Shown here: piece by piece, positions 1 through 35,205 of the stretch
Position numbering within the stretch: the stretch's first letter is position 1
Layout: the number at the start of each line of letters is the position of its first letter
Assembly (NCBI GenBank): GCA_019038625.1
Contig: JAHOYU010000105.1
Span: 1-35,205, forward strand
Direction: 5' to 3'
DNA: 35,205 nt
Source: Candidatus Latescibacterota bacterium
GTDB lineage: Bacteria; Krumholzibacteriota; Krumholzibacteriia; Krumholzibacteriales; Krumholzibacteriaceae
The notes under the pieces: generated by a model
Databases searched by the model: none
The model's input: only the letters and a program-made list of their open reading frames with translations
Told to the model about the DNA's origin: nothing
Position numbers and translations under genes: made by a program

Positions 1-342
1 GGGTAGCACAGTGCCCTCAGGTACTGCACAAATACGCACCGGCATGCGGCCCTTGTGTTCCTTCAAGATGTACTCCCAGCCCTTTCGGTTGAACACCGCC
101 TCCGTACCGAGGTGGGCCGTAACCATCTCGTCTGCTTCGTCGATATGGTCCTGGGTCAGTTGGTGAGCCAGGTAGGCCTTCAGAGAGTACTGCAAGCCGA
201 AGAACACCATCTCAGGGAACTGAGCGCCCTGTCGTGCCTCGAAGTACGAATAGATGTTGCTCGTACCAGGTGGGTACTGGTCGGCGTGCGAGAGCTTGTA
301 GCTATCCGTCAGTAGGATAGGGTTGCGATTGATGCCCAGCAT
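1..342 (-). CDS. nadV: Nicotinamide phosphoribosyltransferase (NAMPT), N-terminal part, cut by window edge
   Basis: The reverse complement reads an open frame from ATG at 342 to the window edge (114 residues visible), after an AGAAAGGA ribosome site. The N-terminus has the NAMPT signature NPILLTDSYKLSH, followed by QYPPGT, YSYFEAR, VFFGLQYSLKAYL and MPVRICAVPEGT, all in the order seen in bacterial NadV and human NAMPT. The family joins nicotinamide to PRPP to make nicotinamide mononucleotide in the cytosol. It starts one base after the end of the NMN adenylyltransferase gene, so the two steps from nicotinamide to NAD+ are encoded back to back. The catalytic C-terminal half is outside the window, so integrity is not proven. 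Confidence 0.93.
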   Translation of the reverse strand, partial: MLGINRNPILLTDSYKLSHADQYPPGTSNIYSYFEARQGAQFPEMVFFGLQYSLKAYLAHQLTQDHIDEADEMVTAHLGTEAVFNRKGWEYILKEHKGRMPVRICAVPEGTVLP

Positions 343-343
343 A

Positions 344-1276
344 TCAGATCCTTTCTAAGAGCATGTCAAACAAGGGTTTGTGTGCGTCTACTATGCGATC
401 ACGTGATGCAGCGGCTAGCGGGAACCATCCGACCAGAGGCAGGTCATCATTACCTTTTGGGTCACCAGAGAAACTGGTGCATTTATACAGGATTGTTTTA
501 TGCCCTACGTCGTTGGCTCCACGCGACCGCCAATCATCAACAGTCAACGATCCTACGTATCCTAAAGTGTGTGCTGTAAGACCGGTTTCTTCTTGTAGCT
601 CACGTGCTGCTGCTTCTTCTCCGTCTTTGTCTTTCAGGTCTATGAACCCACCAGGAAAACGCCAGAGGTGTTCGTCAGCCTTGCGGCCCAACAACACCTC
701 CGGTGCGGCGTTTCCGTGCTCTACGGGATCGAGTCCCAGCACCTGAAGAGGAGGACGTAGCACTGCAATGTCCACGGTGAAGAACACACGAGGTCTGAGG
801 TTCATGATGGCATGTATCACGCCACGTCTGAATGCGGGATCGTTCTCACTCGTCTGGGCTATCAGCTCACGGCGTGCTGTGCCGCTGTGATCGCTGCAGA
901 AGTCCAGTTCGCGTGTCTCAAACTTGCCGCTGTACGCACTGGCAAAGCTGTCTCGACCACCGTACAACACCGCACTGAATTCTGGGAACAAGGCGTTGAT
1001 GGTTTGGTCTACTGTTCGACTCCACACGTCGTTTTCGGCTGTGTCGTAAACAGCTACCACCACTGCATCAGGACACACGGCGTTGATCATTTGTGCACGA
1101 ACGCGATAGTCGAGAGCGTGTTCGGAGTCTGCGGGCGCTGCCCTACAACCAAGCATCACCAGCATGTGTCTGTGTTTCTGTGCTACGTGCCGCAACAGGT
1201 CAACGTGTCCTGGGTGTAGCTCATCTACTTGGAAGCGGCCGATCACTACACCAATGACCTTGGTCTCAGAGGTCAT
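344..1276 (-). CDS. nadM: Bifunctional NMN adenylyltransferase / Nudix hydrolase
   Basis: 310 residues. Residues 1-165 form a nucleotidyltransferase domain with the GRFQ start and an HPGH (HxGH) motif at 21-24. Residues 175-310 form a Nudix domain with GGF at 209-211 and the box RELQEETGL at 225-233. This two-domain order matches known NadM-Nudix proteins, including those of large phages. The first domain makes NAD+ from NMN and ATP. Nudix partners usually cleave ADP-ribose or NAD-related pyrophosphates; the substrate here is not readable. Start ATG follows AAAGGA and overlaps the upstream gene by 11 bases. Together with nadV it makes a complete nicotinamide-to-NAD+ route. Confidence 0.93.
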   Translation of the reverse strand: MTSETKVIGVVIGRFQVDELHPGHVDLLRHVAQKHRHMLVMLGCRAAPADSEHALDYRVRAQMINAVCPDAVVVAVYDTAENDVWSRTVDQTINALFPEFSAVLYGGRDSFASAYSGKFETRELDFCSDHSGTARRELIAQTSENDPAFRRGVIHAIMNLRPRVFFTVDIAVLRPPLQVLGLDPVEHGNAAPEVLLGRKADEHLWRFPGGFIDLKDKDGEEAAARELQEETGLTAHTLGYVGSLTVDDWRSRGANDVGHKTILYKCTSFSGDPKGNDDLPLVGWFPLAAASRDRIVDAHKPLFDMLLERI

Positions 1277-1577
1277 GAACTTTCAGTCCTTTCGTAGGCT
1301 CTACAGATTCGCATTGCCAGATAGGGAGAAGGAATACTACCTCACCTATGCGATACCGGTACCGAGTGTCGGGTGGGAGATCTTCTCGTGCTATGACGGC
1401 ACTGCCCTTGTCCTTGAAGAAATGAGCTTGTGCTAGTTCGTCACGCCAGTCGGGCACCGAGAGATCGAACTTATCCTTGCGCAGACCAGCGTAGTACTCC
1501 CGAAAATTTGGGGCACCACTTGGGCTTACAAATATTACATACTCAGTGTGACTGGCTTTTGATACGTGCAGTGTCAT
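1266..1577 (-). CDS. Hypothetical protein, 103 aa
   Basis: Not recognised. It is a soluble, mixed-charge protein without obvious membrane segments or metal motifs. Its last codons overlap the start of the nadM-Nudix gene by 11 bases, so it is co-transcribed with the NAD+ cassette and probably translationally coupled to it. The ATG has only a weak AGAGAT site upstream. The overlaps on both sides support it as a real gene. No link to NAD metabolism can be shown from the sequence. Confidence 0.7.
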   Translation of the reverse strand: MTLHVSKASHTEYVIFVSPSGAPNFREYYAGLRKDKFDLSVPDWRDELAQAHFFKDKGSAVIAREDLPPDTRYRYRIGEVVFLLPIWQCESVEPTKGLKVHDL

Positions 1578-1580
1578 GGG

Positions 1581-1742
1581 TTATCTCTTGCTGTCGAGTG
1601 TGTCGATCAAAGCTCCTGCAACAACCTCAACTACTTGGTCCAATGGGATGAATTCCATGTGATGCTTCTGCCGCCTGGTCACTTTAATCCAGGCTTTGAG
1701 TTTGTTAACCGCGTGTGCGCGTTCGTCCGGAGTCATGATCAT
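1581..1742 (-). CDS. Small hypothetical protein, 53 aa
   Basis: Reads MIMTPDERAHAVNKLKAWIK and onward, a charged, mostly helical-looking peptide ending DTLDSKR. The start at 1742 is favoured over the in-frame ATG at 1736 because its ATGA overlaps the stop of the preceding gene, a pattern repeated all over this arm. A purine-rich GGAAAA tract precedes it. Function unknown. Confidence 0.55.
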   Translation of the reverse strand: MIMTPDERAHAVNKLKAWIKVTRRQKHHMEFIPLDQVVEVVAGALIDTLDSKR

Positions 1743-1885
1743 TTTTTCCACTTGAAGGGTTTACCTTTGCATAGGGGGCAGTACCACTTACCGGTAGCGC
1801 CACAGCGATACACCAAGTAGTGTATGATTCCCTTGCCGATCCAGTACGACACCACGAAACAGATCAAAACAATTGTTGTCCACAT
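1739..1885 (-). CDS. Small membrane protein with zinc-ribbon-like tail, 48 aa
   Basis: Starts MWTTIVLICFVVSYWIGKG, a single membrane segment at about residues 3-18. The tail is short and basic with Cys residues (RCGATGKWYCPLCKGKPFKW). The CPLC pair together with the earlier Cys could bind metal, but this is weak. The stop overlaps the next start as ATGA. Function unknown. Confidence 0.5.
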   Translation of the reverse strand: MWTTIVLICFVVSYWIGKGIIHYLVYRCGATGKWYCPLCKGKPFKWKK

Positions 1886-1886
1886 A

Positions 1887-1979
1887 TCAAAACAGTCTTA
1901 ACAGGATTAGAATGATACCGAGAGTCACAGAAACTCCCACTATCACCCCATTCGCGAACTGTTTATTCTCGGCAGTCAT
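1887..1979 (-). CDS. Tiny single-span membrane peptide, 30 aa
   Basis: Thirty residues with a strong AGGAAAGG ribosome site six bases before the ATG. Residues 10-28 are continuously hydrophobic (GVIVGVSVTLGIILILL). It sits at the head of the group leading into the NAD+ genes, just after a 217-base non-coding interval. No family recognised. Confidence 0.5.
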   Translation of the reverse strand: MTAENKQFANGVIVGVSVTLGIILILLRLF

Positions 1980-2196
1980 AAGATACCTTTCCTGTTCTCC
2001 CGCTCTCCCGGGGTTTCTCCCACTCACTCCAACGCGCTCCCGCCCGTACTCCAGTCGTTACTCCTGCGGAATTAGAGTGCTGAGCACTTGACTGTTCACG
2101 GTCTCGGTCAGTCTCCCACTTCTCCCGGGGTCTTGGACACCTCGTCTGGAAGCAGAAGTAGCGTTGAAAGAGTTAGGTTAGTACATGAATACTAGC
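1980..2196 (-). other. Non-coding interval with repeated GGGAGA element
   Basis: No open frame with a credible start is present on either strand. Read on the minus strand it holds two copies of ACCCCGGGAGA followed by a second GGGAGA (1994-2014 and 2111-2131), further GGGAG runs, and an exact palindrome AGTGCT-C-AGCACT at 2076-2088. It is the only gap of this size in the first 7 kb. It could carry a promoter, operator or structured leader for the downstream NAD+ group. No clear -10/-35 pair was found. Confidence 0.4.
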
Positions 2197-2340
2197 TCAC
2201 AATAGTGTGTTGATGAGATCCAGAACAAACCACAACGACAGTACGACAATTGCTATCTCTAGCGCTAGCGTGAGCCAGCCACTTAGCTGATAGCGTATGC
2301 GAATACGTTCCTCAAGGGATTGCAACCAAGGCGCTCTCAT
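2197..2340 (-). CDS. Small membrane protein, 47 aa
   Basis: Charged N-terminus (EERIRIR) followed by one long hydrophobic stretch at about residues 21-45, ending DLINTLL. The ATG overlaps the stop of the upstream gene as TGATG, which fixes the start and supports translation. The orientation predicted from the basic N-terminal segment is N-in. Function unknown. Confidence 0.5.
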   Translation of the reverse strand: MRAPWLQSLEERIRIRYQLSGWLTLALEIAIVVLSLWFVLDLINTLL

Positions 2341-2558
2341 CATCGTTTGAAACTAGCAACTAGAACAGTGGGATGGATAGCCATTGCGCCTACCCCTAAG
2401 GACTCTTTCGCCTGTTGACACAGAGGCGTGGTCATGGGAAGGACGATGTGCGGCGCACCAGCAAATGCTCCGTCCATTTCGGCGGCTGTTTCTGACTCGT
2501 ATGGCCCAAAAAGTTCTGTGATGCCTTCAGTCAAGCTGCCCATGATCAATACGAACAT
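2340..2558 (-). CDS. Hypothetical small soluble protein, 72 aa
   Basis: Starts MFVLIMGSL after a good GGAGGAAAA site. The composition is that of a small soluble alpha/beta protein: a beta-like start, a central acidic stretch (ESETAAEMDGAF) and a C-terminal beta-like VLVASF. Its stop is shared with the next start (TGATG). Similar small proteins of unknown role are common in phages, but no named family was recognised. Confidence 0.6.
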   Translation of the reverse strand: MFVLIMGSLTEGITELFGPYESETAAEMDGAFAGAPHIVLPMTTPLCQQAKESLGVGAMAIHPTVLVASFKR

Positions 2559-2576
2559 GTATTTTCCTCCGGAGGG

Positions 2577-2888
2577 TTAGCCTGATCGCCGCAGACTAGC
2601 AGCAGCAGGCAGTTTACGCCAAATGTTCTGGTGTCGATGCTCAAACGCCCGAACAGCTCGGTACTTCGCTTCCTTCTGACTGGGACTCACGCCGGTAGCG
2701 ATCACTCGCCCGTGGCGCAGTTGCACGGTCCACTTCCACGTGTACACATCGGGCAGGACGGTTCGAAGACCTACTACAACGAGACGATACAGCGGTCTGC
2801 TGCCCAGACAGGTGGAGATGCCGTAAAGCGTGGCCGTTTGCTGTCGTGGGTAGCCGGTCAGTTTCCAGTGTGTTGGTGTGATCTTCAT
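2577..2888 (-). CDS. Hypothetical basic protein, 103 aa, paralogue of the 3753-3809 peptide
   Basis: The ATG at 2888 is chosen because it overlaps the stop of the membrane-protein gene as ATGA; a longer in-frame extension exists but lacks support. The N-terminus MKITPTHWKLTGYPRQQ is repeated almost exactly in an 18-residue open frame at 3753-3809. The rest is basic with a VYTWKWTVQLRHG segment and ATGVSPSQKEAKYRAVRAFE, as in small phage proteins with a beta-strand pair followed by a helix. An LYGISTC segment resembles LWGISTC in the protein at 6333-6734. Function unknown. Confidence 0.6.
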   Translation of the reverse strand: MKITPTHWKLTGYPRQQTATLYGISTCLGSRPLYRLVVVGLRTVLPDVYTWKWTVQLRHGRVIATGVSPSQKEAKYRAVRAFEHRHQNIWRKLPAAASLRRSG

Positions 2889-3154
2889 CCTGTGTCGTCC
2901 TTTCTGAGAATCTGTACCGTAATCTTGTGAATACTCCACATAATTCCGAACAACAGTCCGAAACCTACCGAGATAGGCCACAGGAAAGCGAGTAGGAGGA
3001 TCAGAATCATAGATAAAAGTACAAATTCGTCCACGTCAGTGCCGTTGTGCACTTTGTAATAGTGAGCTGAGTTAGCTATTAGTCCTACCACAGCCAACCC
3101 TACTGCCACTAGCAGATACCATGTTATTGGGGCCCATTCAGCTATTGCTACCAT
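2885..3154 (-). CDS. Multi-span membrane protein, 89 aa
   Basis: Two to three hydrophobic segments (about residues 10-27, 44-62 and 63-80) separated by a polar loop HYYKVHNGTDVDEF. The ribosome site is a strong AGGAGG. The stop overlaps the downstream start as ATGA. It belongs to the run of small membrane proteins in this arm. A holin or host-membrane modulator role is possible, but no lysis gene is nearby to support it. Confidence 0.6.
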   Translation of the reverse strand: MVAIAEWAPITWYLLVAVGLAVVGLIANSAHYYKVHNGTDVDEFVLLSMILILLLAFLWPISVGFGLLFGIMWSIHKITVQILRKDDTG

Positions 3155-3201
3155 ACCTGCCTCCTGTGTGGTGTATAAGACTGCGTAGATCTACTGCAAA
3201 A

Positions 3202-3275
3202 TCAGCCCAGAGGGATTTGAACCCTGCGTCTCGAGTGCCACAGACTCGTGTGTTAACCAGCTACACTATAGGCTG
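3202..3275 (-). tRNA. tRNA-His (GTG)
   Basis: A cloverleaf can be drawn fully: acceptor CAGCCTA/TGGGCTG, D-stem GTGT/ACAC, anticodon stem CGAGT/ACTCG with loop CTGTGGC (anticodon GTG), and T-arm with TTCAAAT. The base before the 5' end (T) can pair with the discriminator A, giving the eight-base-pair acceptor expected of tRNA-His, although as U:A rather than G:C. One C-C mismatch closes the T-stem. CCA is not encoded. Confidence 0.85.
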
Positions 3276-3283
3276 AACATTAC

Positions 3284-3520
3284 TTAATCCTCGTGCATCT
3301 CCTCGTACCAGCGGCTTTCAGCACTGACGGGGATATGAAACACCAGTCTGGTGCCGTCCGGCACTCCCTCGCCTTTGGACATGACAACGTACCCGCCAAC
3401 TTTGGCAGTTACATGTATCTCTTGACGCACCTCCTCATCATCCAAGAGATCACGTCCGCCGTTCAGTTTCTCGCGGATGAGGATAATCAGCATGTCGTCT
3501 CTGCTTAATACCTCCATCAT
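3284..3520 (-). CDS. Hypothetical protein, 78 aa
   Basis: Starts within the stop of the upstream gene (GAATGATGG), so it is coupled to it. The protein is acidic, with a predicted helix at the N-terminus (RDDMLIILIREKLNGG) and a beta-rich C-terminal half (GGYVVMSKGEGVPDGTRLVFHIPV). It lies directly upstream of tRNA-His, eight bases away, and is presumably co-transcribed with it. No family recognised. Confidence 0.6.
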   Translation of the reverse strand: MMEVLSRDDMLIILIREKLNGGRDLLDDEEVRQEIHVTAKVGGYVVMSKGEGVPDGTRLVFHIPVSAESRWYEEMHED

Positions 3521-3756
3521 TCACGCCATCCAGGGACTAACAGCGCTTCATATTGTGTGGTGACAAGGTAACAGCCCTCGTGTATACCAGGGGCGAGGTC
3601 TTTGACGACCTGACCTCCCACCGCTGAACAGGCTTCTTCACGATCACGCTCGAACGTCACACGCGTGACAGCGTAACAACAGACCATCACTACAATCAAG
3701 ATTATCGTCCCGAAGAACGCTACTTGACCTACAAGCTCTGCTCGGTCCAATGTCAT
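3517..3756 (-). CDS. Single-span membrane protein with exported Cys-containing domain, 79 aa
   Basis: An N-terminal hydrophobic segment at about residues 10-30 (VAFFGTIILIVVMVCCYAV) is followed by about 45 polar residues holding two Cys (EEACSAVGG, HEGCYLVTTQYE). That layout is typical of phage membrane-anchored proteins with a small periplasmic domain. The ATG overlaps the stop of an 18-residue peptide gene as ATGA. Function unknown. Confidence 0.6.
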   Translation of the reverse strand: MTLDRAELVGQVAFFGTIILIVVMVCCYAVTRVTFERDREEACSAVGGQVVKDLAPGIHEGCYLVTTQYEALLVPGWRE

Positions 3757-3809
3757 TGTGTTGTCCTTGGGTAGCTGGTTAGCTTCCAGTGTGTTGGTGT
3801 GATCTTCAT
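3753..3809 (-). CDS. 18-residue peptide gene, truncated copy of the 2577-2888 N-terminus
   Basis: Reads MKITPTHWKLTSYPRTTQ and stops. It has an excellent AAGGAG site seven bases upstream, and its TGA overlaps the ATG of the next gene. The first 26 bases are identical to the start of the gene at 2888, and the similarity fades after about 45 bases. It is either a translated leader that couples ribosomes into the next gene or a remnant of a duplication. Confidence 0.45.
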   Translation of the reverse strand: MKITPTHWKLTSYPRTTQ

Positions 3810-3846
3810 CAACTATCTCCTTACCTCATAGCGTGGATTTGATGTG

Positions 3847-4020
3847 TTACTTGCTTGAACCGTACAGTATGCCGTTGACCCAAAGGGCTGCAAGCCAAGT
3901 TCCGAGCGTTAGCTCGATGTTCAGACTGAACAGAGCGTTGATTGCCCAGATGGTGAACATCGGAGTGAAAATGATCGCCACGATTACCACCACAACGAGT
4001 GCTAGGATTGAGTCAGTCAT
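3847..4020 (-). CDS. Two-span membrane protein, 57 aa
   Basis: ATG at 4020 overlaps the last base of the upstream stop (TAATG). The first hydrophobic stretch spans about residues 4-20 (SILALVVVVIVAIIFTP) and continues into a second amphipathic one near 38-54. It ends GSSK. It belongs to the small-membrane-protein run; no family recognised. Confidence 0.5.
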   Translation of the reverse strand: MTDSILALVVVVIVAIIFTPMFTIWAINALFSLNIELTLGTWLAALWVNGILYGSSK

Positions 4021-4220
4021 TATCGCCTAGTCTTTCCTGTTGGGTTGCTGGCCCAGAGCTCAACCAGGCGGGCTTTACGTGCGCTGATATTGGCAGGCAA
4101 TGTGCCTAACAACACATCCACTAAACCAGCACACCCACTAGGGCTTGTCTCTAGGCCGTTTGCGTTTTTCTCAAATGGTCTGCCTAACTTCTTGAGCCAG
4201 TGCAACTTACGTCTTCCCAC
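4020..4220 (-). CDS. Hypothetical basic protein, 66 aa (GTG start)
   Basis: GTG at 4220 is preceded by GGAGG at a proper distance, inside the end of the upstream gene (14-base overlap). The protein is strongly basic at the N-terminus (MGRRKLHWLKKLGRPFEKN) and again near the C-terminus (ARKARLVELW, GKTRR). It could bind nucleic acid, but nothing specific is seen. Confidence 0.5.
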   Translation of the reverse strand: MGRRKLHWLKKLGRPFEKNANGLETSPSGCAGLVDVLLGTLPANISARKARLVELWASNPTGKTRR

Positions 4221-4584
4221 TTGCAGCCTCCTTTGCCATTCGCCTACAGAAAGCAGCGCGGGCTATCGCGCCGTCTTTGTTGAGATTCCACCAATACACC
4301 GAGGTACCAAAAGCACCTACCATCTTGTCTCCATCCCGATGTCGTCGGTGATTTGCTTCCAATCTTGTACGTACAGTGTGTTGCAGCTCTGTATCCCACA
4401 GGCCTACATCACAAACTGCGTCACACAACCCATAACACTCATACGTGGAGATAGAAGCACCCAAGGGCAATGTTATACAGAGGTTAGGACAACAGGCGGA
4501 CATTTTTGCGTTGTCCCATTTGTTAGCAAGCCACTGCCACCAGGCGGATTCAGTTAACGGCATGGCTGGGTCAATCTGGATCAT
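4207..4584 (-). CDS. Hypothetical Cys/Trp-rich protein, 125 aa
   Basis: The start at 4584 (MIQIDPAMPL) after a GGGGG run gives a 14-base overlap with the upstream gene; a longer frame back to 4641 is less likely. There are many Cys (ACCPNLC, YECYGLCDAVC) and Trp residues (SAWWQWLANKW). The Cys pattern could bind metal but does not match a family I know. The C-terminal half is basic and helical. Confidence 0.5.
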   Translation of the reverse strand: MIQIDPAMPLTESAWWQWLANKWDNAKMSACCPNLCITLPLGASISTYECYGLCDAVCDVGLWDTELQHTVRTRLEANHRRHRDGDKMVGAFGTSVYWWNLNKDGAIARAAFCRRMAKEAASGKT

Positions 4585-4822
4585 CCAATACCCCCATATC
4601 TTGTAGAATTGGTAACCTCGGGTCACCTGGGTGTAAACCACTGTATCCTACTTTTACATGAAATTGACCGCATGCACTACAACACATTTTTCCGTCGACG
4701 AGCGCTGGTAAGCAGCACGGATTGCATTCGAGCGGTGGGTTCCAGTTGATGCCCTGCAAATCTTTAGGCGTGAACATGGATGTAACCAGCTTCAACGTTT
4801 GATCCTGCTCGTCTTTGGTCAC
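4571..4822 (-). CDS. Zinc-ribbon-like small protein, 83 aa (GTG start)
   Basis: GTG at 4822 follows the upstream stop by three bases. The middle has two Cys clusters, ECNPCCLPA and MCCSACGQ, about 16 residues apart, as in a zinc ribbon. The N-terminus is a charged helix (TKDEQDQTLKLV). The ribosome site is weak, so reinitiation from the preceding gene is likely. Function unknown. Confidence 0.55.
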   Translation of the reverse strand: MTKDEQDQTLKLVTSMFTPKDLQGINWNPPLECNPCCLPALVDGKMCCSACGQFHVKVGYSGLHPGDPRLPILQDMGVLDDPD

Positions 4823-4825
4823 GCG

Positions 4826-5239
4826 TTACCGCCGGAGTATGTACTGCAATTTGTTCAGCGCCCAATACTCAGGTGCCATCCCGGCTTTGAATGCTTCGAC
4901 CGTTTCAAGGACACCTAGAATGCCAAAGAATACCACGAGGATGGCTGTGACGCTCAGCACTACGGTTCGACAGTCCTGCTTGGTCCAGTCGTTGTAACCA
5001 CCACCAGACTCCTTGTCGAAATTCGCGGCCCAGATGCTGTAAATCATCTTCTGAAGGGGATAGAGCGCCAAGAGCATCACCAGTATGGCAACGGCGTCAA
5101 TCCATTCCAAGTACGCGCGAGCGACCAGTACTTCCCAGATGTGTGACGCTGCCACTCCGAGCTTGGCAGCCATCGCATCCAGACGCAGTAGTACTTCATC
5201 TTGCAATGGGGCCGGAACAACCCCTAGTGGATCTTGCAT
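4826..5239 (-). CDS. Two-span membrane protein, 137 aa
   Basis: A GGAG site precedes ATG 5239. A soluble helical N-terminus of about 45 residues (LQDEVLLRLDAMAAKLG) precedes hydrophobic segments at about 47-62 and 93-110, with a polar loop carrying DKESGGGYNDWTKQD. It ends APEYWALNKLQYILRR, a PEYWAL-type tail that I associate with small phage membrane proteins. A holin-like role is possible but unsupported by neighbours. Confidence 0.6.
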   Translation of the reverse strand: MQDPLGVVPAPLQDEVLLRLDAMAAKLGVAASHIWEVLVARAYLEWIDAVAILVMLLALYPLQKMIYSIWAANFDKESGGGYNDWTKQDCRTVVLSVTAILVVFFGILGVLETVEAFKAGMAPEYWALNKLQYILRR

Positions 5240-5267
5240 GGTTCATGTCTCCAATACTACGTTGGTG

Positions 5268-5702
5268 TTACAGTAGAGCTTCAATGCCCGATCGGGCAAC
5301 TTCTTCGAACGTTCTCGCTGGTAGTTCGATCACATCTCCTTCGGCCAAAGCTATAGCAGACTTCAGCCGCTCAAGGCCGGCAATGGCCATTTCAATCCCT
5401 TGAACCGTCATCTCTGGTTTCGGCTGGTTGGGCTGATGGTAGCGAACTGCGAAGTTGGTAGGGCTGTTCGGCACGTCGGTGCGGATCTTACGAATCGTGT
5501 CGGCAACCTTGCTGTATTCGTCTTTGTCCATCAGACGTTCAGCTTGAGCGAGGCCGCTCTTTGCGACCTTAATCGCTGCTTTTGCTACGTCCTTGTGTTT
5601 CTTGGTCAAGGCTGCCTGAGCTTTAGGCAATTCAGCCTTGAATTCTTTGAGCTTGGTGTTGATCTGTTTCAACATCAAGGTTTTGTTGGCTTTGACTCCC
5701 AT
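5268..5702 (-). CDS. Hypothetical helical protein, 144 aa
   Basis: AAGGAA precedes the ATG. Residues 1-65 are Lys/Ala-rich and probably coiled coil (LKQINTKLKEFKAELPKAQ). The C-terminal part (QPKPEMTVQGIEMAIAGLERLKSAIALAEGDVIEL) resembles the tail of a widespread class of uncharacterised phage proteins, in which a leucine-rich helix precedes a short acidic end. No enzymatic motif seen. Confidence 0.65.
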   Translation of the reverse strand: MGVKANKTLMLKQINTKLKEFKAELPKAQAALTKKHKDVAKAAIKVAKSGLAQAERLMDKDEYSKVADTIRKIRTDVPNSPTNFAVRYHQPNQPKPEMTVQGIEMAIAGLERLKSAIALAEGDVIELPARTFEEVARSGIEALL

Positions 5703-5730
5703 GTTCGTTTCCTTCGCTGCTCCGTTGGGG

Positions 5731-5970
5731 TTATGGTCGAATCACTACAAGGACCGGGCCGAATTCCGTTTCCGCATAGACTTCTTGCGGTAGTTGATAG
5801 GTGGTCCGCTCAATACACAGCTCCATCTGTGCCCACACCGTATCCACTGTACCGGTGGTTGTGTTGTGGATCACGATCTCTCTGGACACGTCCGTACATT
5901 CAGGTTGTGGTCCTACGGCGTCAGCACATGCACAAAACACCAAGACCAAGGTACATAGTAGTTTCTTCAC
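5731..5970 (-). CDS. Exported protein with lipoprotein-like signal, 79 aa (GTG start)
   Basis: GTG at 5970 follows AGGAGG. The N-terminus MKKLLCTLVLVFCACADAVG is a Lys-Lys hydrophobic signal with Cys at its end. The lipobox is imperfect, so lipidation is uncertain but export is likely. The mature part (about 60 residues) holds two Cys and beta-like strands (RTTYQLPQEVYAETEFGPVLVVI). It overlaps nothing and lies 12 bases after the gene at 5983. Spanin function was considered, but Rz/Rz1 features are absent. Confidence 0.55.
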   Translation of the reverse strand: MKKLLCTLVLVFCACADAVGPQPECTDVSREIVIHNTTTGTVDTVWAQMELCIERTTYQLPQEVYAETEFGPVLVVIRP

Positions 5971-5982
5971 GGCCTGATCCTC

Positions 5983-6351
5983 CTATTTGAGTTCGCAAGT
6001 CCCCAGCACTTGCATGTCCTTGAGGTAACGATCTCGAGTTTCCAACAACACCTTCTCCCACTTCTCTGCCTTACCAACCTTGAGACGCAGATCACGCCCG
6101 TATGTTGGGCCGGGGAAACCATACCAATGCACTACCGTGTTGGATGCCAGCTCCATTACACGTTGAGCGTGCCGGACTGTCCATACACACTCAGTCTCAG
6201 ACACAACCTGCCCAAGCTCCACCGTTAGCAACGCAGGCACCGCAGCTCCCACTGAGATATTAGTGTTCACTGTGGTGGGAGGACTAATCATCAGAGCAAT
6301 ACCCAATACAGCAACGGTGGCACAGATGATAATCATCGTGACTTTGAACAT
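5983..6351 (-). CDS. Membrane-anchored protein with exported domain, 122 aa
   Basis: A hydrophobic N-terminus (residues 4-23, VTMIIICATVAVLGIALMI) is followed by about 95 polar residues containing ETECVWTVRHAQRVMELASN, GFPGPTYGRDLRL and a C-terminal GTCELK; the two Cys could form a disulfide. The start lies inside the upstream gene (19-base overlap) after GGAGAC. Phage membrane proteins of this layout are common, and the role is unknown. Confidence 0.6.
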   Translation of the reverse strand: MFKVTMIIICATVAVLGIALMISPPTTVNTNISVGAAVPALLTVELGQVVSETECVWTVRHAQRVMELASNTVVHWYGFPGPTYGRDLRLKVGKAEKWEKVLLETRDRYLKDMQVLGTCELK

Positions 6352-6734
6352 GGTCGTTTGTCTCCCTGTGTGTCCATTGCGAGGTTAGCGCAGACATGAC
6401 TGCGTTTTTTGATACCGTCCAGATCGTGCTTCCACCAGAATCTAGTGAACTCAGCGCCTGGTTGTTGTGTCCACTGTCGTATCGTCGGAGGACAATACTT
6501 CAGCATGTCCCTTTCCATCCGCCTGGCTTGCCGCTTGCCGATTTGGCCGTGACCACGCAACACAACGAGGCAAACACACAGACCCTTCACGATACTGTGT
6601 CGAGGGATAGCACCAGGTCGGGTTAGTTTTTTGGTGTTGATACCCCAAGATTCCATGCAGGTAGAGATACCCCAGAGGTAGGACAGATACGCCCACCACT
6701 CAGTGTCTGGGGCCTTAGGCCTGGGCATTTTCAT
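6333..6734 (-). CDS. Hypothetical basic protein, 133 aa
   Basis: It begins two bases after the upstream stop without a clear ribosome site, so it is probably read by coupling. It is rich in Arg, Lys, Trp and Cys (GKRQARRMERDM, WWKHDLDGIKKRSHVC). A YLWGISTCMES segment resembles TLYGISTCLGS in the protein at 2577-2888, hinting at distant paralogy. No known domain recognised. Confidence 0.5.
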   Translation of the reverse strand: MKMPRPKAPDTEWWAYLSYLWGISTCMESWGINTKKLTRPGAIPRHSIVKGLCVCLVVLRGHGQIGKRQARRMERDMLKYCPPTIRQWTQQPGAEFTRFWWKHDLDGIKKRSHVCANLAMDTQGDKRPCSKSR

Positions 6735-6736
6735 GA

Positions 6737-7102
6737 TTACGGGCAGTCAGGGATATCAAGCAGTTCCAACTCATCCCAGGCGTTAGGTACTAGCCACGCC
6801 GACCACCAGATGTCGTTGTATCGTTGTTCTTTCATGATACGTGAGTTCCAGACCACTGCATAACCCATCACATCCTCAGCGGCTGTGCATCCTACTTCAG
6901 TGAAATTGATACGGAACTGAGCCAAACGTGCCTCGTATCCAGGCATCTCCAGATGTGCAAACCAGGCAGACACACTCAATGTTATGACGACCACGAGGCC
7001 CAGTGCTATAGTCATAATGCCGGCGAACTGCCAGCCCTCACGTATCTCGTCGTAATCATTGATGAAGATACGTGTGAACCTGCCCTTCTTTTCGTAAGCC
7101 AT
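6737..7102 (-). CDS. Single-span membrane protein, 121 aa
   Basis: ATG 7102 follows AGAGGAAA; a longer frame upstream lacks a ribosome site. Residues 1-23 are charged, about 26-49 form a membrane span (FAGIMTIALGLVVVITLSVSAW), and the rest lies presumably outside, with GCTAAEDVMGYAVVWN and the ending NAWDELELLDIPDCP. The WD-L-LLDIPDC tail is reminiscent of other small phage membrane proteins, but I cannot name the family. Confidence 0.6.
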   Translation of the reverse strand: MAYEKKGRFTRIFINDYDEIREGWQFAGIMTIALGLVVVITLSVSAWFAHLEMPGYEARLAQFRINFTEVGCTAAEDVMGYAVVWNSRIMKEQRYNDIWWSAWLVPNAWDELELLDIPDCP

Positions 7103-7232
7103 GTTGATTTCCTCTCTTGATGGTGAATGAAAAAGAAAGATCCCTAAACAGCAGCCGCAATCCTGAGAGCGTGTTAAGCGGCACACGTTGGACGAGATTT
7201 CTCAAGCCCACCAGATGTAAGGATCTTTAGTC
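7103..7232 (-). other. Non-coding interval with possible folded RNA
   Basis: No gene seen. Read on the minus strand, AAAGATCC (7221-7228) and GGATCTTT (7136-7143) can close a stem around 77 bases. Those bases contain a GAGA/TCTC hairpin and a CGTGT/ACACG hairpin with an eight-base loop. It lacks a T-arm, so it is not an ordinary tRNA. It may be a small RNA, an attenuator, or chance. Confidence 0.3.
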
Positions 7233-7805
7233 TTAGATGTTGATGGTGACTGTTGCGTTCTTCAGGGAGAGCTGTCCATCAAGATCTCCCAACACTTCCT
7301 CCAGCTCCTCAATGGCCGAAGCAAACGCTGCTTCGTCCAGGTTGACGACGGCTGCGACCTGTTCCCCCCGCGTCCGCCTCTTGTCGGCCTTCTCATATAG
7401 CGCCTCCTCCAAAGTACGCCACCGCGCGAACTGTCTGTCGTCGCGGGTGCGGTCGATGGTTCTGCTCATATCAACGAAGAGCTTCTCGCGCAACGGCGCA
7501 ATCTCACGTCTCCAGATCAACCACTCAGTGACACACATGGTCTTATCCCCCACTGTGACCTGAGTTATCATGTTCTGTGAGGCAATCTTCGTGCGTAACG
7601 ACAGCACTTGTCGCTGCATGTCAGTCACGCTGCTCATTTCCTTGGAGATGAAAGTGGTTGACCCACCTTCTAAGGCAGCCAAAGGATCTACCTTGTCCTC
7701 TGCTCGTACCAAGAACTTGACCACACTGGCCTCCTTCTTCGCCATCCTCTTCTTGAGAGTGGTGATCTTAGCCAGTGCTTCGGTAATCGTCAGTTCATGA
7801 CTCAT
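7233..7805 (-). CDS. Hypothetical helical protein, 190 aa
   Basis: AAGGAGGAAGG precedes the ATG. A predominantly helical, charged protein: N-terminal coiled coil (EALAKITTLKKRMAKKEASV), a middle region with RTKIASQNMITQVTVGDKT, and a C-terminus LDGQLSLKNATVTINI. The overall plan, with helices and a late asparagine followed by beta, resembles DIP1984/DUF6847-type proteins, but I am not confident. It lies just downstream of the second tRNA-His. Confidence 0.65.
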   Translation of the reverse strand: MSHELTITEALAKITTLKKRMAKKEASVVKFLVRAEDKVDPLAALEGGSTTFISKEMSSVTDMQRQVLSLRTKIASQNMITQVTVGDKTMCVTEWLIWRREIAPLREKLFVDMSRTIDRTRDDRQFARWRTLEEALYEKADKRRTRGEQVAAVVNLDEAAFASAIEELEEVLGDLDGQLSLKNATVTINI

Positions 7806-7842
7806 TGTCCTTCCTCCTTGAGTTTTGACGTTTAAGTAACAG

Positions 7843-7914
7843 TCAGCGGTACGGGGCTCGAACCCGTCACTCCAGAGCCACAGTCTAGTGTGTCACCAGC
7901 AACACTTACCGCTT
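7843..7914 (-). tRNA. tRNA-His (GTG), second copy
   Basis: The arms can be drawn: acceptor AGCGGTA/TACCGCT, D-stem GTGT/ACAC, anticodon stem CTAGA/TCTGG with loop CTGTGGC (anticodon GTG), and T-arm ACGGG/CCCGT with TTCGAGC. The outermost pair is A-G, a mismatch. Its sequence differs widely from the first tRNA-His outside the anticodon loop. The upstream protein gene ends inside its first nine bases, so processing of the tRNA would remove that gene's stop codon. Confidence 0.75.
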
Positions 7915-8625
7915 TTCTACTGCGAAAATCATCCACAGCAGAGTGACATTCTTTGGATTAATGTATATTCCGCACCGTTTGAGTGCAGACAATGTATCAC
8001 CTCCTGACGAACTTGTCCAAGTGTTTCCACAAAACGTATTAATAATGTGGTAAACTCTGGCTGCATCGAGTTTTTTGTAATAACGCTGACCACGGACAAG
8101 ACGTGCACGAATGGTCTCAATACCTTTTTTTCGTATCAGGTACTTCAGAGAGTGCTGATAAATTTGTGTGTGTTTAATTCTTTCACGACCACGCAGTGCT
8201 GTGACCGCTATCACAGCTTTGTCTTCCCAACAAGGAAGAGTAGCCACCTCACTGAGTACGCGAATAGACTTTGTTCCGTAGGGCGAACACAAGTCTAGAT
8301 TTGCAACTCCTAGTTTGTATCCTTGCTTAGCAATCTCTTCACACGCTTTTACGACATCCATTCCGTAAGTATGAACACTAGGTCCGTACTTTTCTCGGTA
8401 GCTTTGCATGAATGAAGGATCTTTGTCTACAGCGTGTAGGTTTTTTCGCCAAACCCCGCTTTTCAGTGCTACACCAATTTCTGTACCTTCTTCTGATGGC
8501 ATCAATAAAGCGTGTGTATTTTTGATCTCAGAACTGATGAATGTACGAAATCCGTTCCATACATCACGTCGATACTGTCTTTTATTGGGAAAATTGTATC
8601 CCCCTTTCGGGGCTCGACGATTCAT
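7906..8625 (-). CDS. Putative SAM-dependent methyltransferase-like protein, 239 aa
   Basis: AGGAGG precedes the ATG. Residues 40-70 read LLMPSEEGTEIGVALKSGV followed by NLHAVDKDPSF, a Rossmann-like start with an acidic residue (VDKDP) where SAM would bind. ANLDLCSPYGTKS at about 109-120 sits where motif IV would be expected. Phage proteins with this plan are annotated as class I methyltransferases. No catalytic NPPY or PC motif is seen, so the activity is open. Base composition is more AT-rich than its neighbours, suggesting recent acquisition. Confidence 0.5.
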   Translation of the reverse strand: MNRRAPKGGYNFPNKRQYRRDVWNGFRTFISSEIKNTHALLMPSEEGTEIGVALKSGVWRKNLHAVDKDPSFMQSYREKYGPSVHTYGMDVVKACEEIAKQGYKLGVANLDLCSPYGTKSIRVLSEVATLPCWEDKAVIAVTALRGRERIKHTQIYQHSLKYLIRKKGIETIRARLVRGQRYYKKLDAARVYHIINTFCGNTWTSSSGGDTLSALKRCGIYINPKNVTLLWMIFAVEKR

Positions 8626-8658
8626 ACCAACCTCCTAGATCGGAAATTAACTGTTTAA

Positions 8659-8732
8659 TGACCAGCATGAGATTCGAACTCATAACCTGCGGGTTAAAGG
8701 CCCGCTGCTCTGGCCAGTTGGGCTAGCTGGTC
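8659..8732 (-). tRNA. tRNA-Lys (TTT) with unusual C33
   Basis: Clear cloverleaf: acceptor GACCAGC/GCTGGTC, D-arm TAGCCC...GAGC with one C-A mismatch, anticodon stem GCGGG/CCCGC with loop CCTTTAA, variable AGGTT, and T-arm ATGAG/CTCAT with TTCGAAT. The anticodon is TTT. The base before it, almost always T33, is C. CCA is not encoded. Confidence 0.85.
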
Positions 8733-8799
8733 GAACAACTCTCGCATATGTGTTAGCGAGGCTCCCGATTAGGGGAGAAGTGCATAGTTGTCTCCCACC

Positions 8800-8815
8800 T
8801 TCATAACGTTATGAA
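8800..8815. promoter_or_regulatory. Palindromic site P1 (operator-like)
   Basis: TTCATAACGTTATGAA, the 16-bp core of the six-copy palindrome of this arm, here without the outer T-A pair. It lies eight bases after the stop of the 25-residue peptide gene on the minus strand. A GGTGGGAGA tract follows it downstream. Confidence 0.6.
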
Positions 8816-8822
8816 ACCACCC

Positions 8823-8900
8823 TCACCACTCATCCACTGGTATGTATAGCTCCTGGAATCCTCCTATGGATCTGAGGTAAGTGCCGATATTGCTCTGCAT
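8823..8900 (-). CDS. 25-residue peptide gene
   Basis: Reads MQSNIGTYLRSIGGFQELY and ends PVDEW. A strong GGAGGGG site lies at the end of the upstream membrane-protein gene, whose TAA overlaps this ATG (TAATG). The size and composition give no function. The arrangement makes translation likely. It is followed at once by palindrome P1. Confidence 0.4.
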   Translation of the reverse strand: MQSNIGTYLRSIGGFQELYIPVDEW

Positions 8901-9370
8901 TAGAACCCCTCCGACGGTGGATGGAGTTGCTCCTCAAAGGACTGACCCAAGTACGCATCTATCTCTCGGTACTCTGGTCTATGCGTCGGCAAATTCAGCA
9001 CACTGGGGTGCTCGACTCGCTCCGTCTCAGCTTTGGGGATGAGACACTTAGGCATTCGCAACTCAGGCATACCAAAGCACAACAACAGACCAGTGATAGG
9101 CAGAGCAGCCAGTGCTGTGTACCCTAACATTACGTGGACAGGCGCACTCATTGTGTAAAGCCACGCTATACTTATAACAGCGGCCATTCCACCAAGAATA
9201 GGCCAGAGGAATACAGAGAGGAGCACATCACGAGCGGTAGTAGTTGCACCCAGCCACCAGTTAGGGTCGGCTGCAAAGGTCTGGATACTTGCATATGCGA
9301 GCAATCCGACGACGATATAAGCCGAAATCCCCAACAGAATATCACCAAAGAACTCCCTGCCTGTTAACAT
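8900..9370 (-). CDS. Three-span membrane protein, 156 aa
   Basis: ATG 9370 after AAGGAG is preferred over a longer frame that would read back into the upstream gene. Hydrophobic segments occur at about residues 10-30, 48-72 and 78-98. A cytosolic-looking tail follows, ending EEQLHPPSEGF. The tail has KCLIPKAETERVEHPSVLNL. No family recognised. Confidence 0.6.
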   Translation of the reverse strand: MLTGREFFGDILLGISAYIVVGLLAYASIQTFAADPNWWLGATTTARDVLLSVFLWPILGGMAAVISIAWLYTMSAPVHVMLGYTALAALPITGLLLCFGMPELRMPKCLIPKAETERVEHPSVLNLPTHRPEYREIDAYLGQSFEEQLHPPSEGF

Positions 9371-9374
9371 AATG

Positions 9375-9698
9375 CTACTCCTTCTTGTTGGCGTGGAACA
9401 AACACGTGAGATTTGATTGTCTGTCGCGACACATAGCCTTCGTTTTGCACCAGCAGCATTCTGCATCGGCCGGCACATGACACAGACCACATCGTCCCTG
9501 CTTGTCGTAGTAAATCGAGGCGTACTCTACTATGGTCAGCCTGCCACAACTGGTACAACGCAAATACTGAACATACCCGTCGCCTGTGTTGTGAGTAATC
9601 ATGAAACTACCCTTAGCTGGCGACGGATACCAGACGCAATGTTCAATGTACAGCTCTTCTGGAATGTGAGGGAGGAGTTGGTTGATTTCTTCAGTCAT
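9375..9698 (-). CDS. Zinc-binding small protein, 107 aa
   Basis: Three Cys pairs are visible: RCTSCGRL at about 47-50, RCGLCHV at about 69-72 and ECCWCKTKAMC at about 80-89, with a late His. That is enough for one or two zinc ribbons or a treble clef. The N-terminal 45 residues look beta-rich. It begins after a short gap from the upstream membrane peptide, with only a weak AAAGA site. Function unknown. Confidence 0.6.
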   Translation of the reverse strand: MTEEINQLLPHIPEELYIEHCVWYPSPAKGSFMITHNTGDGYVQYLRCTSCGRLTIVEYASIYYDKQGRCGLCHVPADAECCWCKTKAMCRDRQSNLTCLFHANKKE

Positions 9699-9707
9699 TG
9701 TCTTTAC

Positions 9708-9812
9708 TCAGTTGAAGAACAGAATGCCAGCCAAGAACAACAGCACAGTAGTACAGAATACAGCAGTGCCAGCTATCATGTAGTACTTGAGCACGCGATC
9801 GAGCAGAGTCAT
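9708..9812 (-). CDS. Single-span membrane peptide, 34 aa
   Basis: The ATG overlaps the stop of the gene at 9809 as ATGA. Residues 12-33 are hydrophobic (MIAGTAVFCTTVLLFLAGILFF) after a short charged start MTLLDRVLKYY. The stop comes right after the membrane span. It is similar in style to the 30-, 47- and 34-residue membrane peptides elsewhere in this arm. Function unknown. Confidence 0.5.
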   Translation of the reverse strand: MTLLDRVLKYYMIAGTAVFCTTVLLFLAGILFFN

Positions 9813-9997
9813 CCAGACTCCTTTACAAGTTTAACCAAGTAGTCACGCTCCGTCCTGGTGAGTGGCCCGGTGGCACAGCAACGCCACAATTTTGCCACCA
9901 AACGCTTCTGTGTGTCTGACAGTGAGTATATGACGAACCCCTTTTGGGTAAGCATATCCGCCATCTCTTTCCTTGTTGCTTTCGGTGTCATGCACAT
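9809..9997 (-). CDS. Hypothetical protein, 62 aa
   Basis: Starts MCMTPKATRKEMADML after GGAGAAG. The whole chain looks helical (QKRLVAKLWRCCATG, TRTERDYLVKLVKES). It could be a small DNA-binding or protein-binding helix bundle, but no family is recognised. Its leader contains the first copy of the 26-bp repeat element described at 10011. Confidence 0.55.
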   Translation of the reverse strand: MCMTPKATRKEMADMLTQKGFVIYSLSDTQKRLVAKLWRCCATGPLTRTERDYLVKLVKESG

Positions 9998-10010
9998 GAG
10001 AGCTTCTCCA

Positions 10011-10036
10011 TTTGGTTTTGGGCAAATAAAAAGGGA
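10011..10036 (-). repeat. Leader repeat, copy 1 of 3
   Basis: On the minus strand it reads TCCCTTTTTATTTGCCC followed by AAAACCAAA, directly before the SD (ATGGAGAAG) of the gene at 9809-9997. ATTTG and CAAAT can pair around CCCAAAAC, giving a small hairpin next to the ribosome site. The same 26 bases occur at 10395 (one change) and 10800. Confidence 0.75.
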
Positions 10037-10102
10037 TGAGGAGAAGGGAATCGAACCCCTACGCGCCCGATCGAGGCTGCTCTGCCATTAAGCTACACCT
10101 CA
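10036..10102 (-). tRNA. Degenerate tRNA-like element
   Basis: The T-arm (AGGGG-TTCGATT-CCCTT), D-arm (TAGCTTAATGGCAGAGC) and a near-complete acceptor (TGAGGTG/CTCCTCA, one T-T mismatch) are all present and tRNA-Gly-like. Only 17 bases lie between the D-arm and the T-stem, instead of about 22, and the best anticodon hairpin is GCCT/GGGC or GCC/GGC. No normal anticodon can be assigned. It is a decayed tRNA or a tRNA mimic. Confidence 0.5.
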
Positions 10103-10113
10103 CCCCTATCTAT

Positions 10114-10383
10114 CTATCGAGTGATCGCAGGCATAGGACCATTGGTTATGCGCTCACGAGGCTTGGTTTTCACCCTCTTCTTCTCCAGCACCTCCACCTG
10201 CTCGATGTCAATGCACAGATCACCTCGTGTATTTCCGTCTTCTTTGAGGGAATCCGAGGCTATGCCTACGCGTCGACAGCCATTCAGCCATAGTGTGTGG
10301 CTGTTGCAGATACCAGTGTACCCAGAGATGCGGTCTCTGACGAGCGCACCGAGAGGTACATCAGCGAAGTCCTGAGGTTCCAT
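10114..10383 (-). CDS. Conserved-looking phage protein of unknown function, 89 aa
   Basis: GGAG precedes the ATG, within the second copy of the leader repeat. Residues 9-42 read PLGALVRDRISGYTGICNSHTLWLNGCRRVGI in pieces typical of a small phage protein family: VRDR.SG.TGI followed by a Trp-Leu-Asn-Gly-Cys strand, then an acidic DIEQVEVLE strand. The plan suggests a small beta-barrel (SH3/KOW-like). I recognise the pattern from other phages, but the function is not known. Confidence 0.7.
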   Translation of the reverse strand: MEPQDFADVPLGALVRDRISGYTGICNSHTLWLNGCRRVGIASDSLKEDGNTRGDLCIDIEQVEVLEKKRVKTKPRERITNGPMPAITR

Positions 10384-10394
10384 GTCTTACTCCA

Positions 10395-10420
10395 TTCGGT
10401 TTTGGGCAAATAAAAAGGGA
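10395..10420 (-). repeat. Leader repeat, copy 2 of 3
   Basis: Identical to copies 1 and 3 over 26 bases except one A-to-G change on the minus strand (CCGAAT for CCAAAT). That change turns a U-A pair of the small hairpin into a U-G pair, so the RNA stem survives. It begins immediately after the stop of the upstream gene and runs into GGAG of the next. Confidence 0.75.
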
Positions 10421-10789
10421 CTATGACTCGCACAGAGGACACTCTTCGCACATGCGTTTGGCATGTAGGCGTATCTCTGCTTCGTACTCTTTCTGTGCAG
10501 CTCTGTAACCTTGAGCGAACGTAGCTGTGGTTTCCATAGCTCGGCGATCGGCAGCGGCAGCAGCTGCTAGACCGCGTCGTCGGCCGAAGTCATGGAACTT
10601 GAAGGCGCGACCAGTGGCGTGCTCGTACGTCGGTATGCTCCCAGGCATCACAGTACCAGCGCCATAACCATCAATCCTAAAGGTCTCTTCTTTCAGGAGT
10701 GCTCTTATCTCATGTAACTCAACACCCAGCTCTAGGATGGTGTTTTCCACGAGGTTGAGCCGTTGGCGCAATATGCTCTTTCTTGGCAT
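10421..10789 (-). CDS. Hypothetical protein, 122 aa
   Basis: TGAGG precedes ATG 10789. The N-terminal 35 residues are a predicted helix (RQRLNLVENTILELGVELHEIRALLKEE). A middle segment, YGAGTVMPGSIPTYEHATGRAFKFHDFGRRRG, precedes an Ala-rich helix and a C-terminal CEECPLCES with two Cys pairs. The ending could bind metal. Flanked on both sides by the leader repeat. Function unknown. Confidence 0.6.
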   Translation of the reverse strand: MPRKSILRQRLNLVENTILELGVELHEIRALLKEETFRIDGYGAGTVMPGSIPTYEHATGRAFKFHDFGRRRGLAAAAAADRRAMETTATFAQGYRAAQKEYEAEIRLHAKRMCEECPLCES

Positions 10790-10799
10790 GATTGCCTCA

Positions 10800-10825
10800 T
10801 TTGGTTTTGGGCAAATAAAAAGGGA
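10800..10825 (-). repeat. Leader repeat, copy 3 of 3
   Basis: An exact copy of copy 1. It lies between a 54-base hairpin and the gene at 10421-10789 and ends in AAATGAGG, which supplies that gene's ribosome site. Confidence 0.75.
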
Positions 10826-10827
10826 TG

Positions 10828-10881
10828 CGTATAGGAGGCCCGACCATCCTCATTCGGTCCATCGGGATCGCCTCCTACACG
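10828..10881 (-). other. Long imperfect hairpin before leader repeat copy 3
   Basis: Twelve bases pair with twelve (CGTGTAGGAGGC with GCCTCCTATACG, one G-U pair), and GACC/GGTC pairs again inside. It is followed by CATCCCTTTTTATTTG, so the order hairpin then T-tract could act as a weak terminator or a processing site. The tRNA-like element takes the same position before copy 1. An ATG with a GGAGG site inside could also start a 21-residue peptide. Confidence 0.45.
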
Positions 10882-10956
10882 ACTTTGCTACGGAATGGTA
10901 CCTCCATCATCTGCTTAAACGCAAGAGTCCAAAGATACCGTGTACCGCGACCGTCT

Positions 10957-10976
10957 TTTTCATAACGTTATGAAAA
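10957..10976. promoter_or_regulatory. Palindromic site P2 (operator-like)
   Basis: TTTTCATAACGTTATGAAAA, a perfect 20-bp palindrome and the longest of the six copies. It starts directly after the stop of the gene at 10977-11249, read on the minus strand. About 130 bases without a convincing gene follow it. Confidence 0.7.
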
Positions 10977-11249
10977 TCAGTGCTGTCTCGGGAATGCTCG
11001 TTTGTAGTTCTGCGGCCACGGGCCATGTGATTCGATGTACTCTCCATTGTACGTGTGGCGCGTACAGAAGATCAGCGAGAACATATCACGACGTATTTCG
11101 CTGTCTTTCGGGGCTTGAATTTCAGTTAACTCATACATGCGCGGGCGCAATACCTTCCAGCGTTCGCGGTTACGAGCACGGCGTTCCAATTCACTCACGA
11201 GACAATGCTGCATGAAATCACTGAGAAATTCCTGCACCGGATTAGGCAT
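10977..11249 (-). CDS. Hypothetical basic protein, 90 aa
   Basis: ATG 11249 (MPNPVQEFLSDFMQHCL) after an AAAGGAAAGG tract is preferred to a longer frame. It overlaps the upstream gene by eight bases. The centre is Arg-rich (ELERRARNRERWKVLRPRMYEL) and the end aromatic (YIESHGPWPQNYKRAF). It may bind nucleic acid. No family recognised. Confidence 0.55.
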   Translation of the reverse strand: MPNPVQEFLSDFMQHCLVSELERRARNRERWKVLRPRMYELTEIQAPKDSEIRRDMFSLIFCTRHTYNGEYIESHGPWPQNYKRAFPRQH

Positions 11250-11823
11250 GCCGTTGCCCCTTTCCTTTATGGTTCTCGATTGTGGACGTAATACGCCACC
11301 GATCTGCGTCCTCACCTATCAGAGCTTTGCCCCCCTCACCACGATGACCTCTAGGGCTTACGCCGTCTGTGTCTATGATCTTGACGTTCTCAGGTGTGGG
11401 AAATTCTTTGAGTACCCATATCGAGCCTCTGGGCGGATCATTCTCCAATGCCCAACACTTAGCACAGTTCTTGCGCTTGCATTTCCCACTGGTACAACAG
11501 CGCGTGAATCCGCCATTGGCTATTTTCAGTTTGCCATTGCGTTGTTTACGGAATATGATCCATTGCGTCATGTTCTTGGCTTTCATCCGAGGCCCAGCTA
11601 CCGCAGTACCTGTCTGACCGACGGGGCAGAATGGTGCATCTCCAGTCAGAGGGACCGGCGACCACACACTAGTCCCATCAAAGCTAGCGCGTGTGTAGTT
11701 GCGTTGAAGGCCACGTTTAGCGGCTCTCTTCATTTGAGCAATACGCTCCATACCCTCGGCGAAACGGTCCATGCGTATGCTCATCTCTTCATCGGTGATT
11801 GCAGGCTTTTTGCGTTTAGGCAT
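11242..11823 (-). CDS. Hypothetical Cys-cluster protein, 193 aa
   Basis: ATG 11823 follows GGAGG and overlaps the upstream gene by eight bases. The N-terminal 45 residues are basic and helical (PKRKKPAITDEEMSIRMD). A compact cluster RCCTSGKCKRKNCAKCW at about 107-123 holds five Cys and is likely to bind zinc. An NMTQWIIFRKQRNGKLKIANGG region precedes it, and a Gly/Arg-rich tail follows. The cluster resembles nucleic-acid-binding knuckles, but the role is unknown. Confidence 0.55.
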   Translation of the reverse strand: MPKRKKPAITDEEMSIRMDRFAEGMERIAQMKRAAKRGLQRNYTRASFDGTSVWSPVPLTGDAPFCPVGQTGTAVAGPRMKAKNMTQWIIFRKQRNGKLKIANGGFTRCCTSGKCKRKNCAKCWALENDPPRGSIWVLKEFPTPENVKIIDTDGVSPRGHRGEGGKALIGEDADRWRITSTIENHKGKGQRHA

Positions 11824-12070
11824 GGGCGTACGCCTCCGTCTGGGCGATGATGTCCGCATCTAAGGCTGAAGGCTGAACCCATGCGCATTTGTTCAACTTC
11901 TGGGACGCATACGACCTCAGCGTATGGGCAGCCGTAAAACCGTGGCAGTGTATGGCGTCCACAGTGCCCATAGGGGTGACGATACAGCAATCGTAACTCG
12001 TCGGAATCTCCACCGTCACCGCGTCCCAAAACCGGATCTTGTTGACTAACTTGCTCGTGATCTTTAACAT
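11816..12070 (-). CDS. Hypothetical protein, 84 aa
   Basis: ATG 12070 (MLKITSKLVNKIRFWDAVTVEI) follows GGGAGAC; the in-frame ATG inside palindrome P3 is less likely because no ribosome site precedes it. The content mixes beta and helix with three Cys (DCCIVTPM, AIHCHGF). It lies directly below P3 and is probably controlled by it. Confidence 0.6.
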   Translation of the reverse strand: MLKITSKLVNKIRFWDAVTVEIPTSYDCCIVTPMGTVDAIHCHGFTAAHTLRSYASQKLNKCAWVQPSALDADIIAQTEAYAHA

Positions 12071-12085
12071 GATATCGTCTCCCTT

Positions 12086-12103
12086 TTTCATAACGTTATG
12101 AAA
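12086..12103. promoter_or_regulatory. Palindromic site P3 (operator-like)
   Basis: The exact 18-bp TTTCATAACGTTATGAAA, ending 15 bases before the ATG of the gene at 11816-12070 on the minus strand. The ribosome site GGGAGA starts right after it. Above it lies a leader of about 100 bases without genes, containing GGCCTATATAG, a possible but unproven -10 region. Confidence 0.7.
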
Positions 12104-12206
12104 GTAGTAGTAGGAAATTTCTGTGTAGGAAAACTACCAATAGGCCCCTCTATATAGGCCAATCTGGATTTACTTTTTCGGCCAAAACCACCACACACCC
12201 CTCCCC

Positions 12207-12311
12207 TCACACGTTCATGTAATTACGCACTACCCACCCACAGTAGTGGCCCATGAACGTAGCCACCACACACAACAACACATACATACACACACGCATG
12301 TATCTGCTCAT
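12207..12311 (-). CDS. Single-span membrane peptide, 34 aa
   Basis: Starts MSRYMRVCMYVLLCVVATFM, with ATGA overlapping the stop of the upstream zinc-ribbon gene. Residues 6-24 are hydrophobic, and the end is GWVVRNYMNV. Its 3' part carries a nested inverted repeat: ACGTTCATG (12211-12219) with CATGAACGT (12252-12260), and inside these CACTAC with GTAGTG. The transcript could fold there. Function unknown. Confidence 0.45.
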   Translation of the reverse strand: MSRYMRVCMYVLLCVVATFMGHYCGWVVRNYMNV

Positions 12312-12448
12312 GATGCCCGCGCCGGTTGAATGAGGGTAGCAGCGCAGTGAGTACAGATACCATGAGATACAGCACCAACAGGGATGTCGGGCTTTGTTCC
12401 GATGATCTTGTTACACCATGCACATACGACATTTCCGATTGTTTGCAT
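12308..12448 (-). CDS. Zinc-ribbon protein, 46 aa
   Basis: ATG 12448 follows AAAAGG, below palindrome P4. Residues 9-12 read CAWC and residues 32-35 read CTHC within VSHGICTHC. This CAWC...SHGIC..C pattern is a minimal zinc ribbon seen in many small bacterial and phage proteins. It is probably structural; a regulatory or nuclease-associated role cannot be shown. A GCCGGTTGAAT repeat lies at its 3' end. Confidence 0.65.
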   Translation of the reverse strand: MQTIGNVVCAWCNKIIGTKPDIPVGAVSHGICTHCAATLIQPARAS

Positions 12449-12460
12449 GAGGGTGCCTTT

Positions 12461-12478
12461 TTTCATAACGTTATGAAA
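12461..12478. promoter_or_regulatory. Palindromic site P4 (operator-like)
   Basis: The exact 18-bp palindrome (20 bp with outer T-A). It ends 13 bases before the ATG of the zinc-ribbon gene at 12308-12448. It lies between that gene and the terminator at 12523, so it heads its own transcription unit. Confidence 0.7.
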
Positions 12479-12522
12479 ATTGAGGAATAGCACAAGAGGT
12501 ACCAAAATACCACTTTGCGGGT

Positions 12523-12543
12523 AAAAAACGCCTATCTAGGCGT
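12523..12543 (-). terminator. Rho-independent terminator
   Basis: On the minus strand, ACGCCT-AGAT-AGGCGT is followed at once by a run of T. The six-base-pair stem overlaps the last codons and stop of the gene at 12532-12777. It separates that gene from the P4 unit downstream. Confidence 0.75.
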
Positions 12544-12777
12544 CTCTTCTATGATTTGCCATGAGTCGGTGATATGTAATTCACCCTCATTCAAGTGAGG
12601 CGAGGCCGAAGTGATAACACCATCGGTATGGTTGAAGGTAAGCGTGCAGTCATTTGTACCCTGACCAATAGCCTTGCGGTGAATGTAATCCCAAGCGGCC
12701 GCAAAGGTCATAAACACACCTAAGTAGTTGTTCCCATTGGGGCCGATTTCAGTGTATGTGGCAACGTATACAGTCAT
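12532..12777 (-). CDS. Hypothetical protein, 81 aa
   Basis: Starts MTVYVATYTEIGPNGNNYLGVF after GGAG, directly below palindrome P5. The pattern of two strands, a helix (TFAAAWDYIHRKAIGQG), further strands and the ending WQIIEETPR is typical of small phage early proteins of unknown function. It forms a one-gene unit between P5 and a terminator. Confidence 0.65.
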   Translation of the reverse strand: MTVYVATYTEIGPNGNNYLGVFMTFAAAWDYIHRKAIGQGTNDCTLTFNHTDGVITSASPHLNEGELHITDSWQIIEETPR

Positions 12778-12788
12778 AATATCTCCAT

Positions 12789-12806
12789 TTTCATAACGTT
12801 ATGAAA
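12789..12806. promoter_or_regulatory. Palindromic site P5 (operator-like)
   Basis: The exact 18-bp palindrome, ending 11 bases before the ATG of the gene at 12532-12777 on the minus strand. Upstream, a TTGAAA and a TATAAC are present, but at only 13-bp spacing, so the promoter is not certain. Confidence 0.7.
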
Positions 12807-12906
12807 GTTATATGTGGATCGGTTTTTTCAATCGAGTTTTTAGAAGGCCGACCTAGTAGGTAAGATATAGGACGCACTCCGCCTTCGCTTTTTGAGTTTT
12901 TCAACT

Positions 12907-12937
12907 AAAAAATTGAGTATGTGATTTGACTCACAAT
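12907..12937 (-). terminator. Probable terminator after the 228-residue gene
   Basis: On the minus strand, ATTGTGAGT can pair imperfectly with ACTCAAT, or TGTGA with TCACA, and a run of six T follows. It lies 40-70 bases below the stop of the gene at 12980 and before palindrome P5. Confidence 0.45.
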
Positions 12938-12950
12938 CCCGAACCGCGAC

Positions 12951-12965
12951 GCCGGTTGAATGTGG
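12951..12965 (+). repeat. Inverted repeat flanking the 12980-13666 gene, left copy
   Basis: GCCGGTTGAATGTGG. The same 15 bases occur inverted at 13722-13736 on the other side of the 228-residue gene. A shorter copy (GCCGGTTGAATG) is at 12321-12332. No transposase is present. Confidence 0.6.
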
Positions 12966-12979
12966 TATTCGAGTACTAC

Positions 12980-13666
12980 TTAGGCGTATGTTACGCCTTG
13001 AGCCTTGCACACTTCCGCGAAATCGGCTTCCGAAATCTGCACCTTTTGCGATAGTGCGACCATCTGGCGACCTACTTCAGTAGCCAACGCGTCGCCTGTC
13101 AGACCGTCAAACACGTCAACTTCAGTGTTCTCTGGCGTTTCGCCGTCCGCCGCTTTCTCCGCGTCCTTTTCGGCTTTTACCGTGGCATTCTTGAACGTTT
13201 GTGCCATGCCGAAATGCGCGGTTTGATATGCTGCAAACCGTTTCGATGCCGACAGCTCCGAAAACGTTTTCCAAACGCTAGCGATTGTTTCGTTATGCGC
13301 CATAGTCCATAGTACGATGGTGAAAACGTTGTCTATGTTCCGCGCCTTACTTGCGTATCGTTCGCCGTGTAACGTGTCGAGCTTGCATCGTTCGGAGTGT
13401 TTCAGAGCCGAACCGTTTTTCCTATCTTCCGCCGTGGCCTTCAGCACTCTGCAAATGCTATTCCACATTGCCAGTTGACACACTGCTTTGGTTTCCTTCG
13501 CGCCGGAAGCGATTTTCTTTGCAAACTTCGCTTTGTCCGTTATGGAACCATGTTCAACCAATGCAGTCATGTAGTAAGCAACTGCCAGACATACAGTCAG
13601 GTATGTATCCGTTGCGCTTTTCCCAAGTTCCGTGCCAGTCTGTACTGCCAATTCTTTCAACGTCAT
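12980..13666 (-). CDS. Hypothetical protein, 228 aa, first gene of the left arm
   Basis: The most upstream minus-strand gene, so probably the earliest transcribed. It is almost entirely helical. An Ala/Lys-rich first two thirds contains ITDKAKFAKKIASGAKETKAVCQLAMWNSICRVL and SKARNIDNVFTIVLWTMAHN. A charged linker (KAEKDAEKAADGETPENTEVDVFDG) leads to a C-terminal helix pair. No motif is recognised. It is bounded by 15-bp inverted repeats and by palindrome P6 in its leader. Its position suggests a takeover or regulatory protein, but this is inference. Confidence 0.65.
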   Translation of the reverse strand: MTLKELAVQTGTELGKSATDTYLTVCLAVAYYMTALVEHGSITDKAKFAKKIASGAKETKAVCQLAMWNSICRVLKATAEDRKNGSALKHSERCKLDTLHGERYASKARNIDNVFTIVLWTMAHNETIASVWKTFSELSASKRFAAYQTAHFGMAQTFKNATVKAEKDAEKAADGETPENTEVDVFDGLTGDALATEVGRQMVALSQKVQISEADFAEVCKAQGVTYA

Positions 13667-13698
13667 TGTATTGACCTATCTTTCTCAGTGGGTGAATT

Positions 13699-13716
13699 TT
13701 TCATAACGTTATGAGA
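13699..13716. promoter_or_regulatory. Palindromic site P6 (operator-like, one mismatch)
   Basis: TTTCATAACGTTATGAGA, differing from the other copies by one base. It lies in the leader of the 228-residue gene, 33 bases before its ATG. It is the outermost copy, next to the divergent intergenic region. Confidence 0.65.
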
Positions 13717-13721
13717 ATGAC

Positions 13722-13736
13722 CCACATTCAACCGGC
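13722..13736 (-). repeat. Inverted repeat flanking the 12980-13666 gene, right copy
   Basis: The inverted 15-bp partner of 12951-12965. It lies just upstream of palindrome P6 on the minus strand. Confidence 0.6.
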
Positions 13737-14097
13737 GCGACCCACGGGGTTACTCACCGTTCACTTTGTCGTGCCTTCATATGCTACACGGTATAGGCAT
13801 GAAATTTTTCACGAATTAAGTTCATATACGACAACAAGTTACAGCGTTATATACGGGGTATAGTTGGCCTTAGTAACTGGGTAGAATCGCTGAATTAGGA
13901 CCAGAAAGGGTGCATTTGACGTAGGTTGGGCTAAGTTGTTGCAAAGAAAGGAGTTAAAAGAAGAGAAACGGGCAATACTATTGGATATGGGTACGTTTCG
14001 TACCTAAAGGGGTGTTTATGGAGGGTGTTTCGTCGTAACCTCGGCCAAATCAACTACTTACGGGTTTATTTTCGATTATTCGGGCCTATTTGTCGTG

Positions 14098-14155
14098 AGT
14101 AAGCTATGCAATTTGCAACCTTACTATAAGTAAGCTATGCTGTGTGCAACCTTAT
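14098..14155 (-). repeat. Two iteron-like repeats, same motif as in the initiator gene
   Basis: Two 27-base units start at 14098 and 14129, 31 bases apart. On the minus strand they read TAAGGTTGCA, four variable bases, then GCATAGCTTACT. This matches the repeats inside the initiator gene (21944-22098) nearly base for base, in the opposite orientation. They are probable binding sites for the initiator, for replication or for autoregulation. Confidence 0.8.
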
Positions 14156-14227
14156 ATAGAGTATATAGCGAAAAGAGCGACTTGAAAATTTGGATCGGCC
14201 GGATTTGGGCGAATATGGCGTTTGGGG

Positions 14228-14256
14228 TTGACTTTTGGGCCTAAATGTGTTATATT
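14228..14256 (+). promoter_or_regulatory. Promoter A (sigma-70-like)
   Basis: TTGACT, 17-base spacer, TATATT with a TG extension. It is one of five plus-strand promoters sharing the AATGTGTTATATTAC segment. It lies 25 bases before the AGGAGG-led first rightward gene. Confidence 0.85.
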
Positions 14257-14283
14257 ACAGGGTATTTCGACATAGGAGGAATG

Positions 14284-14400
14284 ATGCCAATTGAAGTGAT
14301 AATTTGCTTGGTAGCGGCCGTAATCGTGTCTCTTGGCTTGGTAGGCCGTACGTTTTGGGTGTTATACAAAATGGACAAATCTGTAGAAATGTTGCGCTGA
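14284..14400 (+). CDS. Single-span membrane peptide, 38 aa
   Basis: First gene of the right arm, with AGGAGG just upstream; the second of two adjacent ATGs gives the better spacing. Residues 3-25 are hydrophobic (IEVIICLVAAVIVSLGLVG). A short polar end contains YKMDKSVEML. Expressed directly from promoter A. Function unknown. Confidence 0.55.
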   Translation: MPIEVIICLVAAVIVSLGLVGRTFWVLYKMDKSVEMLR

Positions 14401-14476
14401 AAGTATGTTTTTAGCCCTAGTGGTTATACAAAATAAATGGCGGTTTTCCTAGGATTTTTGATTTCAAGGAGTGAAA

Positions 14477-14761
14477 ATGAAGACAACTGAAGAAGAAGCT
14501 CAAGCGATGCTGTACGGAGACAACGACGATTTTGAGATCATCCTGGACGAATTAGAGGAGCTCGATCGTTGGTCGGCGACTAGCAGGTTGATTGTGAGAC
14601 AGATGAGTACAGACAAGTTTTTCGAGACTTACTACTCACAGGGAGCCACAGAACAGCAGGATCAGGCGCCTTTTGAATATGCCGGAACCGTAACTTGGAA
14701 CGAGGTTGCGCCCGTAGAAGAGATGTGCCTTGTGTACAGGCCAATCCCAAAGGAGCAATAA
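14477..14761 (+). CDS. Hypothetical acidic protein, 94 aa
   Basis: ATG 14477 after AAGGAG is chosen over the GTG two codons earlier. The protein is strongly acidic (TTEEEAQAMLYGDNDDFEIILDELEELD), which would suit a nucleic-acid mimic or a protein-binding early protein; this is only composition. The C-terminal part is beta-like (FEYAGTVTWNEVAPVEEMCLVYRPI). It is followed by a TAATG-coupled gene. Confidence 0.6.
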   Translation: MKTTEEEAQAMLYGDNDDFEIILDELEELDRWSATSRLIVRQMSTDKFFETYYSQGATEQQDQAPFEYAGTVTWNEVAPVEEMCLVYRPIPKEQ

Positions 14762-14967
14762 TGCCTATATTTTTTAAGCAGCTAGTATCACATAGTGGTT
14801 TTCTGTATGGAGTTGGAGCTGACGGACAATTATGGAAGTATGAGCCATACCAGCGCGATGGTATATATGAGTACTCTGATTATTGGGTACCAGTAAACAA
14901 GTATACTTATGCCGAGGCTGTGGCGATTAACGAAAAAGTCAATGAGGGGAAGGTGAGCCCATTCTAA
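14761..14967 (+). CDS. Hypothetical protein, 68 aa
   Basis: The ATG overlaps the upstream stop (TAATG). The sequence PIFFKQLVSHSGFLYGVGADGQLWKYEP looks like small beta-strands of a propeller blade or bacterial SH3, and it ends in a helix (YAEAVAINEKVNEG). Many phages encode small proteins with a GADGQLW-type motif. Function unknown. Confidence 0.55.
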   Translation: MPIFFKQLVSHSGFLYGVGADGQLWKYEPYQRDGIYEYSDYWVPVNKYTYAEAVAINEKVNEGKVSPF

Positions 14968-14975
14968 CCCCAAGC

Positions 14976-15173
14976 GTGAAGATATTCGGGATGACCTGGG
15001 GCGGCTGGTTGAACCTCTTGGTGCTTCAGTGGTTCTTTGTACGGCTGGCGTGGTCTCCTGGAAAAGAAGATAGCTGGCGTCTGTTACGTTGGATTATACC
15101 GATGACAGGCTGGCATATCTGGTTCTGGAAGAGTGACCGATTTCTCTACTTGAGAAGACCCATACGATGGTAG
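14976..15173 (+). CDS. Small Trp-rich membrane-associated protein, 65 aa
   Basis: Rich in Trp and hydrophobic residues (GGWLNLLVLQWFFVRLAW, WHIWFWKSDRFLYL) and basic at the end. Neither the GTG at 14976 nor the in-frame ATG at 14991 has a strong ribosome site, so the start is uncertain. It is probably membrane-bound. No family recognised. Confidence 0.4.
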   Translation: MKIFGMTWGGWLNLLVLQWFFVRLAWSPGKEDSWRLLRWIIPMTGWHIWFWKSDRFLYLRRPIRW

Positions 15174-15185
15174 ACTGGAGGAAAC

Positions 15186-15347
15186 GTGAACGAGAAAAGC
15201 CTTCCACTTGAGATTGGATTACTTGGTGGCATGGCCCTGATTGCCCTTGTGGCAGCTATTATGGGGCTTCCACTGACGTGTCTGATCATAGGAGTGTTTG
15301 TGATCATAAAAGGCATCCAGATGGCCCTGGAGGGATCTAAGGGTTGA
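15186..15347 (+). CDS. Two-span membrane protein, 53 aa (GTG start)
   Basis: GGAGG precedes GTG 15186. Two hydrophobic stretches (about residues 10-26 and 27-45) surround an IMGLPLTC turn. Its last codons overlap the -35 element of promoter B, marking the end of the first rightward unit. Function unknown. Confidence 0.5.
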   Translation: MNEKSLPLEIGLLGGMALIALVAAIMGLPLTCLIIGVFVIIKGIQMALEGSKG

Positions 15348-15372
15348 CTTTTTAGGCCGAATGTGTTATACT
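15344..15372 (+). promoter_or_regulatory. Promoter B (sigma-70-like)
   Basis: TTGACT, 17 bases, TATACT, with the same GAATGTGT spacer end as the other four copies. It drives the release-factor-like gene starting 26 bases later. Confidence 0.82.
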
Positions 15373-15397
15373 TCATGTGACTCGAAAGGGAGCCGTA

Positions 15398-15790
15398 ATG
15401 GCGAAGCGCAGCATACTGAAAGCTAGAAAGAAGGATTTCCGGATTGACACGTTCAGAGCCGGTGGCAAAGGTGGACAGCACCAGAACAAGACAGATTCGG
15501 GAGTTCGGATCACCCATACCGAAACAGGCTTGTCTGCAGAGTGTAGAGAGCATCGCAGCCAGAAACAGAACAAGACTGCCGCTTTCTTGAAGCTCGTGGA
15601 CAAGCTCGTTGCGTGGGCTATAGAAAATGACACACCTGTGATGATCTACCACCAGGAGACCGTACGAACCTATAACAAAGCCACCAACCGAGTTACAGAC
15701 CATGCGACCGGCCTGAAGGTGTCCTACAAGGACCTGGACGGTGAGTTCGCTACTTTGGTTGAAGCTAGGCGGAAAGAGATGGACCGATAA
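15398..15790 (+). CDS. Stand-alone GGQ peptide release factor domain (RF-H/ArfB-like), 130 aa
   Basis: GGGAG precedes ATG 15398. Residues 14-60 match domain 3 of class I release factors: DTFRAGGKGGQHQNKTDSGVRITH in pieces, with GGQ at about 26-28, then GLSAECREHRSQKQNKTAA. The downstream VRTYNKATNRVTDH also matches RF1/RF2. The codon-reading domain is absent, so it cannot choose a stop codon by itself. The family (RF-H, ArfB) hydrolyses peptidyl-tRNA on ribosomes that are stalled or damaged. It is first in its unit, directly under promoter B, so it should be expressed strongly and early. The substrate state of the ribosome is inference. Confidence 0.88.
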   Translation: MAKRSILKARKKDFRIDTFRAGGKGGQHQNKTDSGVRITHTETGLSAECREHRSQKQNKTAAFLKLVDKLVAWAIENDTPVMIYHQETVRTYNKATNRVTDHATGLKVSYKDLDGEFATLVEARRKEMDR

Positions 15791-16011
15791 TGGCTATAGA
15801 ATACGGAGTGATGAAAGACGAAGTACAGTATCATCTAGAACAGCAGCCGACTGAGTGTCTTTGTAATGAATGCGGCAAGGATGTGGACTTCGAGGCTTCG
15901 GTCGGCGATGATCAGGACTTGACCATAATCGCGTTTAGGTGCGAGTGTGCTATAGAAGAAATCGACAAGTTAGCGGCCGAGGTCGCCAGACTGGAAAGGG
16001 AGCTACTATAA
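15790..16011 (+). CDS. Zinc-ribbon-like protein, 73 aa
   Basis: The ATG is coupled by TAATG to the release-factor gene. Cys residues lie in ECLCNECGKD and FRCECAIEE, enough for one zinc ribbon. A C-terminal charged helix follows (EEIDKLAAEVARLERELL). The position suggests co-expression with the release factor, but no functional link is visible. Confidence 0.6.
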   Translation: MAIEYGVMKDEVQYHLEQQPTECLCNECGKDVDFEASVGDDQDLTIIAFRCECAIEEIDKLAAEVARLERELL

Positions 16012-16229
16012 TGTTTTGGGAAGAGTTGAAATGGGCTAGGGAAGATCTGGCAAAAGAGCCGCTTAAAGTCAAAGTTGCGATAGCGATACTGGGTGTTTTC
16101 GTCGTGACCGGTATTGGAGCAATAGTGCTGGGCTCCTTTCAGTCGATGGGATTTATGGCCTTGTGGATGTGGCTGGGCCTGAGTACATTCATGTGGGCGG
16201 TTATAACGTTAGCAGCTAATAATGACTGA
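16011..16229 (+). CDS. Two-span membrane protein, 72 aa
   Basis: TAATG coupling fixes the start. After a charged helix (EELKWAREDLAKEPLKVK) come two hydrophobic segments at about 22-42 and 47-67. The plan resembles small phage inner-membrane proteins. It overlaps the next gene by eight bases. Function unknown. Confidence 0.6.
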   Translation: MFWEELKWAREDLAKEPLKVKVAIAILGVFVVTGIGAIVLGSFQSMGFMALWMWLGLSTFMWAVITLAANND

Positions 16230-16551
16230 GGTATACAAGAAGGAACGGACACAGCTAGACGACGATTTGCGGCGGAATGCTATGAGTCAACGGAGGACTA
16301 CGAAAGTTCAGGTCGATCGGGCTGCTGTAGCGAAAACCAACATGCCGGCCGATCTGATGGCTGACGTAGATAGATTGCTGTTCGAGTATAAGGGTGCACA
16401 TATAGGCTTGATGGCTGTGTACCATAATCCTACGATAGAGGCTATTCAGGCTTATCTGGATGTGGTTATCAAGATCAGTTACGAACTGCGCCCTCATATG
16501 CAGAACGCGGCCTCAATACGACAATACATCTTAGACGACCTGGGAGAGTAA
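16222..16551 (+). CDS. Hypothetical protein, 109 aa
   Basis: Basic N-terminus (KKERTQLDDDLRRNAMSQRRTTKVQVDR), then helical (ADLMADVDRLLFEYKGAHIGLMAVYHNP). The start lies inside the end of the upstream gene without a strong ribosome site, so it is probably coupled. No family recognised. Confidence 0.6.
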   Translation: MTEVYKKERTQLDDDLRRNAMSQRRTTKVQVDRAAVAKTNMPADLMADVDRLLFEYKGAHIGLMAVYHNPTIEAIQAYLDVVIKISYELRPHMQNAASIRQYILDDLGE

Positions 16552-16553
16552 TA

Positions 16554-16721
16554 ATGCTTACGCGAAAGAAAATTGAGGAAATCCAAAGTAAATGGAGTTT
16601 CGGTTCTAGCGGCAAAGCCTTTGCGATATGTGGTCTTTGCGATCGCGCCAATGCGTTACTGGATGAGCTCCAGCGGATAGCCCTAAAAATCAAAGGACTC
16701 GAGGAGTACAAATGCGAATAG
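16554..16721 (+). CDS. Small hypothetical protein, 55 aa
   Basis: Starts MLTRKKIEEIQSKWSFGSSG just after the upstream stop. One CGLC pair lies in the middle (AICGLCDRANALLDEL) and the end is charged. Its stop overlaps the next gene by ten bases. Function unknown. Confidence 0.5.
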   Translation: MLTRKKIEEIQSKWSFGSSGKAFAICGLCDRANALLDELQRIALKIKGLEEYKCE

Positions 16722-17077
16722 CGGTTGTAGGCTCTAGAAACTACAAAAAGAGACGAATAGTTGAGTTTACATTGAGTCGATTGTTTGCGGAAGGAGATGA
16801 GCTGATTTCTGGAGGCGCAGCTGGTGTAGACACATGGGCAGCAGACTGGGCCGATGAACACGGATACGAATCGACTATCTTCAAGGCTGAGTGGGATCTA
16901 TACGGAAAAGCGGCCGGCATGCTCCGAAATACCGACATAGTCACAAGTTGCGACATCCTTATAGCTTTTTGGGATGGGAAATCGAAGGGAACTATGGATA
17001 GCTACAAGAAGGCACAAAAACAGAAAAAGGTAACCATGCTTTGTGTTTGGAAGGATGATGAAGGAACGAGTGTGTGA
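16712..17077 (+). CDS. SLOG-fold protein (DUF2493/YspA-like), 121 aa
   Basis: The N-terminus MRIAVVGSRNY and the later ISGGAAGVDTWAADWA (about 33-48) are the hallmark glycine motifs of the DprA/Smf-related SLOG superfamily. LYGKAAGMLRN and AFWDGKSKGTM at about 63-73 and 85-95 complete the DUF2493 pattern. SLOG domains bind nucleotides or nucleotide derivatives; some are linked to NAD+- or ADP-ribose-based signalling. The activity here is unknown. It overlaps its neighbours at both ends and belongs to the promoter B unit. Confidence 0.85.
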   Translation: MRIAVVGSRNYKKRRIVEFTLSRLFAEGDELISGGAAGVDTWAADWADEHGYESTIFKAEWDLYGKAAGMLRNTDIVTSCDILIAFWDGKSKGTMDSYKKAQKQKKVTMLCVWKDDEGTSV

Positions 17078-17231
17078 GCAGTGTGGAGGCAAATTTACGC
17101 CGATACCTGTCAAGGTGAAGACACTAATCGCTTGCCCGCATAAACGCAAGGGATGTGGTGAGTACTGGCAAGAGGGGAGGCGACTCTGTTGGTATCCAAG
17201 AACGTACTGGCAACTACCGGAGGATGAATAA
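17058..17231 (+). CDS. Zinc-ribbon protein, 57 aa
   Basis: Reads MKERVCEQCGGKFTPIPV, then ACPHKRKGCGEYW, giving two Cys pairs of a zinc ribbon. GGAAGG lies directly before two adjacent ATGs; the second is chosen for spacing, but the first is possible. It overlaps the SLOG gene by 20 bases. Function unknown. Confidence 0.55.
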   Translation: MKERVCEQCGGKFTPIPVKVKTLIACPHKRKGCGEYWQEGRRLCWYPRTYWQLPEDE

Positions 17232-17422
17232 TGGTTGACGATGCTTGTGGTATCCGTGATAAGCCGGTGTACTGTTGTGAGGATTGTGGTCGTCCGATCT
17301 ATGCGATGGATATAGGTACCAACTTGGCCTTCTCCTCGAGATTGCCGAAAGATACTCCTATCCACTGTCCGCACTGCCGAGCAATTGGAACTATTGGTGC
17401 CGTCCGAAAGTATGAGGGTTGA
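17231..17422 (+). CDS. Zinc-ribbon protein, 63 aa
   Basis: TAATG coupled and preceded by GGAGG. CCEDCG at residues 15-20 and CPHC at 46-49 form a classic zinc-ribbon pair. It ends just before promoter C. Three zinc-ribbon genes lie within this one unit. Function unknown. Confidence 0.6.
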   Translation: MVDDACGIRDKPVYCCEDCGRPIYAMDIGTNLAFSSRLPKDTPIHCPHCRAIGTIGAVRKYEG

Positions 17423-17447
17423 CTTTTATGGACAAATGTGTTATATT
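17419..17447 (+). promoter_or_regulatory. Promoter C (sigma-70-like)
   Basis: TTGACT, 17 bases, TATATT, sharing AAATGTGTTATATTAC with promoter A. The -35 overlaps the stop codon of the upstream gene. Confidence 0.85.
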
Positions 17448-17462
17448 ACTGCAGGAGGAAAT

Positions 17463-17870
17463 ATGTCAGACCTAATAGAACGACTTAAGCACTTTCAGGA
17501 GCACGAAGCTGGGGTAAATGATGAATATGGAGCTCAGGTTCTGTATGCCGCTTGGAAAGAGTTGGAACGTCTAGAACAACACAACAAATTCTTAGAAGGC
17601 GAAGTGGACCACCAGGAGAGGCATAAAGCAAGAGCAGCGGTACAACGTCAACAGGCCGAAGAACATCGTGACGCGTATCGCGCGGTCCTAGAAGACCGGA
17701 TTGCGTTCTACAAGAAACGTGCTGCCGAGCGAAGCCTGAATATTCGTGAAAGTGCAACATATGGTGAATTACACGAGTTGTTAGTTGAATTTGACAAGAT
17801 TGACGTAATGGAGCATTACGGAATAGGTCCTGAAGACCTACACTTAGACTTTGAGAGGGAATGCACATGA
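17463..17870 (+). CDS. Hypothetical coiled-coil protein, 135 aa
   Basis: AGGAGG precedes ATG 17463. A helical protein with a long charged centre (ERLEQHNKFLEGEVDHQERHKARAAVQRQQ) that should form a coiled coil. The ending HLDFERECT overlaps the kinase start as ATGA. First gene under promoter C. No family recognised. Confidence 0.6.
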   Translation: MSDLIERLKHFQEHEAGVNDEYGAQVLYAAWKELERLEQHNKFLEGEVDHQERHKARAAVQRQQAEEHRDAYRAVLEDRIAFYKKRAAERSLNIRESATYGELHELLVEFDKIDVMEHYGIGPEDLHLDFERECT

Positions 17871-18292
17871 ACAAGCTAATTCTGACGGTAGGGCTGCCTA
17901 GAAGTGGTAAATCCACTTGGGCCAAGGAGACAGGATTTCCAGTTGTATCTCCTGACGCCATCCGCCTGGCATTACACGGCCAGCGGTTCGAGACGCTAGC
18001 AGAACCTATGGTTTGGGCTATTACGAAAATTATGGTTAGGGCGTTGTTCTTGACAGGCAGTACTACCGTTGTACTAGATTCCACGAATACGACTAAGAAA
18101 CGACGTAATACTTGGTTAAGCAAGGACTGGGAGATAGCTTATGAAGTTTTTACTACTAGTGCTGAGGAATGCAAACGTCGTGCGAGAATGACAGCTCAGG
18201 ATGACTTGTGCCCGATTATTGACATGATGGCTACAAATTGGGACGGGGAGCTTACAGTCAACAATGCCACTTGTACAATAGAATTGAAATAA
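17867..18292 (+). CDS. P-loop polynucleotide-kinase-like kinase (AAA_33), 141 aa
   Basis: ATG 17867 is set by its ATGA overlap. Walker A is GLPRSGKST at residues 9-17, followed by SPDAIRLALHG, where T4 Pnk has its Asp-Arg region. VVLDSTNTTKKRR matches the DTN...R segment of phage polynucleotide kinases. It phosphorylates 5'-OH ends or a small substrate. The phosphatase half of T4 Pnk is absent here but a HAD protein follows as the next gene, so the pair may be a split kinase-phosphatase. No RNA ligase is in the window. Confidence 0.8.
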   Translation: MNKLILTVGLPRSGKSTWAKETGFPVVSPDAIRLALHGQRFETLAEPMVWAITKIMVRALFLTGSTTVVLDSTNTTKKRRNTWLSKDWEIAYEVFTTSAEECKRRARMTAQDDLCPIIDMMATNWDGELTVNNATCTIELK

Positions 18293-18302
18293 GGAGAAAA
18301 TC

Positions 18303-18665
18303 ATGGATGGATGGATTGGAGTAGACCTGGATGGGACGTTAGCACATCTAGGAGGATACAAAGGAATGGATTTCATCGGTTCGCCGATTACAGTGATGGT
18401 GAACCGTGTGAAGCGTTGGCTTGAGCTTGGGATTCGTGTTAAGATTCTTACAGCGAGAGTGGCCGACGATCCGGACGGACACAACAAGAAAGTCATCGAA
18501 GCATACCTGAAACAGCACGTCGGACAGGTCCTGGAGATTACGTGCCAGAAGGATATGAACATGTTCGAGCTATGGGACGATCGTTGTGTACAGGTTGTTA
18601 AGAACACAGGTTTGAGGGTAGGAGAAGAACGTCGTATTCACACCAGGGAGGCCGCTGCTAGGTAG
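18303..18665 (+). CDS. HAD-family phosphatase, 120 aa
   Basis: AAGGAG precedes the ATG. Residues 7-12 read DLDGTL, the HAD motif I with nucleophile Asp7. KILTAR at about 48-53 is motif II (Thr), and ELWDDRCVQV at about 89-98 supplies the late acidic residues. No cap domain is evident. HAD proteins of this size in phages are often annotated as polynucleotide or nucleotide phosphatases. Its place directly after the kinase gene suggests a joint end-processing role, which is inference. Confidence 0.8.
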   Translation: MDGWIGVDLDGTLAHLGGYKGMDFIGSPITVMVNRVKRWLELGIRVKILTARVADDPDGHNKKVIEAYLKQHVGQVLEITCQKDMNMFELWDDRCVQVVKNTGLRVGEERRIHTREAAAR

Positions 18666-18740
18666 AGGCCCTCTTTCAGCTGAAAAACGCGTTAGAAACG
18701 ATTTTAGCGCGAAATAGAGGTATTGAAACAAGGAGAGACA

Positions 18741-19022
18741 GTGCGAGATATAACAGGGATGGAGCGTCCGCAAGTAAGTAATGATGAATTGCGGGCTGCT
18801 CGTAACGCTATTGCGCTCAGCTTGCATCAGCGCCTAGACGAAAAGACGCGCGGAGCCTTCATTAGTACACACGAAGCGCTAGGGGTCATCACGGAAGAAT
18901 ACAAGGAGCTGATAGATGCAGTTCAGTCCAACGAGAGGAATGCTATCTTCTTGGAGCTGATAGACATAGCTACTGGATGTGAATTCGCGTTGGCCTCGAT
19001 GTTGGCGTGTGAAGATGCCTGA
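18741..19022 (+). CDS. MazG-like all-alpha NTP pyrophosphohydrolase candidate, 93 aa (GTG start)
   Basis: AAGGAG precedes GTG 18741. The region HEALGVITEEYKELIDAVQ followed by FLELIDIATGCEFAL carries the acidic E-EExxE ... E-xID spacing of MazG/all-alpha NTP-PPases, which bind Mg2+ and cleave (d)NTPs to monophosphates. The chain is short for a complete MazG and lacks other landmarks, so the call is moderate. A HAD/kinase pair lies upstream. Confidence 0.5.
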   Translation: MRDITGMERPQVSNDELRAARNAIALSLHQRLDEKTRGAFISTHEALGVITEEYKELIDAVQSNERNAIFLELIDIATGCEFALASMLACEDA

Positions 19023-19239
19023 TAAGCAATCGAAGTGCAGAAATGCCGATAAATACCAAGCTATGCGCAAGCCTACCTGCCTGGATGGCAAAGTGTGTGA
19101 TGTGTGTCGGACAAAGTGGGAACGGGCGCTACTACAGTCTGAGGCTATAGCGGTTGCGGTGGACAGCGTGATTATAGAAGAAATACAACGAAAGGCGAAG
19201 TATGTCATTTCCAACAGAAGTACTGAAGATAAGACGTAG
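19015..19239 (+). CDS. Small Cys-containing protein, 74 aa
   Basis: The start overlaps the upstream gene by eight bases. Two Cys lie in KVCDVCRTKWE with earlier single Cys (SKCRNADKY, KPTCLDG), a possible zinc site of four. The rest is helical. The end overlaps the next gene by 38 bases, unusual for this arm. Function unknown. Confidence 0.5.
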   Translation: MPDKQSKCRNADKYQAMRKPTCLDGKVCDVCRTKWERALLQSEAIAVAVDSVIIEEIQRKAKYVISNRSTEDKT

Positions 19240-19417
19240 AGTAGAGCGACTAGAGCAGATGCGTAGAACTGCTCGTGAGGACTACAATTCCTCAATGAAA
19301 GAATACTACACCCAACTTAAACACTTACAAGACAGCTGTCCGCATCCTGAATATGATTGGGAATTGGATGGAGCCGGCCACAACAACATCAAAACTTGCA
19401 AAGTCTGCGGAAAGTAG
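19202..19417 (+). CDS. Small coiled-coil/zinc protein, 71 aa
   Basis: AAGG precedes the ATG. An N-terminal helix (EVLKIRRRVERLEQMRRTAREDYNSS) is likely to be coiled coil; SCPHPEYDWELDG and TCKVCGK supply a Cys/His zinc site at the end. This helix-then-ribbon plan is common among phage accessory proteins. Function unknown. Confidence 0.6.
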   Translation: MSFPTEVLKIRRRVERLEQMRRTAREDYNSSMKEYYTQLKHLQDSCPHPEYDWELDGAGHNNIKTCKVCGK

Positions 19418-19423
19418 GAGATC

Positions 19424-19849
19424 ATGGCTCATACAGTATATTTGGCGGGTGGGATGAGAACCGGCTGGCAGGATCAGGTCATAAATGCAGCACCAGACCT
19501 GGACTATAAAGACCCTCGGACTCATGGGTTACGAAAAGAGAAGGAATACACAGAGTGGGACCTTAACGCTATTGATGAGTCGACCATCATGTTCGCATTC
19601 CTAGAGGCTGATAACCCGAGCGGCGCCGGACTGGCGTTAGAGATAGGTTATGCAAAAGCCCAAGGGAAGTATATCATCTTTGTGTGCGAAGCCCAGCATC
19701 CACATTATCGGTATTTTGGGATGTCTCGTATGTGTGCAAATAGGGTGTATGACTATCTAGAAGATGGTGTTGAGTTTCTAAGAACGTTCCAGACGTTTCC
19801 ACGAGACGCTTCAGATCCAGACAACTATTATGGGAGGTCGCGTGACTGA
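19424..19849 (+). CDS. Nucleoside 2-deoxyribosyltransferase-like protein (PF15891-like), 141 aa
   Basis: GGAG precedes ATG 19424. VYLAGGM at residues 5-11 starts the fold, and LDYKDPR, EYTEWDLNAIDES and ADNPSGAGLALEIGYAKAQGKYIIFV (about 62-87) match the deoxyribosyltransferase-like family: an Asp, and the SGxGLxxEIGYA helix with its catalytic Glu. Family members exchange bases on deoxynucleosides or cleave the N-glycosidic bond of nucleotides. Salvage or anti-defence use is possible. Which substrate it takes is not visible. Confidence 0.8.
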   Translation: MAHTVYLAGGMRTGWQDQVINAAPDLDYKDPRTHGLRKEKEYTEWDLNAIDESTIMFAFLEADNPSGAGLALEIGYAKAQGKYIIFVCEAQHPHYRYFGMSRMCANRVYDYLEDGVEFLRTFQTFPRDASDPDNYYGRSRD

Positions 19850-20171
19850 GCATAAGACATGGTTAAAGGTAGCTGAGGTGTTTGCTTCAGCTAAACTCTC
19901 GGATGACGGATTCTATGATGCCGGTCCGATACTCAAAGAATTTGTCTGTGGAATTTGTGACGCCTTACAAGATATGCATATGGTAGGTGACATCACGGCC
20001 CAGATGTGCACACTAATGAAAGAACGGCTTCTACTATTCAGTCCTGACTATAGAGGTCTTTCCGTTGATCAGTTTTTCTGGTGGGACACTGAAAACATTA
20101 TAGGCAATCAAGGACGAATACTGGCCTGTTGTTTCTTGGCCGCTATGACAGATAAGGAAGATGCCCCTTGA
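19842..20171 (+). CDS. Hypothetical protein, 109 aa (GTG start)
   Basis: GGGAGG precedes GTG 19842, which overlaps the upstream gene by eight bases. It is mostly helical (WLKVAEVFASAKLSD, ILKEFVCGICDALQDM, LMKERLLLF) with a final helix GRILACCFLAAMTD. It ends at promoter D. No family recognised. Confidence 0.6.
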   Translation: MTEHKTWLKVAEVFASAKLSDDGFYDAGPILKEFVCGICDALQDMHMVGDITAQMCTLMKERLLLFSPDYRGLSVDQFFWWDTENIIGNQGRILACCFLAAMTDKEDAP

Positions 20172-20196
20172 CAATTGGGGCTAAGCGTGTTATATT
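20168..20196 (+). promoter_or_regulatory. Promoter D (sigma-70-like)
   Basis: TTGACA, 17 bases, TATATT, with GCGTGTTATATTA as in the other copies (one base different in AATGTG). The -35 overlaps the stop of the upstream gene. Confidence 0.83.
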
Positions 20197-20223
20197 AAGG
20201 GGTACTCAAAAAGGAAAAGAAAA

Positions 20224-20448
20224 ATGAAAATCACAGTTACACACTTTCTGGAGCTAGACAGAGTCCAGATTGCACATCACGTGTCAGTAGCAAGTCACGG
20301 GGTTTATGAGTGTGAGTCATATGAACTAGAATCCATACTCAAACATATCGGCTCCTTGATGGCTAGTCATCACGGCCGAACTACACTTACCTACAGCGAC
20401 AGCGACGCCTACGAGCTGCCAGACAGGGGGGACAATGATCCTCGATAA
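20224..20448 (+). CDS. Hypothetical protein, 74 aa
   Basis: AAGGA precedes the ATG under promoter D. It has strand-like and helical segments (KITVTHFLELDRVQIAHHV, YELESILKHIGSLMASH) and an acidic end. It overlaps the next gene by 14 bases. Function unknown. Confidence 0.55.
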   Translation: MKITVTHFLELDRVQIAHHVSVASHGVYECESYELESILKHIGSLMASHHGRTTLTYSDSDAYELPDRGDNDPR

Positions 20449-20827
20449 ATCAGGCACTCCCATAAAAGACAACTCCCAAAACGAACTAATGGAACCAGAA
20501 GATCTGAATGATCTGTTCATTTTCGATCCAAACGTGATTCTGACTCCTCTGAACGCTAAGACCATCTGTGAGGCAGTTGCCAAGATTCAGTTAGGCCTTG
20601 ACGTGCCAGCGGAAGACATTTCCAAAGTGGCTCAGGAGTACTACAATTATGGGATGAAAGAAGGGCTGCGTAAAAGTGGCGACCTCGAGCATATACACAT
20701 AGCACGACAGGTACTTAAGGATTTCTTGTTGGTAGCTGATAACGTCTACGAGATGCTGGCTACGTATGTCCAACCGGACCAAGTATCACCACTGGCGGAG
20801 GATGAAGATGCATCTGAAGACCGTTGA
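20435..20827 (+). CDS. Hypothetical acidic protein, 130 aa
   Basis: A GGGGG run precedes the ATG. The first 30 residues are acidic and polar (PIKDNSQNELMEPEDLNDLF). The rest is helical, with EDISKVAQEYYNYGMKEGLRKSG and an acidic tail (LAEDEDASEDR). A helical structure for protein contacts seems likely. No family recognised. Confidence 0.6.
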   Translation: MILDKSGTPIKDNSQNELMEPEDLNDLFIFDPNVILTPLNAKTICEAVAKIQLGLDVPAEDISKVAQEYYNYGMKEGLRKSGDLEHIHIARQVLKDFLLVADNVYEMLATYVQPDQVSPLAEDEDASEDR

Positions 20828-20993
20828 AGAGTTAATAGACCAGGTGGAGGTGCTAGGACGCAGTTTTCAACGCGTACACGCTGAAGCCGCAGTAAGCAAT
20901 CATGAATGCAAACAGACTTTCACGAAACTACTACAGCTACGAGATGCTATGCTGTTGGGAGCGGCCGATGCCAAAGAAGAAGATAGAGATTAA
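20808..20993 (+). CDS. Small helical protein, 61 aa
   Basis: ATG 20808 is placed after GGAGG with a six-base spacing. The chain is helical (LKTVEELIDQVEVLGRSFQRVHAEAAV, FTKLLQLRDAML) and overlaps the ends of both neighbours. No motif recognised. Confidence 0.5.
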   Translation: MHLKTVEELIDQVEVLGRSFQRVHAEAAVSNHECKQTFTKLLQLRDAMLLGAADAKEEDRD

Positions 20994-21456
20994 TGGAAAA
21001 GGAACAAAGTTCGATTTCAGAGATAAGAAGACACGTCTTGAACTGCTTCCGCCTAATTTCACAGAAGCGATCGGTAAAGTACTTACGTACGGCGCCGAAA
21101 AGTACGATGCGCATAATTGGATGCAAGGGATGGAGTTCAGTCGACTCATAGGCGCTATGAAGCGTCATCTGGAAGAGATAGAGTTCAGTGAAGATTGGGA
21201 TCCGGAAACCGCAGAGCAGCACACGGCTCACATAGGCTGTTGCTTGGCGTTTCTACACTACTTCATAGAGCATCCAGAGCAGTACGAACAGTTCGATGAC
21301 CGTGTCTTTGAGCGGGGGACAGCTACTGCAGCGTCTTCCAACCCGACACTATTTGAGGTACTACATGAACAAGATAAAAGCAAGAAAGCTAGTCGCAGAC
21401 GACAACCAAAAAAGAAAGCGAAGAAAGGCACTACGAAAAAAAGCAAAGCCGGTTAA
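20968..21456 (+). CDS. DUF5664-type dATP/dGTP pyrophosphohydrolase, 162 aa
   Basis: GGGAG precedes ATG 20968. The family pattern is clear: GTKFDFRDKKTRLELLPP at about 12-29, VLTYGAEKYDAHNW at 38-51, MKRHLEEIEFSEDWDPETAEQHTAHIGCCLAFL at 65-97, with the acidic and His metal ligands in order. This DUF5664 group includes dNTP pyrophosphohydrolases that adjust the dATP/dGTP pools. The Lys-rich tail (residues 137-162) is translated in a second frame as part of the next gene. A link to DNA base replacement as in MazZ phages is possible, but no PurZ is visible here. Confidence 0.8.
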   Translation: MPKKKIEINGKGTKFDFRDKKTRLELLPPNFTEAIGKVLTYGAEKYDAHNWMQGMEFSRLIGAMKRHLEEIEFSEDWDPETAEQHTAHIGCCLAFLHYFIEHPEQYEQFDDRVFERGTATAASSNPTLFEVLHEQDKSKKASRRRQPKKKAKKGTTKKSKAG

Positions 21457-21730
21457 CAACCGAGTTCCAGTCAGCCACTTGCGCCCAGCAGGAAAATTAG
21501 TTACATTACAAGAGCTCAGCAAGCGCAGGGATCTCAGTCCGGCTTTTCAGTTAGGTCACAGCACTCAGCGAGGTCGGCTACTAAGTGTCGACTCCTCTGG
21601 AGCAGATGTGGTGTATGAAATTTACCAAGCTGATGGCGGCGTCCGTAAACAGAAAACATGGATCAGTGCGAGTACTCGTGTGTACCCATTACTTCCGTAC
21701 AAGCACAAAACAAGAAAGCATACTAAATGA
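21365..21730 (+). CDS. Hypothetical Lys/Arg-rich protein, 121 aa
   Basis: Starts MNKIKARKLVADDNQKRKRRKALRKKAKP, a strongly basic N-terminus of about 35 residues, overlapping the preceding gene by 92 bases in another frame. The rest looks like a small beta domain (GRLLSVDSSGADVVYEIYQADGGVRKQKTWISAST). It probably binds DNA or RNA. The ribosome site GAGGT is modest; ATGA coupling with the initiator supports it. Confidence 0.6.
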   Translation: MNKIKARKLVADDNQKRKRRKALRKKAKPVNNRVPVSHLRPAGKLVTLQELSKRRDLSPAFQLGHSTQRGRLLSVDSSGADVVYEIYQADGGVRKQKTWISASTRVYPLLPYKHKTRKHTK

Positions 21731-22722
21731 GTTTATCAACGAGTGCCAGGTTCCTGTGTTTCTACGTCCAGATGGCCGGCGGATCAATCGCCACCACGCG
21801 GGAGGGTCTTGGTGATCTTCTTGGTGTGCACATCTCCACCATCCACAGAGCACTTGTAGAGGCTCGAGAACTTGACTTTTTGACAGTCTCGAGAGGTTAT
21901 CGTTGCATCGTCGTCGAACAAACGGACACCCCTTTTGAGCTGAGTAAGGTTGCAGAGAGCATAGCTTATAAGGAAAGTAAGGTGTCACAGTGCAACACTG
22001 GAGTGAGTAAAGGTGCAGAGAGCGTAGCTTACTCTGAGAGTAAGGTTGCAGAAAGCGTAGCTTACTCGGAAGTAAAGGTGCAGAGAGCACAGCTTACTCC
22101 TGAAATTGAGGAGCCGGTTCCAGGTAGTACTATAAAGGATACTAGTAAGTCTATGTACAAAGAACCTAAAGAGCACATAGTAACTACGAAGCACACAGAT
22201 ACTAACAAGCACATAGTTAGTAATAGTGCCAAAACACCAAAAAAGCGAAAGCGAACTGCGAAGAAGGCGAAGCCTAAAAAAGAACCGACGCCGTCAAACT
22301 GTCCCTCAATACCGAAAGGTGGCATAGATGTCTCAAACGTAGCTGAAGAGGCATTTGCATTCCCATATGCCGGAAAAGGCTATAACGTGATGGGAGTGTG
22401 GTATTGGGTTTTGATGCGGTACAAGCGTAAGGGAATAGATCATCGTATGATATCGACTGAGTTTGGCAAGAAAGCCACTATCTATGCGAGGAACCTTGGC
22501 GCCGTGTTCGGCAAGGATTGGGATGAGCATAGGAAATACATCGACTGGTTCTTCCAGCAAGATGATGATTTCATTAGAAACAAAACACATTACGGGTTCG
22601 AGTATATGACAAGCAATGTATGCCTAAACAAATACAAAGCAAGCACCTCCCAGACAGGTGGTGCAGACTTTATAGACTCTGATGAAGAACGACAGACTCA
22701 CGGAAGGTGGATTCAGGAATGA
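21727..22722 (+). CDS. Replication initiator (lambda O-like organisation), 331 aa
   Basis: The N-terminal 60 residues are a winged helix: SIATTREGLGDLLGVHISTIHRALVEARELDFLTV. Residues 73-125 are coded by iterons and read SKVAESIAYKE, SKGAESVAYSE, SKVAESVAYSE and a frame-changed VKVQRAQLTPE. A polar region with a basic run (KTPKKRKRTAKKAKPKKEP) follows. The C-terminal domain from about 200 has GVWYWVLMRY and DWDEHRKYIDWFF and probably contacts the loader. It overlaps the loader gene as ATGA. In lambda, the O protein binds iterons inside its own gene and recruits the helicase through P. The gene order here, initiator then DnaC-like loader then helicase, fits the same job. No sequence match to O is claimed. 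Confidence 0.8.
   Translation: MSLSTSARFLCFYVQMAGGSIATTREGLGDLLGVHISTIHRALVEARELDFLTVSRGYRCIVVEQTDTPFELSKVAESIAYKESKVSQCNTGVSKGAESVAYSESKVAESVAYSEVKVQRAQLTPEIEEPVPGSTIKDTSKSMYKEPKEHIVTTKHTDTNKHIVSNSAKTPKKRKRTAKKAKPKKEPTPSNCPSIPKGGIDVSNVAEEAFAFPYAGKGYNVMGVWYWVLMRYKRKGIDHRMISTEFGKKATIYARNLGAVFGKDWDEHRKYIDWFFQQDDDFIRNKTHYGFEYMTSNVCLNKYKASTSQTGGADFIDSDEERQTHGRWIQE
21944..22098 (+). repeat. Probable replication origin: five iteron-like repeats inside the initiator gene
   Basis: Units start at 21944, 21977 (degenerate), 22007, 22040 and 22072, about 32-33 bases apart. The core is GTAAGGTTGC or GTAAAGGTGC, four variable bases, then AGC-NNAGCTTACT. Units 3 and 5 share 17 identical bases (from 22007 and 22072) read in two different frames, so DNA, not protein, is being conserved. 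An AT-rich stretch with repeated AGCACATAGT follows at about 22125-22230, as an unwinding element would. Confidence 0.82.
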
Positions 22723-23285
22723 GATTTACAGAACCTCCAGTAGGGCTTTTGACGATACCTAAGCGTTTTGCAGAAGCCAAGTTCGACGAGAAGACTTCAG
22801 ATGCCCTCAAATCAATTGGTGAGCTGTATGTGGACAATTTTACTACGTACTACTCCGAGGGCCGAGGGCCGGCTTTCTTAGGCGCACCAGGTGTTGGGAA
22901 GACCTATGCGGCCGCAGCTATCGCCCTGCAGCTTCATAAGATGGGAGTCCCCTGCTACTGGTCCGACGTAGTCGCAGACATGACTAAGCTGTTGGAGTGG
23001 AAAGACTTCAACCATCGGACAGAGTACTACAAGCTCAAAGGAAACATAGTCAACACTCCGTTCGTGGTATTGGATGACTTCACCTACTTGACAACATATC
23101 AGCGCACTAAGGAGCTTTTCTTTGAGATCTTGAACGCGCGATACTCGGCAGCACTACCAACACTAATTACAGGTAACTTTGCTCAAGATGACAGCGGTCC
23201 TTGGACAGCAATTAGTAACAATTTTGGCGGAGCAGTCTCCCGTCGCATAAAAGTCATGTCTAAAGGTTTAGTATTCAGAGATTGA
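22719..23285 (+). CDS. DnaC-like AAA+ helicase loader, 188 aa
   Basis: ATG 22719 overlaps the initiator stop as ATGA. Walker A is GAPGVGKT at residues 55-62, and Walker B is VVLDDF at about 116-121. The N-terminal 20 residues (RFTEPPVGLLTIPKRFAEAKF) resemble loader starts. The ending DSGPWTAISNNFGGAVSRRIKVM fits the sensor/Arg-finger region (S-R-R). It should load the DnaB-type helicase made by the next gene. Confidence 0.87.
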   Translation: MRFTEPPVGLLTIPKRFAEAKFDEKTSDALKSIGELYVDNFTTYYSEGRGPAFLGAPGVGKTYAAAAIALQLHKMGVPCYWSDVVADMTKLLEWKDFNHRTEYYKLKGNIVNTPFVVLDDFTYLTTYQRTKELFFEILNARYSAALPTLITGNFAQDDSGPWTAISNNFGGAVSRRIKVMSKGLVFRD

Positions 23286-23289
23286 GGGG

Positions 23290-23318
23290 TTGACAAATGG
23301 AGACGAATGTGTTATATT
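23290..23318 (+). promoter_or_regulatory. Promoter E (sigma-70-like)
   Basis: TTGACA, 17 bases, TATATT with GAATGTGTTATATTAC, as in the others. It lies directly after the loader stop, so the primase-helicase and polymerase can be transcribed separately. Confidence 0.84.
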
Positions 23319-23340
23319 ACATGCTAAGAAAGGACACCGA

Positions 23341-25326
23341 GTGAGCACACGTAGAGAAGTCGCAGAACAGATGTTTGAACTCTTCCAAGGTCGGAGGAGT
23401 GCGTACGCTATTAAGATCATGAAAGCTGATGGTGGGAAGGTGTTCATCCCCAACAGAGACGGGGAGGAAGACTTACCCTTTACACCAGAGGTCCTGGAAG
23501 CTCATCTCGCTGGTGAGATAGCCGCAGGCATCTATGTGCTCGATGGCACAGAGACGATGTGTGCGGTGGTTGACTTTGATGGCAAGAAGGGCGATCCTCT
23601 CAAGGATGCCCTGGTGGTCAAGAGTGCAGCCCTTACGAAGCTAGGATTGAGTAGCGTCCTGGAACGATCACAGAGTGGAAATGGTGTCCATCTGTGGTTC
23701 TTCTTTGATACGATGATTTCAGCGAAGCTGCTGCGTTTTGTAATCGGTAGTGTGATTCCTGAGTTTTCAGTTACGGTCAAAGATCGTGTATCGAGCTATG
23801 ACAGGTTGTTTCCTGTTCAAAATGATGCAGGTGACAGTTATGGCAGCTTGGTGGGCTTACCACTGAACGGGCCTGAGCTGATAGCAAAGGAACGCACCGT
23901 ATTCATCTCTGAAGACGGTGAATGCTTGCCAAAGCAGAGTGAATTGATAGGCAAGCTCTTGTTACAGAGAAATCTGTCAGGAGCAGTGCGAGAGATCGCT
24001 AAGAGTCTTCCAGCTCCGCAGAAGCGCACATCCGGCGGTAAAAACAACAAGAAGATGAAGAAGACGGCAGGGGGTATGAAGCTGTTGTCGCAATACGGTT
24101 GTTCGTGGCTAAGAGGAATGCTGGAGAACCCTGATAGTATGGACGAGTCCGAGTGGCACGCAGCTTTGGGTCAGTTTGCTCAGATTAAAAACGGCGAAGT
24201 TCTGGCACATACTTTCAGTTCCAAGTCGTCTAAGTATAATGAGAAGCAGACACAGGCCAAGTTCGATGTAGCGTTGAAAAAAGACCTACCTATGCGTTGC
24301 GACACGATACGCGAGAAGTTCGGTGGATGTCCTGAAGACTGTGTCTGTCAAGAGTTTGGATATGACTATCCGTGGCAACTAGCCAAGATACCACTAGAGA
24401 AACTACAGCAGCAGCAGACCGGCCTGGTTTACACTGGCGTAGAACTGGCCTCCGTGGCCCTGGATGTAGCCAAAGAGATTGACAGTGGCCAGAGGATGGG
24501 TTTCACATGGGGCTATGACGTACTTGATGACGCTACTGAGCTCAGACCGAAAGATCTCGTGATCGTCGCTGCACGTCGTAGTATGGGTAAGACAGGAGTC
24601 ATGATCGACTCTTCTTATAGAGGTGCCAGCATAAAGGTTCCACAATATGTCTTCTCCCTGGAGATGAGCGCTGAACAGCTAGCCTTGCGGTACTTGGCGC
24701 GGATCAGCGGCGTGGACCTGACGTTGATCACCACAGGTAAGTTAGGGCCAGCGGAATGGAAGCGAGTGAACGATGCTGCCAAAGAGCTGAGCACTCTTCC
24801 GATCTATATAGATGACACAACATGTATGGTTGAGCAAATGCTTGATCAAGCCGGAGAGCTTGTATTCCAGCACGGACAAGGTCCGATGTGGGTAGACTAT
24901 CTACAGTTGGTTAAAAAGCAAGGTCGTGAGTCTCAGAAAGAGGCTGTAGATGCAGTTATCTACGCGTACAAAAATATCGCCAAGATTCTAGATGTGCCCG
25001 TAGTAGCGCTTGCACAGTTCAATCGCGGCGAAGAGACGTACGAAGGTAACGACGACCTAGACTCCTGGCTGAAGGACACAGGTAACATCGAACAGCATGC
25101 GGACGTGATTCATTACATCCGAGGTACAGCAGCTCCTGGGACAGTGGTACGCCGTTGGCGCATCCACAAGGAGCGGCACAGACCGCAGGCGTTGAATTTC
25201 AAGTTCGAGTTGGAGCAGTGCATATTCAAGTGGGAACCAGCGGGTATCTGGGCTGGGGACGCTGGGGTGGACGCAGACAACCTTTATGAACTTAGCGGGC
25301 GCGGGTTTGATGACATTGAGGACTGA
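23341..25326 (+). CDS. Fusion of TOTE-type archaeo-eukaryotic primase and DnaB-family helicase, 661 aa
   Basis: GTG 23341 after AAGAAAGGA is preferred; the longer frame would read through promoter E. Residues 1-200 are an AEP primase: VVDFDG at 77-81 (two catalytic Asp), RSQSGNGVHLWFFF at 109-122 (the S-x-H motif), and SYDRLFPVQ...GLPLNGPE at 153-180, hallmarks of the TOTE primase. A middle region has CDTIREKFGGCPEDCVC. From about 390 it is a DnaB RecA-like core: Walker A ARRSMGKT at 411-418 and DYLQL at 519-523. One protein thus makes primers and unwinds DNA. The common phage solution is a TOPRIM (DnaG-like) primase joined to helicase, as in T7 gp4. Confidence 0.85.
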   Translation: MSTRREVAEQMFELFQGRRSAYAIKIMKADGGKVFIPNRDGEEDLPFTPEVLEAHLAGEIAAGIYVLDGTETMCAVVDFDGKKGDPLKDALVVKSAALTKLGLSSVLERSQSGNGVHLWFFFDTMISAKLLRFVIGSVIPEFSVTVKDRVSSYDRLFPVQNDAGDSYGSLVGLPLNGPELIAKERTVFISEDGECLPKQSELIGKLLLQRNLSGAVREIAKSLPAPQKRTSGGKNNKKMKKTAGGMKLLSQYGCSWLRGMLENPDSMDESEWHAALGQFAQIKNGEVLAHTFSSKSSKYNEKQTQAKFDVALKKDLPMRCDTIREKFGGCPEDCVCQEFGYDYPWQLAKIPLEKLQQQQTGLVYTGVELASVALDVAKEIDSGQRMGFTWGYDVLDDATELRPKDLVIVAARRSMGKTGVMIDSSYRGASIKVPQYVFSLEMSAEQLALRYLARISGVDLTLITTGKLGPAEWKRVNDAAKELSTLPIYIDDTTCMVEQMLDQAGELVFQHGQGPMWVDYLQLVKKQGRESQKEAVDAVIYAYKNIAKILDVPVVALAQFNRGEETYEGNDDLDSWLKDTGNIEQHADVIHYIRGTAAPGTVVRRWRIHKERHRPQALNFKFELEQCIFKWEPAGIWAGDAGVDADNLYELSGRGFDDIED

Positions 25327-27343
25327 GTTTAACTATGAATACATTACTGAAGCGTCTTCACTCGAAAGGGTGAAGGCGTGGATGCAAAACCACAAGTCGT
25401 TTGTAGTGGATCTCGAGACTACAGGTCTTGATCCGTTCTCGAACGATATAGTACTAATGCAGATCGGAAATACCGAGAAGCAATGGGTGATAGATGTACG
25501 GGCTGTAGACATCGAACCCCTGAAACCGATAATGGAAGATCCAGAGTATTTGAAGCTGGGTCAGAACATCAAATTTGATTTGAAGTTCTTGAAGCACCAG
25601 AGGAATTGGAGCTTTGAGAACGTAGCAGATACCATGATCGCTGAACAAGTAATGCGTTGCGGTATTCTTATGGGCGGTGCTAGTATGGGCGCCCTAGCCC
25701 AGTTTTATCTCGGTATAGAGATCGACAAAGACCACAATTTGCGTACAGGTTTCGGTAAAACAGGCGTAGGCATGTTTTCGGAGCGGCAGCTTAGATACGC
25801 AGCAGGGGATTGTATCTACCCCGTGCAAATTGCGCGTCATCAGAAGGCTAAGATACGCGAACGCGGACTGAGTAACACCTTGTCACTAGAGCATGCCTTC
25901 ATTCCTGTCCTCGCAGACATGGAACTAGAGGGAATGCGAATCGACGCAGAAGCATGGACTGGTCTGTACCAGCAGGCACTGCGTAGCGCAGCTGAACAAG
26001 AGAAGTTACTTGATAAGCTGTTCCAAGTGGAGAAGGTTAGTCAAGGCGACATGTTTGGTAAGGCGCAGACGGTGCGTAGTCTGAATTACGGGTCATGGCA
26101 GCAGGTGCTGAAGCGTCTCGTCGGTTTGGGGTATCGCACTCTGCAGAGCACCGATTCGGAAGAAGTGGCCCTAGCGGCCATCAACGGACAGATTCCACGT
26201 GAGCTTGCTCAGGCATTGATCGCGTATCGTATCTTCCGTAAACGCGCGAATACATACGGCCTCGGATTCTTAGAAGCTATACATCCCGTTACTGGGCATA
26301 TTCATAGCGATTTTACGCAGGCCACTACACATACAGGACGCTTAAGTTCTGGGCAGCGAGGCTTTAGCACCGGCACATCGAAGAGAGTGAATCTTCAGAA
26401 CATTCCGCGATTGTCGAAGTACAGACACTGTTTTATCCCTGACGATGGAGATGTGTTCATCGTATGGGATCTGAAGGCGATCGAACCACGTATTCTAGGG
26501 GACATGTCTCAAGATCCAACATACGTAGAGACATTCACGAACAACGGTGATATCTACAATGCACTGGGTTCTGTTATCTACGGGGAAACTGTTAGCAAGG
26601 CACCAGGACGGCCGTCTGAGTTGCGTACCAAGACGAAGATCGGAATCCTGGGTACGTCTTACGGAACAGGCAAGAACAAGTTCTACAGGAACATGCTTCT
26701 TGACTTGAACCTTAATGAAGAGGGATTCCTGAAAGATACACCAACTCACATCACACAGGATGAAAGCGACTCCCTGTGGGAAGGTATCTTCGAGACATGT
26801 CCTGGTATTAAACAGACACTGGACTCTTTGAGTGAGATAGCTAATCCCTTAGGTTCGAATAGGACCTTATACGATGAGCGAGCTGCACATGAACCAGAGA
26901 GCAAGGTGTATGACAAACTAAAAGAGATGTTTGAACGCAACTCGAAGTTGACTGAGGAAGACGTAAAGGGCAAGGCTGGACGCCTAGTCAACAAGCGTGG
27001 GTATGTTAGCTACAGTGTTTCTAGAAACGGTCGCAAAAGATACTTCAAGGTCTATCATGGATCTTCGTACACAGACGGCCGGAATCATCCGATTCAGAGT
27101 ACTGCAGCTGACATTCTGAAGAAAGCATCCGTAGACGTGCATCGTCGTATCAAGCAGGAAGGGCATCACGCGGCGATCATTAATCAGGTGCATGATGAAT
27201 TAGTACTTCGATGCCGAAAAGATGAAGCAGAAGCAGTGAGTGCGTATACACAAGAGCTAATGGAAGCAGCCGGAAACGCTTTCATGTCTACCATACCGTG
27301 TGCTGCTGAGGGCGGAATTTACAACAGATGGGAGAAAGAATAA
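25310..27343 (+). CDS. Family A DNA polymerase (exonuclease + polymerase), 677 aa
   Basis: The ATG at 25310 overlaps the helicase gene by 17 bases; a TTG two codons later is possible. The 3'-5' exonuclease has DLETTG (D34, E36), NIKFD (D90) and YAAGD (D167). The polymerase has motif A as WDLKAIEPR with D387 (the usual DYSQIELR is changed), RTKTKIGILGTSYG (motif B), and VHDE at 627-630 (motif C). A DHNLRTGFG region lies between. It is of T7/Pol I type and probably replicates the phage genome. No 5' nuclease domain is present. Confidence 0.93.
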   Translation: MTLRTEFNYEYITEASSLERVKAWMQNHKSFVVDLETTGLDPFSNDIVLMQIGNTEKQWVIDVRAVDIEPLKPIMEDPEYLKLGQNIKFDLKFLKHQRNWSFENVADTMIAEQVMRCGILMGGASMGALAQFYLGIEIDKDHNLRTGFGKTGVGMFSERQLRYAAGDCIYPVQIARHQKAKIRERGLSNTLSLEHAFIPVLADMELEGMRIDAEAWTGLYQQALRSAAEQEKLLDKLFQVEKVSQGDMFGKAQTVRSLNYGSWQQVLKRLVGLGYRTLQSTDSEEVALAAINGQIPRELAQALIAYRIFRKRANTYGLGFLEAIHPVTGHIHSDFTQATTHTGRLSSGQRGFSTGTSKRVNLQNIPRLSKYRHCFIPDDGDVFIVWDLKAIEPRILGDMSQDPTYVETFTNNGDIYNALGSVIYGETVSKAPGRPSELRTKTKIGILGTSYGTGKNKFYRNMLLDLNLNEEGFLKDTPTHITQDESDSLWEGIFETCPGIKQTLDSLSEIANPLGSNRTLYDERAAHEPESKVYDKLKEMFERNSKLTEEDVKGKAGRLVNKRGYVSYSVSRNGRKRYFKVYHGSSYTDGRNHPIQSTAADILKKASVDVHRRIKQEGHHAAIINQVHDELVLRCRKDEAEAVSAYTQELMEAAGNAFMSTIPCAAEGGIYNRWEKE

Positions 27344-27546
27344 TGGTGGTAGATGAGCGCACGTGGCCTTATCTGTTCTGTGCCCATTGTGAAAAACTGA
27401 CACCAATTAAAGAAGATCCGATCACCTTAAAATCAGAGTGCATGGTATGCAACTATACCATCCTCACCAGCAAAGCCGGCCGCACCGTGTTCCTTTCTGT
27501 TAAAGAAGCACGAGTGCGCAGCCTTCCGGTTGTAAAGAGAGGGTAG
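27343..27546 (+). CDS. Zinc-ribbon protein, 67 aa
   Basis: TAATG-coupled to the polymerase gene. CAHC at residues 13-16 and CMVC at 33-36 form a zinc ribbon, followed by a basic end (KEARVRSLPVVKRG). It could be a small polymerase- or DNA-associated factor, judged only from its position. Confidence 0.6.
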   Translation: MVVDERTWPYLFCAHCEKLTPIKEDPITLKSECMVCNYTILTSKAGRTVFLSVKEARVRSLPVVKRG

Positions 27547-27547
27547 T

Positions 27548-28276
27548 ATGAAATGGATTAAGAAAGTCCCTTTGTGGATAGTCGTTGCAATAGCTATATT
27601 TGGGTACGTGAAATATACCCAAGGACAGATGGACGGTTTACGCTCAGAGCTAGCAGAGACACGGTTCAGCTACGACTCAGTGGTCGTAGTGGATTCCGTA
27701 ACTGTAGCAAGGCTTGCTCAGCGTGATATCGAGAAAGACAGTCTAGCTGATGCATTGGAAATTGAAAAAGAACTAGGCGCAGAGTTGATAGCCGCTGCTA
27801 TCATTCATGTGGACCCAGAACCAGCACCAGCTGAGACTATTCCAGTCCTGGTTGAGGTGTTGAGCGATTCGACGCGTATAGGTCATGTGGTGGATACGAC
27901 AACGAGCGGAGTGTTGACAGCGACAATTACAGCCCCTCCTTGTTGTGCGGCATTAGATCTGGCTTATGTGTTTGATCCTGCTCCACTAGAGCTGACAGTA
28001 GCGGTGTTGCGCGTGGCACCAGAGATGGCGGTGTTCGCTGTGCGTTATCGAGGAGGCGAGACGGAAATCGAAGCGCCGTTCGCGCGATTACCAGCACCAC
28101 AGAAACGTTTGATACCTTATGTAGGGGCGTACTACGAGCTGGGCCAGGCTAAATGGGCTGTGAAGGGTGGAATGAACTTGAGGATGTTTTGGGGATTGTA
28201 TGGCTTCGTAGAAGGTTCGCAGCGAGTTACAGAAGGCGTGCCTGCACTGACTGCAGGCTTCACAAAGGAGTTTTGA
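27548..28276 (+). CDS. Membrane-anchored protein with beta-rich end, 242 aa
   Basis: A signal-anchor lies at residues 7-19 (PLWIVVAIAIFGYVKY). A charged helix (SELAETRFSYDSVVVV, RLAQRDIEKDSLADALEIEKELG) probably forms coiled coil. The C-terminal 50 residues alternate (KRLIPYVGAYYELGQAKWAVKGGMNLRMFWGLYGFVEGS) and end in Phe (FTKEF), like the last strands of an outer-membrane barrel. Too little is visible for a name. It lies between the replication genes and the HNH nuclease. Confidence 0.55.
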   Translation: MKWIKKVPLWIVVAIAIFGYVKYTQGQMDGLRSELAETRFSYDSVVVVDSVTVARLAQRDIEKDSLADALEIEKELGAELIAAAIIHVDPEPAPAETIPVLVEVLSDSTRIGHVVDTTTSGVLTATITAPPCCAALDLAYVFDPAPLELTVAVLRVAPEMAVFAVRYRGGETEIEAPFARLPAPQKRLIPYVGAYYELGQAKWAVKGGMNLRMFWGLYGFVEGSQRVTEGVPALTAGFTKEF

Positions 28277-28791
28277 TGGATAAGGAAATGAGGAAACGGT
28301 TCTGGAATGATTTTTTGATTCCGACGCAAGAGGTAACTGAGGATGTAGCGTACGCCAATCCAGCTGAAGTCGCGCGTTCGTTGGTTCGAGCTCGCAATTG
28401 GTACGGAACAATTTCTGAAGACGTACTGGAAGCAGTGGCACATATAGAGACTGAGGCTGCCGCTCTACGGTCTTTGGAGATGCATAAAAATTCTTTGGAG
28501 CAATTTATAGTGGCTCGCACAATGCTGACAGAGAGTCTTAAAGCACTTCCTACTAGTGTTGCTAAAAATCAACAGACTATGAGTGTGTTTGCTCTCAGCA
28601 AAGCAACTCCTGAGGAAGCAGTGGATTTGTCGGATATAGCCGACAAACAGCGTGAGGCTGAAGATAGCAAATCCTTTTGGTTGACGGAACGTGCACAAGC
28701 TGAGATTATGCGACGTGCTCTAGAGAAAACCACCGACTGGTTGGTACAGTACATCAACTGGCATAAGTTTGAGCTGAGGGAACAGGTATGA
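28276..28791 (+). CDS. Hypothetical helical protein, 171 aa
   Basis: AAGGAG precedes the ATG, which shares a base with the upstream stop (TGATG). It is helical throughout, with LVRARNWYGTISEDVLEAVAHIETEAAALRSLEMHKNSLEQFIVAR as a long amphipathic stretch and RREALEKTTDWLV-like repeats near the end. No motif. ATGA coupling to the next gene. Confidence 0.65.
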   Translation: MDKEMRKRFWNDFLIPTQEVTEDVAYANPAEVARSLVRARNWYGTISEDVLEAVAHIETEAAALRSLEMHKNSLEQFIVARTMLTESLKALPTSVAKNQQTMSVFALSKATPEEAVDLSDIADKQREAEDSKSFWLTERAQAEIMRRALEKTTDWLVQYINWHKFELREQV

Positions 28792-28973
28792 GTGAAGAAC
28801 AGGTATGCGAAGCGTGTGGATCTGTTGTAGAGTGTGTGTCCACATATGCGGTGCGGTGTGTAAAGTGCGGCCAATATGCTGAGCCCTACTCCACTGAGGA
28901 CGAGCTGGTCCCTTGGGAGAAGATCAGGCGCCGCGCAGCCAAGGAAGATTCGCCTGGAGAGGACTATGAGTGA
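28788..28973 (+). CDS. Zinc-ribbon protein, 61 aa
   Basis: CEACG at residues 7-11 and CVKCG at 24-28 form a zinc ribbon; the rest is acidic with EKIRRRAAKEDSPGEDYE. It is coupled by ATGA. It lies next to the HNH nuclease, and its end overlaps that start by eight bases. Confidence 0.6.
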   Translation: MSEEQVCEACGSVVECVSTYAVRCVKCGQYAEPYSTEDELVPWEKIRRRAAKEDSPGEDYE

Positions 28974-29220
28974 AGGATCGGTAATATCTAAAGTCCTCTA
29001 TAGGGAGCTATTGGAGCGGGATGATTACGCGTGCATCCACTGCAACTCAGACGAGGGACTGCAGCCTGCACACTACGAAGCCCGCTCTACACACCCCAAT
29101 AGAGTGGAGGTCGTAGATGACTACATGTTGCTATGCAATGAGTGTCATCGTAAGCACACGATCGCCAAATTGAAGGTGCTGCGGCTAGGTGGGAGATTCT
29201 TTTTTAGAGAAGTGCGGTAA
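28966..29220 (+). CDS. HNH endonuclease, 84 aa
   Basis: GAGAGG precedes ATG 28966. Residues 23-26 are CIHC, AHYEARS at 36-42 supplies the first His, and VVDDYMLLCNECHRKH at about 50-65 gives the rest of the beta-beta-alpha metal site (LCxxCHRKHT). Small free-standing HNH nucleases in phages nick or cut DNA; in many genomes they sit near the terminase and help packaging. This one is about 5 kb before terL, so packaging help is possible. Confidence 0.83.
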   Translation: MSEGSVISKVLYRELLERDDYACIHCNSDEGLQPAHYEARSTHPNRVEVVDDYMLLCNECHRKHTIAKLKVLRLGGRFFFREVR

Positions 29221-29261
29221 TGGGAGACTTAAGAGGACTTATATACATGGGAGGCAACTGA
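29220..29261 (+). CDS. 13-residue micro-ORF bridging two genes
   Basis: Reads MGDLRGLIYMGGN. Its ATG overlaps the HNH stop (TAATG) and its TGA overlaps the next start (TGATG). It has no ribosome site of its own but contains GGGAGG, the ribosome site of the next gene. Translation is possible by coupling but unproven. Confidence 0.25.
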   Translation: MGDLRGLIYMGGN

Positions 29262-29716
29262 TGGAGAGGTTATTGACGTTCGGCAGCAAGGTAGGAGCTG
29301 CGTTGCAGGAGTGGGATAGGCTTACGGGAGAAGAGGCAGCGTTCCAGCTGATGATCACCAAACATGACCGTATGGGTGAGAAAGACATCGTTGACACGTG
29401 CCTGGATGGTTTACGCAATATCAAAACCCAAAAAACAACCATTTCTGAGCTTATGAATGAAGCCTTCGGCCGAACAATGGCAGAATTACGAGTATTGTCT
29501 TATCAGCTACGCGTAGCAGCAGAACAGCACGAAGCCGTACTGCTTGATAGACTACGCTTTGACAGGACGATTGAGATCCTAGAAGCCTCCAATTCATTTG
29601 GCGGTGGAGAGGATGAGGATATCACCGAAGAGCTGGAGACTACCAAAGAGACCTTGCGTTTGCAGGAGGAAGCCAGTTTAGCCCACATAGTTGCCCTGGT
29701 GGAAAAAACTGATTAA
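29261..29716 (+). CDS. Hypothetical helical protein, 151 aa
   Basis: ATG 29261 follows GGGAGG. Highly charged and helical (VGAALQEWDRLTGEEAAFQLMITKHDRMGEK, LRVLSYQLRVAAEQHEAVLLDRLRFDRT) with a Gly-Gly-acidic linker and a long final helix. It probably forms coiled coils. Its family is unknown. Confidence 0.65.
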   Translation: MERLLTFGSKVGAALQEWDRLTGEEAAFQLMITKHDRMGEKDIVDTCLDGLRNIKTQKTTISELMNEAFGRTMAELRVLSYQLRVAAEQHEAVLLDRLRFDRTIEILEASNSFGGGEDEDITEELETTKETLRLQEEASLAHIVALVEKTD

Positions 29717-29736
29717 TTTCTTTTTTCGGAGAAGTC

Positions 29737-30792
29737 ATGGACAAAAAATATAAGGTGATCAGAGAGTTAGCCGTAAAGAAAAACCCAAAGACAGGTAAAT
29801 GGCTATATGGGCGTCGGGAGATTATGAGACGAGCAGAGGCGACGGAATGGGCCGTACGCAAGGTGCTCGGGGAATTACGCGGATCTGGACAGGGAGCACA
29901 CTCAGCGCCCGTGCCGGAGGAGCGTAGGAGAATGCAAATAGCCAAAGAGCAGGTCGACCTGCCCACAATAGTAGTGAACGTACCTAAACGTAAAATCAGG
30001 AAAGCACCCAAACGCGACACAGAGCAGGTAGTGATTGGGAGTGACTTTCATGCTCCATATGCACACGAACCGTCATGTGAAGTGTTCTATAGGGTGATCG
30101 AGGATTTACAGCCTGATAAGGTTGTGTTGCTGGGAGACGTTATTAACCTAGACCACTTCGGTAGCTTCGACAAACTACCAGGTATCCCAACATGGCTAGA
30201 GGATGTAAAGCATGCAGCTGAGATCTTGGGGAACGTTCGTGCAGCGGCGCCTAATGCAGATTTGGTATGGTATCGCGGAAACCACGAGCAGCGTCTAGAA
30301 AAGCACTTGATACGTCATGATCCTATTCTATATGAAGTCCTGGACATGGAAAAGCTGTTCCTCCTGGCTGATCTCGAGGTCAACCATATGAAACAGTGGG
30401 CTTACAAGAACGTGTCGGAAGAGCTGGACGAAGAGCTTGGTATCGTCTTTGCACACGGCCACAAGGTTCGTAAGCATTCTGGTATGACCGCATTTGCGCA
30501 CGTAGATGACCTAGGCATGTCGATGGTACTTGGTCACTCTCACAGACTAGGGCTGTATAGAAAGAGCACCGGACGCTCGAGATATCTCGGTGAGCAGCCC
30601 CTGTTCGGGATAGATAACGGTTGTTTGTGTCGCTACGACATTCCTTATGTCGATGGACGCACCTCCAACTGGCAGCATGGCTTCTCGGTTTTGTCAGTAG
30701 ATAGATCAGGTGAAAGGCCTGTCATTGAGCCGTCGATAGTAGAGATTGGTGACGGTCGGGCCATATTCAGAGGCAAAATCTACAAAACCTAA
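29737..30792 (+). CDS. Calcineurin-like metallophosphoesterase, 351 aa
   Basis: GGAG precedes the ATG. The metal-site motifs are in order: GSDFHAPY with D103 and H105, LLGDVINLDH with D134, RGNHEQRLE with N182 and H183, FAHGHKV with H240 and H242, and GHSHR at 266-270. The N-terminal 70 residues look like a DNA-binding helix-turn-helix (GRREIMRRAEATEWAVRKVLGELRG). It probably cleaves phosphodiesters (nucleic acid or nucleotide); SbcD-like end processing is one possibility. It is followed closely by the resolvase. Confidence 0.88.
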   Translation: MDKKYKVIRELAVKKNPKTGKWLYGRREIMRRAEATEWAVRKVLGELRGSGQGAHSAPVPEERRRMQIAKEQVDLPTIVVNVPKRKIRKAPKRDTEQVVIGSDFHAPYAHEPSCEVFYRVIEDLQPDKVVLLGDVINLDHFGSFDKLPGIPTWLEDVKHAAEILGNVRAAAPNADLVWYRGNHEQRLEKHLIRHDPILYEVLDMEKLFLLADLEVNHMKQWAYKNVSEELDEELGIVFAHGHKVRKHSGMTAFAHVDDLGMSMVLGHSHRLGLYRKSTGRSRYLGEQPLFGIDNGCLCRYDIPYVDGRTSNWQHGFSVLSVDRSGERPVIEPSIVEIGDGRAIFRGKIYKT

Positions 30793-30800
30793 GGGGGCAT

Positions 30801-31343
30801 ATGCGAGTAATTGCGTTAGACGTATCCGGCTCTTCAACGGGTTGGGCGTACGGGGAAGGACGAGAGTTGTTGGAGTGGGGTAAGTTTATCTCGAACTTAC
30901 GGCATAGCCGTGGGCGACGATTGCATGAATTTGGAGAGCGGTTGTCTGAGTTATTTAGCGAATACGACCCAGAGGTGTTGCTGATAGAAAAGCCATTTCT
31001 GGGACGTAACAGCAACGTACTGGCAAACCTCTCTAAGTTCGTGGCGATCGCCGAAGAGGCCGCTTACAGAACTCTCGAACTGGATATCGAAGCTGACTGG
31101 TTTATTGATCCTCGACAGATAAAGAAGTTGATGGGGGTCAAGAAATCAATAGTCAAGAAGAACACTAAAGCAAAGCACGATGACAACAAACAGATAATGG
31201 TGAAACGGATTAATAAGCTGTACGGCCTGGGTCTGAAGTATAGCAAAGGTAAGAGTAAGAAGCATAACGATGACGATATAGCCGATGCTATCGCCGTATG
31301 GCATGCGTGGTGGATTCTCAACAGCGATGAGTCTGCACACTAA
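30801..31343 (+). CDS. RuvC-like Holliday junction resolvase, 180 aa
   Basis: A GGGGG tract precedes the ATG. IALDVSGSSTGWAYG at residues 4-18 supplies the first Asp (D7), LLIEKPF at 60-66 the Glu (E63), and KKHNDDDIADAIAVWHAW at 153-170 the final Asp set (D158/D159, D162). A Lys-rich loop (GVKKSIVKKNTKAKHDDNK) would contact DNA. It should resolve four-way junctions or branched replication products before packaging. Confidence 0.85.
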   Translation: MRVIALDVSGSSTGWAYGEGRELLEWGKFISNLRHSRGRRLHEFGERLSELFSEYDPEVLLIEKPFLGRNSNVLANLSKFVAIAEEAAYRTLELDIEADWFIDPRQIKKLMGVKKSIVKKNTKAKHDDNKQIMVKRINKLYGLGLKYSKGKSKKHNDDDIADAIAVWHAWWILNSDESAH

Positions 31344-31371
31344 ACTTACAAGGGTGGATGGGGGTATACGG

Positions 31372-31743
31372 ATGCCGATGGTACATCGCGGACACGAGAT
31401 CGAAGAAGTACCGGATATAGAAAATTCGGTACTCGATCGGGTGGTTTTTGATCAGTTCCTTGCTATACTCACGGACAAAGAGCAGGAAACCATAGAGATG
31501 TGGGCGCAAGGATGGACACTAGTAGAGATCGCAGCACACATAAGCTGCAAATACGATGGTCGCGAGAAGGACAATCCACTGTCTCCGCGTACCTTTGGGG
31601 TGCGAATTCACAAGATTCTGCAGAGATTACGACTACATCGGTCTCAATTAGAGCAACTTCCTCCAACTTGGTTGAATAATACCCAAAGTTGCCCTAAAGC
31701 TGCCCTCAAGAAGACTTATATTAGAGGGAGCGATGCTAAATGA
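31372..31743 (+). CDS. Sigma-region-4-like helix-turn-helix protein, 123 aa
   Basis: ATG 31372 after GGGGG is preferred over the ATG at 31327. Residues 35-95 read LTDKEQETIEMWAQGWTLVEIAAHI then LSPRTFGVRIHKILQRLRLHR. This is the sigma region 4 pattern (L-x-x-x-E, then helix-turn-helix ending in R), widened by a loop. It could bind -35 elements or act as an activator. The next gene resembles sigma region 2, and the two frames are ATGA-coupled. Confidence 0.6.
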   Translation: MPMVHRGHEIEEVPDIENSVLDRVVFDQFLAILTDKEQETIEMWAQGWTLVEIAAHISCKYDGREKDNPLSPRTFGVRIHKILQRLRLHRSQLEQLPPTWLNNTQSCPKAALKKTYIRGSDAK

Positions 31744-32141
31744 CAGAAAAGATAGACAAACCGACCAGAGAATTCGGCATGTCGTGGGACGAGATTGCCG
31801 ACTATGACAAATTAATCATCGCCATCTCCGTAAAATACACAGGCGGAGATGAAGATTTACGAAAAGACGTATCACAAGAGGTGCGATTGCGGCTACATGC
31901 CGATCGCAGACTTGACACAAGTAGGTTTGATCCTACGAAAAAAGACTCAGCTATACGCAATACTATTCGTAACAAGGTATTGACCGTCATAGGTTCGCGT
32001 AACCTAGGCAAGTCCCAGCTGTCGTCTTTGGAGGCGTTATATGCGATGGGCTTACAGGTGGATTCTAATTACAATGTGGTATATCCAGACCTCCCTAATG
32101 TCGGCCCTCCGGTTGATACAGCAGAAGGTGAGGAAGGGTAA
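31740..32141 (+). CDS. Sigma-region-2-like protein, 133 aa
   Basis: ATGA coupling fixes the start. Residues 20-80 read YDKLIIAISVKYTGGDEDLRKDVSQEVRLRLHADRR, then TSRFDPTKKDSAIRNTIRNKVLTVI. DEDLRKDVSQEVRLRL followed by FDP and a basic amphipathic helix is the layout of sigma factor regions 2.1-2.4. It is about 60 residues shorter than an ECF sigma and has no region 4 of its own, which the upstream neighbour may provide. Late phage transcription is the natural role, by inference. Confidence 0.6.
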   Translation: MTEKIDKPTREFGMSWDEIADYDKLIIAISVKYTGGDEDLRKDVSQEVRLRLHADRRLDTSRFDPTKKDSAIRNTIRNKVLTVIGSRNLGKSQLSSLEALYAMGLQVDSNYNVVYPDLPNVGPPVDTAEGEEG

Positions 32142-34297
32142 TGGCTAGGCTGATACAAGAGTTTGACGTAGGTAAGGACTTCACAGAAGGCGAATTCAAC
32201 CATTGGCGAGAGCAGTTGACGTGGTGGATTAGTACGTCGATGACTAACGTCGAAGACCCACTTGGGCATGCTAACAAAGTTTTGGATGCAGCCACAAAGG
32301 GAACGAAGCTAAACGGCGAAGCATGGCCACAGATTTCGAACGATTTCTTTAAGCGTGTGAATCAGTTAGCCGGTTTCGACTTGAAGAAGGGCGTAGGCAA
32401 GAAGAAGAACCCTGCCGGCCGTCCCAAGACCACCCGTAACAAGCGTACCTTCTCGCAGATCACAGCGGAACAAGTACCTCCTATACCTATTACTGAAGTG
32501 GATAGACGACAGGATGCGTACATAGAAAATTTGGTAGCTAAATACCCTCACCTTGATAGTCCTGTGTACGCACCAAAGGTAACAGAGCTAGCAGAGCTTA
32601 TCATCAAGAGTGGGATGATGAGCCTGGATTTCATGGCTGCGACAGGTAAGACGCTTGAGCTGCTAACCAAGGTTAGAGCTGAGATGCAGAAGCAGATTGA
32701 CGCGATCATGAACTTCCTTGAGATCTCTCCGAAGATGCTACTTACCAAACAGAAAGAAGCGCAAAATTCCGATGTCGGTAGCTTGATAGCGTCGATGGAG
32801 GAGTTCGGTGATTGGTGGCAGGACTTCGAACGTATTGATGCGTTGCGTGAGCTATTACAAAAATACCACCAGCTGAACGCATTGCGTCCGGACAGCACAC
32901 CTCAGCTAAATGCCTGGGAGCTGTGGCACATGACACGTAATCGTCCAGTAGAGTTTACCTGCCGTTGCTTACAAGGGGATCAGAAGGTGTGTTTAGAAGA
33001 CGGAACGTGGGTTCCTATAAAAAAGATTGTGCAAAACTCAAGCTCCGAGAGGGTGATTTCTCTTGATCCTTTGACCGGTAAGTTTGAGGCGCGACCCATT
33101 CTTTCCTGGTATACGAGTAGGACTGATAAAGTAAAGTGGTTTAAGGTTTCATATGAAGGTGCAAGAGGTCGTAAGAATAACAAAACCGAGTCAGTAATCG
33201 TGTCCAATGATCATAAAATCTATACGAGAACAGGTCTGTGTCGTGCTGATCAGTTAACCACAGAGAACGAGATCGTTGTACGTGCTCCTGCACCTAATGA
33301 GCAACAGTATCAGGTCCTGGTCGGGACTTTGTTAGGTGATGCCAGTATTCGTAGCGGTTTTTGTTTCAAACATAGTGCAAAACAAAAAGAGTGGTTTGAT
33401 CTGAAAGTTGCATCGTTTAAGGGTTTACGTGGTGTTGTTCAGTCGTTCCCTGAACGAAACACCAGTAAAGCTGGGTTTTCCTTTAGAACTTTGCAGTATC
33501 CGTTTGTTCGCAAATTGAGAAACGAGTGGTATCCAAATGGTAAAAAAGTGATTCCAGAGTTTTTAGATTTAACACCTATGGTTTTAGCTACGTGGTATAT
33601 GGACGATGGTTCATTGGTGAACAAACAGACAGTTCGTATTGCTACACATTCCTTTAAGCAAGACAATCTAGTCTTGATTCTAGAGCAACTGTTGCGGAGG
33701 TATGCCATAACTGCACAGTTTAACAGCGCCGGACAGGGCTGTAACACAAAAGTCCTAGCAATAACCAATAAGACCAGCAATAAACAAGTTACGCATGACT
33801 CAGCGGGCAGGTTTTTTAACCTTATTTCCGCTTACATTCCAGAGTCTATGCAGTATAAACTACCCGAGCAGTTTAGAGGCAACTACGATGCGTCGCTGTG
33901 GCAATTAGGTTCAGCAAACGAGTATTCCTATTGTAAAGCAGTGGTCGAGCCTTGTGAAGTTGACGACAGAAGGATGTACTGTTTTGAAGTAGAAGCAAAC
34001 CATAACTTTGTAACTAGCGCTAATATTGTTGTAGAAAATTGCGGTGAGAGTTACACTTTGTTAGGCGGGTTTACACCAGAAGAAATAGAGCAGGCGTTAG
34101 TTCAAGCACAAGCAGTGTATGGATTCGGCCTGGAAGGGATTGAAGGAGTCGATTTCGTCGATGATGGAGTGGTACGCGAAGGTGCCACCTTAGGTAACAT
34201 CACTGTGACCGAAGAAGACATTATGCCTGCGGAGATGGAGGATCTAGATGCCGAAGAAGATGCGACGAGTACCAGCAGCGACGGAGCAAGTACTTAG
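32141..34297 (+). CDS. Intein-containing protein next to terL, possible small terminase component, 718 aa
   Basis: GGAAGG precedes ATG 32141 (TAATG). The exteins (residues 1-275 and 634-718) join to a protein of 360 residues. It is helical in the middle (ELAELIIKSGMMSLDFMAATGKTLELLTKVRAEMQKQ), has a basic NPAGRPKTTRNKR segment, and has an acidic tail (EDIMPAEMEDLDAEEDATST). The splice point lies in FTCR-CGES, so the ligated sequence would be CRCG, a zinc-ribbon-like site. Its position directly upstream of terL suggests a small terminase or packaging factor, but no small-terminase motif is recognised. Confidence 0.8.
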   Translation: MARLIQEFDVGKDFTEGEFNHWREQLTWWISTSMTNVEDPLGHANKVLDAATKGTKLNGEAWPQISNDFFKRVNQLAGFDLKKGVGKKKNPAGRPKTTRNKRTFSQITAEQVPPIPITEVDRRQDAYIENLVAKYPHLDSPVYAPKVTELAELIIKSGMMSLDFMAATGKTLELLTKVRAEMQKQIDAIMNFLEISPKMLLTKQKEAQNSDVGSLIASMEEFGDWWQDFERIDALRELLQKYHQLNALRPDSTPQLNAWELWHMTRNRPVEFTCRCLQGDQKVCLEDGTWVPIKKIVQNSSSERVISLDPLTGKFEARPILSWYTSRTDKVKWFKVSYEGARGRKNNKTESVIVSNDHKIYTRTGLCRADQLTTENEIVVRAPAPNEQQYQVLVGTLLGDASIRSGFCFKHSAKQKEWFDLKVASFKGLRGVVQSFPERNTSKAGFSFRTLQYPFVRKLRNEWYPNGKKVIPEFLDLTPMVLATWYMDDGSLVNKQTVRIATHSFKQDNLVLILEQLLRRYAITAQFNSAGQGCNTKVLAITNKTSNKQVTHDSAGRFFNLISAYIPESMQYKLPEQFRGNYDASLWQLGSANEYSYCKAVVEPCEVDDRRMYCFEVEANHNFVTSANIVVENCGESYTLLGGFTPEEIEQALVQAQAVYGFGLEGIEGVDFVDDGVVREGATLGNITVTEEDIMPAEMEDLDAEEDATSTSSDGAST
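32966..34039 (+). other. Intein with LAGLIDADG homing endonuclease, 358 aa
   Basis: Starts at Cys276 (CLQGDQKVCLEDG) and ends VVEN before Cys634. Block B is IVSNDHKIYT and block F is CFEVEANHNFVT, followed by the C-terminal strand. Two dodecapeptide motifs, LVGTLLGDASI and ATWYMDDGSL, mark the LAGLIDADG nuclease. The penultimate residue is Glu, not the usual His, which may slow or alter splicing. The DNA here is more AT-rich than on either side, consistent with insertion. Confidence 0.87.
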
Positions 34298-35205
34298 AAC
34301 ACATGGCCGTTACATGGCCTTTTTACGAAGACACCCTACTCACGCGGCTCGAATCTTGTTCGGTATCATTGTCCCACCACATGAGTCAGCTATGTTGGAA
34401 GCAGCATGGTCAGGCTACAGAGATCACACGTTCAAGTGTTCCCGTGGTGTCTCAAAGACATTCACAATTGGGTCACTGTTTACGCCGCTAAGAGGGTTGT
34501 TGTTCCGAGGGTCGCGCATCCTTGTAGCCTCCGCTAGTAGGTTTCGTGGAGGTAAGTTGATTCTCAAAGATAGTGAGCGACTGATAATGGGCAGACTGGG
34601 CAGTCAAAAACTGCCCGCGCATTTTGCTCGTAAATCTATCCAACACGTCAAGACTATTAAGCACGAACCGGATATGTGGTATATAGATTTCACAAGCAAT
34701 TCTACTGTCTTTACACTGCCGACGAATAACGAAGAAGCGGTGCGCGGGGCGCGCGCAAACATCCTAGTGATTGATGAGCGGAATACCTTCGACGGTGAGG
34801 CAATCGAAACAGTCTACAGGCCGTTCTTGGCGGTAGGACAAGACTTCGAGAACCCAGCTGAAGGCGCATCTGGAAACCAAACGTTCTTCGTAGGAACTAT
34901 TGACTATAGCTATCGCGACTGGTACAAAGGCATCATGGCTGTTAAAGACATTGCTCATCTTGAATATGAGCAGCAACGTGCGTTGATGACCCAGGACTGG
35001 GAAACGTATGATGCCTTACAACGACGACACGGACACCAGCTTCGTGGAGCGTCGGTTTGTTTCATGCGTTTTGACTATACTGACTTGTTGATTCCTACCA
35101 AGATCGGAAAATACAAGGTCAACTATCCAGGAGCCCGCCAAGGACGCGACGTGTTGTGGGACGATCGTGATCAGAAAGATTATATCTACACTTACCCTGT
35201 AAACA
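34248..35205 (+). CDS. terL: Terminase large subunit, N-terminal part, cut by window edge
   Basis: ATG 34248 after GGAGG overlaps the upstream gene by 50 bases. Walker A is KCSRGVSKTFT at about residues 60-70 (variant S-R-G-x-S-K-T), and Walker B is NILVIDE at about 163-169, each in the usual place of phage terminases. PTNNEEAVRGARAN leads into it, and VGTIDYSYRDWYKG follows. The ATPase domain drives DNA into the procapsid; the nuclease domain lies outside the window. It marks the start of the structural gene block. Confidence 0.92.
   Translation, partial: MPKKMRRVPAATEQVLRTHGRYMAFLRRHPTHAARILFGIIVPPHESAMLEAAWSGYRDHTFKCSRGVSKTFTIGSLFTPLRGLLFRGSRILVASASRFRGGKLILKDSERLIMGRLGSQKLPAHFARKSIQHVKTIKHEPDMWYIDFTSNSTVFTLPTNNEEAVRGARANILVIDERNTFDGEAIETVYRPFLAVGQDFENPAEGASGNQTFFVGTIDYSYRDWYKGIMAVKDIAHLEYEQQRALMTQDWETYDALQRRHGHQLRGASVCFMRFDYTDLLIPTKIGKYKVNYPGARQGRDVLWDDRDQKDYIYTYPVN

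Follow-up and report, generated by a model that had tools for sequence, protein, structure and literature searches.

In the phage DNA analysed here, an origin of replication probably lies inside the gene of its own initiator and is worked by the product of that gene, and the same protein would act at a second pair of sites near 14.1 kb. This is the best explanation of the whole that the sequence offers. That the layout is origin-like, with phased sites, a stretch prone to unwinding and an operon with loader and helicase genes, is well supported. The window comprises the entire 35,205-bp contig (C105) of an assembly of 3.78 Mb in 269 contigs. A terminal repeat indicating circularity was looked for at the contig ends, and none was found. 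The genes run leftward to ~13.7 kb and rightward from ~14.2 kb. The features relevant to replication are listed in Table 1.

Table 1. Positions of the sites, the candidate unwinding element and the replication genes in the window
Feature	Position	Strand	Remarks
Divergent intergenic region	13667..14244	.	holds the distant pair; largest gap of the window
Distant iteron A	14098..14125	-	consensus arms exact; noncoding
Distant iteron B	14129..14156	-	noncoding; 31 bp from A
Putative initiator gene, 331 aa	21727..22722	+	ORF; weak HTH match
Iteron unit 1	21943..21970	+	full copy
Degenerate unit 2	21976..22003	+	left arm 10/12; right arm 5/12 (by eye)
Iteron unit 3	22006..22033	+	full copy
Iteron unit 4	22039..22066	+	full copy
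Iteron unit 5	22071..22098	+	reading frame differs from units 1, 3 and 4
Candidate DNA unwinding element	22125..22224	.	least stable 100-mer of the 35-kb window, (z 3.56)
DnaC/IstB-like helicase loader	22719..23285	+	PF01695 1.9e-12; phrog_50 1.8e-22
AEP primase-DnaB-type helicase fusion	23290..25326	+	PF22548 1.9e-31; PF03796 4.8e-45
Family A DNA polymerase, 3′-5′ exonuclease domain	25286..27343	+	PF00476 4.1e-50; PF01612 5.3e-29

The site is 28 bp long and consists of two arms, AGTAAGGTTGCA-N4-GCATAGCTTACT, which form an imperfect dyad around a 4-bp core that varies. Four full copies and one degenerate copy occur at 21943-22098, all within the winged-helix gene, which thus contains at least three candidate initiator sites; the ORF product would be the protein that binds them. 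The full units start at 21943, 22006, 22039 and 22071, and their spacings of 63, 33 and 32 bp, like the 31 bp of the distant pair, are close to whole helical turns (10.5 bp). The original prediction had described five units at a 32-33-base period. The array is real, but five is a generous count, as unit 2 is without its right arm. A terminator-like hairpin, GTGTTGCACTGTGACAC, lies on the minus strand at 21982-21998, within this degenerate unit, and may explain its departure from the consensus. When the window was scanned with the consensus (≤3 mismatches), 3 matches were obtained against 0.00 expected from shuffles. With a PWM, six sites scored 29-45 bits, compared with 8.6 for the next best in the window. 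Half-site scans were consistent with this two-cluster picture, and no site copies beyond the two clusters were found when the 3.78-Mb assembly was scanned (≤3 mismatches).

The two additional copies, overlooked in the original prediction, are on the minus strand in noncoding DNA, ~7.9 kb from the in-gene array and in the opposite orientation to it. They sit where the gene direction switches and the GC skew turns, the cumulative GC-skew minimum being at 13789, which puts the turn at 13.8 kb rather than 22 kb. This turn could reflect an origin there, or merely divergent transcription. The 100-mer starting at 14067 ranks seventh among the least stable in the window. As in the two-origin layout of SPP1, therefore, a second cluster is present in distant intergenic DNA of low stability.

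Selection on the sites as DNA was assessed by keeping the protein fixed and redrawing the codons, either at background frequencies or as a random permutation of the gene's own synonymous codons, with 20,000 recodings under each of these two null models. Of 96 informative positions, the four real units share 87 with the noncoding copies. The recodings agreed with them at 64-66 of the 96 positions on average and at 77 at most, and none of the 40,000 equalled the real sequence. This result indicates that the DNA itself is under selection, and the presence of noncoding copies on the opposite strand rules out a purely protein-level cause. Selection on DNA had already been claimed, from a block common to units 3 and 5 that is read in two frames. 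The block is real, and is 18 bases long rather than 17 (AGTAAAGGTGCAGAGAGC, encoding SKGAES in one unit and (V)KVQRA in the other). Recent duplication could by itself produce such an identity, and the noncoding pair together with the recoding test provides the stronger argument, by which the claim is well supported.

Immediately downstream of the array, the candidate unwinding element contains 18-bp repeats (22157-22222), which bears out the prediction that an AT-rich, repeat-containing stretch follows. Its stability is below that of ~99% of synonymous recodings; since ~1% of them reach the same instability, the encoded residues contribute part of it. The same calculation applied to lambda recovers the AT-rich region that is known to lie immediately downstream of its iterons. 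Matches to the DnaA box TTATNCACA (one mismatch) numbered 29 against 29.9 expected, with none in either cluster. A DnaA-dependent iteron plasmid origin was therefore rejected, the boxes being neither enriched nor present beside the iterons. Scans for promoters near either cluster stayed at chance level: promoter-like matches numbered 2 versus 2.3 expected, and around the in-gene array the plus strand showed no promoter-like site. The promoter scan gave an extended -10 candidate at 14228-14256.

Domain matches confirmed that loader, primase-helicase and polymerase genes come next (Table 1), so that the array belongs to an operon with a loader and a helicase. The ATG of the loader gene and the stop codon of the initiator gene share bases in an ATGA. 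An AEP (TOTE-type) primase and a DnaB-type helicase are combined in a single 678-aa protein, for which no phage record matching more than 80% of the protein was found. No relatives of the primase-helicase, the dGTP pyrophosphohydrolase or the loader were found in IMG/VR. The polymerase matched one distant IMG/VR contig at 24% identity, and this contig was rejected as a comparable locus, its repeats and ORFs showing no like layout. Helicase matches in the phylum of the window were rejected as phage kin, as they cover mainly the helicase domain and resemble host DnaB.

The putative initiator has a winged-helix-like domain at residues ~7-64 and a linker at ~80-200, whose codons make up the iterons and the AT-rich stretch, followed by a C-terminal part predicted to be helical (model pLDDT 37, low confidence). 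Its N terminus matched HTH_Crp_2 with E=0.0029, under the curated cut-off. AlphaFold models (pLDDT 37 for the whole protein and 41 for the N terminus) were unusable for a fold search, because there was no alignment to build on. Relatives of the protein were sought in IMG/VR, GTDB genomes, phages, plasmids and the phylum of the window, and none were found; nor was there a PHROG or NCBIfam match. A scan of IMG/VR for the site motif found none, and a scan of GTDB genomes gave four single matches, approximately the number estimated to occur by chance. By these sequence searches, the phage appears to be without close relatives in the collections searched.

Several other genes in the window were noted. 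Four tRNA genes lie on the minus strand at 3201-3276, 7842-7914, 8659-8732 and 10036-10102 (two tRNA-His, one tRNA-Lys and a fourth recognised by Rfam only). A peptide release factor-like protein with an RF-1 domain, here phage-borne, is encoded at 15377-15790, and cytidylyltransferase-like and NUDIX domains are joined in one protein, perhaps of NAD metabolism, at 344-1276. The 718-aa ORF at 32141-34297 includes an intein and a homing endonuclease of the LAGLIDADG type; those parts that belong to the host protein have no family match. Elsewhere in the assembly, a small contig (C79, 1-4120) encodes a large terminase of this or another phage; it has no 15-mer in common with the window, and a link between the two is unsupported.

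Origins inside initiator genes are known from several phages. In lambda, dyad iterons lie within O and adjoin an AT-rich stretch (PMC5043065, PMC3349717). Here, as in lambda, dyad iterons lie in mid-gene, in the DNA that encodes the linker of the initiator, with AT-rich DNA directly downstream, and the initiator and loader genes share the same ATGA overlap. The lambda sites are 18 bp long at a period of 20-24, whereas those described here are 28 bp at 32-33; the loader is DnaC/IstB-like AAA+ and not P-like; and the distant second cluster sets this phage apart from lambda. No sequence match to the initiator was found among phage records, lambda included, so the protein does not group with the lambda O family. 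In Bacillus phage SPP1, gene 38 and the distant intergenic oriR each contain repeats and an unwinding stretch and are bound by gp38; oriR has been proposed to set off concatemer synthesis by acting as a barrier to forks (PMC6316719, PMC3485210). The SPP1 oriL/oriR system (gp38-gp39-gp40) shares with this phage in-gene repeats with an AT-rich stretch, a distant cluster, and genes for a loader and a DnaB-type helicase. The SPP1 clusters are 12-13 kb apart, compared with 7.9 kb and opposite orientation here, and SPP1 uses host DnaG, PolC and DnaE, whereas this phage carries its own AEP primase and polymerase. SPP1 also has a resolvase, G44P; a RuvC-like Holliday junction resolvase, of relevance to a theta-to-concatemer switch, is encoded here at 30801-31343. 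The lytic origin of P1, oriL, lies inside repL and depends on an AT-rich stretch that is sensitive to synonymous changes (PMC9948254); an origin within the initiator gene and dependence on such a stretch would be common to both phages, although 'iterons' are not mentioned in that paper. The description of the origin as lambda-O-like thus holds for the type of layout, but given the distant intergenic cluster SPP1 appears to be the closer match in layout. As the layout matches and no sequence match to lambda O was found, we place the locus among origins inside their initiator genes and not in the O family or, provisionally, the gp38 family.

In the mechanism that we favour, the array would make up the origin together with the AT-rich DNA downstream of it, both within the segment of the initiator gene that codes for the linker. 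The 21727-22722 product, probably dimeric through its winged-helix domain, would bind the phased 28-bp dyads, wrap the DNA and melt 22125-22224. Gene order and protein families suggest that the initiator and the DnaC-like loader would then bring in the AEP-DnaB primase-helicase. The same initiator may also bind the 14.1-kb pair, which could be an additional origin, a barrier to replication forks or the operator of a promoter. Against this scheme, the initiator is without a detectable relative, its HTH match being sub-threshold only; the linker repeat is in frame in three of the four units and could have a role in the protein as well; and the turn in GC skew falls at 13.8 kb instead of 22 kb.

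The last of these points bears on the assignment of the array as "the replication origin of the phage". The origin-like layout stands, but the assignment is not settled, because a cluster that had been overlooked lies at the GC-skew minimum and the switch of gene direction. The true origin could be the 14.1-kb intergenic region, with the in-gene array titrating it, pairing with it or blocking forks. Its position next to the skew minimum at 13789 and the gene-direction switch, the exact consensus of site A, the low stability at 14067 and the noncoding nature of the DNA all favour this arrangement. We nevertheless consider it unlikely: there are only two sites, compared with four or five in the gene, the DNA that flanks them falls short of the extreme at 22125-22224, the replication genes are at 22 kb, and divergent transcription alone also switches the skew.

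Imperfect dyads are typical of dimeric regulators, and the distant pair is in a divergent, promoter-like region with the extended -10 candidate at 14228-14256. The sites might thus be operators bound by a transcription regulator, whether this is the ORF product or a different phage protein, with the array damping or timing the replication operon. This seems quite improbable in view of the chance-level promoter matches and their absence from the plus strand near the array, and operators seldom take the form of four or five phased copies in mid-gene just before the most unstable DNA. Clusters of phased repeats together with a small HTH protein would also suit centromere-like partition sites of a phage-plasmid, a very remote prospect, as the neighbours of the array are loader and helicase genes and no ParA-type ATPase gene was seen beside it. 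Least credible is a recent duplication or protein-level repeat without function as DNA. Three of the four units do share one frame and the peptide repeat SKVAESVAYSE, but unit 5 is out of frame and two noncoding copies of opposite orientation lie ~8 kb away; a repeat of the protein only was rejected, as it is contradicted by the recoding test.

Our preferred reading, an in-gene origin with a distant pair bound by the same protein, may be extended tentatively. The phage could represent an unrepresented lineage with an orphan initiator and an SPP1-like two-site programme. In such a programme the array would start replication and feed the phage-encoded AEP-DnaB primase-helicase and polymerase, replacing the host replisome, while the same protein at the pair would act as a switch, either a fork barrier or a repressor of an early promoter.

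If the in-gene origin is confirmed, this would be another origin embedded in its own initiator gene and accompanied by a distant cluster, here with a new site and a protein that looks unrelated, and would suggest that the layout of lambda and SPP1 is a recurring solution. The combination of noncoding copies and the recoding test would allow such origins to be recognised from sequence in phages without characterised relatives. The two clusters would make a theta-to-concatemer switch, or one between replication and transcription, testable in a small plasmid system.
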